From Candidatus Equicola faecalis (GTDB lineage Bacteria > Bacteroidota > Bacteroidia > Bacteroidales > Bacteroidaceae): a stretch of 64,000 nucleotides of DNA. The stretch lies in assembly GCA_018065185.1 (NCBI GenBank), contig JAGHTU010000022.1:61305-125304 (forward strand). The letters are read 5' to 3'. A program made the position numbers and the translations under genes. The notes below the pieces were generated by a model that was given only the letters and a program-made list of their open reading frames with translations, was not told the origin of the DNA and did no database searches. Of this stretch, positions 1-64,000 are shown piece after piece (positions within the stretch are counted from its first letter, which is position 1; each line of letters starts with the position of its first letter).

Positions 1-1272
1 ACAGGGACGCTGAGCAGGTCGGCTTGCAACTGCATGAGGAAGTGGTTCTTTGTCGGTCCGCCATCGGCACGCAGTTCGCGTAGCGTGATTCCTGCCGCAT
101 CGGTCATCGTGCGTATGAGGTCTGTTATCTGGTAGGCTATGCTTTCGGTGGCTGCACGCACCACATGTGCGCGTGTGGACGACAGGGTAAGTCCCAGTAT
201 GGCTCCCCGTGCGTCTGACTTCCACCATGGTGCGCCCAGTCCCGCAAATGCCGGCACCATATACACACCGCCATTGTCTGGCACAGAGGTGGCGAGACTC
301 TCACATTCCGCTGTCTCGGAGAGCATCTCCAACTGCTCTTTCACCCATTTTATTGTTGCTCCCGTGCAGTGTATGTTTCCTTCGAAGGCATAGAAAACCT
401 TGCCTAGAGCCGCAAAGCCCACGCTTGTGACGAGTCCGGGAGGTGCAAGGGCGCATCCTTCGCCGATGTTGACCATTACTGACGACCCTGTGCCGTAGGT
501 AGCTTTCCCCAGTCCTTCTGTGAAACACATCTGCCCGGCGAGTGCTCCGTGGCTGTCGCCCAGTACACCGGCAATCGTCGCAGGTTTTGTGAATAGTCCC
601 TCTACGGTGGTCTCCCCATAGACGGCATCGCATGGTAGCGGTTGTGCCATCATCTGCCTTGGTATGGTGAGCATCGCCAGTAGGTCGTCATCCCAGTCAA
701 GGGTATGGATATTGAAAAGCATTGTGCGCGAGGCATTGGTGTAGTCTGTGGCATGCACTTTGCCTTGTGTGAGTTTCCATATCAGCCATGAGTCAATAGT
801 GCCCATGAGCAACCGACCTTCTTCGGCATCTTCACGTGCGCCGGGCACGTTGTCGAGAATCCATTTTGCTCCGCTCCCCGAGAAATATGGGTCAATGAGC
901 AGTCCGCTCTTCTCCTGCACCATCGGTCCGTAACTCTTTACCTTCAGTTCATTGCAGATATCGGCTCCGCGCATACATTGCCACACTACAGCGTTGCACA
1001 CCTGATGCCCCGTCTCTTTGTTCCACACCACAACAGTTTCCCTCTGGTTGGTTATTGCCAGGCTGTAATCTTCATCGCGCTGGTCGCCAACAAGGTCAGA
1101 TATCACCTTCACGCAGTTTCGGTAGATTTCTTCTGCATCATGCTCCACCCATCCGCTACGCGGATAGTATTGATGGTGTTCGCGTGAGGCTGTTTTCAGT
1201 AGCTGTCCCTGCTCATCAAAGAGCAACGCTTTCGTTGCCGATGTGCTTTGGTCTATGGCGATTATTTTCATT
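1..1272 (-). CDS. FGGY-family carbohydrate kinase, 3' end truncated by window edge
   Basis: Reverse-strand translation from ATG at 1272: MKIIAIDQSTSATKALLFDEQGQ...LAITNQRETVVVWNKETG...GVLGDSHGALAGQ, an FGGY kinase pattern. Absent from the ORF track because it runs off the edge. Confidence 0.9.
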
Positions 1273-1285
1273 TCAGTAGAGTTAA

Positions 1286-2224
1286 TTATTTTACAAACTC
1301 TTTCGCGGCTTTGACGATGCCGTCAGCATCGAGCCCATAGTGGTGGAAGATTTCCTTGTTTGTTCCGTGTACGGCATTTTCATCAGGGATGCCGAGGATT
1401 CGAACTGGCACAGGGCTTTCTGATAGTGTCTCTGTGACGATGCCACCGAGTCCGCCAAACTGCGAATGTTCCTCTACGGTGATGATGCGCCCAGTTTCGC
1501 AGGCAGCCTTGCGCACAGCTTCTGTATCGAATGGCTTGATGGAAGAGCAGTCGAGCACACGTGCGGAGATGCCTTCTTCTTTCAGTCGTTTCCCTGCCTG
1601 CAGAGCGTGCCATACGGTTTCGCCGGCAGCGATGATGGTGAGGTCGTTACCCTCAAGGAGCGTTATCGCCTTACCTATCTCAAATGGGCAGTCGCCGTCG
1701 TATACCTCAGGCACTTCTGCGCGCCCTACGCGTACGTACGCTGGTTCGTCAAAATCGACTAGTGTCTTTACTAATACCTCCGTCTGCTTTGCATCGCATG
1801 GTAGGAATATATTCATGCCAGGGAAACAGCGCAGCACGGCGATGTCATGTAGCGAGTGGTGTGTTGCTCCCAATGCTCCGTAAGCCACTCCTCCTGACAC
1901 TCCGAGTATGGTCACGGGGTTGTGGCTATAAGCCAAGTCCACTTTCACCTGTTCCAGTGAGCGTGCCACATAGAAACATGCCGGACCGCAACAGAACACT
2001 TTCTTTCCGCTGTGTGCCAATCCTGCCGAGATGCCTACAGCATCCTGCTCGGCAATGCCACATTCCACCAGTTGTGCTGGCAGTTCGTTGGCGAAATCGG
2101 TCAGCGTCACAGAGCCGCGTGCATCGGTGGTGACAGCAATAATATCTTTATCTTTCTTTGCCAGTTCCAACAATGTGTCGGTAAAGGCTTTTCTACATGC
2201 TTTTTCCATTGTTGTTGAGTTCAT
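1286..2224 (-). CDS. Transketolase C-terminal subunit
   Basis: 312 aa; ...VECGIAEQDAVGISAGLAHSGKKVFCCGPACF..., transketolase pyrimidine-binding and C-terminal domains; abuts the N-terminal subunit. Confidence 0.93.
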   Translation of the reverse strand: MNSTTMEKACRKAFTDTLLELAKKDKDIIAVTTDARGSVTLTDFANELPAQLVECGIAEQDAVGISAGLAHSGKKVFCCGPACFYVARSLEQVKVDLAYSHNPVTILGVSGGVAYGALGATHHSLHDIAVLRCFPGMNIFLPCDAKQTEVLVKTLVDFDEPAYVRVGRAEVPEVYDGDCPFEIGKAITLLEGNDLTIIAAGETVWHALQAGKRLKEEGISARVLDCSSIKPFDTEAVRKAACETGRIITVEEHSQFGGLGGIVTETLSESPVPVRILGIPDENAVHGTNKEIFHHYGLDADGIVKAAKEFVK

Positions 2225-3055
2225 TTAGTCCTGCAATGCTTTTATCCGTTCCTCTATCTCGTTGAGAGCCTGTGTGTATTGCTCCTGTGTCGGCACACCG
2301 TGATGCCATTTCGCCACGTTCTCCATATACGATACTCCCTTGCCCTTCGTGGTGTGCGAGATGATGAGGTGAGGCTTTCGGCATGTATAGTCTATGGCTT
2401 TGAATTTGCAGATGATCTCTTCCATGTCGTCACCATCAATCTCAATGACGTCCCATCCGAAGGCTGTCCATCGTGCATTCATGTCTTCTAGTGTCATCAC
2501 GTCTTCCGTGCACCCCGATATCTGTAGCATATTGCGGTCAATGATAGCCACGAGGTTATCCAGTTTATAGTGACTGCCTGCCATCGCTGCTTCATAGATA
2601 CTACCTTCGCCCTGTTCGCCGTCGCCCATCAACACGAATGTCTTGTAGGCTTTGCCGTCCATCTTGGCTGCAAGTGCCATTCCTACACCGATAGGCAGTC
2701 CGTGCCCGAGCGCACCGGAGTTCACCTCTATTCCCGGCACTTCTATCGTGGGATGCCCAGCCAGTGGCGAGAGGTAGTGCCCGAGTGTGTCAACGAGTGT
2801 TTTCTTTATGAATCCGCGTGCTTCGAGTGTCACATACAGAGCCTCCACGCAATGCCCTTTGCTGAGCACGAAGCGGTCGCGCTCTGGCATCTTCGGGTGG
2901 TCGGCGTCAATGTTCATCAACTCGAAATACAATGCTGTCATCACGTTCAAACAGGAGAGGTCTCCCCCCGTATGACCAGCATTTGCACTATAGATGATTT
3001 CTATCAGACGATGGCGGCTTTTCTCCGCTTGTAGTTTAAGCTTGTTTATCTGCAT
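2225..3055 (-). CDS. Transketolase N-terminal (TPP-binding) subunit
   Basis: 276 aa; SANAGHTGGDLSCLNVMTALYF...VLMGDGEQGEGSIYEAAM, TPP-binding motif. Confidence 0.93.
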   Translation of the reverse strand: MQINKLKLQAEKSRHRLIEIIYSANAGHTGGDLSCLNVMTALYFELMNIDADHPKMPERDRFVLSKGHCVEALYVTLEARGFIKKTLVDTLGHYLSPLAGHPTIEVPGIEVNSGALGHGLPIGVGMALAAKMDGKAYKTFVLMGDGEQGEGSIYEAAMAGSHYKLDNLVAIIDRNMLQISGCTEDVMTLEDMNARWTAFGWDVIEIDGDDMEEIICKFKAIDYTCRKPHLIISHTTKGKGVSYMENVAKWHHGVPTQEQYTQALNEIEERIKALQD

Positions 3056-3274
3056 AGATTTGATGTTAGATATGGTAAAACATTTATCAAGGCAAAGGTA
3101 ACATTATTTTGGGTCATCTGCAAGGGAAAGACACTAACTAGTAAAATCAAAAAAGATAAAATTTTCGCAAGGCGAGCATAAATCCAAAAAATAATTGTCA
3201 AAGATCATTTTTTAGCCCTAAATTTTCCAATGTCACGAATGTCATGAAAAGTCAATGAATTCTGGGCGAGGGAA

Positions 3275-3362
3275 AATCAACCTATCAACCCTCCTCAATC
3301 GAACTGACAAGTTGGTCAAATCGACCCAACGAGTTGGGCGAATCGAGCCGTCGAGTGAGGCA
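3275..3362 (+). repeat. Diverged family 1 22-bp array (about 4 units)
   Basis: AATCAA/AATCGA at 3275, 3297, 3319 and 3341, exact 22-bp spacing. Unit 2 AATCGaactGACAAGTTGG matches AATCGtcgtGACAAGTTGG at 26575. Downstream CGAGTGaggCACTTCaAA resembles CGAGTGcaaGACTTCgAA at 26622. Confidence 0.65.
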
Positions 3363-3571
3363 CTTCAAAGCCTCCCTGCTTTCCGACACTCAGTTTAAAG
3401 TGGACAGCGCGACAGTTAGCAAATTCGCTCGTCGTAAGCAGACATTCTCAATGTTCGCTCCACAAGGGAGGAAGTAAAAGAGGAGTTTAGAGCCTCTCAA
3501 CTTTTAAAACCTACTGATTTATCTATTTTCTTTTTACCTTTGTCAAAGAAAAGGTAAGTATTCCGATTGTT

Positions 3572-4450
3572 ATGATGAGGACAGAAAAAATGAGTGATGA
3601 TTCGTTGCGGGCGTTTGTTCCTGCCAAAATAAATCTTGGACTGAACATCGTCTCGTGTCGCGATGATGGTTATCATAACCTTGAAACGGTGTTTTTCCCT
3701 GTGCCGCTGTATGATGAACTCACGCTGAGGCGTACCTCTGCGAGCGAGTGCGGTGAGGGAGCGTCACTTTCCATGCAAGGATTAACGGTCGTGGGGGATG
3801 TGAATGATAATCTCGTGATGAGGGCTTACCGTCTCCTGTGCGCTGACTTTTGGAGTCTTTCGGAGTTTCATCTGTATTTTGACTTGAAGAAACGCATACC
3901 TACTCAGGCTGGTATGGGAGGAGGCTCGGCAGATGCTTCCTACGCTCTGCTCTTGCTTGACAGGATGTTTGACCTGCATCTTACGGAGGACGCTTTGGCG
4001 GATTACGCCCTGCGTCTTGGTGCCGACTGCCCTTTCTTTGTCCGTAATGCTTTTGCCCCAAACCCTTCGCAGGCATTTTATGGCACAGGGGTGGGGGAAA
4101 TGTTACGTCCCGTTGCGCTCTCCCTGCAGGGCTATCGCCTTGTCGTCGTTAAGCCCGATGTGGCTGTCTCCACGCGTGAGGCTTTCTCGCGCATCGTGCC
4201 TCAGAGGCCATCAATCTGCTGTGCTGACATCATTCGACGACCACTTGCAGACTGGCGCGCTTCGCTGAAAAACGATTTCGAGGAGTCCGTCTTTGCTCTG
4301 TACCCTGAGTTGCCAGCCATCAAGGAGCGTCTTTATGCCGAGGGGGCTGTGTATGCTGCAATGTCGGGTAGTGGTAGCGCGATGTTTGGCATTTTTAGTG
4401 CCGATGCCCCACAGCCATCGTTTGCCGAAGCCTACGTCCTGACGCTATGA
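3572..4450 (+). CDS. ispE: 4-diphosphocytidyl-2-C-methyl-D-erythritol kinase
   Basis: FVPAKINLGLNIVSCRDDGYHNLETVFFPV, PTQAGMGGGSADASYALLLL, AMSGSGSAMFGIF: GHMP kinase/IspE motifs. Confidence 0.95.
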   Translation: MMRTEKMSDDSLRAFVPAKINLGLNIVSCRDDGYHNLETVFFPVPLYDELTLRRTSASECGEGASLSMQGLTVVGDVNDNLVMRAYRLLCADFWSLSEFHLYFDLKKRIPTQAGMGGGSADASYALLLLDRMFDLHLTEDALADYALRLGADCPFFVRNAFAPNPSQAFYGTGVGEMLRPVALSLQGYRLVVVKPDVAVSTREAFSRIVPQRPSICCADIIRRPLADWRASLKNDFEESVFALYPELPAIKERLYAEGAVYAAMSGSGSAMFGIFSADAPQPSFAEAYVLTL

Positions 4451-4475
4451 GTTAATTGATAAAGTTCGAAAAGCC

Positions 4476-4658
4476 ATGAAAAAGAACACACAGCCAGTCT
4501 ATGGTTACCGCCCCGTCTATTTCTGTCCGCAATGTGGAAGTATAAACACTTTTACTAATGAGCAGAATTCTGTAGTGTGCTATGAGTGTGGTTATATGGG
4601 ATTCATGGATCCGAATGACACCCGTTTCCTGTCTCATTTTCAGGTGTATGAGTTGTAG
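4476..4658 (+). CDS. Small zinc-ribbon protein
   Basis: 60 aa with CPQC...CYEC pairs. Confidence 0.7.
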   Translation: MKKNTQPVYGYRPVYFCPQCGSINTFTNEQNSVVCYECGYMGFMDPNDTRFLSHFQVYEL

Positions 4659-4738
4659 GTGAAACGAATTGATGCGGAATCGATGCCCGTTTTGTGGAAA
4701 ATTATTAACTTTGCACGATTTATTAAAATAGAAAGAAA

Positions 4739-5677
4739 ATGAAACCAACTTTATTATTACTTGCTGCCGGCATGGGTAGCCGTTATGGTGGGCTGAAGCA
4801 ACTTGACGGTCTCGGTCCTAACGGGGAGACGATAATGGACTATAGTATCTATGACGCTATACAGTCAGGATTCGGAAAGATAGTGTTCATCATTCGCAAA
4901 GATTTTGAGGAGGAGTTCCGCCAGAAAGTGCTATCGAAATATGAGGGTCATATCCCTGCTGAATTAGTGTTTCAGAGCATAGACGCATTGCCGGAGGGTT
5001 TCTCTGTGCCGGAAGGTCGCGAGAAGCCTTGGGGTACGAACCATGCCGTGCTCATGGCAAAAGATGTGATAAAAGAGCCGTTTTGCGTGATAAACTGTGA
5101 CGACTTTTATAATAGGGACGCTTTCCGCGTGATAGGCAAGTTTCTTGCCGAACTACCAGAAGACAGTAAGAATACTTATGCTATGGTGGGCTACCGCGTG
5201 GGGAACACGTTGAGCGAGAATGGTAGTGTGGCTCGTGGCGTATGCTCAACAGATGCACAACGTCATCTGACCACCGTGGTGGAGCGCACACAGATAATAC
5301 GCATCAATCCGCAGACACAACAGATGGGAGCTACCGAGCCTATCTGCTACAAGGATGAAGACGACAAGTGGATAGAGGTGGAGTTCAATACACCAGTGTC
5401 AATGAACGTATGGGGCTTCACTCCAGATTACTTTGATTATTCGGAAGAATACTTTAAGCAATGGCTCGCATCGGACGGTGTGATGCAGAATCTTAAATCA
5501 GAATATTTCATTCCGTTGATGGTGAATAAACTCATCAATGACGGTACTGCCACCGTTGAGGTGCTTGACACTACAGCTACATGGTTCGGCGTGACATATG
5601 CAGCCGACCGTCCTGCTGTGGTGGAGAAGATAAAGCAGTTGGTGGCAGACGGCATCTATCCGCAGAAGCTCTTTTGA
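4739..5677 (+). CDS. Nucleotidyltransferase-like NTP transferase
   Basis: MKPTLLLLAAGMGSRYGGLKQLDGLGPNGETIMDYSIYDA; LAAGMGSRYGG NTP-transferase signature. Confidence 0.88.
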   Translation: MKPTLLLLAAGMGSRYGGLKQLDGLGPNGETIMDYSIYDAIQSGFGKIVFIIRKDFEEEFRQKVLSKYEGHIPAELVFQSIDALPEGFSVPEGREKPWGTNHAVLMAKDVIKEPFCVINCDDFYNRDAFRVIGKFLAELPEDSKNTYAMVGYRVGNTLSENGSVARGVCSTDAQRHLTTVVERTQIIRINPQTQQMGATEPICYKDEDDKWIEVEFNTPVSMNVWGFTPDYFDYSEEYFKQWLASDGVMQNLKSEYFIPLMVNKLINDGTATVEVLDTTATWFGVTYAADRPAVVEKIKQLVADGIYPQKLF

Positions 5678-6717
5678 TGTTTGAAGATATAGTCACACAA
5701 CAGCAGTTGGACAGCATTACGAGGCTGTTGCAGCGCACGGAGCGTATAGTCGTCATCGGGCATCAAAACCCTGACGGTGATGCCGTAGGTGCGGTGCTGG
5801 GCTTCATGCGGTGGGCATCGCTCATCAATGATGAGGCAGAGGTGCAAGGTGTCCTGCCCGATGCTTATCCCGATTTCCTGCAGTGGTTGCCATGTGCAAA
5901 CACCATCATGCGCTACGACAAGAAGTCGGCGGAGGTCTCTGCTCTGATGGAGAATGCTGGCGTGCTGGTATGCCTTGATTTCAACGACTACAATAGGGTG
6001 GGAGCTCTGGAACCCATCCTGAGAGAGTACAAAGGAGAGATAATCCACATTGACCATCATTTGAACCCTACGGTGAAAGCCGATATCGTGGTGTCCAACC
6101 CACAGGCAAGCAGTACGAGCGAGATGGTGCTGAAGATGGTAATACAGAACGGCGACTTCGACAAGATGAACCGTAAATTCTACATACCGATATTCACGGG
6201 TATGATGACTGACACGGGGAATTTCTCTTATTCCAACGCTTCGCCCGACACTTATTATCTCGTGAGCGAGCTGTTACGAAAGAGGGTAAATAGGGAGGTG
6301 ATAGCCCGTAATGTCTATGACAACTTCTCCGAATGGCGTCTGCGCCTGCTGGGATATGTGATGAATCGGAAACTGGTGAATATCTCACGCCTCCATGCTT
6401 CGTATTTCACTCTGACGCGCGAGGAGATGCTCCGTTTCAATTTCATTAGGGGCGATGCTGAAGGACTGGTGAACATGCCGTTGCAGATAAAAGGGCAGAA
6501 ACTCAGTATCTCGCTCCGCGAGGACACTACAAACCCAAATATCGTGTGGGTGAGTACACGCGGAGCATACGATTTTCCGTGCGACGAGCTCTGCAAACGC
6601 TTTTACAATGGCGGCGGTCACAGCAAAGCCAGTGGAGGAAAGATATACGGCACTATTGATGATGCCGTAAGGATAACGCTTGATGCAATAAACTATTATG
6701 CTGAATTATTGAAATAA
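5677..6717 (+). CDS. DHH-family phosphoesterase (NrnA-like oligoribonuclease/pAp phosphatase)
   Basis: IVVIGHQNPDGDAVGAVLGF, IHIDHHLNP, FYNGGGHSKASGGKI: DHH and DHHA1 motifs. ATG at 5677 overlaps the upstream stop (TGATG); the ORF-track start at 5581 is too long. Confidence 0.9.
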   Translation: MFEDIVTQQQLDSITRLLQRTERIVVIGHQNPDGDAVGAVLGFMRWASLINDEAEVQGVLPDAYPDFLQWLPCANTIMRYDKKSAEVSALMENAGVLVCLDFNDYNRVGALEPILREYKGEIIHIDHHLNPTVKADIVVSNPQASSTSEMVLKMVIQNGDFDKMNRKFYIPIFTGMMTDTGNFSYSNASPDTYYLVSELLRKRVNREVIARNVYDNFSEWRLRLLGYVMNRKLVNISRLHASYFTLTREEMLRFNFIRGDAEGLVNMPLQIKGQKLSISLREDTTNPNIVWVSTRGAYDFPCDELCKRFYNGGGHSKASGGKIYGTIDDAVRITLDAINYYAELLK

Positions 6718-6725
6718 TAACGACT

Positions 6726-7364
6726 ATGAAGCAGACAAAAATACTGACAGCATTGTGCATGGGAATGGCATTTATATTCCTTGCGTCTTGTAATGATTAC
6801 GAGACCTATGCCGAGAAGAAGGATAAGGAGAAGGCGGCTATCGAAGCTTTCATCGCCAAGCGCGGAATAAGTGTCATCAATGAAGATAGATTTGCATCGC
6901 AAGGATTTACCACCGATACGATGCGTAATGAGTATGTGAAGTTTGAAAATTCGGGCATCTACCTGCAGATAGTGAGAAAAGGTGCAGGTCAGCCGTTGCC
7001 AAAAGATGAGTCGGCCATTATCATGTGCCGTTTCAAGGAATTTAATATCCTGACAGACTCAGCACAGGCAAGTAATGTCAATCAGCAATATGCACCATTC
7101 CCGGAGGAAATGACCGTCACGAGGAAAGGTGATGAGTTCACTGGCACATTCTCTAACCCCTATGGCGTGATGTATAATGTTTATGGCACATACGTGCCAC
7201 CGGGGTGGCTTGTTCCTTTGAGGTATATAAACATCGATAAACAGACCACATCTGAGGTGGAGGTGTCCAAGGTGCGCGTGATAGTGCCAGCCGAACAGGG
7301 GCACCAGATGGCATCGGCCAACGTATATCCTTGTCATTATGAAATAAAATATCAACGAAAATAA
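6726..7364 (+). CDS. DUF4827-type lipoprotein
   Basis: Lipobox FLASC; FKBP-like layout typical of Bacteroidetes DUF4827. Confidence 0.7.
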   Translation: MKQTKILTALCMGMAFIFLASCNDYETYAEKKDKEKAAIEAFIAKRGISVINEDRFASQGFTTDTMRNEYVKFENSGIYLQIVRKGAGQPLPKDESAIIMCRFKEFNILTDSAQASNVNQQYAPFPEEMTVTRKGDEFTGTFSNPYGVMYNVYGTYVPPGWLVPLRYINIDKQTTSEVEVSKVRVIVPAEQGHQMASANVYPCHYEIKYQRK

Positions 7365-7373
7365 AATACAGTT

Positions 7374-8771
7374 ATGTCACTTATAAAATCTATTTCCGGT
7401 ATCCGTGGCACAATCGGTGGTGCAACCGGTGATACGCTCAATCCACTTGATATAGTAAAGTTTACGACAGCATACGCCAAATTTATATCAGGACAGACCA
7501 GCGAGGCGAACAGACCGACAATCATAGTCGGACGCGACGGTCGTCTGTCTGGTGAGATGGTGCGAAGCATCGTCTGTGGCACCCTCATGGGGTGCGGCTA
7601 TGATGTGCGTGATATCGGTTTTGCCACCACTCCTACTACGGAACTGGCAGTGCGCATGAGTGGAGCAGCCGGAGGTATCATTATCACGGCTTCACATAAC
7701 CCACGCCATTGGAATGCCCTGAAACTGCTGAACGCAGAGGGCGAGTTCCTGACGGCAGAAGACGGAGCAAAGGTGCTGAAATATGCTGAGGGAGAAGACT
7801 TCCGTTATGCCGAGGTGGACGGATTGGGCAAGTATATCGCTGACGACAGTTTTGATGAGAAGCATATCAAGAGCGTCCTTGCGCTGAAGCTTGTTAATGT
7901 CGATGCGATACGCAAGGCAGGATTTAAGGTGTGTGTGGATGTGATAAACTCTGTTGGTGCTATTATCCTGCCGAAGTTCTTCAAGGCATTGGGAATAGAG
8001 GACGTTACATTCCTCAATGGCGAATGTACTGGCGACTTTGCACATAACCCAGAGCCTTTGGAGAAGAATCTCGGTGGTATAATCAGCGAGATGCAGTCGG
8101 GGCGTTACGACATCGGTATTGTGGTTGACCCTGATGTAGACCGCTTGGCATTTATCTGTGAAAACGGAGTGATGTTCGGCGAGGAATATACGCTGGTAAG
8201 TGTGGCAGACTATATCCTTTCGCACACTTCGGGTAATACGGTGAGCAATCTGAGTTCTACACGCGCCTTGCGCGATGTCACACAGAAGTATGGTGGCACT
8301 TACGAGGCTGCTGCCGTGGGCGAGGTGAACGTGACAACGAAGATGAAAGCCGTCGGAGCCGTCATCGGTGGTGAGGGTAATGGTGGAGTAATCTACCCTG
8401 AAAGCCATTATGGACGTGATGCTCTAGTGGGTATCGCTCTCTTCCTCACTTCGTTGGCAGAAAAGGGCGTAAAGGTGAGCGAGTTGCGCGTAACATTGCC
8501 TGACTACTGCATCGCTAAGAACCGCATTGACCTGCAACCTTCAACCGATGTGGATGCTATATTGAATAAGGTGAAGGCGTTATATGAGGGACGTGATGAC
8601 GTGCAGGTGAATGATATTGACGGTGTGAAATTGGACTTTGAAAAGAGTTGGGTACACCTGCGTAAGTCGAACACCGAACCGATAATCCGTGTCTATTCCG
8701 AAGCCTCCACGATGGATGAGGCAGATGCTCTTGGCAAGGAGATAATGAATATAGTTTATTCGCAACTTTGA
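7374..8771 (+). CDS. glmM: Phosphoglucosamine mutase/phosphohexomutase
   Basis: SISGIRGTIGG, GGIIITASHNPRHWNALK, VDPDVDRLAFI, GGEGNGGVIYPESHYGRDALVG. Confidence 0.88.
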   Translation: MSLIKSISGIRGTIGGATGDTLNPLDIVKFTTAYAKFISGQTSEANRPTIIVGRDGRLSGEMVRSIVCGTLMGCGYDVRDIGFATTPTTELAVRMSGAAGGIIITASHNPRHWNALKLLNAEGEFLTAEDGAKVLKYAEGEDFRYAEVDGLGKYIADDSFDEKHIKSVLALKLVNVDAIRKAGFKVCVDVINSVGAIILPKFFKALGIEDVTFLNGECTGDFAHNPEPLEKNLGGIISEMQSGRYDIGIVVDPDVDRLAFICENGVMFGEEYTLVSVADYILSHTSGNTVSNLSSTRALRDVTQKYGGTYEAAAVGEVNVTTKMKAVGAVIGGEGNGGVIYPESHYGRDALVGIALFLTSLAEKGVKVSELRVTLPDYCIAKNRIDLQPSTDVDAILNKVKALYEGRDDVQVNDIDGVKLDFEKSWVHLRKSNTEPIIRVYSEASTMDEADALGKEIMNIVYSQL

Positions 8772-8787
8772 TTCCTTTTTTCTGAAA

Positions 8788-8818
8788 TAGGGAAAATCCC
8801 TTACGGTTTAGGGATTTC
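8788..8818 (+). promoter_or_regulatory. Candidate operator with three half-sites
   Basis: TAGGGAAAATCCCTTACGGTTTAGGGATTTC: AGGGA-AAA-TCCCT inverted repeat plus a third AGGGATTT, just upstream of the -33 box. Confidence 0.4.
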
Positions 8819-8822
8819 ACCA

Positions 8823-8853
8823 TTGAAAGATGATGAGTAACACTATATCTTTG
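8823..8853 (+). promoter_or_regulatory. Bacteroidetes-type -33/-7 promoter
   Basis: TTG (8823-8825), 20-bp spacer, TATCTTTG (8846-8853); matches TTG-N19-21-TAnnTTTG. Confidence 0.6.
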
Positions 8854-8884
8854 CAGTAGATATTTGAAATAAAAACATTGAATC

Positions 8885-9328
8885 ATGAAACGGTCAGTTA
8901 TTATAGTTGTTATTTCCAGTATGCTTCTGTGTAGTTGTGGTGGTACGCTGACAGGTGCTTTTATGGGTGGCGCCCTGGGTGGTGCTATCGGTGGTATAAC
9001 GGGTGGCTATCGTGGGCATGACGTGGGTGTGCTGGTGGGTATGGCAGCCGGTGCGGCTGTCGGTGCTTCGGTGGATGCAGCAGAGGCCAATCGTCAACGC
9101 CAGCAATCTCAAGTGGCAGATGATATGTACATGCATCAGCAAGGCAGAATGTCTAGGCAGGACAGAGCATATCAGCAGCATCGTGATTCCTATGCACAGT
9201 ATTACTATAAGAAGAATGCACAGCATCATAGTTTCAAACTAGAGAAATCGGATTCCGATAAGATAGTGAGACCAGAAGATATGATTGACACTACCAATTC
9301 CGGTAATGATGTGATATCAATGGAGTGA
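8885..9328 (+). CDS. Glycine-zipper lipoprotein
   Basis: Signal with LLCSC; GAFMGGALGGAIGGITGGYRGHDVGVLVGMAAGAAVGA. Confidence 0.85.
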   Translation: MKRSVIIVVISSMLLCSCGGTLTGAFMGGALGGAIGGITGGYRGHDVGVLVGMAAGAAVGASVDAAEANRQRQQSQVADDMYMHQQGRMSRQDRAYQQHRDSYAQYYYKKNAQHHSFKLEKSDSDKIVRPEDMIDTTNSGNDVISME

Positions 9329-10491
9329 ACCACAGTATGTCTCATAAGATGCATCGTTGGAGACGTGTGAGTAAATATCCAATGCTACCAATCGCGGTGG
9401 CATTGGTTATTGTTTTTATCACGCTTCGTTTTGTTTGTGGCATACCACAGACGAAGAAGACCTATCAGCACGGGAATAGGGTAGAGATGGTATCCGCAAA
9501 GACTGGCGGAGGCTTGTGGCTCTTGCAGTATCGTGACAGTCTGCTGGTCTCGTTACGCTCTGCGCCACTTACGGATGAAGCCTACTCCCTTGTCTCGGCA
9601 ATGGCATTGGGCGAAAAAAGTGTACTCGGAAAGGATATGAAGGATGCATTCCGCAACACCGGAACATCGCACCTTTTAGCCCTTTCGGGGTTACACATGG
9701 GAATTATCATGGGTATGTTGCTCTTTCTGTTCAAACCTTTCTTTCGCCGTGGTTCGTTAGGCTATAGTTTGCTGGCTGTCTTGCTGTTGCTTCCTATATG
9801 GATTTATGTGTTTATGGTGGGGGCACCGATAAGTGTGGTGCGTTCTGCCGTTATGATAAGCATCTGCATCATAGTGAGCGCATTCGGACGGCGTAATGTA
9901 GGAATAAACACGTTGGCTACGGCAACAGTTGTAATTCTCTGTATATCGCCGGAAAGCCTGTTTGAGATAAGTTTTCAGTTGTCTTTCCTTTCGGTGTTGG
10001 GGATAATGGTGGTCTGTCCTGTGTTTAATGATTATTCAAACAGAAAGATCCACTATCGCGCCTTGCGCTTTTGTCTGCAGGCATGTGTGGTGTCGCTGTC
10101 GGCACAGATTGCCACCCTGCCTCTCGTGTTGTATTATTTTGGGAATGTGAGTCCCTGTTCGATATTGACTAATCTGGTGGCAATACCACTGGCAAACATC
10201 TTGCTGTGTTGCGTGATGGTGGCAATAATAATGAGTTGCCTTTCCATTTCCATTGCTGTTCCTGCTTTGGTAATAAACATTTTTGCTGGTGTCTTATTAG
10301 GATTCCTGCATCTAGTAGAATCCCTACCTTATGCCACGATAAGCGGCATAGAATTCAGTATGATACAGACGCTACTACTTTATGCAGTAATTGCCGTGGC
10401 AGGTCTGTGGTGGAAGAATAATAATGCGAAAAGGTCAGAACTGCTTCTTCTTACAGTCCTGACCTTCATACTTGTTACCTATTTATGTTAG
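9325..10491 (+). CDS. Short ComEC/Rec2-family membrane protein (competence domain)
   Basis: FRNTGTSHLLALSGLHMGIIMG and VGAPISVVRSAVMISICIIVSAFGRRNVGINTLATATVVIL; 388 aa. Confidence 0.85.
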   Translation: MNHSMSHKMHRWRRVSKYPMLPIAVALVIVFITLRFVCGIPQTKKTYQHGNRVEMVSAKTGGGLWLLQYRDSLLVSLRSAPLTDEAYSLVSAMALGEKSVLGKDMKDAFRNTGTSHLLALSGLHMGIIMGMLLFLFKPFFRRGSLGYSLLAVLLLLPIWIYVFMVGAPISVVRSAVMISICIIVSAFGRRNVGINTLATATVVILCISPESLFEISFQLSFLSVLGIMVVCPVFNDYSNRKIHYRALRFCLQACVVSLSAQIATLPLVLYYFGNVSPCSILTNLVAIPLANILLCCVMVAIIMSCLSISIAVPALVINIFAGVLLGFLHLVESLPYATISGIEFSMIQTLLLYAVIAVAGLWWKNNNAKRSELLLLTVLTFILVTYLC

Positions 10492-10772
10492 GCGAGTGTC
10501 AATTTCCCTTCGTTTGAAGCAACCTTACCTTCCTTGAATAGCCATCCAAGACCGAGCAAAGTCTCTTCCTCTGAAATCTGTGCTTTCTTTGCAATTTCTT
10601 TAAGAGTCAAAGCGCTCTCAGCAGATGCTAATGCTTGATAAACATCACCAGCTTTGAAACCGATGTTGATCTTGCTGAACTCAGTAGCAGTTGCGCATTT
10701 CTTCGCACAACACTTTGTGGATTTCTTCTCTGTTGCTTTCGTTGCAACTTTTTTAGTTTCTGTTTTTGCCAT
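10488..10772 (-). CDS. Winged-helix protein (DUF2582-like) with Lys/Cys-rich N-terminus
   Basis: GDVYQALASAESALTLKEIAKKAQISEEETLLGLGWLFKEGKV after a lysine-rich tail with CCAKKC. Confidence 0.8.
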   Translation of the reverse strand: MAKTETKKVATKATEKKSTKCCAKKCATATEFSKINIGFKAGDVYQALASAESALTLKEIAKKAQISEEETLLGLGWLFKEGKVASNEGKLTLA

Positions 10773-10931
10773 GATAATCTAAAATAAATTACAATATGCT
10801 ATTCTTACTATGTATTACGATGCAAAATTACAGCATTTTGTCAAAAACTCTCTATTTATTTGCTTTATTATAGTGTGATGGTACACTATTTTGATTTTTG
10901 TCAAATACAAGGAGGTTGGAAATAATCGTAT

Positions 10932-11312
10932 CTATTTGGATTCTTCCATGTTTCCCTCGATATAAAGACGCACCATCTCTGATTTTGCGTTACTGCGGAT
11001 TGTGATAGACTTCTTGAAATGGCCAGGAAACTTGCCTCGACCATTGTAAGTAACCTTTATAGTGCCTTTCTCTCCGGGTTGCACAGCCTCTTTCGTATAT
11101 TCAGGTACAGTACACCCACATGAAGCAATAGCCTGATTGATGATGAGAGGCTTGTTGCCGGTATTGGTATAGGTGAATGTGCAGGTCTGCACAGGTGTGG
11201 CTTCGCTGAATTGGCCGAAGTCATAGGTGAGTTTCTCAAACTTGATCTCTGCCTGTGCCATTACTACACTTGTCAGCATCATGGCGAAAATGAATAAAAC
11301 AACCTTTTTCAT
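10932..11312 (-). CDS. DUF1573 domain protein
   Basis: IKFEKLTYDFGQFSEATPVQTCTFTYTNTGNKPLIINQAIASCGCTVPEYTKE. Confidence 0.9.
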   Translation of the reverse strand: MKKVVLFIFAMMLTSVVMAQAEIKFEKLTYDFGQFSEATPVQTCTFTYTNTGNKPLIINQAIASCGCTVPEYTKEAVQPGEKGTIKVTYNGRGKFPGHFKKSITIRSNAKSEMVRLYIEGNMEESK

Positions 11313-11338
11313 AATTATATCAGTTTTTTATTGTCAAA

Positions 11339-13477
11339 TTATTTCAGGTACTTATCCAACCAACGGAAGAAAGTGCGTTGCCAGAGCACTCCATTCTGTG
11401 GCTTCAATACCCAGTGGTTTTCATCAGGTGCAATGAACAGCTCGGCATCAATGCCACGATAACGTGCCGCGTTGAATGCTGACATAGCCTGTGAGGCAAC
11501 TATGCGGAAGTCACGCTCGCCATGGATACATAGGATAGGCGTGTCCCACTGGTCGACAAAGCGGTGAGGGGAGTTTCGATATGTGCGTTGTGTGGCTTCT
11601 GTCTTCTGCCATGGTGCACCACCGAGGTCCCAGTTGGTGAACCATGCTTCTTCGGTTTCCACGTATTGCTGTTCGAAGTTGTAGATACCATCATGAGCGA
11701 TGAACGCCTTAAAACGTTTCTGGTGATGACCAGCGAGCCAATAGACACTATATCCTCCGAAACTGGCACCGATGCATCCCAAATGGTCCTTGTCAACATA
11801 CGGGAGATTGTCGGCAGCATCGTCGATTGCTGAAAGCAGATCGTCCATACAGTGTCCGCCATAGTTGGTGGATATCTCATCGTTCCATGCAGTACCGAAA
11901 CCAGGCAGACCACGACGGTTAGGTGCTACAACCACATATCCATGTGCTGCCATTATCATCATGTTCCAACGGAAACTCCAGAACTGACTCACGGGGCTTT
12001 GCGGACCACCTTCGCAGAAGAGCAGGGTAGGGTATTTCTTCGTCTTGTCAAAGTTCGGTGGAAGAACTATCCACGAGAGGAGGTCTTTCCCGTCAACGGT
12101 CTTTGACCATCGTGGCTCAACCGTTCCCCAGTCTGTTGCAGTTTTTATCTCTTTGTTCTCATCAGTGATTTGGCGCATTGTCTTTTTGGTGATGTTAAGA
12201 GCAAAAAGGTCAGTCGGCTCACACATTGATTGTCGTGCGACAATTAGATTGCCATTGTCCAAGAGTTGTAACGAGGTGTAGTCGTATTGTCCTTTAGTGA
12301 GTTTTGTCACTTTATTGCGCCATTTTCTTATATCTACCTTATGTATGTGTGTCTCACCATGCCATACGCCTACGAAGAATAGGGCGCGTGAGTCAGTGTT
12401 CCAGCAGTAGTCATCAACATTACTGTCAAACTCCTCTGTTACATAATGCTTCTGACCGGTAGCAAGGTCCATGATGCAGAGGCGGTTGCGGTCGCTCTCA
12501 TATCCGTCATGTTCCATACTCTGCCATGCAATCATCTTCCCGTCCGGTGAGAACTTCGGGTTGATATCATAGCCCACGTTGAGGTCACCATCAAGATGAT
12601 TGACCATTTGATTCTGTAGTGATAGCGTGGCATCGTAGGCTGGTGCTCTCCAGTCAAGCGACGGCTTACAGAAATTTCTTACCGTCCTCATACTTTCAAG
12701 GTCGAATAGATAAATATCGGAATCAGTACTTGTGGCATAGTCCACGCCTGTCTTCTTACGGCATGTGTAAGCGATGCTTTTTGAGTCGGGTGCCCATGCC
12801 AACTGTTCCGCACCGCCGAAAGGCTTCATCGGACATTCGTAAGGCTCACCTTCAAGCATATCGTATTCCTCGCCTATCTTCTCGCCGTTAAAGTCGGCAA
12901 CAAACGGGTGCTGTATGCTCTCTACCCATTCGTCCCAATGACGATACATCACCTCTGTCACTACGCGTGCCGATGCTTTCGGCAGGTCTGTATCTTTCTT
13001 TGCGATGGAATTATGGGAAGGTATGGAGTGGATGAGAATCACTTTCTTTTCATTAGGTGAGAAGAGATAATCTTCCACATCCTTGTCGCAAAAAGATATC
13101 TGTTTCTTTCCCTCTCCGTTTGTGGCATCCATCACCCATAGTTGCATCTTGCCGTCTTTGTCGGCAGCAAGGTATGTTATCTGACTGCCACCATTGATGT
13201 ATTTCGGTGCAGAGCCCTTACCGAATGACTGAATCTGCACCTCGCCCTTTACGGGTTTGTTGCCTATTAATGTGAGTTGTTTGATGGTTGTCTCACTATT
13301 GTTCTTCTCCACACTGTATGTACTGACGTTATACACCACTTTTTGCCCATTGGCATTCGGGCAATATGAACCTACACGTGTCATTGCCCACAACTTTTCG
13401 GCTGTGAACTGTCTGTTTTGTGCAGATGCCGTATTTGCCATTGCTATTGTAAGGACTAAAAAAATGACTTTCTTCAT
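11339..13477 (-). CDS. S9-family (prolyl oligopeptidase) peptidase
   Basis: Signal peptide; GCIGASFGGYSVYWLAGH (GxSxGG) and C-terminal catalytic His region DENHWV. Confidence 0.92.
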   Translation of the reverse strand: MKKVIFLVLTIAMANTASAQNRQFTAEKLWAMTRVGSYCPNANGQKVVYNVSTYSVEKNNSETTIKQLTLIGNKPVKGEVQIQSFGKGSAPKYINGGSQITYLAADKDGKMQLWVMDATNGEGKKQISFCDKDVEDYLFSPNEKKVILIHSIPSHNSIAKKDTDLPKASARVVTEVMYRHWDEWVESIQHPFVADFNGEKIGEEYDMLEGEPYECPMKPFGGAEQLAWAPDSKSIAYTCRKKTGVDYATSTDSDIYLFDLESMRTVRNFCKPSLDWRAPAYDATLSLQNQMVNHLDGDLNVGYDINPKFSPDGKMIAWQSMEHDGYESDRNRLCIMDLATGQKHYVTEEFDSNVDDYCWNTDSRALFFVGVWHGETHIHKVDIRKWRNKVTKLTKGQYDYTSLQLLDNGNLIVARQSMCEPTDLFALNITKKTMRQITDENKEIKTATDWGTVEPRWSKTVDGKDLLSWIVLPPNFDKTKKYPTLLFCEGGPQSPVSQFWSFRWNMMIMAAHGYVVVAPNRRGLPGFGTAWNDEISTNYGGHCMDDLLSAIDDAADNLPYVDKDHLGCIGASFGGYSVYWLAGHHQKRFKAFIAHDGIYNFEQQYVETEEAWFTNWDLGGAPWQKTEATQRTYRNSPHRFVDQWDTPILCIHGERDFRIVASQAMSAFNAARYRGIDAELFIAPDENHWVLKPQNGVLWQRTFFRWLDKYLK

Positions 13478-13482
13478 AGTTG

Positions 13483-15381
13483 TTATTTATTTCCTCGTTT
13501 TTGTAATGCTTCCTGTCTTTTGCGTTGTTCCTCGGCCATCGCTTGCAGACGTGCTGCAAAGCCTGTCTGTTGCTTCTGCTGGAACTTAGGGTCGGCCTTG
13601 CGCTCGCGGTAGCGTGCCTCTAGTTGTGCCAGAAGTTTCTCATCATCAGTGGTCTTGCGAAGCACCCACATTATTGCTGCTGAGAAGAAGAGTGAGATGA
13701 AGTAGTAGAAGTTCAGACCGGCAGAATAATCGTTGAACATGAAGAAGAACATCACCGGCATGAGGTACATCATCCATCGCATCATCTTCATCTGCTCAGC
13801 CTGCTGTCCCACCATCTGGTCTTTCTGCTGACGCATCGTCATGAGTGTATATAGCACATTAGATACGCAGAACAGGATACATGTCAGTGACAGGTGGTCA
13901 CCGATGAGCCATATATTGCTTCCCCATTCTATGATAGGGTCGTATGTGGACAGGTCGTCAATCCACAGGAAACTCTGACGGCGCAGTTCAATGGCGTTCG
14001 GCACAAAGTTGAACATAGCCACCCAGATAGGCATTTGAATCAGTGCCGGTAGGCAACCGCCCATAGGACTTACACCATACTGTGAATATAATTGCATCAT
14101 CTTCTGCTGTTTCTCCATCTGCTGGTCTTTGCCGTTGAGGTCTTTTGTGGCTTCCTCAAGTTTTGGTTTCAGGACGCGCATCTTGGCACTGCTCATATAG
14201 CTCTTCTTCACCAGTGGATAGGTGATGGCTTTTAGCAACAATGTGATGAGAATAAGAATTATACCCATTGGAATAGCCATATTGCGCAGTATGTCGAATA
14301 CGTAGATAGTGAAGAAACGGTTTATCCAACGCACGATAGGCCAACCGAGGTATATGAGTTTCTGCAACTCGAGCTCTTTGCCCAACGTGCTCTGCTTGTT
14401 GACATCTTTGAGCAGAAGGAAATTGTTCGGACCGATGTACATCTCGAATCTTGTCGGTTTTTCACCTGTCACGTCAAAGGCTGTTTTCATCTTTGCCTCA
14501 AACTGCTTTAGGTAACCTGTACTCTTGTCGAGTGGGATGCTTGTCATACTAGAATTTGTGGCAAATGTCTCTTGTGGAATAAGTACAGCACTGAAATACT
14601 GGTTTTTGAATGCCACCCAGTCCAGACGTTCCTCAATCCGTTCATTTATCTTCTCAGATGTTTCACTCAGATAGTCTGTGCCTTCGCCTGCTTCTTTGTA
14701 TGTGAGGGAAGTGTAGCGGTTCTCAAATGTGAAACTCTTTTCCTGCTGTTTTGCACGCTCACTCCAGCATACGTCCATCTGGTCAGCATCAGGTGCAAAC
14801 ATTCCTGCGATGCCTTTTGCCTGTATTGACATCTGCAGAAGATAGGAGCCTTGTGGGAGCAGATAATTGATTGTTAGTTCGCCACCGCCTGAGGTGCTGG
14901 CGGTCAGTGTCAGCGTTGAGTCGCTCATCTGCGATGGCTGGAAATAGAGTTCGTTGGTCTTTATGTTGTCGCTCTTGCCTGCGAGCATAAACGTCAGTTG
15001 TTGGTCGTCACCATCAAAAAGCACAAGGTCTTTGTTGCCATCCAAATCTTCATATCCCTTTATTGTAGCTTGCTTTACCACACCGCCCTTCGTGTTTATA
15101 CCGAGACGGACGAGACTGTTCTTCAAGGAAATAATCTGCTCTGTACCTTTTTTTGATAGTGCGAATGCTGATGTGCTGTCTATCGTGGCGTTTGCCTCTT
15201 TTGCTTTGGCTATCTTCGCTTCTGCTGCCTTTGCTTTTTCCAAACTGTCTTGTCTTACGGTAGCAATAGAATCCTGCCGAGCCTGTTCGAGCATCTGCTC
15301 TTCACTCGGTTTGTTCCAATATCCAAAGCCGATGAGTACCGCAGCAATCAATATAAATCCAATAACTGTATTTTTATCCAT
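13483..15381 (-). CDS. yidC: Membrane protein insertase YidC
   Basis: MDKNTVIGFILIAAVLIGFGYWNKPS...YGVSPMGGCLPALIQMPIWVAMFNF...FYYFISLFFSAAIMWVLRK. Confidence 0.96.
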   Translation of the reverse strand: MDKNTVIGFILIAAVLIGFGYWNKPSEEQMLEQARQDSIATVRQDSLEKAKAAEAKIAKAKEANATIDSTSAFALSKKGTEQIISLKNSLVRLGINTKGGVVKQATIKGYEDLDGNKDLVLFDGDDQQLTFMLAGKSDNIKTNELYFQPSQMSDSTLTLTASTSGGGELTINYLLPQGSYLLQMSIQAKGIAGMFAPDADQMDVCWSERAKQQEKSFTFENRYTSLTYKEAGEGTDYLSETSEKINERIEERLDWVAFKNQYFSAVLIPQETFATNSSMTSIPLDKSTGYLKQFEAKMKTAFDVTGEKPTRFEMYIGPNNFLLLKDVNKQSTLGKELELQKLIYLGWPIVRWINRFFTIYVFDILRNMAIPMGIILILITLLLKAITYPLVKKSYMSSAKMRVLKPKLEEATKDLNGKDQQMEKQQKMMQLYSQYGVSPMGGCLPALIQMPIWVAMFNFVPNAIELRRQSFLWIDDLSTYDPIIEWGSNIWLIGDHLSLTCILFCVSNVLYTLMTMRQQKDQMVGQQAEQMKMMRWMMYLMPVMFFFMFNDYSAGLNFYYFISLFFSAAIMWVLRKTTDDEKLLAQLEARYRERKADPKFQQKQQTGFAARLQAMAEEQRKRQEALQKRGNK

Positions 15382-15520
15382 ATTCTGTTTTTTTTCTTTT
15401 ATTCAGTTTGCAAAAGTACTAAAACACTATGAAAATAGCAAAGGTAAAGTTTGGCTTTGCGCTCTGCTTTAACTAATTTTGCGCAATAAATAGATATAAG
15501 GTACAGTAGAGTCGTTAAGT

Positions 15521-16588
15521 ATGGCGGAAAAAGTAAGAATAAAAGATATTGCCGAGCGTGCAGGGGTGAGTGTGGGAACGGTTGATAGAGTGTTGCATAA
15601 CCGTCCTAACGTGTCGGAGATAGCTCGCAAAAAGATTGAGGCTGCTCTTGAGGAGATGAACTATCAGCCAAATGTCTATGCAAGTGCATTGGCAACAAAC
15701 AGGACTTACTTTTTCTTGATGCTTCTGCCGAAACACGCAAAGACGGCATATTGGGAAGAGATTGAGGAAGGTGCTGAGAAAGCAGTGTCAAACTATCGGG
15801 ACTTTAATATCAGTCTTCAGATATTATATTATGACCGATACGATAAGCGTTCGTTTCGGAACATGACGGTGAAATGTCGTCAGTTGCATCTAGATGGTGT
15901 TATCATCGTGCCGAGTGACTTGCCATCAACGCGCGATTATACCGATTTCCTGCATGAAGAGAATGTCCCATTTGTGATGCTTGACTCGTTCATGCCTGAC
16001 CTCCGCCCTTTGGCATTTTTTGGGCAAGACTCGTTTAACTCCGGTTTCTTCGCTGGTAAGATGCTCATGATGATGAGCAATCAGCGGAAGAGAAATAAAG
16101 TGATGATGATGCGCCCGATGGTAAACGGCAAGGTGCCAAGTAAACAGCAGGCAAATCGTGAAGAAGGATTCCGCCATTATATGATAGACCATTTCCCAGA
16201 GGTGGAGATAATTAATCTTGACCTGTTGGAAGATACTCCAAAATATGCTACAGAGAAGTTTGAACAGTTTCTCAAGAACAATCCTGATGTGAAGACGTGC
16301 ATCACATTTTCATCAGGAGCATACGTGATGGGGGAGTATCTTGCAAAAAACAATATACGGAGCATACAGGTGATGGGCTACGATATGACACCACGTAACG
16401 AGAAATGTCTGCGTGAGGGAACTATCGATTTCCTTATTGCCCAACATGGTTACCGTCAGGGATACTATTGCTTGAAGACACTGATGGATGCTGTGGTGTT
16501 GCAGAAAAGCGTTAAGTCGGTAAACTATATGCCGATAGAACTGATATGCAAGGAAAATGCAGATTTCTACCAAAGATACGAACTATAA
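15521..16588 (+). CDS. LacI-family transcriptional regulator
   Basis: VRIKDIAERAGVSVGTVDRVLHNRPNVSEIARKKIEAAL: LacI HTH plus periplasmic-binding-like domain. Confidence 0.92.
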   Translation: MAEKVRIKDIAERAGVSVGTVDRVLHNRPNVSEIARKKIEAALEEMNYQPNVYASALATNRTYFFLMLLPKHAKTAYWEEIEEGAEKAVSNYRDFNISLQILYYDRYDKRSFRNMTVKCRQLHLDGVIIVPSDLPSTRDYTDFLHEENVPFVMLDSFMPDLRPLAFFGQDSFNSGFFAGKMLMMMSNQRKRNKVMMMRPMVNGKVPSKQQANREEGFRHYMIDHFPEVEIINLDLLEDTPKYATEKFEQFLKNNPDVKTCITFSSGAYVMGEYLAKNNIRSIQVMGYDMTPRNEKCLREGTIDFLIAQHGYRQGYYCLKTLMDAVVLQKSVKSVNYMPIELICKENADFYQRYEL

Positions 16589-16611
16589 AACAGAAGACAC
16601 AATAGAACAAA

Positions 16612-18108
16612 ATGAAGAAGTGGATAAAGATAAATCCTGCCGACAACGTGGTGGTCTGTCTTGCTGATATGCTACAAGGTGAGATGATAGAGGTGGACGG
16701 CAGAAGTGTAACCGTATCAACAGATACGCCACGCGGACATAAAATCCTTATTACAGATCTCTGTAAAGGGGAAGATGTTATAAAATACGGATATCCTATT
16801 GGGCATACGACCGAAGATGTCAAGGCTGGTACATGGATGAGCGAGAAGAACATTCATACAAATCTCTCGGGAATCATCGACTATAAATATGAACCTGTAA
16901 ACAAGGAATTGGATTTATGCCATGAAAAGCGCACGTTTCGTGCTTATCGTCGCAGGAATGGCGAGGTGGGTGTGCGCAACGAAATATGGATTGTGCCTAC
17001 TGTGGGGTGCGTGAATGGTATTGCAGAGAAACTTGCCGAGATGCTGCGACAAAAGAAAGAATTTGGCAGAGGTAATGTGGATTCCGTTTGGGCTTGGCAT
17101 CATAACTATGGTTGTTCGCAACTCTCGGAAGACCATGAGGCAACGCGGAAGATTCTTCGCGACATCGTCCTGCATCCGAATGCTGGAGGTGTACTCGTGT
17201 TGAGTCTCGGTTGTGAGAACAATCAGCCTGATGCATTCATGCAAATGCTGGGCGACTATGATAAAGAGCGCGTGAAATTGCTCGTTGTACAAGATGTGAA
17301 AGGCAATGAACTGGAAGTAGGCTTGTCTCTGCTTGAAGAACTTTACGATCGTGCCGCCAAAGACTGCCGTGAGGAAGTGCCACTGTCAGAACTGCGCATC
17401 GGACTGAAATGCGGTGGCAGTGATGGACTGAGCGGAATTACGGCAAATCCGCTCGTGGGAGAGTTCTCAGATTATCTCGTGGCACAGGGCGGAACGTCTA
17501 TACTCACAGAAGTGCCGGAGATGTTTGGTGCAGAGACGATACTGATGAACCGCTGTCGCACGAAGGAACTGTTTGACAAGACCGTATCGATGATAAACGA
17601 TTTCAAGGAGTATTACCTCAGCCATGGTGAGCCTGTCGGCGAAAATCCTTCTCCGGGGAATAAGGCAGGAGGCATTTCTACTCTTGAAGATAAAGCACTT
17701 GGCTGTACGCAGAAGTGTGGCAAGGCTCCGGTGAGCGGAGTGCTGACGTATGCTGAACGACTGAGTGTAAATGGGCTGAACCTGCTTTCGGCACCGGGCA
17801 ACGACCTTGTGGCTGCCACGGCATTGGCTGCATCCGGTTGCCATCTTGTTCTCTTTACTACCGGGCGAGGCACGCCTTTCGGAACATTCGTTCCTACGCT
17901 TAAGGTGAGCACGAATACGCCACTTTATCAGAATAAACAAAACTGGATAGATTTCAATGCAGGGCAGTTGGTGGATGGCGTCAGTATGGACAAGGTGCTT
18001 GCGGACTTTGTGGAAAAATGTATTGCCATAGCCAGTGGCGAACAGTCGAAGAACGAGAAGAATGGTTATCGTGAGATTTCGATATTCAAAAATGGAGTAA
18101 CATTATAG
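16612..18108 (+). CDS. uxaA: Altronate dehydratase family protein (UxaA-type)
   Basis: SAF-like N-terminus, GYCRRNGEVGVRNE-type region (RRRNGEVGVRNEIWIVPTVGCVN), LKCGGSDGLSGITANPLVG. Confidence 0.9.
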   Translation: MKKWIKINPADNVVVCLADMLQGEMIEVDGRSVTVSTDTPRGHKILITDLCKGEDVIKYGYPIGHTTEDVKAGTWMSEKNIHTNLSGIIDYKYEPVNKELDLCHEKRTFRAYRRRNGEVGVRNEIWIVPTVGCVNGIAEKLAEMLRQKKEFGRGNVDSVWAWHHNYGCSQLSEDHEATRKILRDIVLHPNAGGVLVLSLGCENNQPDAFMQMLGDYDKERVKLLVVQDVKGNELEVGLSLLEELYDRAAKDCREEVPLSELRIGLKCGGSDGLSGITANPLVGEFSDYLVAQGGTSILTEVPEMFGAETILMNRCRTKELFDKTVSMINDFKEYYLSHGEPVGENPSPGNKAGGISTLEDKALGCTQKCGKAPVSGVLTYAERLSVNGLNLLSAPGNDLVAATALAASGCHLVLFTTGRGTPFGTFVPTLKVSTNTPLYQNKQNWIDFNAGQLVDGVSMDKVLADFVEKCIAIASGEQSKNEKNGYREISIFKNGVTL

Positions 18109-18120
18109 ATTGCAGACAAC

Positions 18121-19206
18121 GTGGATATAATTGGAAGAAACTTTATGCGCCTTTTGCAATGTGGGGCGTTTGAAATAATGGACGACTTGGAGTTGATGAG
18201 CGATTTTAAGTGGAAAAAACTCATCCGCATCTCTCAAATAAAAGGTTGTCAGGGAATAGTGTTTGATGGTATGATACGCTATACTAAAGCGCAGAAACTG
18301 AAAATAAGCGAGCCGTTGCAGACATTGTGGATGGGAGTGATTACCCAAACGGAAACAGAGGCGCGTCAGATGAACAACTGCATAGTGGAGATGTATCAGT
18401 TGATGTCTAAGAAACTACACTATCCTGTGCTGATGCGTGGTAGGGACATGGCTCTGCTTTATGATAACCCGCTCCATTACAGCTGCGACCATATCGACTG
18501 GTGGATTCCGACTGAGGAAAAAGCACGCGAAGTGGATGCTTGGGCAATGCGTGAGGCAAATATATTATCAAACATTGATAAGGATAAACTCACCTATACC
18601 TATCTTGATACAAACGTGCAGAACAATCATTATGTTGTGAAACTCATGGACAAGAGGCTTAATACCGAGTTACAGAACATTGTGACCCGAGAAAAAAGTT
18701 ACTATAAGCCGTTCTATGTGGAGATAAATGCAACGAATATTGAGATAATGCCGTCATCAATACTCTTATTGATGCTTGTGCTCAATCTTGTGCAACATAT
18801 ACTTATAGATGAGGTGATTCCGACCCATATCATTGACCTCGGAATGTATCTGCGTAAGCGTGGCGACAAGGTGGACTATATAAAGATTGAGCGTTGGCTC
18901 GACCAACTCAAGATGCAACAGGTGGCAGATCTTGCAGGGGGACTGCTGATAAAGCTATTCCATTTCTCAAAAGATGAAATCCCGTTTATGAAGCATTATG
19001 ATGAAAAGATAGTGGGAGCAATGGTGCATCACATCTTTTCCGAAGATAAACTCAGTGTGGATGAAGATGGTCTGAACATAGCGAGAAATACAAGGAAAGG
19101 AATAAACAAGTTGATGCATACAGCGTCAAACATGAAGTATCAACCGCGTGAAATAACAAGCGGATACTTGAAGAAAATGATACAGGCGCTGAAAGTGGAA
19201 GAGTAA
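18121..19206 (+). CDS. Putative nucleotidyltransferase family protein (NTP_transf_5-like)
   Basis: 361 aa, apparent GTG start; KKLHYPVLMRGRDMALLYDNPLHYSCDHIDWWIP. Confidence 0.6.
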   Translation: MDIIGRNFMRLLQCGAFEIMDDLELMSDFKWKKLIRISQIKGCQGIVFDGMIRYTKAQKLKISEPLQTLWMGVITQTETEARQMNNCIVEMYQLMSKKLHYPVLMRGRDMALLYDNPLHYSCDHIDWWIPTEEKAREVDAWAMREANILSNIDKDKLTYTYLDTNVQNNHYVVKLMDKRLNTELQNIVTREKSYYKPFYVEINATNIEIMPSSILLLMLVLNLVQHILIDEVIPTHIIDLGMYLRKRGDKVDYIKIERWLDQLKMQQVADLAGGLLIKLFHFSKDEIPFMKHYDEKIVGAMVHHIFSEDKLSVDEDGLNIARNTRKGINKLMHTASNMKYQPREITSGYLKKMIQALKVEE

Positions 19207-19250
19207 CAAATATTCATCAATCATAATCCATAACCAAATACAATTATATT

Positions 19251-20207
19251 ATGGCACTGATAGAATGTCCCGAATGTGGACGCGAAGTGAGCAGTAGAGC
19301 ACCGATGTGCCCGTATTGTGGAGTAATCATCAATGAAGATGTTTATCAGGACAACAAGGAGAATAAAAAGAAACAGCAGGAAAAGCCTGTGAAAAAGAAG
19401 AATGATTCCGATGATGGAAAGAAGAAACCACGCAAGAAAATATCATGGTGGGTGTGGATTCTCGTAGCCTGTTTTGCAATCGTTCTTTCATATACGGTAG
19501 GATATTTTTACATACAAGATAAGAAATCCGAAAAGATAGAACTCTTGTATAAAGAAGCACTTGAAAGTCAGGATTCCTTTGTGATACAGAATTTTCTGGA
19601 TGAATATCCTGACGAGATTTCCGATGCACAACGGAAGAAACTTCTTGGCAAAATGAACCAGTTGAACCATATTGCAGAGGAATGGGACGATGCTTGCCGT
19701 ACAGAGTCCATCGTAGAACTGAAAGCTTTCATCCGTAACTATCCGAATAACCCTCATGCGAAAGAAGCTGAAATAAAGATAGATTCCATTGATTGGCAAC
19801 ATGCTCTCAATAAGAACACTCCGGAGGCTTATCGCACTTATATGAATCAACATTCAGATGGTGATTATTATGATGAGGCAGAACGCAGGATTGACCTTTT
19901 GCGGTTTACTGCTGATGACCGTGATATGGTGAAACAGGCGATAGAGGAGTATATGGAGCGGGAAGATGGTGAACTCCCAAAATCATCTTACCGTGTGATT
20001 TCTCCGTATAATATCTCGAAGAAAATCAACCGTTCTGGGAAAGTGATGTTTGAAGCCACCTTCCGCGTAGAGGGTGTTTTGACCGAACTGCTTGGTGGCA
20101 TCGGTAACGGTGACAAGTTTAAGGTGCGTGCCACTGTTTCAGAGAGTGGAACGGTAGAGAGTGTTGCTTTGGATGAAGAAACAAAAGAGCAGAAGAGTGA
20201 AGAATAA
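19251..20207 (+). CDS. Zinc-ribbon, single-TM protein
   Basis: MALIECPECGREVSSRAPMCPYCG; TM helix WWVWILVACFAIVLSYTVGYFYI. Confidence 0.75.
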   Translation: MALIECPECGREVSSRAPMCPYCGVIINEDVYQDNKENKKKQQEKPVKKKNDSDDGKKKPRKKISWWVWILVACFAIVLSYTVGYFYIQDKKSEKIELLYKEALESQDSFVIQNFLDEYPDEISDAQRKKLLGKMNQLNHIAEEWDDACRTESIVELKAFIRNYPNNPHAKEAEIKIDSIDWQHALNKNTPEAYRTYMNQHSDGDYYDEAERRIDLLRFTADDRDMVKQAIEEYMEREDGELPKSSYRVISPYNISKKINRSGKVMFEATFRVEGVLTELLGGIGNGDKFKVRATVSESGTVESVALDEETKEQKSEE

Positions 20208-21399
20208 AGGTCTGTTTATTCTGCTTTGTGGAATATTTATTGTTGCTTTTCTTGCATCGTGTACGAAAGACGACGAGGAAGAGCGGCTTCCTCATCGTAC
20301 CCTTATTGCCTATATGATGTGTGATGGGCTCGATTCAAACATCCGTAATAATGTAAGGGAACTGACAGAGGCTTCTTCCGATATTAAAACCGCTGACAAC
20401 ATTCTTGTGTTTGTAGATTATAGGGGTGAACATTCGCGCATATTAAAGATTTCCAAAGGTAAGAGCGAAGCGGTGAAGGATTACGGTAAGGACCTTGTCA
20501 ATTCAGATCCGGAGGTGATGAGTGAGGTGCTTAAATGGTGTGTGTCTAATTATCCTGCTGAGACATATTCTCTGGTGATAGGCAGTCATGGTTCGGGGTG
20601 GTTGATAGATAATGATACGGTGCCTTCGAAAAAGTCGCCATTCAAAGCCATCGGGTTGGCATACGGAAATGACAAGGCAATAAACATTTCTACATTCACA
20701 CATGTCATCAAACAATTACCACATCTCGAATACGTCTTGTTTGACTGTTGTGTGATGCAGAATGTGGAGGTGGCATACGAACTCCGTAATTCGGCTGATT
20801 ATATCATTGGTTCGCCGGCGGAGATTCCAGACCGTGGCGCGCCTTATAAGGATATTTTACCAGCGTTGTTGTCTTCTTCGCCAGAGCCTATAGCACAGGG
20901 TTTCTATGATGCGTATATAAATGGCACTTACGGTGTGCCGATTTCTGTGGTAAAGACATCCGAACTGGATAATTTGATGCGTATCACTCGCGAGAAACTG
21001 CCACTGATATTCAGCACATATCCTACCGATGTTATGACATCGGGACTGATTTATTATTATACGATGTATGTGGGCGTAGGAGAGGGCTTTGATGAGTCTG
21101 TCGATTTGATGTACGATATGAATGATTTTATGCTCAAGCGCCTTCCGCTTGCAGACTATCGGCAATGGCGCGCCCAACTGGAGAAGACTGTGCCGGTAAG
21201 ACTGTTCTGTTCGCAATGGTCGCATAATAGTGAAGTGTTGCCACCGATACAATGGGATGAGTTCCATGTGACGGCCGACACTTATGGCGGTCTGTCGATG
21301 TTTCTTCCGCTGACGTTGTACGATAAGTATAAACTTAATCTTAATTCTGACTATAAAAAAACAGCATGGTATAATGCTGTTTATGGCTCCTCTATTTAG
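20173..21399 (+). CDS. Clostripain (C11)-family cysteine peptidase lipoprotein
   Basis: Lipobox FLASC; SLVIGSHGSGW and YVLFDCCVMQNVEVAYELRNSADYIIGSPAEIP. Overlaps the upstream gene by 35 nt; the track start (20161) is GTG, the first ATG is 20173. Confidence 0.88.
   Translation: MKKQKSRRVKNKGLFILLCGIFIVAFLASCTKDDEEERLPHRTLIAYMMCDGLDSNIRNNVRELTEASSDIKTADNILVFVDYRGEHSRILKISKGKSEAVKDYGKDLVNSDPEVMSEVLKWCVSNYPAETYSLVIGSHGSGWLIDNDTVPSKKSPFKAIGLAYGNDKAINISTFTHVIKQLPHLEYVLFDCCVMQNVEVAYELRNSADYIIGSPAEIPDRGAPYKDILPALLSSSPEPIAQGFYDAYINGTYGVPISVVKTSELDNLMRITREKLPLIFSTYPTDVMTSGLIYYYTMYVGVGEGFDESVDLMYDMNDFMLKRLPLADYRQWRAQLEKTVPVRLFCSQWSHNSEVLPPIQWDEFHVTADTYGGLSMFLPLTLYDKYKLNLNSDYKKTAWYNAVYGSSI
21359..21382 (+). 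terminator. Hairpin at 3' end of clostripain gene
   Basis: AAACAGCAT-GGTATA-ATGCTGTTT, 9-bp perfect stem inside the last codons. Confidence 0.55.
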
Positions 21400-21433
21400 C
21401 CATTGTGCTGTTGTTGGCTCTTTGCTTGACCTC

Positions 21434-22429
21434 TTACTTTGTCAATAACTTCTCTATCTCGCGGAATTGTGTGCCGAGATTCAGGTTGTAGTATGTGCGG
21501 TAAAGTAGCGGTGCCCATCGCTGTTGTTGCTGTGGTGACAGTTTGCGGTATTTCTCAAGGTAGATGCGTGCCTGCTGATAGAGTTCTTTCCTCATCTTTT
21601 TCTGTTTTGTTGATAAGCGGTCTATCTTTTTCAGACATGCCACGCCTGCTGCGTAGTATGGCTCTGGCTGTTCTGGGTGTTCTTTGATGAGGGTGTCCGA
21701 GATGGCGATGACATTGTCCAAATTGCCATCGTGCAGGTCTTGCAGGCTCTTTGCATAGCGGAAAAATACCGAATTAGGAAATTCCACCAGTCCGTAAGTC
21801 AATATGCGACGCATATTGTCTTCGTCTCTCAGCTCGCGGTAAGCCCCATAGAGAAGCCTCAGTGTCTGTTCGCGTTCTCCTGCCTTGAGTGCAAGATGTG
21901 AATGGGCGATGATGCTTTCTGTGTCGTGCAGTTCTGCTGCAGCCACGAGAGCCCTTTGTGATGCTTCTGCCATCAGTGAGTCTGTTGTGGCATAGTTCTG
22001 TGCAGAGAACAGGGGAAAGGATGCGCTGTCGATATAAAACTCAAAATATTGGCGTGCGTTCCGATAGTCCTGCCTGTTCATATAGAACTGCCCAGCCACA
22101 TATAGATTTCTGCGGTAGGCGTCCAGCATTTCGGCATTATGTGCGCGGTATTTCACTCTTTGTCCGTCAGTTTTCACCTTGACGGCTTTCTCTTCGATGC
22201 TGTCCAGTTTTGCTGCCGTGATGAACATCTGCCGTAGGGTGGAGAACATGGCGATAGTGTCATACTTCTGCTTGAGGTATGCTTTTTCGTTTTCTGCGTC
22301 ATACTTCTTTTTTTGCATAGTGAGTAAGGCAAGAAGGGAGTCGCTTGGTGCAACTTCCTTCTTACTTTTTCCTCTCGTCGGTGTTGCTATGAGCAGTGGC
22401 AACACCAGAAGTATGAGCATTTTCTTCAA
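21434..22429 (-). CDS. Secreted TPR-like protein
   Basis: Signal peptide; repeated helical pairs, HPEQPEPYYAAGVACLKK. Confidence 0.65.
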   Translation of the reverse strand: MKKMLILLVLPLLIATPTRGKSKKEVAPSDSLLALLTMQKKKYDAENEKAYLKQKYDTIAMFSTLRQMFITAAKLDSIEEKAVKVKTDGQRVKYRAHNAEMLDAYRRNLYVAGQFYMNRQDYRNARQYFEFYIDSASFPLFSAQNYATTDSLMAEASQRALVAAAELHDTESIIAHSHLALKAGEREQTLRLLYGAYRELRDEDNMRRILTYGLVEFPNSVFFRYAKSLQDLHDGNLDNVIAISDTLIKEHPEQPEPYYAAGVACLKKIDRLSTKQKKMRKELYQQARIYLEKYRKLSPQQQQRWAPLLYRTYYNLNLGTQFREIEKLLTK

Positions 22430-22442
22430 ATATCTCTCTCCT

Positions 22443-23696
22443 TTAGTCCTGAATGTTATAAGCTGCCTTTATCTCGGCTGCCTTTTCTGTGTTGCCCAGT
22501 CCGGAGTAGATGCTGTAAAGCAGATAGCTATACTTTACTGTCTCCTGATTAGGGTCCAGTGCGCGTACTTTTTCAAAGTATTCGGCAGCATGTTTCAGGT
22601 TTTCCTTCACGTCATTGCTGACTGCCTTACCTTCTTTTGTATCTTTTTCTGCCTGTTCTGAAGCCAGATTTCTGTAGCATACAGCGATGTTGTAGAAGAG
22701 GGCTGCATTCTTAGTTTCTTTTGCTGCCACTTTCTCGTAGTTTGTTATTGCTTCAGCAATTTTTCCAGCGTTCATCGCCATGTCGCCCTTGTGTATATAA
22801 GGCAGTGTGGATTCTGGATTCTTTGCGATGAATTCGTCAAGTGTTTTTATCATGAGAGCTTCATCGTTCTTCTGCTGCAGGGCATACATCATCTGGTTGA
22901 AATACATGTCCTCATGCGTTGCCTCGAAAGCATCCTGTGACTTTGCGTACATCACGTCAAGGAGGCTCTTGTCTAGACTGGCCTTGTATTGTCTGTCAAT
23001 CATTGCCACTTCCAGTTGGCGTGCAGCAGAACCCTGTACGGAGTCTGTCTTTGCCAGTTCTACATATTTGTTCAGTGTCTCAGCATCTTCTGTGTTATAT
23101 GCTGCCAAAGAGATGAAATATGCACATTGTGAAGCATAGTCGTCTTTCACGCTTTTCTTTGTTGTGAAGAGGTTGGAGTTCATACACTCAAGGTAGGTAA
23201 CCCATATTTTCTTTGCCAGTTCCTTGTCGTTCTCATTATAGAAATACAGACCGGCATTCAGCAGGTTCGGACGTTTCATGAAGAATGTCTCGCAGTTTGT
23301 CTTGCGGAATTTTGGTTTCACCTTTCCTTTTGCGTCAGGCATTGCGTCATATTTGTCACATTCGATAGCATATTCGAATGCCTTTGCCAAAGCCTCGTTG
23401 CCTTTCTTTTCATCGAAAGCCTTTCCTTCCTTACCCATCTGCTTGAGGGTCTGGCTTTCCAACTGTGCTGCAGACTCCTTGTCGTAGATTGCCAGATAGC
23501 CCAATGCCAGAGCGTTGCAGGCTGCTGCCTGATCTTTTGCTGTCACATCGGCACCGTTAATGGCTGCCTTTATCATCTCAGCTGCCTTGTCGGCATCTTT
23601 TCCTGCCAGTGCAGTAGCTTCTTTCAGAGCACTTACCTGTGCCATTGCACTCACTTGTACCATCAATGCAAGTGCGATTGTCAAAATCTTTTTCAT
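22443..23696 (-). CDS. Secreted tetratricopeptide repeat protein
   Basis: Signal peptide; PYIHKGDMAMNAGKIAEAITNYEKVAAKETKNAALFYNIAVCYRNLA. Confidence 0.75.
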   Translation of the reverse strand: MKKILTIALALMVQVSAMAQVSALKEATALAGKDADKAAEMIKAAINGADVTAKDQAAACNALALGYLAIYDKESAAQLESQTLKQMGKEGKAFDEKKGNEALAKAFEYAIECDKYDAMPDAKGKVKPKFRKTNCETFFMKRPNLLNAGLYFYNENDKELAKKIWVTYLECMNSNLFTTKKSVKDDYASQCAYFISLAAYNTEDAETLNKYVELAKTDSVQGSAARQLEVAMIDRQYKASLDKSLLDVMYAKSQDAFEATHEDMYFNQMMYALQQKNDEALMIKTLDEFIAKNPESTLPYIHKGDMAMNAGKIAEAITNYEKVAAKETKNAALFYNIAVCYRNLASEQAEKDTKEGKAVSNDVKENLKHAAEYFEKVRALDPNQETVKYSYLLYSIYSGLGNTEKAAEIKAAYNIQD

Positions 23697-23738
23697 AATT
23701 TCTATTTTTTTTAGGTTAAATGTTGTCCTAATTATAAA

Positions 23739-26276
23739 TTAAATCAATTGATTGCCATTGTCTTCCACCGTCTTCTTGTTTTCCTCCTCTATTGTTGCTG
23801 CCAGTTCAGAATTCATAACGGTGCAGACGCTTGCGATTGTGTCGTTTTTCCTCTCAAGGTTGATGAGGCGTACACCCTGTGTGGCACGACCCATGACGCG
23901 TGCGTCTGTCACAGCCATACGTATCACGATACCGCTCTTGTTGATTATCATCAAGTCTTCCTGCTCGGTGACGGTCTTCAAAGCCACCACCTTGCCGGTC
24001 TTTTCCGTCAGGTTGAGTGTCTTCACACCTTTCACGCCGCGTGCCGTAGTGCGGTAAGAGTCGATGTCGCTACGCTTGCCATAACCGTTTTCGCTCACCA
24101 CCATGACGGTCTCCTTCTCCTTGTCGTTGATGACAATCATGCCTATCACCTCATCATCGCCACCATCAAGGCGCATGCCGCGCACACCGGTGGAGACACG
24201 CCCCATAGGGCGCACCTGCGTCTCGTTGAAGTGGACAGCACGACCGTTGCGGTTGGCAATCACTATCTCGTTGTTGCCATTCGTCAGGCGCACGTCTATC
24301 ACTCTGTCTCCCTCTTCGATGTTGATGGCACGCACACCGTTTGTACGTGGACGGGAGTATGCTTCCAGACAGGTCTTCTTGATTGTACCCATTTTCGTGC
24401 AGAACATCACGAAATGCGAGTTGAGGAATTCCTCAGATGCGTTCTTTCTAATAGGTAGAATAGCGTTCACCTTATCGTCTGGCTCAATCATGAGCAGGTT
24501 CTGTATGGCGCGTCCCTTTGATGTCTTTGTTCCTTCAGGGATTTCGTAACACTTCATCCAGTAGCAACGTCCTTTCTGTGTGAAGAACAGCAGTTGATGA
24601 TGCATGCGTGCAAAATGTATGTACTCCGTGAAGTCTTCATCGCGCGTGATGGCTCCCTTGCTACCCACGCCACCGCGTGCCTGCTCTCTGAACTCTGTCA
24701 GAGGGGTGCGCTTGATGTATCCGAGATGACTTACGGTAATCACCACAGGGTCGTCAGGGTAGAAGTCTTCTGCGTTGAATTCCTCTGCTGACGGGCGTAT
24801 CTCTGTCTTGCGTTCATCGCCGTATTTCTCCTTCACCTCAATGAGTTCGTCTTTCATTACCTTGCGGCAGAGGCTGTCATCGGTCAGTATCTGCTTGAAG
24901 TATTCTATGCGCTGCAGTATCTCGTCATATTCTGCACGCAACTTGTCCTGCATCAGACCGGTGAGCTGTGCCAGACGCATATCTACGATGGCCTTTGCCT
25001 GCACCTCGTCGAAGCCGAAACGCTCCATCAGTCGCTCCTGCGCGTTCTGTGGGTTCTTTGAGGATTTGATGATTTGCACCACCTCGTCTATATTGTCGCT
25101 TGCCACAATCAGGGCATTGAGGATGTGTGCGCGTTCTTCGGCTTTCTTCAGGTCGAATTTTGTGCGTCTGATTGTCACGTCGTGTCTGTGCTCTACGAAA
25201 CAACTGATGCAGTCTTTCAGGCTCAGGAGTTTCGGACGTCCCTTCACCAGTGCGATATTGTTTACAGAGAAACTGCTTTGCAGAGCTGTCATCTTGAAGA
25301 GTTTGTTCAGCACCACGCGAGCGTTAGCGTCACGTTTCACGTCGATGACGATGCGCATACCGTGGCGGTCGCTCTCATCATTGGCGTTGCTTATGCCGTC
25401 AAGTTTCTTCTCTGCCACGAGTTGGGCTATATACTCAATGAGTTGCGCCTTGTTCACGCCGAATGGTATTTCGGTGATGACTATCTTATCATGGCTCTCA
25501 TCGCTTTCTATCTCAGCCTTTGCGCGGATGATGATGCGCCCACGACCGGTCTCGTAAGCATCCTTTACACCTTGTATGCCACAGATGATGGCTCCTGTAG
25601 GGAAGTCTGGCGCCTTGATGTATTGCATCAGTCCCTCTGTGTCAATCTCGGGATTGTCAATAAATGCGATGCAACCGTCTATCACCTCATTCAGGTTGTG
25701 TGTCGGGATATTTGTTGCCATACCCACAGCAATACCTGTGCCACCGTTTACCAGCAGGTTTGGCACTTTCGTAGGCATCACCGTAGGTTCAAACAGCGTG
25801 TCGTCAAAATTGTTTGTCATATCGACGGTGTCCTTCTCAAGGTCGTCCATCATGTGTTCTCCCAATTTTGACAGGCGGCATTCCGTGTAACGCATTGCAG
25901 CAGGCGAGTCGCCATCTACAGAACCGAAGTTACCCTGTCCGTCCACGAGCTTGTAACGCATGTTCCAGTCCTGCCCCATGCGCACCAGTGCGCCATAGAC
26001 CGAACTGTCACCATGTGGGTGATACTTACCCAACACTTCACCCACCACGCGGGCACTTTTCTTATAAGGGTTGTTACTTGTGTTGCCAAGCCCCATCATT
26101 CCGTAGAGTATTCTGCGCTGCACCGGTTTGAAACCATCGCGCACATCAGGCAGGGCGCGTGCCACTATCACCGACATTGAGTAGTCAATGTACGATGACT
26201 TCATCTCCTCTTCGATATTGATTTTGAGGATGCGGTCCTGATCCTGATTCATGCTTTGATTTTCGTCAAATTCCAT
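23739..26276 (-). CDS. gyrA: DNA gyrase subunit A
   Basis: [51 protein letters not shown]-terminal beta-pinwheel [17 protein letters not shown]. Confidence 0.96.
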
Positions 26277-26477
26277 TTCTTATTTTCGTTTTCGTAATAA
26301 TTAAATTGTTATTCCTTATAATATAGTGCAAATGTAATGATTTCCGATTTATTGAACAAATTCGCCAATGGGTATTTTTACAAAAATTCGATTTAAGCCT
26401 ATTTTTAAGCCCTCTAGCGCGTTTTTAACATTTAGGAGAAGGGGAAGATAATAAGATGCGCCATTATTTTTCCATCT

Positions 26478-26678
26478 TTGCCTCGCCATCTTCCGCTCGT
26501 TGCCTACGAATCGTCGTGACAATTTACCAAAATCGTCGTGACAATTTACTAAAATCGTCGTGACGATTTCATCGAATCGTCGTGACAAGTTGGAGGCTCT
26601 GTTGGTTTGACCTTGAGGCTTCGAGTGCAAGACTTCGAAACGTGGTATGGTCAAAGGCGACTCTTAAAGGATTGAAAA
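26478..26678 (+). repeat. Family 1 element, copy A
   Basis: Four 22-bp units starting AATCG at 26509, 26531, 26553, 26575 (AATCGTCGTGACAATTTACCAA type), flanked by TTGCCTACG and GGCTCTGTTGGTTTGACC...GGCTTCGAGTGCAAGACTTCGAAACGTGGTATGGTCAAAGGCGACT. Confidence 0.9.
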
Positions 26679-26780
26679 GTGTCGCATTTAGACTTATTAA
26701 TGACCCCTGATTACTTTATGATGCGCGTATGCAATAAAATGAGATGATAGGCGTTTATATTTATATATAAACGGGAAAAT

Positions 26781-27380
26781 ATGATTGAATATATCAAAGG
26801 CGATTTGGCAGAACTGACACCGGCATACGCCGTGTTGGATGTGTGTGGGTTAGGATATAAGGTGAACATATCCGTAAACACCTACAGCGTGGTGCAGGCA
26901 GAGGCGCAGAAAGGACAGACGGAAGCAAAACTGTATATCTATGAAGCAATACGCGAAGATGCTCACGACCTTTATGGTTTCTGTACGCAGAAGGAACGCG
27001 AGGTGTTTCTGCTGTTGCTGACGGTGAGTGGCATAGGTGCTAATACAGCCCGTATGATTCTCTCGGAGATGACGGTGGACGAACTGTGCGGAGTGATTGC
27101 TGCCGGCGATGAACGTATGCTGAAACGCATCAAGGGCATCGGTCCGAGAAGTGCTGCACGTATCATCGTGGAACTGAAAGACAAGTTCGCCGGTTCGGAA
27201 CTGGTGAGCAGTGCTATGCAGAGTGCCGGTAGCGAGAATGGCAGTGAGGCTGTCTCGGCACTTACGATGCTGGGCTTCTCGGCAAGTGCATCGGCAAAGG
27301 CTGTTCAGGAAGTGCTGAAGACAGATTCGACAGCATCTGTTGAGACGATAATCAAGAAAGCATTGACGATGGTGAAATGA
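26781..27380 (+). CDS. ruvA: Holliday junction branch migration protein RuvA
   Basis: [31 protein letters not shown]...[32 protein letters not shown]...[20 protein letters not shown]. Confidence 0.96.
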
Positions 27381-27390
27381 GTGGTGCGAG

Positions 27391-30300
27391 GTGATGAGGT
27401 GTTTCCTGATTTTTATTTTGTGTATGGTTTCTTTGAGCGTGTCCGCACAGGATACGCTTTCGCACTCTCGTTGGCGTGCGCAGAAGACCGTACCGATAGA
27501 GACCAGCGACCTCGATAAAAAATCTACTGACCTCAAGACGCCTGAAAACATCACGGAGGAAACGACCTACCGCGACTCTATCGGCTACTATGTCGTGGGC
27601 AAGAAGATGGGCAACTCCTATCTGGGTGTGCCTGTGTTTATGACTCCTGACGAATATCAGCAGTGGAGCCTGAAAAAGAGCATACAGGACTTCTGGAAGA
27701 AGAAAAACTCTGAGGAGGTGGCAAGTGGCGGAAAAGACAAGTTCGACTTTACCGATATGCACTTCGACCTCGGTCCGGCAGAAAAAATCTTCGGTCCTGG
27801 TGGTGTGCGCATCAAGACGCAGGGAACGGCAGAACTGAAACTGGGAGGAAACATCAAGAAGATAGACAACCCAAGTCTGCCTATTCGCAACCGTAACACC
27901 TTCGGAATGAATTTCGATGAGAAAATCAACCTCAGCGTGAACGGTAAGGTGGGGGACAAGATGAACCTCAACCTCAACTACAACACGGATGCAACATTTG
28001 ATTTTGACTCGCAAAACCTGAAACTGAAATACGAGGGCAAGGAAGACGAAATCATCAAACTCCTCGAAGGCGGTAACATCTCTTTCCCGTCAAACAACTC
28101 TCTGGTGCAGGGCGCAAGTGCATTGTTCGGTGTGCGTGCTGACCTGCAGTTCGGAAAACTCAAACTACAGACCGTTGTGTCGCAGAAAAAGTCGAATTCG
28201 CACAGCGTCAGTTCCAAAGGCGGAACACAACTCACGACTTTTGAAATCGATGCTGCCGACTATGAAGAAAACCGCCACTTCTTTATCTCACGTTATTTCC
28301 GCGATAAATATGATGCTACGATGGCTACTCTGCCAAACATCGCATCAGGAATAAAAATCACCCGTATGGAGGTGTGGGTCACGAACAAGACGGGAAACAC
28401 AGCCAACTGCCGTAATCTTGTGGCACTGAGCGACCTCGGTGAGCAGAAGATTGTAGGTAGCCCGCACTGGATGGTGGACGGCGGAATGACAGTGCCTTGT
28501 AACGCTGCCAATAGCGCATACCGCGAGATGACAACGACATTCGCTCAGGCACGCTCAATAGACATGGTGAGTTCCGTGCTGGGCAATGTGCCTGACCTTG
28601 AGGCTGGCACCGACTACGAGAAACTGGAAAGCGCACGTCTGCTCTCGTCAAGTGAATATACGGTGAACAGCGCTCTGGGCTATATCTCACTAAGCACAAC
28701 GCTACAGACCGACCAAGTGCTTGCCATAGCATTTGAATACACATACGGTGGCGTGACTTATCAGGTGGGAGAGTTCTCGACCGACCTTACTGACGCTTCG
28801 CAATGCCTCTTCGTGAAATCCTTGAAGAACACAGGTAACACTCCGTTCATCAAGCATGAAGGCAACCTGAAGTTCTCACGCGGAACATGGGATTTCATGA
28901 TGAAGAATGTCTATTATCTCGCCACAAACATAGAGCGCGAGAAGTTCCGCCTTGACATAAAATACCAGAGCGACACCGCTGGCGTGTATCTTACATACAT
29001 TCCAGAACAGCAGGTGAAGAACACTCCGCTCATAAGGCTCATGAACTGCGACCGTCTGGACAACAATAACAAACTGCATCCAAATGGATATTTTGACTTT
29101 GTGCAGGGCTATACCGTCAGCGATGGGCGCGTGCTGCTTCCTGCGGCAGAGCCTTTCGGCGACTTCCTCTATCGCGTGCTTACATCGCGCGACTCTGTGG
29201 GACGTCCGCGTCTTGACCCAGCCACGGCAGAGAAATACTGCTATCATGAGTTGTATGACTCAATAAAGACCGTGGCAAAGCAGATTGCTGAGAAGGATAA
29301 GTTCGTGTTCATGGGGCAGTTCAAAGGGTCAAAAGCCAACGTCATCTCGCTGGGAGCATACAATGTGCCTCCGGGCTCGGTGGTGGTGACGGCAGGTGGC
29401 GTTACACTGGTGGAGAACAGCGATTATACCGTAGATTATTCCGCAGGAGAGGTAACGATAATCAACCAAAGCATTCTTGATGCCGGAACAAATGTCAGCG
29501 TGTCGCTGGAGAGCAACACCGACTACGGTCAGCAACGCAAGACGATGGTGGGACTGAACTGGGAATACGACTTCTCAAAGGATTTTCAAATAGGTGGTAC
29601 GATACAACACCTCTCGGAACAGACCCTGACGTCAAAGGTGACGATGGGTGCCGAACCGCTGAAGAACACCATCTGGGGACTCAACATAAACTGGAAGAAA
29701 GAGAGCCAGTTGCTCACCAACCTGCTCGACAAGATACCGTTTTTGAACGTCTCACAACCGTCTCACATCTCGTTCAACGCTGAGTTTGCACAACTCATTG
29801 CAGGCACGGCAAGCGGTACGCAGGACAATGCCTCGTATCTTGACGACTTTGAAAACACGAAGAACTGTATAAACATTGCCACACCATCGGCATGGGTGTT
29901 GTGCTCCACGCCAAAACTGGATGCCGCCAACCCTTATCAGAAATACTATGAGGACAAGACGTCGCTGGGCAGTGGTTACGGACGCGCCTTGATGGCATGG
30001 TACTGTGTTGACCCACTCTTCACGCGTCGCAGTTCGTCGCTCACGCCGACACATATTAAGAACGACCTCAACCAACTCTCCAATCATTATGTGCGCGAGG
30101 TGTATGTGCATGAGTTGTTCCCGAACCGCGACCTGAGCAACTATTCCGGCAGTACCGCCACGCTGAACGTCTTTGATATGGCGTTTTATCCGACTGAGCG
30201 CGGACCGTACAACTTCTCATCAGACCTGAACCGTGACGGAACGCTTACTGCTCCGAAGACACGATGGGGCGGAATGATGCGCAAACTCGAGGCCAGCGAC

Positions 30301-33300
30301 TTCAAGACAGCCAACATCGAGTATGTGGAGTTTTGGATGCTCGACCCGTTCATCTATTCCAAGGATTCGGCAGATGCTGCGCGTTTCGGTGGCGATATGT
30401 ATATTGACCTTGGTGAGGTGTCGGAAGACGTGCTGAAAGACGGAAAGAAATTCTATGAGAGCGGAATGCCTGTGGATGGCACGGACCTCTCGGCTCTGGA
30501 CAAGTCGCAATGGGGATATATTCCGCATCAGACATCTGTCACTTATGCCTTTGCCACCACCTCAGGCTCACGCGCCTTGCAGGACGTGGGTTTCAATGGT
30601 CTGAATGATGATCAGGAGAGAAATTTTGACGGCTATCAGGATAATCTGCGGAATATACAGAACAGGGTGTCGGAAGAATACTGGAACAAGGTCATTATGA
30701 AAGACCCTGCAAACGACAACTACCATTATTTCCGTGGCAGTGACTACGACCGCGATACGGTGTCTATCCTCAACCGTTACAAGAGGATAAACATGCCACA
30801 GGGCAACTCGCCTGACAGCGACTCGCGTAGCGAGAGTTACGACACATCATATAAGACCGGACCGGATGTGGAGGACATCAATCAGGACTATACGCTGAAT
30901 GAATATGAGAAGTACTATCAGTACCATGTCAGTGTCCGTCCGGAGGACATCAACCTCGATAGGGTGGGAACAAACTTCATCGTGGACAAGCGCACTGCCG
31001 CCGTAACATTACGTAACGGCAAGACGGAGACGGTGACGTGGTATCAGTTTCGCATCCCTGTGGAGCAGTACGAGGAGCGCGTGGGAAAGATTAACGACTT
31101 CTCATCAATACGCTTTATGCGCGTGTTCCTTACCAACTTTGAAAAGCCGATAGTGATACGTCTCGGTACGTTTGACCTCGTGCGTGCGGAATGGAGAAAC
31201 TACGAACAGCAACTCTCACCGTCGGGCAACACCGGTACGCTCGAAGCCTCTGCCGTGAGTATTGAGGAGAACAACGACAAGGAGCCGGTGAACTATGTCC
31301 TGCCTCCGGGCATAAGTCGTGTTGTTGACCCGTCACAGCCACAACTCACCGAGAACAACGAGCAAGCACTGGACATCGTGGTGAAAAACCTCTCGCACAA
31401 CGAGGCAAAATGCGTGTATAAGAACACCACCCTTGACCTGCGTAACTATAAGCGTCTGCAGATGTTCGTGCATGGAAATGCCCTCAAACCAAATTCTTCT
31501 GCGCTGAAAGATCATGAGGTGAGCGTCTTTATCCGATTGGGAAGCGACTACAAGAGCAACTACTATGAATATGAAATACCGCTGACACTCACGCCGGAAG
31601 GACATTACGACCAGTATTCCTCCACCGACCGCCGCGCTGTATGGCCGGAAGAAAATATGCTCGATATAGCCCTGACCAAACTGACTGCCATCAAGAAAGC
31701 CCGCAACAAGGATAAGGCAGAGGGCAAGGCATCATATAACAAACTATATTCCGACTACGACCCTGACCGTCCGGCAAATAGGATAAGCATCATCGGTAAC
31801 CCTACTCTGGGTGAGGTGAAGACACTCATCATCGGTGTGAGAAATAACAGCGCCGACAATAAGTCGGGCGAGGTGTGGGTGAACGAGTTGCGTCTGCTGG
31901 AGTCAAACAATGAAGGCGGTTGGGCAGCGCAGGGCACACTCAACCTGCAACTCTCTGACTTCGGTTCGCTGAACCTTGCCGGTCGCGTGGAGACGCAGGG
32001 CTTCGGTGGACTTGAGCAAGGGCAGATGGACCGCTCCACAGACAACTATTCACGCTATGACGTGACAGCCAATTTCGACCTCGGAAAGTTCTTCCCAGAA
32101 AAAGCGAAAGTCACCATACCGCTTTATTATTCCGTCACCCAAGAACAGACGAAACCGAAATATAATCCACTGGACACGGATATGGAACTGGATGACGCCC
32201 TTGAGGTGGCTGATGCACATGAGAAAGATTCAATAGAGTCTATCGCCATAACGAAAGTGACAAATCGTAATTTCTCCATTTCCAACGCCAGAGTGGGAAT
32301 CACTACCAAACGCCACCCGATGCCATACGATCCGGGCAACTTCTCGTTCTCATATAGCCACGCACACAAGAACTCCAGTGGCGAGACCACGATAGACGAG
32401 CGTGAGGACAACTGGCGCGGTGCGATAAACTACTCCTATACCCCTGTCTATAAGACTTTCGAGCCGGGCAAGAACCTGAAGGGCAAGAGCAAATGGCTAA
32501 AGATTGTAAAGGAGTTCGGACTGAACTACCTGCCGCAGAACCTCTCGTTCAATACCGAGATGAAACGCAACTACTACGAACTGCAGGAGCGAGATATGGA
32601 GAATCTGAACGACCGCCTGCCTATCACTTTCTCCGAACAGTTCCTTTGGAACCGTGATTTCTCCATGCGTTGGGACCTCACGAAGAATCTGCACCTCAAC
32701 TTTCAGAGTGCCACCGATGCACAGATAGAAGAGCCGTATGATGAGCGGCCGATAAATAAAGACCTCTATCCAGAACGCTACGAGGCGTGGAAAGACTCCG
32801 TTTGGCACAGTCTGCTGAACTGGGGTACGCCACTGTCGTATCAGCAGTCGTTTACAGCCAGTTACCAACTGCCACTCAACAAACTCCCTATTTTTGAGTG
32901 GCTCAACGCTGATGCCTCATACAACGCTAATTATAACTGGTCGCGAGGAACGGAACTGGAGAACGGCACTTCTCTTGGCAATACCATCAATTCCTCACGC
33001 ACACTCAATATCAACGGTACGCTCAATATGGAGAAACTCTACAACCTCATCCCATTCCTTGAGGCAACGAATAAACGTTTCTCGCAACCGATAAAGAAGA
33101 ATACGACGAGAAGGAATACAGGTGCTGCTAATGACGGTAAAAAGAATGTTCAGCAGGATGCAACGAAAAAAACGCCAAAGGTGTTCGCCAAAGAGGTGAA
33201 GCTCACTCCAGATAATCCTGTGGAGGTGGCTCATGGGCGCAACTCGACACGACTGATTGTGACGGCAAAGACAAAGGACGGCAAGGATTACCCTGTCAAA

Positions 33301-34899
33301 TATAAAGTTGTTGATGGGAATAAGATACACATCTCCAATAAGGACAGTATTGACATAAAGGTGAGCATCACGGCTAAGGCACCGCTCGAGGCGAAGACGT
33401 GGTACAAGGTGGGACAGTCGGCAGCACGACTGCTGATGATGACGCGGCAGATAAGCCTTTCCTATCGTAATAACTATTCTATGGCATTGCCGGGCTTCAT
33501 GCCGTCTATAGGCAATTTCTTCGGCCAAAGAAGTGGTGATATTCTCAGCCCGGGTGTGGATTTTGCCTTCGGTTTTATTGATGATTCTTATATTGACAAG
33601 GCACTCAAAAACGACTGGTTGCTTTGTACGGACAGTATAGCCACACCTGCCACCACCAGCAAGACGGAAGACCTGCAACTGAAGGTGACGCTCGAGCCGG
33701 TGCGCGACTTCAAGATTGACCTCAATGCCAGTCGCACGATGACGCGCAACAAGAGCATACAGTATATGTATCAGGGTCGTCCAACCACACACAGCGGTAC
33801 GTTCACCATGACCACGATTTCTATAAAGAGTGCATTTGAGGGAATGGGCAATGCAACAGACGGGTATCATTCAAAGAGTTTCGATGATTTCTGTAATTCC
33901 CTTGATGCTTTCCAGCAACGTGCCGAAGCGCAGTATCGTGGCTCTGTCTATCCGAATGGAACACCGCTGGCAGGAAAAACTTTCGACCCAGCCAACGGTA
34001 CTGTTGACAAGTACAGTGGCGATGTGATGATACCTGCTTTCCTCTCGGCTTATTGTGGCGGAGGCAGTTCGTTAGACATCTTCCCTTCACTTGCCCGTAT
34101 GTTGCCGAACTGGACTATTCGTTATGCCGGCCTGCAGAAACTCAACTGGTTCAATGAGCGTTTCAAGAGTGTTAATATCAATCATGCCTACAAGAGCATT
34201 TATGCCGTAGGCTCGTATAGTAGTTTCTCATCGTGGATGGAGTATATGGGCGACCTCGGCTTTGTGACAAATGCCACAACTCAGTTGCCTACACCAAGTT
34301 CGATGTACAACATCTCGCAGGTGAGCATCAACGAAGCTTTCTCACCATTGCTGGGTGTGGATGTGACACTTCTGAACAACATGACTCTGAAAGCCGAATA
34401 TAAGACTACGCGTGTGCTGAACCTCTCCATGACCTCCGTGCAGATAAACGAGACGACGTCAAAGGACTGGGTCTTCGGGCTTGGCTATAAGATTAACGAT
34501 ATTGACCTCTTCGGTTATGGTGCCAAGACACGTAAGATTGCTGCAAAGAATAATAAGAAGAAGGGTGGGGCAGATACTGACAAACAGGGCGCATCGTCCA
34601 AGACTTCCACTTCGATGAGGCGTAATAACACCACTAGTCACGACCTCAACTTGCGCTTTGATTTCAGTCTGAGAAATCAGGCGGCTATCGTGCGTAGTAT
34701 CGCTTCGCGTGAGAGTGCTGCAAGCAGTGGTAATAAAGCCTTGAAGATTTCGTTCAGTGCCGAATATACGATGTCACGCCTTTTGACGATGAGTGCTTAC
34801 TACGATATGCAACAGAACACTCCGTTGCTTTCTTCCAGTTCTTACCCGACTACGACACATGACTTTGGGTTAAGTCTGCGCTTCTCACTCACAAGGTAA
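27391..34899 (+). CDS. sprA: SprA/Sov cell-surface translocon protein (type IX secretion)
   Basis: 2502 aa with signal peptide; KINLSVNGKVGDKMNLNLNYNTDATFDFDSQNLKLKYEGKEDEIIKLLEGGNISFPSNNSL. Confidence 0.93.
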   Translation: MMRCFLIFILCMVSLSVSAQDTLSHSRWRAQKTVPIETSDLDKKSTDLKTPENITEETTYRDSIGYYVVGKKMGNSYLGVPVFMTPDEYQQWSLKKSIQDFWKKKNSEEVASGGKDKFDFTDMHFDLGPAEKIFGPGGVRIKTQGTAELKLGGNIKKIDNPSLPIRNRNTFGMNFDEKINLSVNGKVGDKMNLNLNYNTDATFDFDSQNLKLKYEGKEDEIIKLLEGGNISFPSNNSLVQGASALFGVRADLQFGKLKLQTVVSQKKSNSHSVSSKGGTQLTTFEIDAADYEENRHFFISRYFRDKYDATMATLPNIASGIKITRMEVWVTNKTGNTANCRNLVALSDLGEQKIVGSPHWMVDGGMTVPCNAANSAYREMTTTFAQARSIDMVSSVLGNVPDLEAGTDYEKLESARLLSSSEYTVNSALGYISLSTTLQTDQVLAIAFEYTYGGVTYQVGEFSTDLTDASQCLFVKSLKNTGNTPFIKHEGNLKFSRGTWDFMMKNVYYLATNIEREKFRLDIKYQSDTAGVYLTYIPEQQVKNTPLIRLMNCDRLDNNNKLHPNGYFDFVQGYTVSDGRVLLPAAEPFGDFLYRVLTSRDSVGRPRLDPATAEKYCYHELYDSIKTVAKQIAEKDKFVFMGQFKGSKANVISLGAYNVPPGSVVVTAGGVTLVENSDYTVDYSAGEVTIINQSILDAGTNVSVSLESNTDYGQQRKTMVGLNWEYDFSKDFQIGGTIQHLSEQTLTSKVTMGAEPLKNTIWGLNINWKKESQLLTNLLDKIPFLNVSQPSHISFNAEFAQLIAGTASGTQDNASYLDDFENTKNCINIATPSAWVLCSTPKLDAANPYQKYYEDKTSLGSGYGRALMAWYCVDPLFTRRSSSLTPTHIKNDLNQLSNHYVREVYVHELFPNRDLSNYSGSTATLNVFDMAFYPTERGPYNFSSDLNRDGTLTAPKTRWGGMMRKLEASDFKTANIEYVEFWMLDPFIYSKDSADAARFGGDMYIDLGEVSEDVLKDGKKFYESGMPVDGTDLSALDKSQWGYIPHQTSVTYAFATTSGSRALQDVGFNGLNDDQERNFDGYQDNLRNIQNRVSEEYWNKVIMKDPANDNYHYFRGSDYDRDTVSILNRYKRINMPQGNSPDSDSRSESYDTSYKTGPDVEDINQDYTLNEYEKYYQYHVSVRPEDINLDRVGTNFIVDKRTAAVTLRNGKTETVTWYQFRIPVEQYEERVGKINDFSSIRFMRVFLTNFEKPIVIRLGTFDLVRAEWRNYEQQLSPSGNTGTLEASAVSIEENNDKEPVNYVLPPGISRVVDPSQPQLTENNEQALDIVVKNLSHNEAKCVYKNTTLDLRNYKRLQMFVHGNALKPNSSALKDHEVSVFIRLGSDYKSNYYEYEIPLTLTPEGHYDQYSSTDRRAVWPEENMLDIALTKLTAIKKARNKDKAEGKASYNKLYSDYDPDRPANRISIIGNPTLGEVKTLIIGVRNNSADNKSGEVWVNELRLLESNNEGGWAAQGTLNLQLSDFGSLNLAGRVETQGFGGLEQGQMDRSTDNYSRYDVTANFDLGKFFPEKAKVTIPLYYSVTQEQTKPKYNPLDTDMELDDALEVADAHEKDSIESIAITKVTNRNFSISNARVGITTKRHPMPYDPGNFSFSYSHAHKNSSGETTIDEREDNWRGAINYSYTPVYKTFEPGKNLKGKSKWLKIVKEFGLNYLPQNLSFNTEMKRNYYELQERDMENLNDRLPITFSEQFLWNRDFSMRWDLTKNLHLNFQSATDAQIEEPYDERPINKDLYPERYEAWKDSVWHSLLNWGTPLSYQQSFTASYQLPLNKLPIFEWLNADASYNANYNWSRGTELENGTSLGNTINSSRTLNINGTLNMEKLYNLIPFLEATNKRFSQPIKKNTTRRNTGAANDGKKNVQQDATKKTPKVFAKEVKLTPDNPVEVAHGRNSTRLIVTAKTKDGKDYPVKYKVVDGNKIHISNKDSIDIKVSITAKAPLEAKTWYKVGQSAARLLMMTRQISLSYRNNYSMALPGFMPSIGNFFGQRSGDILSPGVDFAFGFIDDSYIDKALKNDWLLCTDSIATPATTSKTEDLQLKVTLEPVRDFKIDLNASRTMTRNKSIQYMYQGRPTTHSGTFTMTTISIKSAFEGMGNATDGYHSKSFDDFCNSLDAFQQRAEAQYRGSVYPNGTPLAGKTFDPANGTVDKYSGDVMIPAFLSAYCGGGSSLDIFPSLARMLPNWTIRYAGLQKLNWFNERFKSVNINHAYKSIYAVGSYSSFSSWMEYMGDLGFVTNATTQLPTPSSMYNISQVSINEAFSPLLGVDVTLLNNMTLKAEYKTTRVLNLSMTSVQINETTSKDWVFGLGYKINDIDLFGYGAKTRKIAAKNNKKKGGADTDKQGASSKTSTSMRRNNTTSHDLNLRFDFSLRNQAAIVRSIASRESAASSGNKALKISFSAEYTMSRLLTMSAYYDMQQNTPLLSSSSYPTTTHDFGLSLRFSLTR

Positions 34900-35559
34900 T
34901 AGTCCGATGATTTCTTTCATCGTATGCACCACGATGTCGGCACCAGCATCGGTGAGCATACGGTCGGGTAGGGGACCGGTGTTTATTCCTATCGTAAAGC
35001 AACCTGCGGCTTTTCCTGCCTTGATGCCTAATGGCGCATTCTCCACCACCACACATTCTTCAGGAGTGGCATGCACCTTTTTCATACCCATAAAATATGG
35101 GTCGGGCTGAGGTTTGCCGTGCTGTACGTCAAAACTCGTCACCATCAGTCGTTTGCTGACAAGTCCCTTATAATCGTTGCAGATGCGGTTGAGCACGTTC
35201 CTCTGTCCGCTTCCCGTGACCACCACCACTTCTATCCTGCGCCTTTTCAGTTCGCGCATCAGCATGTCGGTGTTCGGTATTTTCTCAGGGAAAGGATGCT
35301 CGGCGAAAAGACTGCTCTTGCGAGCGTAAATCCTTTCCACCTCATCCTGTGGCAGTGTTCGCCCCATCTGTTCCTGTGCAATGACGTTTATGGTCTCCAC
35401 TCCACGCATTCCTTCAAAACGGTAGGCATCTTCCTCGCTCATCCGCATGCCGTTCTCTGCCATGGCTTTCTGCCATGCCACAGCATGATATGGCATGGAG
35501 TTATAAATCACTCCATCCATATCAAACAAGAAAGCTTTAATATTGTTGGATAGTATCAA
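34885..35559 (-). CDS. HAD-family hydrolase (beta-phosphoglucomutase-like)
   Basis: [27 protein letters not shown]...[10 protein letters not shown]...[18 protein letters not shown]. Convergent 15-nt overlap with sprA. Confidence 0.9.
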
Positions 35560-36902
35560 TTAATCTTTAATCTTTCTCGGATAGCCTTCGACTCTGCCTC
35601 GTAACCAGGCTTGTTCAGCAACGCAAACATATTCTTCTTGTATGCTTCCACTCCCGGCTGATTGAAGGTGTTCACTCCGAGTATGTTGCCACTTATGCCA
35701 CAGGCTATTTCAAAGAAATAAATCAGTTGACCGATATAGAACTCATTAAGTTGCGGTATTGTGATACGAATGTTTGGCACACCACCGTCAATATGTGCCA
35801 GTTGTGTACCGAGTTCTGCCATCTTGTTTACCTCATCCACACGTTTGCCGGCAAGGAAATTCAGTCCGTCAAGGTTTTCCTCATCCTCAGGGAAGAGCAA
35901 CTGGCGGTTAGGTGTGTCAATGCTGATGACCGTCTCAAAGATGCTACGCTCGCCATCCTGTATCCATTGCCCCATGGAGTGAAGGTCGGTAGTGAAATCC
36001 ACCGATGCAGGGAAGATGCCCTTCTTGTCCTTACCCTCGCTCTCACCGTAGAGCTGTTTCCACCATTCGCTCATGAAATGGAGCTTCGGTTGGTAGTTGA
36101 CTAAAATCTCTATTTTCTTTCCGCTGTTGTAAAGCGCGTTGCGGATGGCAGCATATTGTGCTGCAGGGTTGTCTGTAAAAGGCACGTCGTGAGCACACAC
36201 CTTTTCCATTACGGTTGCACCCTGCACGAGTTGGCAGATGTCGAATCCTGCACATGCGATAGGTAGAAGTCCTACAGGTGTGAGCACTGAGAAGCGTCCG
36301 CCGACATCATCAGGGATGACGAATGTCTTATATCCTTCCTTTGTGGCTGCTGCGCGTGCTGCACCTTTATTGGCATCCGTGATGGCAACAATCACTTTTT
36401 TTGCTTCTTCCTTACCCCTTTGCTCCTCACACTGCTTCTTCATCAGACGGAACGTGAGAGCAGTCTCTGTGGTAGTGCCCGACTTGGAGATGTTGATCAC
36501 GCCAAAGCGTTTGTCCTTGAGAAATTCCGACAGTTCTGCCAGATAGTCCTCGCCGATGTTGTTGCCGGCAAAGATAATGGCAGGGCTCGTCTGTTTGAGC
36601 CATGCAAAAGAATTGCTCAATGCCTCTATCACGGCACGGGCACCGAGATAACTTCCACCGATACCTGCAACGACGATTACATCGCACGATGCACGCAGGT
36701 CGTCAGCCGTGCGTTGTATCTCCTGCAGGAAGTCGGAAGTGATGGATGATGGCAGATGCAACCATCCTAAAAAGTCATTACCCGGGCATGTGCCATGCTC
36801 CAATGCTTCCAGAGCGGCTTTCGTCTTCTGTTCAAGAGCCTCTACTGCGCCTGTACCAACAAACTGGTTGGCTTTATCAATGCATAATGTAAGATTCTTC
36901 AT
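35556..36902 (-). CDS. pgi: Glucose-6-phosphate isomerase
   Basis: [52 protein letters not shown]. Confidence 0.95.
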
Positions 36903-36942
36903 TTTTATGTTTACTGTTAATTGTCAATTATCAATTATCAAT

Positions 36943-37938
36943 TTATCTAAACGTATCTGTCAGTAGCTTGATTTCCACTTGTGGCGAAATTCGCTCATAC
37001 AGTATGTTATATACAGCATCAAGTATAGGCATATTGACATGGTAGCGATGGTTAATTTCTTTCATACATTTCGTCCCGAAATACCCTTCGGCAATCATCT
37101 CCATTTCTATCTGTGCACTCTTCACGCTGTATCCTTTGCCTATCATCGTACCGAAGGTGCGATTGCGCGAGAAGTTGGAGTAGGTCGTCACGAGCAAGTC
37201 GCCCAGATAGACAGAATCCACCATGTTCCTTTCCAGAGGGTGCACCACGTTCATAAATCGTTTCATCTCCGTGATGGAGTTTGCGATGAGCACAGCCTGG
37301 AAGTTATCGCCATATTTCAGTCCGTTGCAGATGCCTGTTGCGATGGCATAGACATTCTTTAGTACTGATGCATATTCTATACCGGTCACGTCAGCAGCCA
37401 CCTTTGTCTTTACATAATTGTTTTCTAATACGGAGGTGAGCGCCTGCGCCTTTTCTGTGTCGGCACATCCTACGGTGAGGTATGTCAGGCGTTCAAGTGC
37501 CACCTCTTCGGCATGTGACGGACCGCCCACACAGGCAAGGTTTTCGTATGGCACATCAAACACCTGATGAAAATACTCGCTCACCACGAGGTTGTTATCA
37601 GGCACGATGCCTTTGATGGCGGTCACGACAAACTTGTCCTTGATGCGTGTCTTGAGTCGGTTGAGGTTGTTTTTTATGTAAGGCGAAGGAATGACGAACA
37701 CCAGTGTGTCGTATTTCTGCACCAAATCATTTATGTCGGAAGAGAAATATATCTCATCCACATCGAAATGCACCATTTCCAGATATGCCGGATTGTGGCG
37801 CATACGTTTGAAATCTTCTATGCGGTCGTCACGGCGCAGATACCACCCTATGTGGTGGGTGTGAGAGACGATAATCTTTGCTATCGCCGTTGCCCAACTG
37901 CCACCTCCGATGATTGCTATCTTTCCGCAAGAAAACAT
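36943..37938 (-). CDS. gpsA: Glycerol-3-phosphate dehydrogenase [NAD(P)+]
   Basis: IAIIGGGSWATAIAKI, VCGPSHAEEVA-type (CVGGPSHAEEVALERLT), YASVLKNVYAIATGICNGLKYGDN. Confidence 0.94.
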   Translation of the reverse strand: MFSCGKIAIIGGGSWATAIAKIIVSHTHHIGWYLRRDDRIEDFKRMRHNPAYLEMVHFDVDEIYFSSDINDLVQKYDTLVFVIPSPYIKNNLNRLKTRIKDKFVVTAIKGIVPDNNLVVSEYFHQVFDVPYENLACVGGPSHAEEVALERLTYLTVGCADTEKAQALTSVLENNYVKTKVAADVTGIEYASVLKNVYAIATGICNGLKYGDNFQAVLIANSITEMKRFMNVVHPLERNMVDSVYLGDLLVTTYSNFSRNRTFGTMIGKGYSVKSAQIEMEMIAEGYFGTKCMKEINHRYHVNMPILDAVYNILYERISPQVEIKLLTDTFR

Positions 37939-37948
37939 ATTCTAATCA

Positions 37949-39460
37949 TCACTTTACTTCCGGTTTCATAGTAGGGAAGAGTAATACTTCCTGTATGCTC
38001 TGCTGTCCTGTCATAAGGATTGCCAGACGGTCAATACCGATACCGATACCTGAAGTTGGTGGCATTCCATACTGGAGCGCACGCAGGAAGTCGTGGTCGA
38101 TGACCATTGCTTCATCATCACCCTTGTCGGCAAGTTTCATCTGTTCGATGAAACGCTCTTCCTGATCTATCGGGTCGTTGAGTTCGGAATATGCGTTGGC
38201 AAGTTCTTTTCCGTTCACCATCAGTTCGAAACGTTCCGTAAGCCCTGCCTTTGAGCGGTGCATCTTTGTCAGTGGCGACATCTCCATAGGGTAGTCTGTG
38301 ATGAATGTAGGCTGTATGAATGTCCCCTCGCATGTCTCGCCGAAAATCTCATCAATGAGTTTTCCGCGTCCCATCTTGTCTGTATCTTCCACGCCGAGAC
38401 CCTTTGCTATCTTGCGCATCTCATCTTCCGTCATCGCGCTGAGGTCGTGTCCCGTCTTTTCCTTTATTGCATCAAGGATAGGCAGACGGCGGTAAGGAGC
38501 TTTGAATGATATGGTGTTTTCTCCCACCTGCACTTCCGGCTTGCCGTTGACTGCAATACATATCTTTTCCAGCAACTGCTCGGTGAAGGTCATCATCCAG
38601 TTATAATCCTTGTAACTGACGTACAGCTCCATACAGGTGAACTCAGGGTTATGGCTCTTGTCCATACCTTCATTGCGGAAGTTGCGCCCAATCTCGTACA
38701 CACCTTCAAACCCACCCACGATGAGCCGTTTCAGATAGAGCTCGGTTGCGATGCGCAGATACATCTCTTGGTCCAGCGTGTTGTGGTGCGTAATGAACGG
38801 CCGCGCACTTGCCCCTCCTGCTATGAGTTGCAGTATCGGTGTCTCCACCTCCGTGAATCCTGCCTCATCGAACACCTGTCGCATGGTGCGTATCATCGTG
38901 GCACGCTTGAGGAAAGTCTCTTTCACGCCTTCGTTCACCACAAGGTCAACGTAGCGTTGACGGTAGCGCTGTTCAGGGTCATCAAACTTGTCGTATGCCA
39001 CTCCGTCCTTGTATTTCACGATAGGCAGAGGCTTTAGGCTCTTTGCCAGCACCGTCAGTTTCTGTACGTGTATGCTTATCTCGCCCATCTGTGTGCGGAA
39101 CACATATCCGTTGATGCCGATAAAGTCGCCAATGTCAAGCAGTTTCTTGAACACGGTATTGTACATCGTCTTGTCTTCTGTCGGGCAGACGTCATCACGG
39201 CTGATATATAACTGTATGCGCCCTTTGGAGTCTTGTAGTTCTGCAAAACTTGCCTTGCCCATCACGCGACGGCTCATCAAACGGCCTGCCACGCTCACCT
39301 GTCGTGGCTCGTCATCGTCCTTGAAGTTTTCTTTTATCTCTGTAGAGAATGCGTCCGTAGGAAATTCTGCAGCAGGATACGGCTCAATACCGAGATTGCG
39401 TAACTCCTGCAGGCTCTGACGCCTTCCCTGTTCCTGTTCACTGAGGTTATTGATTTCCAT
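37949..39460 (-). CDS. lysS: Lysyl-tRNA synthetase
   Basis: Class II aaRS: PFITHHNTLDQEMYLRIATELYLKRLIVGGFEGVYEIGRNFRNEGMDKSHNPEFT; GIGIGIDRLAILMT. Confidence 0.95.
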   Translation of the reverse strand: MEINNLSEQEQGRRQSLQELRNLGIEPYPAAEFPTDAFSTEIKENFKDDDEPRQVSVAGRLMSRRVMGKASFAELQDSKGRIQLYISRDDVCPTEDKTMYNTVFKKLLDIGDFIGINGYVFRTQMGEISIHVQKLTVLAKSLKPLPIVKYKDGVAYDKFDDPEQRYRQRYVDLVVNEGVKETFLKRATMIRTMRQVFDEAGFTEVETPILQLIAGGASARPFITHHNTLDQEMYLRIATELYLKRLIVGGFEGVYEIGRNFRNEGMDKSHNPEFTCMELYVSYKDYNWMMTFTEQLLEKICIAVNGKPEVQVGENTISFKAPYRRLPILDAIKEKTGHDLSAMTEDEMRKIAKGLGVEDTDKMGRGKLIDEIFGETCEGTFIQPTFITDYPMEMSPLTKMHRSKAGLTERFELMVNGKELANAYSELNDPIDQEERFIEQMKLADKGDDEAMVIDHDFLRALQYGMPPTSGIGIGIDRLAILMTGQQSIQEVLLFPTMKPEVK

Positions 39461-39719
39461 AATGTTATTGTGTCTTCTTTATTTTGACCACAAAAGTACA
39501 CATTTTTTTTCTATTTCTTGCTTTACAGATGTTTTTCCCTCGCGCGCTGGCGTGTATGTCGTAAAGTGAGAGTTGAGGAAGAATGTATCTGCCTTGACTC
39601 ACGCATCTTCGTTACAGGAAATAGACCGCTATTTCTTCTCTGGATGTGCATGTGCATACTTCCAGATTGCTACGGACGTTTACACCGACCTTCGCTATAA
39701 TCAGGAAGAATGGCTATGA

Positions 39720-39974
39720 TTATTTGGGCATATATTTGCTATAATCTTCACTTTTCTGTTGTAGTGAAGGCGATTGTACTTGTTTCTTCTTTACTTCGTC
39801 AATTAAATCTCGAAGTAAAGCATTATTCTCTTTAAGTTCTGATACAATTGAATAAACTTTTAAATACCATAAAACTATAGGTCTAATTAAAAGCCCAAAT
39901 GCACCTAAAAAAACTACGAATAAAATGATATAAAAAATGCCTATGCCTAACCAAACGCCAAAAAATTCTGCCAT
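39720..39974 (-). CDS. Small membrane protein of unknown function
   Basis: 84 aa, two hydrophobic segments, in front of a C-terminal charged tail; immediately downstream of the deiminase-like gene. Confidence 0.55.
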   Translation of the reverse strand: MAEFFGVWLGIGIFYIILFVVFLGAFGLLIRPIVLWYLKVYSIVSELKENNALLRDLIDEVKKKQVQSPSLQQKSEDYSKYMPK

Positions 39975-39979
39975 AATAT

Positions 39980-40795
39980 TTATTTCTTATAATAATTCCA
40001 AGAAACGCAATTCAAAGCGCCTCCATTCTTCACGATTCCCTTTACTTCTACAGGAATGACCTTTGAATCAGGGAATATGCGTGAAATTTGTTCTACAGCT
40101 AATTTGTCTGTCATGATACCTAACTGAGGGACGAAAATATATTTGCCAACCTGCAAATAATTTATGTGCGCCCAACTATTTGTACTTGATACCTTTCCGT
40201 ATTCTAATTCTGATATTTTCGAGAAGTAGGGGGAAAGTGCATCTAATAATTTCTGTCTTAATTCAGGGTCAATATCTTTATATTGATTTAGAAGAATATG
40301 TCCATCAGAAACGAATCTTACCATTCCATCAGCATGTCCATATTCCTCATAGGTATCCCATGGTATTAAGACTAGTTTTGCAGAGAATGCACGTTCTATT
40401 TCTTTTATGATTTCTTCTTTAGTAAGTTCAGAATTCTCTTTGAGAACCTTATCTGTCATTATTACCTTATCTCCGCATAATATCACATTACCACCATCGA
40501 TGATAAGTTTTGTAGAAACTATAGAGTCGTTTGCAAAATCAAATACATCATCTATATTATCTGTAATATATTGCTTGTCATTCTGAAGGTAATCAGGATT
40601 GTACACATAAGACACATAATGACCATTTGAATATACTGGCATATAATCACGAGCCCACAAATCTTTGGTATTTGGTAACAAACCATAGGATATGCCATTT
40701 TCTTCAAGTGATTGTTTGATATTCTCCCAACATTTATATGCAGTAAGATGTTCAGAGAAATATACAATCTGGGGATTCTGTGATTTTTTATTCAT
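39980..40795 (-). CDS. Agmatine deiminase/Porphyromonas-type peptidylarginine deiminase family protein
   Basis: LWARDYMPVYSNG, IDGGNVILCGDKVIMTDKV, EEYGHADGMVRFV, KNGGALNCVSWN: guanidino-modifying enzyme motifs including the catalytic Cys. Confidence 0.82.
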   Translation of the reverse strand: MNKKSQNPQIVYFSEHLTAYKCWENIKQSLEENGISYGLLPNTKDLWARDYMPVYSNGHYVSYVYNPDYLQNDKQYITDNIDDVFDFANDSIVSTKLIIDGGNVILCGDKVIMTDKVLKENSELTKEEIIKEIERAFSAKLVLIPWDTYEEYGHADGMVRFVSDGHILLNQYKDIDPELRQKLLDALSPYFSKISELEYGKVSSTNSWAHINYLQVGKYIFVPQLGIMTDKLAVEQISRIFPDSKVIPVEVKGIVKNGGALNCVSWNYYKK

Positions 40796-41261
40796 CTTTT
40801 TTTGTTTTGTGCCTATTGTCTCCCCTGATTCAGCGGTTTTATATTATTTTTACAGAAAGCGTGGGAAACTGTACCATGTAGCCCGTTCCATAATTCCAGG
40901 CTCTCGCATTGCCCACTCAGCCAGAACGAGCAACGCAGAACCCACGCACGTGTACATATTAAGAGCATATTGCCCTAATATATACGCACATGAGCATCTA
41001 CTATTGCTAAGTCTTGGGCTAAGTCGAATTTGCGAGATTCGGAACCATCAAGAACAAAGCGTAAAGTAAACGCCTTTATTTTCCTCTATTTTATGGTCTT
41101 ACTCTAATACTTTTCTCTAAAAGCACTTTATCAAGTAAACCTCTGCAAATATATAGAAACATAATAACACGCCAAAGAAAATGCACTATTATTTTTTCTA
41201 TCTAAGGATAATACAAGTTTATCACTAAAAGACAATAGTAAAGCAAGCCCAAGATGAGGTG

Positions 41262-41466
41262 TTTTGCAACCATATAAAAGTTGCCTCTGACCATACTACA
41301 CCTCGAAGCCGAGCAACCGAAGCCTCAGGGTTGAACCAACGGAGCCTCCAACTTGTCACGACAATTTACTTAAATTTGTCACGATGATTTGCCCAAATTG
41401 TCACGATGATTTAATCAACTTGTCACGATGATTCGTAGGCAACGAGCGGAAGACAGCGAGGCAACG
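41262..41466 (-). repeat. Family 1 element, copy B (inverted relative to copy A)
   Basis: Cores TTGTCACGA at 41353, 41376, 41398, 41420 (spacing 23, 22, 22), bounded by GAACCAACGGAGCCTCCAAC and GATTCGTAGGCAACGAGCGGAAGA; reverse complement of copy A including outer flank GTATGGTCAGAGGCAACTTTTA. Confidence 0.9.
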
Positions 41467-41511
41467 TGCGATTAAAGTTTAATCTGCGAGTGTAAAATCT
41501 GACGAAAGCAA

Positions 41512-41645
41512 CCCTGTTCCAACGCATGCTTTTTGACAAACGCACGATTGGGCTTCGACAAACGCTCGTTTGTGCCTCGACAAACGCTCGTTTGTGCCTC
41601 GTCTTCCCATCGTTTGTGAGCAGTCAAACGCACGCTTGGTTTTCA
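41512..41645 (+). repeat. Family 2 22-bp palindromic array, copy D (5 units)
   Basis: Units at 41536, 41558, 41580, 41602, 41624. Core ACAAACG-CT-CGTTTGT. Shares 41521-41550 (30 nt) and 41576-41636 (61 nt) identically with copy E. Confidence 0.92.
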
Positions 41646-41689
41646 GCCTCCGAAGTCGCGGAACATCTGTTCCAATCGAGGGGATTCTC

Positions 41690-41844
41690 CGGTGCTTTCT
41701 TGGGGGTGTTCCGATGCTATCAAGGGAGTGTTGTGATGCCGTGCATGGCATCCCTTCGATGGTTATACGGGACCCCTTCGATGGTTATACGGGACCCCTT
41801 CGATGGTTATCCGACCTCCCCTTGATGGAAATCCGCTTCCCGTC
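41690..41844 (+). repeat. Third 22-bp tandem array abutting copy D
   Basis: CGATGGTTATACGGGACCCCTT at 41757 and 41779 identical, 41801 and 41823 diverged; weaker related units at 41690, 41712 and 41734 (one 23-bp step). Confidence 0.75.
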
Positions 41845-42059
41845 TCTTGATTTTCCATTTCTCGCAGTTCTTCTTAATGTTTCTTCAACTAGTGAAGTGG
41901 CGGAGCCAATGACACGCAGAGCAAATCTTGCCTCTTTTGAGGTAATGTCAGAAAGAATATCCCTTTCTGTAAGCAAGCTTTCAAAAGGCATATTCCTTCC
42001 GCCAAGCCATCTCATGATGGCTCAAGATTTGAAGCAGAGGGGCAGAGACCACAGAGAAA

Positions 42060-42131
42060 CCTCTCCAGTCCCCCCTCACAAGAAAGTGCATTAATAAGTC
42101 TCTCACTTTAGGGGGGAGGATTTGGGAGAGG
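42060..42131. repeat. Imperfect long inverted repeat
   Basis: CCTCTCC...CCCCCCT...AAAGTG / CACTTT-AGGGGGG...GGGAGAGG. Confidence 0.6.
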
Positions 42132-42143
42132 CTTCTTCTCCCT

Positions 42144-42159
42144 CGCGCGCATGCGCGCG
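42144..42159. repeat. 16-bp perfect CG-rich palindrome
   Basis: CGCGCGCATGCGCGCG, self-complementary and strictly alternating pyrimidine-purine. Confidence 0.9.
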
Positions 42160-42290
42160 TACCTTATTAATATGTGGGATAAAAATCTCTTGATGTATGC
42201 CGTAGTTTATAAAACAAACTATAAATTATTTTGAATTATGCTCCAGAAACATTATGTTTGCAGAGCATAATAAATCTTAGGGAGTTATAG

Positions 42291-43661
42291 ATGGAATTTG
42301 TAGATAGAAAAACGGAGCAAGAAAGACTTGCCAGACTATTGTCTAAAAAAGCTTCAGGGTTTGCTGTTGTCCGAGGACGAAGACGCGTGGGGAAGTCAGA
42401 GCTCATCAAGCATGTTCTGACCGAAAAGGATATTTATTTCGAGGCGGACAAGACAGATGCCGCCACACAGATGTCCAATTTGAGTTATGTAATATCTCAT
42501 ACCTTTGAGGGGTTCAGCGATGCGGAATACAAGAATTGGCGTGCATTGCTCACAGCATTGAACCACAGGGTCACGGAGAAGATAACCCTATGCCTTGATG
42601 AATTTCCTTATTTGGTGGAAAGCGACTCGTCACTTCCTTCCGTCATCCAGACACTTCTTGATTCGGATAATCTAAAATACAACATCATTCTTTGCGGTTC
42701 GTCGCAAACGATGATGTACGACCTTACCCACGATGAGGCATCACCCTTGTTCGGCAGAAAAGAGGCTGATTTCAAAATCGGACCAATCAGGTTGCCATTT
42801 TTGCAAGAGGCTTTGGGGCTTGATGAAATAGAGACTATAGAGAATTACGCCGTTTGGGGAGGCATACCCCGATACTGGAAACTTCGTGAAGATTCTTTTT
42901 CCCTTAGAGAAGCGATAGACGAGCACGTCCTTTCCACATTCGGTGCTTTGTATGAGGAGCCTTATCACCTGTTCAAAGACGACCTCAAAGACATAGTCAA
43001 GACCGCAACAATCATGATCATTGTAGGGGGAGGAGCCACACGACTAAAGGAGATAGCAGCAAAGTGTAATGAACCGGCAACCAATCTTTCAAGGCCTTTG
43101 GCAAAATTGATAGATCTTGGTTACTTGGAAAAAGACATCCCTTTCGGAGTATCGGTAAAGGACAATAAGAAAAGCTTGTATCGCATTGCAGATCCGCTGC
43201 TGAATTTTTACTACAGATTTGTGCCTGCCAATAGGTCATTCATAGAGTTAGGCAGAACAGAAATCATAAACCGCTTGCTGAATCAAAGGTTGCCAGAGGT
43301 GACCGGATATTGGTGGGAAAGAATATGCCGCGATGCCGTGACTGGTAATGTCATTAACGGAATCACATACACCGAAGCAAGAAGGTGGTGGGGGCAAGTG
43401 CTCATAGATGGAGTATATAAAGATGTAGAACTGGATGTCGTTGCAGAGTCTTTGGACAAGAAGCACATACTGATAGGAGAATGCAAGTGGACTGCAAGCG
43501 AGAATGGACGCCTGCTCACTAATGAATTGCTGAAAATCGCAACAGCTCTTCCGTTTACGAAAGACAAAAAGTTGGAAATAGTTCTCTTTACCAAAGTCAC
43601 TCCGGTTGAAGATATAGGAAATTCTATCCTTCCGCAGAAAGTCATAGAGCTCTGTAGATAG
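42291..43661 (+). CDS. AAA ATP-binding protein with DUF234-like C-terminus
   Basis: FVDRKTEQERLARLLSKKASGFAVVRGRRRVGKSELIKHVL (Walker A), ITLCLDEFPYLVE, C-terminal KHILIGECKW nuclease-like motif. Confidence 0.88.
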   Translation: MEFVDRKTEQERLARLLSKKASGFAVVRGRRRVGKSELIKHVLTEKDIYFEADKTDAATQMSNLSYVISHTFEGFSDAEYKNWRALLTALNHRVTEKITLCLDEFPYLVESDSSLPSVIQTLLDSDNLKYNIILCGSSQTMMYDLTHDEASPLFGRKEADFKIGPIRLPFLQEALGLDEIETIENYAVWGGIPRYWKLREDSFSLREAIDEHVLSTFGALYEEPYHLFKDDLKDIVKTATIMIIVGGGATRLKEIAAKCNEPATNLSRPLAKLIDLGYLEKDIPFGVSVKDNKKSLYRIADPLLNFYYRFVPANRSFIELGRTEIINRLLNQRLPEVTGYWWERICRDAVTGNVINGITYTEARRWWGQVLIDGVYKDVELDVVAESLDKKHILIGECKWTASENGRLLTNELLKIATALPFTKDKKLEIVLFTKVTPVEDIGNSILPQKVIELCR

Positions 43662-43721
43662 AGTTACAATCTACCTTGTAGCAATCCGTTTTAAGTTTAT
43701 TGCTAAAATAAGTGCGAAAAT

Positions 43722-43752
43722 TTTGTAGTAAACTGAAAATGTTGTACTTTTG
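43722..43752 (+). promoter_or_regulatory. Bacteroidetes-type promoter for infC
   Basis: TTTG (43722-43725), 19-bp spacer, TACTTTTG (43745-43752), just upstream of infC. Confidence 0.7.
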
Positions 43753-43774
43753 CGCCGTTTATTAGGAATATTAG

Positions 43775-44464
43775 ATGGGAAAAAAAGACGACTTAAAGAA
43801 CCAATACCGAGTGAATGAAGCCATACACGTGCGCGAGGTGCGCCTTGTCAGCGATGGTGGGGCAGAAGTGATGCCTACGTATAAGGCTATGGCTATGGCA
43901 AAGGAACAGGGTGTGGATTTGGTTGAGATTTCGCCAAATGCCCAGCCACCGGTATGCCGTCTTATTGACTATTCCAAGTTCCTCTACCAGCAGAAGAAAC
44001 GTCAGAAGGAAATGAAGGCGAAACAGGTGAAAGTGGAAGTCAAGGAGATTCGTTTCGGTCCGCAGACTGATGATCACGACTATAACTTCAAGCTGAAGCA
44101 TGCCATTGAGTTCCTCAAAGAAGGAAACAAGGTGAGGGCTTATGTCTTCTTCCGCGGTCGTTCTATTCTCTTCAAGGAGCAGGGTGAGGTGCTTCTCTTG
44201 CGTTTTGCCAATGACCTTGAGGAATACGGCAAGATAGAGAGCATGCCTAATCTGGAAGGCAAGAAGATGTTTCTTTATGTGAGTCCGAAGAAAGCTGGTC
44301 AGGCAAAGAAATCACAGCAAGCCACTGACAGAGCAAAGGAAGAAGCTAAGCGCAAAGAAGAGGAGAAGGCTCAGAAGGAAGAGCAGGCAGTGCAGAATTC
44401 AGTGTTGGCAAACGCCAAGATAAGTCCTGAAGCACTTGCCCGTCTGCAAGCAGAAAAAGAATAA
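43775..44464 (+). CDS. infC: Translation initiation factor IF-3
   Basis: [59 protein letters not shown]. Confidence 0.97.
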
Positions 44465-44534
44465 ATAGAATAATGCGGCGCGCCGGGTATATGCGTTGTC
44501 GCATGAGTAATAACAAATATAAAAATTAAAAACA

Positions 44535-44732
44535 ATGCCAAAAGTAAAAACAAATTCAGCAGCGAAGAAAAGATTTCGCTTTACTGGGACAGGCAAGATC
44601 AAAAGACGTCATGCCTATCATAGTCACATCCTGACTAAGAAAACAAAGAAGCAAAAACGTAATCTGGTGCATACGGCTATCGTAGATCCTTCAAACATGA
44701 AACAGGTGCGCGACCTGCTCAATTTACGTTAA
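44535..44732 (+). CDS. rpmI: 50S ribosomal protein L35
   Basis: [44 protein letters not shown]. Confidence 0.97.
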
Positions 44733-44769
44733 TTTCTTTAATGTCTAACATCTAAAAACGTAAAGAACT

Positions 44770-45117
44770 ATGCCAAGATCAGTAAATCACGTTGCTTCAA
44801 GAGCAAAGAGAAAAAGAATATTGAAACTCACTCGCGGTTATTATGGAGCGAGAAAGAATGTCTGGACAGTAGCAAAGAACACATGGGAGAAAGGTCTTAC
44901 CTATGCTTTCCGTGACCGTAAGGCAAAGAAACGCAATTTCCGTGCTTTGTGGATTCAGCGTATCAACGCTGCTGCACGTATCGAGGGTATAAGTTATTCA
45001 GCATTGATGGGTAACTTGAAGAAAGCAGGTATTGAGATTAACCGTAAGGTGCTCGCTGACCTAGCAATGAATAACCCAGAAGCATTCAAGGCTATCTGCG
45101 ACAAGGTAAAGAAGTAA
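44770..45117 (+). CDS. rplT: 50S ribosomal protein L20
   Basis: [70 protein letters not shown]. Confidence 0.97.
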
Positions 45118-45141
45118 GATAAGTATTATTGAATAATGAAG

Positions 45142-45175
45142 AAGGGCTGCAATAAATAGTTGCAGTCCTTTTCTT
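45142..45175 (+). terminator. Intrinsic terminator after rplT
   Basis: AAGGGCTGCAA-taaatag-TTGCAGTCCTT followed by TTCTTTTCTT. Confidence 0.75.
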
Positions 45176-45241
45176 TTCTTTGTGAGATAATTTCGTTTGA
45201 TTTTCGTAACTTTGTCTTCAGTAAATAAAAACAATAAATAT

Positions 45242-45721
45242 ATGGCAATAAGATGTAAGGCCTCCATGTGGTTTGAGGCAAAGGTTAGTTATGAGATGAT
45301 GGCAGAAGAGGGTATGATGAAAACCGTGAAGATGGAATTTGTCATTGATGCCCTGACGTTTGGTGAAGCAGAAAAGCGCGTTATGGAAGAAGCCAGTGCT
45401 TATGCTTCGGGCGGAGTGAACGTTCTGACACTCAAAATTGCTACATTTAAGGAAATCTGTTTCTCTGATTCCGAAGAGGCAGACAAATGGTATAAGGTGA
45501 AAATCAATCAGGTCATCTTTGATGAGAAGTCAGAAAAGGAGAAGCATACGATGATTAACATCCTTGTTCAGGCTTCATCTCTCAAGAATGCACAGCAGAA
45601 TACTGAGGAATATATGCACGGCAGTCTGGCAGACTATACTATTGCATCCGTGACTGAAACAAACATCTACGATGTGCTGGAGTACACAACTATTGAGGAT
45701 GAAAAGCCGATGGCAGACTAA
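45242..45721 (+). CDS. DUF4494-type protein
   Basis: MAIRCKASMWFEAKVSYEMMAEEGMMKTVKMEFVIDALTFGEAEKRV; ATG at 45242 preferred over the track start 45197, which lies in the promoter region. Confidence 0.75.
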   Translation: MAIRCKASMWFEAKVSYEMMAEEGMMKTVKMEFVIDALTFGEAEKRVMEEASAYASGGVNVLTLKIATFKEICFSDSEEADKWYKVKINQVIFDEKSEKEKHTMINILVQASSLKNAQQNTEEYMHGSLADYTIASVTETNIYDVLEYTTIEDEKPMAD

Positions 45722-46389
45722 TATGCTCGCTCTCCGAATATTCGTGTGCCGATTCTTACCATAGTGCTGTGGCATGAGATGGCTATTTGATAGTCGCTAC
45801 TCATGCCCCAGCTTTTCTCCTTGAAATAATCTTCATTCGGGAAAAACTCCTGTTTTATCTCATCGAAGAATTGTGAGGCTTTCATAAATTCGCTCCGTAT
45901 CTGTTGCTCATCATCTGTGTTTGATGCCATCATCATCAAGCCACAGATGCGTACGTGTCGGCATCCTCTCCATAGTCCATCCCGCAACATTGTCCTACAT
46001 TCCTCCATGCTGAATCCTGTCTTTGCCTCTTCCTGTGCAATATGCAGTTCCAGCAATACGTCAATTGTCCTGTCACAGATGTGAGCCTCCTTTTCTATCT
46101 GTAGCATGAGACGTGTGGAATCCACCGATTCAATCATTGTCACGTAGGGGATAATCTGTCGCACCTTATTGCGTTGCAGATGTCCGATAAAGTGCCATCG
46201 AATGTCTTTAGGTAATGCCTGTGCTTTTCTTGCCATTTCCTGTGCATGGTTCTCTCCAAACACACGGCAACCAGCATCGTAGGCTTCTGCCACACATTCC
46301 GTAGGATGGTATTTGCTCACCGCCACCAACTGCACGCCATCGGGTATGGTGGCGAGCACTTCATGAAGGTTGTCTTTAATGGTAGGCAT
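45718..46389 (-). CDS. YggS-family PLP-binding protein
   Basis: LVAVSKYHPTECVAEAYDAGCRVFGENHAQEMARKAQALPKDIRWHFIGHLQRNK. Confidence 0.93.
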   Translation of the reverse strand: MPTIKDNLHEVLATIPDGVQLVAVSKYHPTECVAEAYDAGCRVFGENHAQEMARKAQALPKDIRWHFIGHLQRNKVRQIIPYVTMIESVDSTRLMLQIEKEAHICDRTIDVLLELHIAQEEAKTGFSMEECRTMLRDGLWRGCRHVRICGLMMMASNTDDEQQIRSEFMKASQFFDEIKQEFFPNEDYFKEKSWGMSSDYQIAISCHSTMVRIGTRIFGERAY

Positions 46390-46431
46390 GAAACAGATTT
46401 TGGGTTAAAAGGCGTCGGGCGAAATGAAGAA

Positions 46432-48240
46432 TTAATAAATCAGCATTTTCTTACCATTCCTGATGATAATCGTATGTCTCTTCGCTGTTGTCACACGTTG
46501 TCCGAGCAGATTGTAGGTTGCACCGTCACCAGTTTTTGATATTCTGTGTGATAGAATGGCAGATGGTGTTCCCCCGTCATATTTAAGGGTAATCTTTCCG
46601 TCTTCATGCTCCTGAATATCGGTGAGCGGACGACCAAGGTAGCCCTCTTTCGTGCTGTAGATATAACGATTGTTTGTTTTGTCGTACATGATGTCTTTGC
46701 TCTCGCTTCTCACTTCTGTCACTCCGAGAGTGCCAGGGTATGGGTCGGAAGCATGATGATTCATGTATTCCGTATTATTGTATGTAGTAGGGGTGTCCCC
46801 GTCAAAGATGGTTTCACCCTTTTGATAAGAGATTGCTACGTAACCGTCGGCAGGAACAAGTGTCATGGCTGTTGCACTCTTTTGGAAATGGTCCTCAGTA
46901 GTGTATCTGTCATTAGGTGTCATAGAGTGTCCGTTGTATGTGATGTCATACACCAGAAGCCCATGCCCGAGTACGGAGGCATTGCATCCTTTCTTCTGTA
47001 CGTTTTCTATTATATAATAATGTGTACCGTTTTTCTCTCCTTCGGGGAAGATGCGATAAGCCGTGCCACCTTTATCAGATAGTGGCAACAGCGAGATGTC
47101 GCAAGCCTCTTTCAGTGTGTCAATCTTCATCCAACCCATACATTCGCGCTCCCAAGCAGAGTAGGCATTAGGGTAGAGTCCGTTCTTTGTGTATTCGCCT
47201 CCGTCCATAATGTCCCAATACTCGTATGTCTGGTTGAGCATTCTCGCAACTGATGATGTGGAATAAAGGTCGGGCATTCCCATTGCGTGGGAGAACTCAT
47301 GACAGAAAAGTCCTATTCCAGCACAGTGTGGTGAAGGGTGGGACGTGGGCTTTTGTATCAGTTCGCAACTGATGCCTATCTTTTTTGTGCGGACTCCACA
47401 ACCTGTGTCATATTCAACCGTGGTGACTTTTGGCCACATGAGGTTTGTGATAGAGCTATTTGAACTCTGACTGTAACTGGCACAAATGAAAAACAATAGG
47501 TCGATGTATCCGTCGCCATCAGCATCGTAGTCTTTCAGGTTTACGCTGTCTTTGAATAGTGGTAACGCATCTTGAAGAAGTGCCGGTACGTTATCATTAT
47601 TAGCTCCATAATGCTCGATTTTCTGTGGTAGGCGTACAGGACCGACAACATCAAATCGTGGACGGAACTGTCCGAAACTCATCTCGTTGAAGTATTCTGC
47701 CACGCTGGTGTAGTTTTTCGCCAACGTGCCGTCTGCCAATTCGGGGTCTAATGAAGTGGCATTTAGATAACTGTCGAAGATGGCTTTCTCGTTCTGCCAT
47801 TTGAATGTAGAGTCTTGAAAATCCACCAGCACGACAAGTGTCTTTGGTGTCCCCATGTGAGGGAAATACCCTGAAGGCAGTGGTTCTTTCTTACTTCTAA
47901 CATCAGTCGTGAAACGCTTAAGGAATAGTGACATATTCTGTCGGTCTATTATCTCCTGTTCCTGTGCGGTGCGTTGGAGTCTGTCATGAGCCAGCAGACC
48001 ACTGTTTGTCAACATGCCTTCTGCGCTGACTCCTGCAATATAATAGTTCCCTTTAATGTTTATGAGGAGAGCACCATCTGTGGTGGTTTCATACACGCCG
48101 TTCTCATCGCCATGTGCGATGACGGTCAGCATCGTGCCGTCGCTTTGTCTAATAAACTGTGGTTCTGGGTCTGCCTTTGCTGCTGTGGCACTAAGGCTGA
48201 TTGTAACCAACATGATGAATGACAGGAAAATCTTTTTCAT
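46432..48240 (-). CDS. M6-family secreted metalloprotease with possible T9SS-type C-terminus
   Basis: CHEFSHAMGMPDLYS (HExxH); C-terminus YNLLGQRVTTAKRHTIIIRNGKKMLIY. Confidence 0.88.
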   Translation of the reverse strand: MKKIFLSFIMLVTISLSATAAKADPEPQFIRQSDGTMLTVIAHGDENGVYETTTDGALLINIKGNYYIAGVSAEGMLTNSGLLAHDRLQRTAQEQEIIDRQNMSLFLKRFTTDVRSKKEPLPSGYFPHMGTPKTLVVLVDFQDSTFKWQNEKAIFDSYLNATSLDPELADGTLAKNYTSVAEYFNEMSFGQFRPRFDVVGPVRLPQKIEHYGANNDNVPALLQDALPLFKDSVNLKDYDADGDGYIDLLFFICASYSQSSNSSITNLMWPKVTTVEYDTGCGVRTKKIGISCELIQKPTSHPSPHCAGIGLFCHEFSHAMGMPDLYSTSSVARMLNQTYEYWDIMDGGEYTKNGLYPNAYSAWERECMGWMKIDTLKEACDISLLPLSDKGGTAYRIFPEGEKNGTHYYIIENVQKKGCNASVLGHGLLVYDITYNGHSMTPNDRYTTEDHFQKSATAMTLVPADGYVAISYQKGETIFDGDTPTTYNNTEYMNHHASDPYPGTLGVTEVRSESKDIMYDKTNNRYIYSTKEGYLGRPLTDIQEHEDGKITLKYDGGTPSAILSHRISKTGDGATYNLLGQRVTTAKRHTIIIRNGKKMLIY

Positions 48241-48255
48241 ATAGTTCGATATTTA

Positions 48256-49839
48256 TTATTCTCTTGAAAAACTATGGTTGTTTACTGCTTCTGCACACCG
48301 CTCCCCATCTATTGCTGCCGACACTATGCCACCGGCGTATCCGGCACCCTCGCCACAAGGGTAGAGCCCTTTGATGTGTATGTGTGAGAGTGTCTCGCTG
48401 TCGCGCATGATGCGTATGGGGGCTGAGGTGCGTGTCTCAACAGCAATCATCACGGCTTCATTGGTGAGAAAGCCGTGACTTGCACGCCCAAATTGTTTCA
48501 TGGCTTCACTTAGCCGCTTCGAAATCCTCTCCGGCAACCAGAAATGCAGAGGCGAAGAAATCAACCCCGGTGCATAACTGCTTTCCGGCAGGTCGAAACT
48601 GAGACGGCGGTTGACGAAGTCTGACATACGCTGTGCTGGTGCGGTCTGTTTCATGTTGCCCTGTTGCCAACAGGTGGCTTCCAGTTCTTCCTGATAGCGC
48701 ATCATTGCAAGTGCATCATCGTTATCCGTGATGTCTTCCGGTCTTATCTCAACCACCATTCCCGAATTGCTCCAACGTGTGTTGCGCCCCGATGGACTCA
48801 TGCCGTTTACGACAATCTGCCGCTCGTCGGTTGCGGCTGGGATGACATATCCGCCTGGACACATGCAGAAGCTATATACTCCGCGTCCTTCTATCTGCGT
48901 GACGAATGAATATTCTGCGGCAGGGAGCCATCGTCCACGCCCTTCTTTACTGTGATACTGAATCTGGTCAATGAGGTGTGACGGATGCTCAAGACGCACC
49001 CCCACGGCAATACCTTTTGCCTGTAGTGTCACACCCTGCTGTTGCAACATGCGATAGATGTCGCGTGCGCTGTGACCTGTGGCAAGGATTACAGGTCCAC
49101 GAAAAGTACATTCTTCGTCCTGTTGCTCATCGTTGTGCCTGATTGCTTTTATGCCGACAACTTCCGTGTCGCGAATGAGCAGTTCCGTCATCTTTGTGCG
49201 GAAATGTACCTCTCCGCCACATCGGATGATAGTCTTGCGGATGTTCTCAATCACCTTTGGCAGTTTGTCCGTACCGATATGGGGATGTGCATCAGAGAGA
49301 ATGTCTGTATTTGCGCCATGCTGGCAAAAGACGTTGAGGATTTTCTCTACGCTACCGCGTTTCTTGCTGCGTGTATAGAGCTTCCCATCGCTGTATGCAC
49401 CCGCTCCACCTTCACCGAAACAGTAGTTGCTCTCGCCATCCACCCGTTGCTGACGTGTGATGAGTGCAAGGTCTTTCTTGCGCTCGTGCACGTCTTTTCC
49501 GCGCTCTATTACGATGGGTCTCCTTCCGAGTTCGATGAGATGCAGGGCAGCAAACAGTCCTGCCGGACCGGTGCCAACCACGATCACCTGTTTTTTCCCT
49601 GAAACGTCCTGATATTCTGTGCGCGAAAAGACCTCATCATGTGGAATCTCATTGATGAAGACTTCAGCTCTGAGATTGACGAAGACCTGACGGTGCCGTG
49701 CATCAATGCTTCTTCGGATTATGCGTAGGTGTGAGATGCTCTCCTCGCTGATGCCTTTCTCTTGGGCAATGTATGCTCTGAGATGCCTCTCATCGGCTGC
49801 CTGCTCAGGCAGAACCCGTATGTCATACGTCTGAATCAT
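48256..49839 (-). CDS. NAD(P)/FAD-dependent oxidoreductase
   Basis: KQVIVVGTGPAGLFAALHLIELGRRPIVIERG, GEGGAGAYSDGKLYTRSK. Confidence 0.88.
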   Translation of the reverse strand: MIQTYDIRVLPEQAADERHLRAYIAQEKGISEESISHLRIIRRSIDARHRQVFVNLRAEVFINEIPHDEVFSRTEYQDVSGKKQVIVVGTGPAGLFAALHLIELGRRPIVIERGKDVHERKKDLALITRQQRVDGESNYCFGEGGAGAYSDGKLYTRSKKRGSVEKILNVFCQHGANTDILSDAHPHIGTDKLPKVIENIRKTIIRCGGEVHFRTKMTELLIRDTEVVGIKAIRHNDEQQDEECTFRGPVILATGHSARDIYRMLQQQGVTLQAKGIAVGVRLEHPSHLIDQIQYHSKEGRGRWLPAAEYSFVTQIEGRGVYSFCMCPGGYVIPAATDERQIVVNGMSPSGRNTRWSNSGMVVEIRPEDITDNDDALAMMRYQEELEATCWQQGNMKQTAPAQRMSDFVNRRLSFDLPESSYAPGLISSPLHFWLPERISKRLSEAMKQFGRASHGFLTNEAVMIAVETRTSAPIRIMRDSETLSHIHIKGLYPCGEGAGYAGGIVSAAIDGERCAEAVNNHSFSRE

Positions 49840-49959
49840 GTCGCAAAATTAATATTTTTTATTCTATAAACACAATAGAATCATCACTCTAATTCTTTAC
49901 ATCGCGATGGAAAATGTAATATGGCGAGGAGCCTGCCTCGAGTCATGCTACACGGCTCT

Positions 49960-50124
49960 TTGAATATACGATGCTTCGAAGGCGAGCACTCGAAGCTTAG
50001 AAGTCAAACCAACAGAGCCTCCAACTTGTCGCGATGATTTTCCTAAATGATCACGATGATTTACCCAAATGATCACGATGATTCACTCAAATGATCGCGA
50101 TGATTCGTAGGCAACGATGCGAAG
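49960..50124 (-). repeat. Family 1 element, copy C
   Basis: Units at 50026, 50048, 50070, 50092 (22 bp each; TGATCACGATGATTTACCCAAA type), flanked by AAACCAACAGAGCCTCCAAC and GATTCGTAGGCAACG as in copies A and B; followed by hairpin AACTCGA-GGCT-TCGAGTT (50125-50142). Confidence 0.9.
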
Positions 50125-50355
50125 AACTCGAGGCTTCGAGTTAAAGAACCCGATTCTTTAAAGGGTAAAATCTGGTTTATGAATAGTTTTTTATTTTTTT
50201 GTCTCTTAATTCTTCTTTGCTTTTGTATGGCTGATGGGGGCAAAATCAGCAATAATAATATACAATATCAGAATGTTTTATTAAATTTGCACAATAGTAT
50301 ATACACTATTGGTGGGTAAGATATGAATAATAATAAACCTATAAGATATTAACAG

Positions 50356-53300
50356 ATGAAGAGAATCTATGTTTTTATGCTGTTCACATTGTTCATTTCT
50401 GTATGTGCAATGGCACAGCGAATTGGTATGGACCATCTCGGCAGAGGTCTTGTGGCTGTGAAGACAACTTCCGGAGTGTTCTGCTCGTGGAGAATACAGG
50501 GGGATGAGTATTATGATGTGCAGTATAATCTTTACCGTGATGGTACGAAGGTGAACGCTACTCCTTTGAATGTGTCGAACTATACGGATGCTGGTGGTTC
50601 GCAATCGTCGAACTATACCGTAAGAGCAGTGGTAAAAGGTGTGGAGCAGACGGCTTGTGATGCTGTCGGCGTGATGATGCAGAACTATCGCGAAATCGTG
50701 CCTAAGCACGACAAAACGCTTAAGGCAACATACGTGCCGAATGATGCCTGCTGTGCCGACGTGGATGGCGATGGCGAACTGGAGATACTGATGAAGTACG
50801 ATAACAGTCAGGAGATTGCAGCTCTCTTCCCAAAGGAAGGGTATCAGGGCGAATATACACTCCTTGAATGTCTGAAACAGGATGGTACGGTGCTGTGGTG
50901 GGTGAACTGCGGTCCGAATATGGGCGACTTCCAGAACAACGAGCAGAATATCGTCGGTTACGACTGGGATTGCGATGGCAGGGCTGAGGCTGTGATGCGT
51001 CTGTGCGAAGGTGCTGTGATACACGTGGCTGACGGCAAGGTCTTTACCGTAGGTGGTGAAGGGTGGACAAATTACCGCATACCGAAAGTGGAAGGTGGCG
51101 TAGAGTGGTTCACATACTATGGACGCGAATATCTGCTGTATGTGAATGGTGCTACTGGCGAGCCATATCAGTGTATTGACTACCCTTTGAAACGACTTGA
51201 AAATGGAGAGACGGATCTGAGTGCAGCATGGGGCGACGGTTATGGTCATCGTTGTAGCAAATTCTTCTTCGGTGCGCCATATCTGGATGGTCGCCATCCG
51301 AGTATCTTCCTTGCGCGTGGCATCTATACACGTCATAAGATGATTGCATACGATGTTGACCCACAGACACACGCACTCTCCGTGCGCTGGCAGTGGACAA
51401 ACAACAAGGCTGGTTCGCCGTGGTACGGACAGGGCTATCATAACTATTCTATTGCCGATGTGGACTGGGATGGACGTGATGAGATAATCTTTGGCTCAAT
51501 GGTGATTGACGATAATGGCAAGGGGCTCTCTACAACGGGGCTTGGTCATGGTGATGCACATCATGTGGCAGACCTTGACCCTTATCGTAAGGGACAAGAG
51601 TTTTTTGCTTGTAATGAGGCAGCTCCGGATAACAACTTTCGCGATGCGACAACCTCAAAGATATATTTCCGTGAGACTTCAACCAAAGACGATGCTCGTG
51701 CGATAGCAGGTAATTTCTCTGACTCATGGCCGGGCGCACAGGCTGTCTCATCACACTCTACTGGCGTGATAGGCCTTTCGGCTGATGCCAACGTTGCAAC
51801 AAATAAGAACGACATACAGCAGAACTTTCGCATCTATTGGGACGGCGACCTGCTGGAGGAAACCTTCAATGGTATGGGAACGCGCAATTCTGCTGGCGGA
51901 ATATGGAAATATGGTGCAGGGCAGATAGCAACCCTTACAGGTTCGCTGACAAACAACGACACGAAAGCCACTCCTTGTTTTCAGGGCGATGTGACGGGCG
52001 ACTGGCGTGAGGAAATCATCATGCGTACTGCTGCCAACAACATACGCATATATACGACAACCACACCTACCTCGTGGCGTAACTACTCGTTGTGGTACGA
52101 CCACCAGTATCGTAACGCCATGGTGTGGCAGATGTGTGGATACAACCAACCGCCACATACGAGTTATTTCCTTGGGCAGTTAGAGAACATTACCATTGCT
52201 CCACCGCCACTGACGATGCAGGGGCGTACTGAGGTAATGGATGGCGGAACAATCTCCGGCACAGGTGGCGACATCATCCTCTGCCAGATGAAAGATGCTA
52301 CGGTGAACGTGAGCGACGGTACTTCTCCACACGTAATGGTGGTAAATACACCATCGTGGGTGCAGGGCAACGCTCCGTCAGAAGCCACTACGAAAGATTT
52401 CCCTATATCAACGACATACATGAAACATACACTCACTGGCGGTGCATTCACAGGCGCTATGCGTCTGGTGAAGCAAGGAGATGGTGAACTCACCCTGCCA
52501 GCAGTCAACGAGACTTATACAGGACCTACGGAGGTGTGGGCTGGCGTGCTGAACTTTGACGGACAGATGCCGTCATCACGTCTGTGGCTCAACCGTTTTG
52601 CTATCCTGAACACTTCTGCTACTTACGGCAAGACAATAGAGATGAACTATGCTTCGGAGTTGCGCCCGGGTGGTGTGGACAAGAAAGGAACGGTGAGTGT
52701 GGATTCGCTGATTATGGGTTTCGGTTCACGTCTCGTGCTTGACATCTTCTCGGAGAATACGGATGCCGACCTGCTGAAGGCAAACGTGCTGAAGATAGAA
52801 CGCAAAGGGTGGAAGATGGGACCGAAATACCTTACACCTGTACTGGAGTTCCATGCACACGGCATCGGCGGTTCGAAGAAGATAGCATCTGGAAAATATC
52901 TTATTGCCGAAGTGGCAAAGATAGACGGCGATGTAAACGACCTGATAGTGGAAAACATTCCGCTGGCAAAATATTCGCTTTCATACGAAGACGGCAAACT
53001 CTACTTGAACATCGAGGCGTTGAGAGATGCTGCTGATGTGGTGTGGAGCGGTGCAGTAAATAACGTTTGGAATACGGCAGATGCAAAGAATTTCCTTTTG
53101 GACGGAAAGGAAAACTACTTTGTGCCGTCAGACAGAGTGACGTTTGACGATACGGCAAACAATACGTCCGTACAAGTGCAGGGTGCTGTCTATCCTGCAT
53201 CGGTGGTGTTCAACAACAATACAAAGACCTATACGATAGGTGGTGATAGTATCATCGGTGATGCATCGGTGACGTTCAATGGTGCTGGTACGGTGAATAT

Positions 53301-54951
53301 GAATAACACGAATCATTATACGGGTGGAACTTTCATCAATGGTGGTACAGTGGCTCCTTCATCGCTGGCATCAGCCACGGGATCTGAGTTCGGTGCTTTC
53401 GGACGTTACAACACACCTTTGCAAATGAGCCATAAGGCGACGCTCACGACATCAGTGGCAATGACAGCATCACATCCTATAACATTATCTAACGGTGGCG
53501 CAACGTTTGATGTGACAAAAAATACGCTTACCATAGATGGCGGTATCACCAAGACAGGGGAGGCAAATATCTATAAGACTGGTGGCGGTACATTGCAACT
53601 CTCATGCACGAACAATTTTGATACGCTCTTCATTTCTAAAGGCGAGGTGTATGACTATGGCGACAACCATTTCAACAATAAGACAGTGGTGTTCAATGGT
53701 GGTACGTTGCGTTACAACAATAGTATCAACAGTTATAGTTCAGACAATGTGAAGTTTGTTGTACCTGAAGGTCAGACAGGTGCTCTCTATCTTGATGGGC
53801 GTTGTGACTATTCGGGTACGTTGACAGGTGCAGGCTCGCTTGATGTGACCACTACATTTGTGCGCTGTCCGTTGCAGGGCAACTGGAGTGAATTCTCAGG
53901 TACGATAAAAGCCATCCAGGGACCAAAAGCAACTTACGACCCTACATTTGACTTTAACAACACCTACGGAATCGGTAAGGCAACACTCAATATCCAAAGC
54001 GGATGCACGGTCTATACCAATGGAAAGAATTTCGCTATAGGTGCTCTCACCGGCTCGGGCAATATCAGGAATGACGGCAACTGGGGTAGTTCGGTGAATA
54101 CGCTCACCATAGGCGGAAAGAACGAGGACTTTACGTTCTCCGGGCAGATAGTAAAGAGCAATATCACGAAGACGGGTATGGGTATTTGGACTGTATCGGA
54201 TGAGAAAGTGCTCGCTGAAGCTGGGCAGGTGACGATAAACGAAGGGTCTTTGAAATTGAATAAGCCGACAGCACTTGCAACCATGACTGGCTCCAAGACG
54301 CTCTATGTGGATGGTGGGGCTACCATTTGCGGTCGTGGTACTGTAAATTCGCTTTGTTTGCACGACGGTGCTGTGTATCGTCCTGGGGTAAATATTGCAG
54401 AGACGTCATGGACATTAAACATCGGCACTATCAAGGCTCTTGGCGATATTTCAGTAGAGACAGGTGCACAGGTCTATCTGAACAAGACCTCAAAGAATCC
54501 TACCAGTTCAAAGGGCATCGTGCAGTATTCCTATATGGAGGCAGGCGGTACGCTGACGCTGAACGGTACGATACACGTTATATATAAGACATCGGGATGG
54601 ACTCCTGCCATCGGCGATGAAATGATTCTGTTTGTTGCATCAAGCATTGTGGGCAATCCGACATTTGACCTGCAGGCGCTGCCTGAAGGACTGGCTTGGG
54701 ACTTGTCAACGGTGATGCAGGATGGTAAGATACGCGTTGTTTCTGTAACAGCTGTCAAGGGACTGCGTAATGATGAAAAAGTGAACTGCGAGGTCTTTAC
54801 GTTGAATGGCATAAAGGTGGCTGACTTGCACTCCGTGACATTAGATGGTGTGCAGACTGAGCTCAGGATGCGCGGATTAGTCAATGGTTCGTATATTCTG
54901 CGTCTTGTCGGTTGTGAGGCTGTGGAAACAAAGAAGATAACGTTAAGATAA
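50356..54951 (+). CDS. Rhamnogalacturonan lyase (PL11-like) fused to autotransporter-type beta-strand repeats and a T9SS-like C-terminus
   Basis: N-terminus RIGMDHLGRGLVAVKTTSGVFCSWRIQGDEYYDVQYNLYRDGTKVN; repeats ...GDGELTLPAVNETYTGPTEVWAGVLNF and NNTNHYTGGTFINGGTV; C-terminus NCEVFTLNGIKVADL...GLVNGSYILRLV. Confidence 0.88.
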   Translation: MKRIYVFMLFTLFISVCAMAQRIGMDHLGRGLVAVKTTSGVFCSWRIQGDEYYDVQYNLYRDGTKVNATPLNVSNYTDAGGSQSSNYTVRAVVKGVEQTACDAVGVMMQNYREIVPKHDKTLKATYVPNDACCADVDGDGELEILMKYDNSQEIAALFPKEGYQGEYTLLECLKQDGTVLWWVNCGPNMGDFQNNEQNIVGYDWDCDGRAEAVMRLCEGAVIHVADGKVFTVGGEGWTNYRIPKVEGGVEWFTYYGREYLLYVNGATGEPYQCIDYPLKRLENGETDLSAAWGDGYGHRCSKFFFGAPYLDGRHPSIFLARGIYTRHKMIAYDVDPQTHALSVRWQWTNNKAGSPWYGQGYHNYSIADVDWDGRDEIIFGSMVIDDNGKGLSTTGLGHGDAHHVADLDPYRKGQEFFACNEAAPDNNFRDATTSKIYFRETSTKDDARAIAGNFSDSWPGAQAVSSHSTGVIGLSADANVATNKNDIQQNFRIYWDGDLLEETFNGMGTRNSAGGIWKYGAGQIATLTGSLTNNDTKATPCFQGDVTGDWREEIIMRTAANNIRIYTTTTPTSWRNYSLWYDHQYRNAMVWQMCGYNQPPHTSYFLGQLENITIAPPPLTMQGRTEVMDGGTISGTGGDIILCQMKDATVNVSDGTSPHVMVVNTPSWVQGNAPSEATTKDFPISTTYMKHTLTGGAFTGAMRLVKQGDGELTLPAVNETYTGPTEVWAGVLNFDGQMPSSRLWLNRFAILNTSATYGKTIEMNYASELRPGGVDKKGTVSVDSLIMGFGSRLVLDIFSENTDADLLKANVLKIERKGWKMGPKYLTPVLEFHAHGIGGSKKIASGKYLIAEVAKIDGDVNDLIVENIPLAKYSLSYEDGKLYLNIEALRDAADVVWSGAVNNVWNTADAKNFLLDGKENYFVPSDRVTFDDTANNTSVQVQGAVYPASVVFNNNTKTYTIGGDSIIGDASVTFNGAGTVNMNNTNHYTGGTFINGGTVAPSSLASATGSEFGAFGRYNTPLQMSHKATLTTSVAMTASHPITLSNGGATFDVTKNTLTIDGGITKTGEANIYKTGGGTLQLSCTNNFDTLFISKGEVYDYGDNHFNNKTVVFNGGTLRYNNSINSYSSDNVKFVVPEGQTGALYLDGRCDYSGTLTGAGSLDVTTTFVRCPLQGNWSEFSGTIKAIQGPKATYDPTFDFNNTYGIGKATLNIQSGCTVYTNGKNFAIGALTGSGNIRNDGNWGSSVNTLTIGGKNEDFTFSGQIVKSNITKTGMGIWTVSDEKVLAEAGQVTINEGSLKLNKPTALATMTGSKTLYVDGGATICGRGTVNSLCLHDGAVYRPGVNIAETSWTLNIGTIKALGDISVETGAQVYLNKTSKNPTSSKGIVQYSYMEAGGTLTLNGTIHVIYKTSGWTPAIGDEMILFVASSIVGNPTFDLQALPEGLAWDLSTVMQDGKIRVVSVTAVKGLRNDEKVNCEVFTLNGIKVADLHSVTLDGVQTELRMRGLVNGSYILRLVGCEAVETKKITLR

Positions 54952-54958
54952 GTGGTAT

Positions 54959-57337
54959 ATGAAAACAATAGCAAAAGCGTTTATTTTTATGGTGTTTCTC
55001 TCTCTGTCATCACAGGTGTGTGCTGATGGTGTGACAGAGCGTATAAAACTCAATGAGGGCTGGATGTTTCAGGCAGGAGACACTGTCGCTTTCAACTGGA
55101 AGAGTGTAAGACTGCCTCACGATTTTCAGATTTCCCAGCCATGGGTGGCACCGTCAAAGGATGAGAAAGCCAACAATAACGACCCTGGAGCAAACGTTAA
55201 GAGTCGCCTTTCTTCGCGTGGCTTTAAGGAAATGGGCATAGGATGGTATAAACGCATACTGGATGTGCCTGAGACGATGAAGGGACGTCGCCTCTTGCTT
55301 GACTTTGAAGGAATCATGTACACCGGTGATGTATATCTCAACGGACAGCGCATCGGTGGCACGGATTATGGTTACGTTGGTTTTGAAATAGATGTCACAA
55401 AGCTTGTCCGCTACGGCAAACCGAATGTGCTTTGCGTGAAAGCCGACACACGCGAACCGCTTAATTCACGCTGGTACACGGGGGGAGGACTCTTCCGTGA
55501 TATGTGGCTCATCACCACTCCTGCGGATATGTGGTTTGCACGCCATCCGTTGTATATCACTACGAAAGACAACCGCTATGTGAATATCAGTGCAGGCGTA
55601 AGTACGACTTTACGCTCGGACAGTGTGACGATGGAGGTGATTATTACCGACCCTGACGGCAGACAGGTGTTCTCACAGCAGTCGTTGTTGAGACGTAACA
55701 GACATTATAAGATAGAAGAACTGCGGTTGCCAGAGATTGACCTCGCTGTCTCGTCAGAGCGTGCTGGCACGAAACTGCAGTTGTGGGACTGTGAACATCC
55801 TGCATTATATACTGTATGCGTTAGGATGTTGCATGATGATGGTAGTGTGGCAGATGAGACATCTTCCACGTTTGGTGTACGCACAATAGAAATCGTGCCG
55901 GGACGTGGCTTATTACTGAATGGCGAGAAGGTGTTATTAAAGGGTTATGCCAATCATCATAGTCTTGGGGCTCTTGGCGCTGCAGTCTATCCTGATGCAA
56001 TAGAGAAACGCATAAAACTGATAAAAGAGTATGGACTGAATCATATCCGTACATCACATAATCCGTATAGCACGTCATTCCTTGACCTTTGTGACCGTTA
56101 CGGCATACTCGTGGTTGATGAATTGTATGATAAATGGTTTACGCAATATACCGGTGGACGGGGCGATTTCGCATCATTGTGGCAGCACGACCTGCCGGAG
56201 TGGGTGCAGCGTGACCGCAATCATCCGTGCGTGGTGATGTGGAGCTTTGGTAATGAACTGCAGTCATATTCACAGACTGCCTATAATGATTGGGGAGTGA
56301 CGCAGTATCGTCTGATGAAGACACTCCTGCACCGTTACGACACTACACGCCTTTCTACTGTTGCCATGCACCCACGCTACCGCAATTGGGAGACAGACTC
56401 TCTGCCTTGCGATCTGGCAATGCAGACCGATGTGCAGGCATATAACTATCGTTACATGTATTTCCCAGGCGACGGACGACGTTTCCCTCACATGAAATTC
56501 TATCAGAGTGAGGCTTCTATGGCTGCTATGGGACCGAACTATTTTGAGATGGACCTTGACAAGGTCATAGGACTTGCTTATTGGGGACTCATTGACTACC
56601 TTGGCGAGAGTCAGGGATGGCCTGCAAAAGGTTGGGCACAAGGAGGCTTTGACCTATCGCTCGAACCGAAACCGAAAGCCTTTCTCCTGAAGAGCATGTT
56701 CTGCAAGAAACCGATGGTGCATATTGGTGTGATAGAGAAGAAAGGTGATGTGATGTGGAATGGCGTACAGACTGGTATGGATGGCATGACAGATCATTGG
56801 AATCGTGCTGACGGTGCGAAACTAAATTTGATCACATATACTAATGCCGAGGAGGTGGAACTCTTCCTCAATGGACGGAGCATAGGAAAACAGACCAATC
56901 CGAATGATTCGAAAAACCGTAACCAGATACGCTGGAATGCTGTGCCATACGAAAAGGGAACACTTGAGGCTGTGGCATATACCGAAGGACGTCCTGTGGC
57001 ACGTCATAAGATAGAGACAACGGATGAGGCGGTAAGACTGAAAGCCGTTGTTGAAGACAATGGAAAAGAACTGGTGCATGTGCGTGTCATTGCGGTAGAT
57101 AAAAAAGGTCGCCGTGTGCCTATGTGTGCGAAAGACGTGCATGTGGCAGTGAGTGGTGGTGAACTCATAGCGATGGATAATGGAGATATGAACTCTCCTG
57201 AACTTCATACATCAGACCACCGCACGCTGTATAACGGTTCGGTACTGGCGATTGTGCGGAAGTCGGGGCAGGGAGATATCAAACTCATGGCAACCGCTGA
57301 CGGACTAAAGTCAATAACAATAAAAATAACAGAATAA
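54959..57337 (+). CDS. Glycoside hydrolase family 2 protein
   Basis: LNEGWMFQAGD, VRLPHDFQI, YKRILDVPE, VLLKGYANHHSLGALGAAVYPDAIEKRIKLIKEYGLNHIRTSHNPYS. Confidence 0.93.
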   Translation: MKTIAKAFIFMVFLSLSSQVCADGVTERIKLNEGWMFQAGDTVAFNWKSVRLPHDFQISQPWVAPSKDEKANNNDPGANVKSRLSSRGFKEMGIGWYKRILDVPETMKGRRLLLDFEGIMYTGDVYLNGQRIGGTDYGYVGFEIDVTKLVRYGKPNVLCVKADTREPLNSRWYTGGGLFRDMWLITTPADMWFARHPLYITTKDNRYVNISAGVSTTLRSDSVTMEVIITDPDGRQVFSQQSLLRRNRHYKIEELRLPEIDLAVSSERAGTKLQLWDCEHPALYTVCVRMLHDDGSVADETSSTFGVRTIEIVPGRGLLLNGEKVLLKGYANHHSLGALGAAVYPDAIEKRIKLIKEYGLNHIRTSHNPYSTSFLDLCDRYGILVVDELYDKWFTQYTGGRGDFASLWQHDLPEWVQRDRNHPCVVMWSFGNELQSYSQTAYNDWGVTQYRLMKTLLHRYDTTRLSTVAMHPRYRNWETDSLPCDLAMQTDVQAYNYRYMYFPGDGRRFPHMKFYQSEASMAAMGPNYFEMDLDKVIGLAYWGLIDYLGESQGWPAKGWAQGGFDLSLEPKPKAFLLKSMFCKKPMVHIGVIEKKGDVMWNGVQTGMDGMTDHWNRADGAKLNLITYTNAEEVELFLNGRSIGKQTNPNDSKNRNQIRWNAVPYEKGTLEAVAYTEGRPVARHKIETTDEAVRLKAVVEDNGKELVHVRVIAVDKKGRRVPMCAKDVHVAVSGGELIAMDNGDMNSPELHTSDHRTLYNGSVLAIVRKSGQGDIKLMATADGLKSITIKITE

Positions 57338-58287
57338 TGTCTTACACAGCATTGGAAGACAGATACGAAAATGGTATGCGCTATGTGCGTTGTGGCAATA
57401 GTGGTGTATTGTTGCCTGCTGTCTCTTTGGGGTTCTGGCATAATTTTGGAGGCGTGGATTCCTATCAACGTAGCATGGAAATCACACATTATGCTTTCGA
57501 CCATGGCATAGTGCATTTTGACCTTGCTAATAACTATGGTCCTCCGTATGGCTCTGCCGAAGAAACGATGGGGCGACTCATGGATGATAGTTTCCGTCCA
57601 TACCGTGATGAACTCTTTATCTCATCAAAAGCAGGATATGACATGTGGCAGGGGCCTTACGGCAACTGGGGAAGCAGAAAATACATGATGGCAAGTCTCG
57701 ACCAGAGCTTGAAGCGTATGCATCTTGACTATGTGGATTTGTTTTATTCGCATCGTTATGACCCTGACACGCCATTGGAAGAGACTCTGCAGGCACTCGT
57801 GGATATTGTTCGGCAAGGCAAGGCTCTATATGTGGGCATCTCACGGTGGCCCCTCGAAGCTACACGTTTTGCAATAGAATATCTGCGTGATGCACATGTG
57901 CCACTGCTTATCTATCAGGGACGGCTGAATATGCTTGACCGCGCACCTATGGATGAAGGCATCCTTGATCTGCTTGAACAGGAGAAGGTGGGCTTTATCT
58001 CATTCTCACCCTTGGCGCAGGGACTGCTCACTGACCGTTATCTGAACGGCATACCACAGGACTCTCGCATGAGGCGCGAGCATTTCCTGAAGTCATCGAT
58101 GCTCACCGATGCCCTCCTGCATAAGCTCCGCACATGGAACAGCGAGGCTCAGACAAAAGGGCAGACACTTGCGGAGATGGCATTACGCTGGATTCTGCAA
58201 CAGAAAGCAGTGACGAGCGTCCTTGTCGGAGCAAGCAGTGTCCAGCAGCTGGATAAAAACCTGAAGGCGATAACTCTTGATTCCTGA
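57337..58287 (+). CDS. Aldo/keto reductase (YghZ-like)
   Basis: VSLGFWHNFGG, HFDLANNYGPPYGSAEETMGRLM, MALRWILQQKAVTSVLVGASSVQQLDKNL. Confidence 0.92.
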   Translation: MSYTALEDRYENGMRYVRCGNSGVLLPAVSLGFWHNFGGVDSYQRSMEITHYAFDHGIVHFDLANNYGPPYGSAEETMGRLMDDSFRPYRDELFISSKAGYDMWQGPYGNWGSRKYMMASLDQSLKRMHLDYVDLFYSHRYDPDTPLEETLQALVDIVRQGKALYVGISRWPLEATRFAIEYLRDAHVPLLIYQGRLNMLDRAPMDEGILDLLEQEKVGFISFSPLAQGLLTDRYLNGIPQDSRMRREHFLKSSMLTDALLHKLRTWNSEAQTKGQTLAEMALRWILQQKAVTSVLVGASSVQQLDKNLKAITLDS

Positions 58288-58295
58288 TTTGTGTT

Positions 58296-58589
58296 ATGAG
58301 GTCCAGTCTTTGTTCTTCGTGTGTGTCAGGCGATAGCGATTGTGTGCATCGCAGGATGATGGAGGCATATCCCGATGATGAGTTAGATTTGTATTTCGAA
58401 GATGAAGAACTGGACCGTTATTGTGGACGACGTTCATGTGAATATACCGATGATGAGGCAGGAGAGTTTCGCGAGGTGATGATGACGATGCGTCCCGATG
58501 AGGTGGGGGAGTGGTGCCGTTGCTTGCAGTTGCGGTGTCTTGAAGTGCCTGACCAGATAAAGGATGAACTTACATTACTGTTGCAATAA
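58296..58589 (+). CDS. Small Cys-rich acidic protein of unknown function
   Basis: 97 aa, several Cys (CSSC, GRRSC, WCRC); same-strand position between two genes. Confidence 0.5.
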   Translation: MRSSLCSSCVSGDSDCVHRRMMEAYPDDELDLYFEDEELDRYCGRRSCEYTDDEAGEFREVMMTMRPDEVGEWCRCLQLRCLEVPDQIKDELTLLLQ

Positions 58590-58619
58590 AAAGAAAATGC
58601 TTATCGTTATTTCATATAG

Positions 58620-61511
58620 ATGAAATCGCGCGACTTCTATATACTGATATTATCATCATTTCTCATCGTGTTGTTGTCAGCTTGTTCCAACACCAAGAAT
58701 ACGGCACAGACTCGTTGGTGGCATGCTTTTACGGCGCGTTATAACACATATTATAACGGCTCTGTTGCCTATATTGACGGTGCGTTGGAAAAGGAGAAAG
58801 GTAATGTTGATGACTTTACAGAGGATATTCCACTCTACACAATAGGTAATAAAGAAAGCCGCAGTATCGGTGCTGGAAATTTCGATAAGGCGATAGAAAA
58901 ATGTGAAAAGGCAATAAAACTGCATAGCATCACCAAGCGACCGGAATGGAAGAAAAACCGCCGTAAGACAGAGGCAGATAAGGAATGGCTTTCACGGCGT
59001 GAGTATAATCCTTTCCTATGGAAAGCTTGGTTTATGATGGGGCGTTCACAGTTCATGAAGGGCGAGTTTGAAGAGGCTGCATCAACATTCATTTATATGA
59101 GTCGGCTCTATGAGACCCAACCATCAATACGTGGTGTGGCACAGGCTTGGCTAGCACGCTGCTATACGGAGAACGACTGGTTCTATGAGGCAGAAGATGT
59201 GATCCGTATGATAAACCGTGACACCATAACCTGGCGCACACAGCGCGAACTTGATGGAACAATGGCTGACTATTATCTGTGTCAGAATCGTTATGCTGAA
59301 GCTGTGCCTTACTTGAATAAAGTAATAAAACAGGAGAAACGCAAAGACCAACGCGCTCGTGAGTGGTTCCTCATGGGGCAGGTGGAAACGCATCTCGGTC
59401 ATAAGGAAGAGGCTTATCGTGCTTATGGAAAATGTATCCATAATAATCCGCCATACATTCTGAGTTTCAATGCACGCATAGCACGTACAGAAGTGATGGC
59501 AGATAAGAATGTGAAAGGCACAATTTCCCGTCTTCGCCGTATGTCAAGGAATGTGAACAATAAAGACTACCTTGATCAGGTGTATTATGCTCTGGGCAAT
59601 GTTTATCTCTCACAGAAAGACACCGTAAATGCTATTGCAGAATATGAGAAAGGTGTGGAGAAAGCCACCCGTGCCGGCATAGAAAAGGGTGTTCTGCTCC
59701 TTAAATTGGGAAATATCTACTGGGAGCAGGAAAAGTATTCCGATGCACAACGCTGTTATGGACAGGCTATAGGCCTGCTTGATCAGGAGCGTGATGACTA
59801 TGATGAACTCTCCAAGCGCAGTAAGGTGCTGGATGAACTGGTGCCATACACAGATGCAGTGCATCTGCAGGACTCATTGCAGGTGTTGGCAAACATGGAT
59901 TCCGTATCGCGCGACAAGGCTATTGACCGCGTGATAGCCCAATTGATACAGAAAGAGAAAGAAGAAAAACGTAAGGCAGAAGAGGAAGCTGCTGAGGCTG
60001 AGGTGGCGAAACAACAGGCAACAGGCAATGCTGCTGCAAACCGTACCAATACTCCTTCGACTCTTACTACGGCTCAAAGTAATGGACAGTGGTATTTCTA
60101 TAATCAGCAGGCTGTGCAGCAAGGTAAAAATTCTTTCGTCCGTTTGTGGGGTAAACGTGATAATGCTGATGACTGGCAACGTATGAATAAGACTGTGGTG
60201 GCAGGTTCCTCTGCCTTAGAAGAGCCAACTGAAGGTGAAGAAATGGCAGAGGTGGGAGATTCTGTTCAAAACATAGAAACAGATGTGGCAGATGCCGTGT
60301 CGGACAGTCTTGCTAACGACCCTCACCGCCGTGAATATTATTATGCGCAGATTCCTATGACGGAAGATGCCCTCATACAGAGTAATCTCATAATAATGGA
60401 TGGCCTGTATAATTCGGGTGTAATCTTCAAGGATAAACTGAATAATCTTTCGCTTGCTGAAAAAGCTCTCCTGCGTCTGGAAAATGATTATTCCGATTAT
60501 GAGAATATGGCAGATGCCTACTATCATCTTTACCTGCTTTATGCCCGTAAGGGAGATATGTTGATAGCAAATACCTATGTGGCAAAATTGCAGGAGCATT
60601 TCCCAGATAATGACTGGACAAAACTCCTTTCTGATCCTAATTTCGTGACAAATCAGATGTTCGGAGTACACATCGAAGACTCTCTGTATGCTGCCACTTA
60701 CGATGCTTTCAAGGCTGGTGATATGAGGGCGGTGCGGACCAATACCGAAGTTTCGGACACACGTTTCCCTATAGGTGCCAACCGCTCAAAGTTCCTGTTC
60801 ATCGATGGTCTTCGTAAACTGAATGAAAACGACGCCAAAGGATGCTTGGATAATATGCAGCAGGTGATTGACAAATATCCGCAGAGTGAGGTGGCAGAGA
60901 TGGCAGGAAATATCCTCAATGGTGTCAAGGAAGGACGGCAATTGAGAGGTGGAGCATTCGATGCCGGTAGCATCTGGGAACGGCGCTCGGTGAATGTGGC
61001 AGAAAGCGACAGCGCAGCCGTGGTGCAGGCTCTCTCCACTGAGCGTAATACAAATTTCATCTTCCTGCTGGCTTTCCCTGAAGGAAAAGTCAATGAAAAC
61101 CAACTGCTATATGATTTGGCGCGACATAACTTCACCAATTATCTTGTTCGTAATTTTGATATCGTCATTGAGCATGAGTCTGGCATCGGACGTATGGAAG
61201 TTCGTGGCTTCCGCTCCTACGATGAGGCATGGCAGTATTCTCACCAGTTGCTGTCGGATGAGGCAATGCGGGCGCGCTTACCAAAAGAAGCAAAGGTCAT
61301 TCTCATAAGTGAGGATAACTTTGTCCTGCTTGGTTCAAGTTTCAGTTATAAGGATTATGAAGATTTCTATCGCAAGAATTTTGCTCCTGTGAAAGTTTCA
61401 GAAGATGATTTGCTACAGGAGCCAGAGGAGATAGAATACCGTCAGGAGAACGAAGACGAACAGAACGAGGATTCCTCAATAGATGTCATAGATGATTGGG
61501 AAATGTGGTAA
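58620..61511 (+). CDS. PorW/SprE-like TPR lipoprotein (T9SS/gliding accessory)
   Basis: Lipobox [42 protein letters not shown]. Confidence 0.85.
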
Positions 61512-61537
61512 TATCAGAATTGAAAAAATATATTAAT

Positions 61538-61918
61538 ATGATAGATTTACATATTCATGATTTGGGACAGATAGATGTTATGGCAGCTGATTTCGTCAGC
61601 CAGATGACTGATGCCCGTGTTTATGCCTTCTATGGCGAGATGGGAGCAGGAAAGACCACTTTCATAAAGGCTCTCTGCCGTGCGCTGGGAGTGGAAGACG
61701 TTATAACGTCTCCCACATTCTCAATCATCAACGAATATACGACACCAAAAGAGACCATCTATCATTTCGATTTTTACCGTATTAAAAAGTTGGAAGAAGT
61801 GTATGATATGGGATATGAGGATTATTTCTATTCCGATGCTCTCTGTTTCATTGAATGGCCAGAACTGGTGGAGGAACTCCTGCCAGAAGATACTGTCCGT
61901 GTGCATATTTCGCACTGA
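61538..61918 (+). CDS. tsaE: tRNA threonylcarbamoyladenosine biosynthesis ATPase TsaE
   Basis: [40 protein letters not shown]...HFDFYRI; internal ATG at 61538 is the likely start. Confidence 0.92.
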
Positions 61919-62033
61919 AAACAAAAAATGTTAAAAGTTTGGGCGTATTCAATAAACCTTTCTTATTTTTGCCCATCATAATAATGGTATGTGATAAACA
62001 TTAGATTATAAAACAACGAAAAGGAGAAAAATT

Positions 62034-62861
62034 ATGAAGAAAGTATTTTATTTGGCATTAGTTGTCGTAATCGGTCTCAGCTCATGTGCAAGTAAGAAAG
62101 ACTTGGTGAACTGTCAGACTGAAAACAGACAGTTGCAAGGTCAATATCAAAGCACAAAGGAGGAGTTGGCAGCATCGAAAAGTCGTGTTGCAAGTCTTGA
62201 GGAGCAGATAAAGAATCTGACTGCTGCTAATCAGGCTCTGCAGAAGTCACTAGACAATTCTCTGACCGCTGGTTCGCAGGGAAATGTGAATATTGCTAAA
62301 CTTGTTGACCAGATTAACGAGTCGAATCAGTATATCCGTCATTTGGTAGAGATGAAGAGCAAATCTGATTCTTTGAATCTAGTACTGACGAACAATCTCA
62401 CCCGTTCTCTTTCAAAAGAAGAGTTGAAGGATGTTGATGTTCAGGTGTTGAAGGGTGTTGTTTATATCTCTCTTAACGACAATATGCTTTACAAGACCGG
62501 TAGTTATGAAATCAGTAGTCGTGCAGAAGAGACACTCTCCAAGATTGCTAAAATCATTATGGATTACAAGGACTATGAAGTGCTTGTCGAAGGCAATACG
62601 GATAATGTGCCAATCAAGCGTGAGAATATCCGTAACAACTGGGATTTGAGTTGTCTCCGTGCTTCGAGCGTGGTTCAGCATCTTCAGGATAAGTATGGCG
62701 TTGACCCTAAGCGTCTCACAGCCGGTGGTCGTGGCGAGTATAATCCTATTGCTGATAATGATAATGAGGTGGGTAAACAGCGCAACCGCCGTACACAGAT
62801 TATCATCACTCCTCAGCTTGACCAGTTTATGGATCTGCTTGATGCTAATCCTGCAAAGTAA
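62034..62861 (+). CDS. OmpA-family lipoprotein
   Basis: Lipobox GLSSC, coiled coil, then YEVLVEGNTDNVPIKRENIRNNWDLSCLRASSVVQHL...GRGEYNPIADNDNEVGKQRNRRTQIIITP. Confidence 0.93.
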   Translation: MKKVFYLALVVVIGLSSCASKKDLVNCQTENRQLQGQYQSTKEELAASKSRVASLEEQIKNLTAANQALQKSLDNSLTAGSQGNVNIAKLVDQINESNQYIRHLVEMKSKSDSLNLVLTNNLTRSLSKEELKDVDVQVLKGVVYISLNDNMLYKTGSYEISSRAEETLSKIAKIIMDYKDYEVLVEGNTDNVPIKRENIRNNWDLSCLRASSVVQHLQDKYGVDPKRLTAGGRGEYNPIADNDNEVGKQRNRRTQIIITPQLDQFMDLLDANPAK

Positions 62862-62872
62862 TAATGATTACT

Positions 62873-62914
62873 ACAATATATAAAGGTGTGCTTCGGCACA
62901 CCTTTATATATTGT
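62873..62914. terminator. Intrinsic terminator with UUCG loop
   Basis: ACAATATATAAAGGTGTGC-TTCG-GCACACCTTTATATATTGT, 19-bp perfect stem after the OmpA gene. Confidence 0.92.
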
Positions 62915-62963
62915 TATCGTTTGTGATGCTTCCCCATAGCTTATAGTTGTTGCATTAAGTTTT

Positions 62964-63761
62964 ATGAAGCGTTCTCTGCTCATAGTGATATTGATATTAG
63001 TCAGCGGTGGATTATGGGCTCAGGTGCAGGAGACATCTGTTCCGAATGATTCTGTGTATATAGGTAATGTCCCTATGGAGAAGCAATATGAATATGTTAC
63101 TGATATGGATTCTCCGTATCAATTGCCTCAAACGGATTTCCTGAAATCTGAAAATCCAAGACTGATATTGACAAATCCTATTCTTCCTTTGAAGATGACC
63201 TATAAGGTGCAACCTTATAAGCCTGTTACATCACTTGCCCTGTGGAACGGAGGCTCGCTGATAGGCTCTAATAGCATGTATTATTCCCCTTTGACAGGAT
63301 ACACAGCAACTGCAAATCTGTTGCTTTACGAAAGTGTGGGCAGATGGACTTTTGAGGGTAATGCTGGTCTGCAGAAATATGGAGGTATGGCTAATACCTT
63401 TACTTTTGATGCAAGTGCTATGTATCGAATTGGCAATAATGTTTCGGCAACACTGTTCGGAATGTATCAAAGCCCCAGTTTTTGGAGCACATATAAAACT
63501 TCTTCAGGGTATCAGTATGGAGGTTATTTCTCATTAGAGACGAATAATCATAAATGGGGTGTTGACCTTGGGGCGCGACATGTGTACAACCCATGGAACG
63601 GACAGCATGCCGTGATTCCAATAGTCAAGCCATATTACAAGATTGGAAATAGCAAATTGGGTATTGACCTTGGTGGGTTGCTTAATAGGAATGCTGCCAA
63701 TGACGGACCACCAATGTTCGTGCCTAAACCGCGCCCAATGGTTGCTGTCCCAAGAAGATGA
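62964..63761 (+). CDS. Secreted/outer-membrane protein of unknown function
   Basis: Signal peptide MKRSLLIVILILVSGGLWAQ; alternating beta-rich sequence. Confidence 0.6.
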   Translation: MKRSLLIVILILVSGGLWAQVQETSVPNDSVYIGNVPMEKQYEYVTDMDSPYQLPQTDFLKSENPRLILTNPILPLKMTYKVQPYKPVTSLALWNGGSLIGSNSMYYSPLTGYTATANLLLYESVGRWTFEGNAGLQKYGGMANTFTFDASAMYRIGNNVSATLFGMYQSPSFWSTYKTSSGYQYGGYFSLETNNHKWGVDLGARHVYNPWNGQHAVIPIVKPYYKIGNSKLGIDLGGLLNRNAANDGPPMFVPKPRPMVAVPRR

Positions 63762-63814
63762 TGACCGCCTTAAAGGGGAACTTTTGTCCCTCCCTCGGGA
63801 GGGGTTAGGGACCC

Positions 63815-64000
63815 TTCCCAACGCATGCTTTTTGACAAACGCACGATTGCTTTTCGACAAACGCTCGATTAGGCTTCGGCAAACGCTCGTTTGGGTCTCG
63901 ACAAACGCTCGTTTGTGCCTCGTCTTCCCATCGTTTGTGAGCAGTCAAACGCACGCTCGTTTTTCATCCTCCAAAGTCGCGGAACAGACGTTCCAATTGG
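63815..64000 (+). repeat. Family 2 22-bp palindromic array, copy E (6 units, continues past window)
   Basis: Units at 63835, 63857, 63879, 63901, 63923, 63945; identical to copy D over 63820-63849 and 63897-63957. Confidence 0.92.

Follow-up and report, generated by a model that had tools for sequence, protein, structure and literature searches.

The segment 41536-41844 represents one copy of an intergenic, non-coding element dispersed through the genome, here termed element B. This element is built of 22-bp units, and its length is kept far more strictly than its sequence, with changes in length that are mostly whole units. The segment lies within a 64,000-nucleotide stretch of Candidatus Equicola faecalis DNA, referred to as the window, in a draft genome of 2.09 Mb and 79 contigs that is 89% complete and whose LysS has its closest matches in Bacteroidaceae/Prevotellaceae metagenome genomes. 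Arrays with the same step but with unrelated unit sequences are found in the noncoding DNA of other Bacteroidales, and the most favored reading, held at a probability of roughly 0.4, is that the array step is selected, as dyad-bearing sites two helical turns apart that would be cooperatively bound on one face of the DNA and would grow by whole units.

The element B copy of this locus occupies 41522-41850 (about 300 bp) and has three parts, all read on the forward strand. The head (41522..41645) is made of units of the family CGACAAACGCTCGTTTGTGCCT, with the dyad ACAAACG-CT-CGTTTGT, and the tail (41757..41836) of units of the family CGATGGTTATACGGGACCCCTT, both being recognized by TRF and by alignment. 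Between them lies the core (41646..41756), five divergent 22-bp units in register, the last of which is 23 bp, with the dyads GGAACA-TC-TGTTCC and GATGCC-GTGCAT-GGCATC. The trinucleotide CGA stands at the same register position in both the head and the tail unit families. Some B copies continue into a non-periodic 3' tail, which here covers 41837..41930 on the forward strand (the end is imprecise) and in alignment is partly similar to the flanks of the copies in L009, L011, L018, L028 and L032.

The original prediction held that two different 22-bp repeat sequences are joined in nearly the same register, so that the step persists for about 300 bp while the unit changes. Its unit sequences and coordinates agree with the letters of the window, and the 22-bp step is indeed held over 41536-41844 as unit sequence changes. 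Autocorrelation over 41500-41850 is 0.57 at lag 22, 0.47 at lag 44 and 0.38 at lag 66, against a mean of 0.25. The signal is not confined to the identical units, as the intermediate segment 41646-41756 is by itself periodic, with a lag-22 identity of 0.55 compared with 0.265 +/- 0.048 in Markov shuffles; none of 20,000 shuffles reaches this value at lag 22, and across all lags between 8 and 44 none of 2,000 does so. The one departure from the 22-bp step, 23 bp at 41734-41757, was likewise confirmed. It is ancestral and was inherited by the element B copies, because 28 of the 29 anchored copies share one anchor-to-anchor distance across that unit.

Element B is present at no fewer than about 40 places in the draft genome, with identities of roughly 80-96%, and the count is a lower bound because many contigs begin or end inside the element. 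A second copy in the window (63819..63997, forward strand; 91% identity to B positions 8-157) is itself cut off by the contig end, which is window base 64000. Matches resembling the head unit number 89 in the genome. All 17 copies for which both neighboring genes are in view lie between those genes, of which 9 pairs are divergent, 5 co-directional and 3 convergent. A protein-coding role was considered and rejected: some copies have stops in all six frames, variable sites are spread 31/33/33 over the codon positions and thus show no codon periodicity, and the internal insertion in one copy is +22 bp, which is not a multiple of three. Near B copies there is also a recurrent GC-rich palindrome, CCCTCGCGCGCG..GCGCGTATATATAATAAGGTATAG, with nine matches in 255 kb of own-genome loci (L010:2612, L011:491, L014:2615, L015:3414, L020:2636, L022:3391, L029:3279, L035:278 and L038:2875); in the window it lies at 42138-42175, where the variant is GCGCGCGTACCTTATTAATATG.

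The comparison of copies bears directly on the proposal that length, not sequence, is maintained, and within the element B family it upholds it. Of 29 anchored copies, 28 have a core of 153 bp from anchor to anchor and one has 175 bp, so that the sole length change among them is exactly +22 bp, or one unit. Alignment of 25 cores over 191 columns shows 97 variable columns, at least 122 substitutions and a mean pairwise identity of 85%, and not one gap column, a scarcity of indels for which the yardstick is general expectation together with the outer tail of the element rather than a matched neutral locus. In that outer tail, steps of 22 bp (87 cases) are accompanied by steps of 21 bp (8 cases) and 23 bp (2 cases); indels are therefore possible in the element, yet they are absent from its core.

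It had also been suggested that whole units might be exchanged, and this is borne out in part. The number of head units differs from copy to copy, the number of tail units and the outermost tail step (21-23) vary as well, and one copy gained an internal unit. Linkage between variant columns falls to near-independence within about 20-30 bp: in the 25 copies r2 is 0.37 at 1-2 bp, 0.11 at 8-13 bp and 0.045 at 31-44 bp, the last being about the value of 1/(n-1) expected for 25 independent sequences. A sharp alignment of exchange boundaries with the unit register, on the other hand, did not emerge, the test for it giving only a small effect. Pairwise distances computed for the left half of the core are only weakly correlated with those for the right half (r = 0.15), and most pairs of variant columns more than 22 bp apart occur in all four combinations. 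The dispersed B copies thus look reshuffled in short tracts, and the linkage decay, the weak half-to-half correlation and the four-combination pairs point to short-tract conversion between them. Part of the pattern could also stem from recurrent mutation at a few tolerated positions.

Just upstream of element B lies a second dispersed intergenic element, A (41279..41480, forward strand), composed of 22-bp units such as CGATGATTTACCCAAATTGTCA followed by the tail GATTCGTAGGCAACGAGCGGAAGACAGCGAGGCAACG; TRF assigns it period 22, and the lag scan places a lag-22 array at 41343-41475. Similar places elsewhere in the genome have 77-89% identity to it, and two copies in the window, at 26457..26662 on the reverse strand (81%) and at 49958..50161 on the forward strand (77%), each carry a lag-22 array. 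A further intergenic 22-bp array at 3266..3386, found by TRF and the lag scan, has another unit, AATCGAACCAACAAGTTGGGCA. Every noncoding array found by the lag scan in the window has 22 as its best lag, and several different units are represented.

Element B itself appears to be restricted to this lineage. Among 398 further genomes of the genus none gave a match to it, the sole hit being a 50-bp piece of element A in genome G372; this piece (L070, about 1500; GATGATTC..AGCGGAAGAC..CGAGGCAACGAG) resembles the tail of A and is not accompanied by a periodic array. The core pattern was not found in GTDB genomes either, a set from which records of the own genome may have been left out. Synteny around the locus is not conserved in related genomes, and those genomes have no element B. 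The tail-unit pattern had no exact match in viral contigs, and a viral origin was set aside. The genus mate G016 has no match to element B and carries a dispersed piece of its own, about 160-180 bp long and built on a 22-bp step, at C1:655320, 708400 and 1775467.

The step reaches well beyond element B. Noncoding DNA, defined by masking the genes of a simple ORF caller, was scanned for the best repeat lag in 66-bp windows with at least 37 matches. The main set comprised 80 loci around lysS from Bacteroidales genomes, with 123 kb of noncoding DNA; it holds one neighborhood per genome, and related genomes are not independent, although 21 different loci contribute lag-22 arrays. Degenerate arrays numbered 28 at lag 22, 6 at lag 21 and 4 at lag 23, whereas the fifteen lags 15-20 and 24-32 together gave 7. 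Among genus mates the noncoding count was 17 at lag 22 against 2 at those fifteen other lags. TRF on the 80-locus set agreed, with 26 arrays at period 22, 8 at 21, 5 at 23 and one or two each at 19, 20, 24 and 25. Simple chance was rejected as the source of the peak, which is missing in shuffled sequences and in E. coli (no array in 27.6 kb of noncoding DNA) and nearly so in coding DNA from the scanned loci (0.33 per 100 kb, as against about 23 per 100 kb in noncoding DNA).

Arrays of the 22-bp type occur in Prevotella, Hoylesella, Bacteroides and Parabacteroides (mostly 21 in the last), and Mediterranea has one 23-bp array. Sampled genomes of several other Bacteroidales families gave no lag-22 array in 33 kb of noncoding DNA, with one array at lag 23 and one at lag 44, and the trait is therefore not universal in the order. 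No array at lag 22 was seen in the other classes of the phylum that were included. The unit sequences are unlike from genome to genome, so that, between genomes as within element B, what is common is the step and not the sequence. Within one genome the arrays are often of one unit family; this is so in P. pallens and also in G016, which has a recurrent piece of about 180 bp. The presence of arrays at one orthologous gap is conserved only sporadically. Genes beside the arrays are co-directional in 24 cases, divergent in 14 and convergent in 10, much as in the background (177, 101 and 67); since array orientation is that of the background, the arrays are not simply promoters or terminators, and a role of that kind alone was rejected.

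Other periods were also seen. The second commonest noncoding array period is 14 bp (L128-L207, L072-L107). Genome G016 has intergenic 41-bp tandem arrays (L074:3202-3465 and L075:1-375), equal in length to the MITEPgRS repeat reported for P. gingivalis, and genome G012 has at L234:1203-1334 an intergenic array whose unit is 33 bp, or three times 11 bp, beside a 22/44-bp array.

The units often carry a dyad. Of 73 unit consensi, 30 have one that is significant at p < 0.05, compared with an expectation of about 4, and relative to column-permuted controls the arrays have a dyad excess with a mean z of 1.9, half of them exceeding 1.64. In 12 of the 30 the dyad spacer is 0-2 nt, and centers this short favor a dimeric binding site over a hairpin.

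In the selected-step explanation, each 22-bp unit would be a symmetric putative protein-binding site lying two helical turns from the next, and it is because of this arrangement that the step would be under selection. A putative dimeric or oligomerizing DNA-binding protein, probably of nucleoid or architectural type, would load side by side along a single face of the double helix. Indels inside a unit would break the phase and be removed, whereas the gain or loss of a whole unit would be tolerated; point changes would be tolerated too, or would follow a changing protein. Slippage by whole units would lengthen and shorten the arrays, and unit variants would be shuffled by recombination between copies. 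The points in favor of this reading are the indel-free core of B, in which substitutions abound and the only length change is +22, the excess of lag-22 arrays in both noncoding sets, with which TRF agrees and which E. coli and coding DNA lack or nearly lack, the dyad excess and the short dyad spacers, the background-like gene orientation, the non-coding nature of B and the decay of linkage between its copies. Counting against it are the lack of a significant dyad in 43 of the 73 unit consensi, the yardstick used for indel scarcity, and the sampled families of the order that gave no lag-22 array. If a single protein family served all arrays, fast co-evolution or indirect readout would be needed, given how the units differ.

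Arrays of direct repeats in helical phase have precedents. In iteron arrays and in cooperative direct-repeat operators (e.g., those of BldC), repeats in helical phase are bound by proteins lying side by side. The likeness to the arrays described here concerns how such a system might work, through direct repeats spaced in helical phase, and it differs in that the present arrays occupy many sites per genome and, as far as examined, have no link to a replication or regulator gene.

The chief rival holds that these are selfish minisatellite elements of the BrickBuilt or PINSR type with no host function, in which duplications of about two helical turns arise by a replication-slippage or staggered-cut mechanism specific to these bacteria, the elements spread by transposition or copying, and old units decay by substitution. 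This is a serious possibility, though one rated at clearly less than even odds. BrickBuilt of Porphyromonas gingivalis is a MITE with a 23-nt minisatellite, and tandem direct repeats of 22, 23 and 41 nt are reported in that species (PMC4596501). These repeats and element B alike belong to Bacteroidales and are intergenic, multi-copy and lineage-specific with predicted stem-loops, and the P. gingivalis repeats consist of imperfect head-to-tail units of 22-23 nt in variable number between a leader and a tail; the units of element B, too, are imperfect, 22-23 nt long and set in tandem with no spacer between them, in many intergenic copies. BrickBuilt repeats one unit, whereas in element B units of several kinds share one register; BrickBuilt, with its IS5-like terminal inverted repeats, numbers about 19 copies, in contrast to at least about 40 copies of B. 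PINSR, found in the P. intermedia group, measures 188 bp and is intergenic, free of inverted repeats, lineage-specific, without coding function and present in 177-184 copies (PMC4755523). It resembles B in kind, not in shared sequence, being intergenic, non-coding, high-copy, lineage-specific and, as far as the flank alignment of B shows, like B without terminal inverted repeats; it differs, in a comparison made by description only, in that no 22-bp substructure is reported for it.

The lineage specificity and high copy number of B (absent from the 398 genus genomes, and its core from the GTDB set), its invariably intergenic position, the variable unit number at both ends, the neutral orientation of arrays in other genomes, and the lineage-specific, intergenic and non-coding character reported for PINSR and BrickBuilt (PMC4755523, PMC4596501) would all suit a selfish element. 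Pure decay, however, should bring indels as well as substitutions, and slippage alone is not expected to yield a dyad excess; the missing indels and the dyads thus speak against it. Nor does the flank alignment of B show a shared terminal inverted repeat or clean ends, although it had to be read from ragged copy ends and with no empty site for comparison. The genome, 89% complete, also yielded no Y1 (REP-type) transposase.

That the arrays act as RNA, forming tandem hairpins in untranslated regions or small RNAs that affect mRNA stability or attenuation, is improbable. Element B does fold better than shuffles (z = -3.5 on the forward strand and -2.2 on the reverse), dyads are enriched, and the long stem predicted for one array of genome G372 (z = -7.1) would be in keeping with such a role. 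Element A, however, folds no better than shuffles (z = -0.9), dyad centers are often 0-2 nt, and the arrays lie in convergent and divergent gaps at background rates. Two-sided changes affect 2 of 49 predicted pairs in the B core and the window has no Rfam match, and assignment to a structured RNA family was rejected on these grounds. The G372 array (L087:725-968) is a 22-bp array whose halves are roughly inverted copies of each other, which accounts for the length of its stem.

Least probable is that the arrays bind the protein of a mobile element, as ends of the Mu/Tn7 kind, plasmid-like iterons, or REP/REPIN with RAYT, for although MuA sites, TnsB sites and many plasmid iterons measure about 22 bp and the elements here are dispersed and intergenic, their units are unlike from genome to genome and no Y1 transposase is found in the 89% complete genome. 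REP, BIME and REPIN elements are scattered through intergenic DNA, show dyad symmetry and vary in sequence from lineage to lineage. The arrays share with these RAYT-associated units their dispersed intergenic location, dyads and lineage-dependent sequence, and they differ in being tandem with a fixed 22-bp step; REP/REPIN with RAYT was rejected when PF01797 (Y1) gave no match in the 89% complete genome, with positive controls.

A broader picture can be drawn, though as a whole it is doubtful. Several Bacteroidales families may carry chromosome-wide intergenic arrays that are defined by spacing and whose symmetric units would be bound by a putative fast-evolving architectural protein, the units turning over between species while the step persists and their variants being homogenized and shuffled by short-tract ectopic conversion. 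In the literature searched, which took in few subscription papers, the search for a 22-bp Bacteroidales array class led only to the BrickBuilt/P. gingivalis repeats and PINSR, and no account of an order-wide 22-bp preference was found there; the covered sections of the BrickBuilt paper (PMC4596501) do not discuss such a preference with unrelated units.

The species-specific 22/23-nt repeats and PINSR have so far been described for single species or small groups, and they may form one wider Bacteroidales class, recognizable by step length and not by sequence. A class defined by its step is missed by ordinary homology searches. Its arrays also break draft assemblies, and many contigs of the source genome end in them. 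If the spacing is selected, dominant gut bacteria would share a DNA-binding system that has yet to be discovered.
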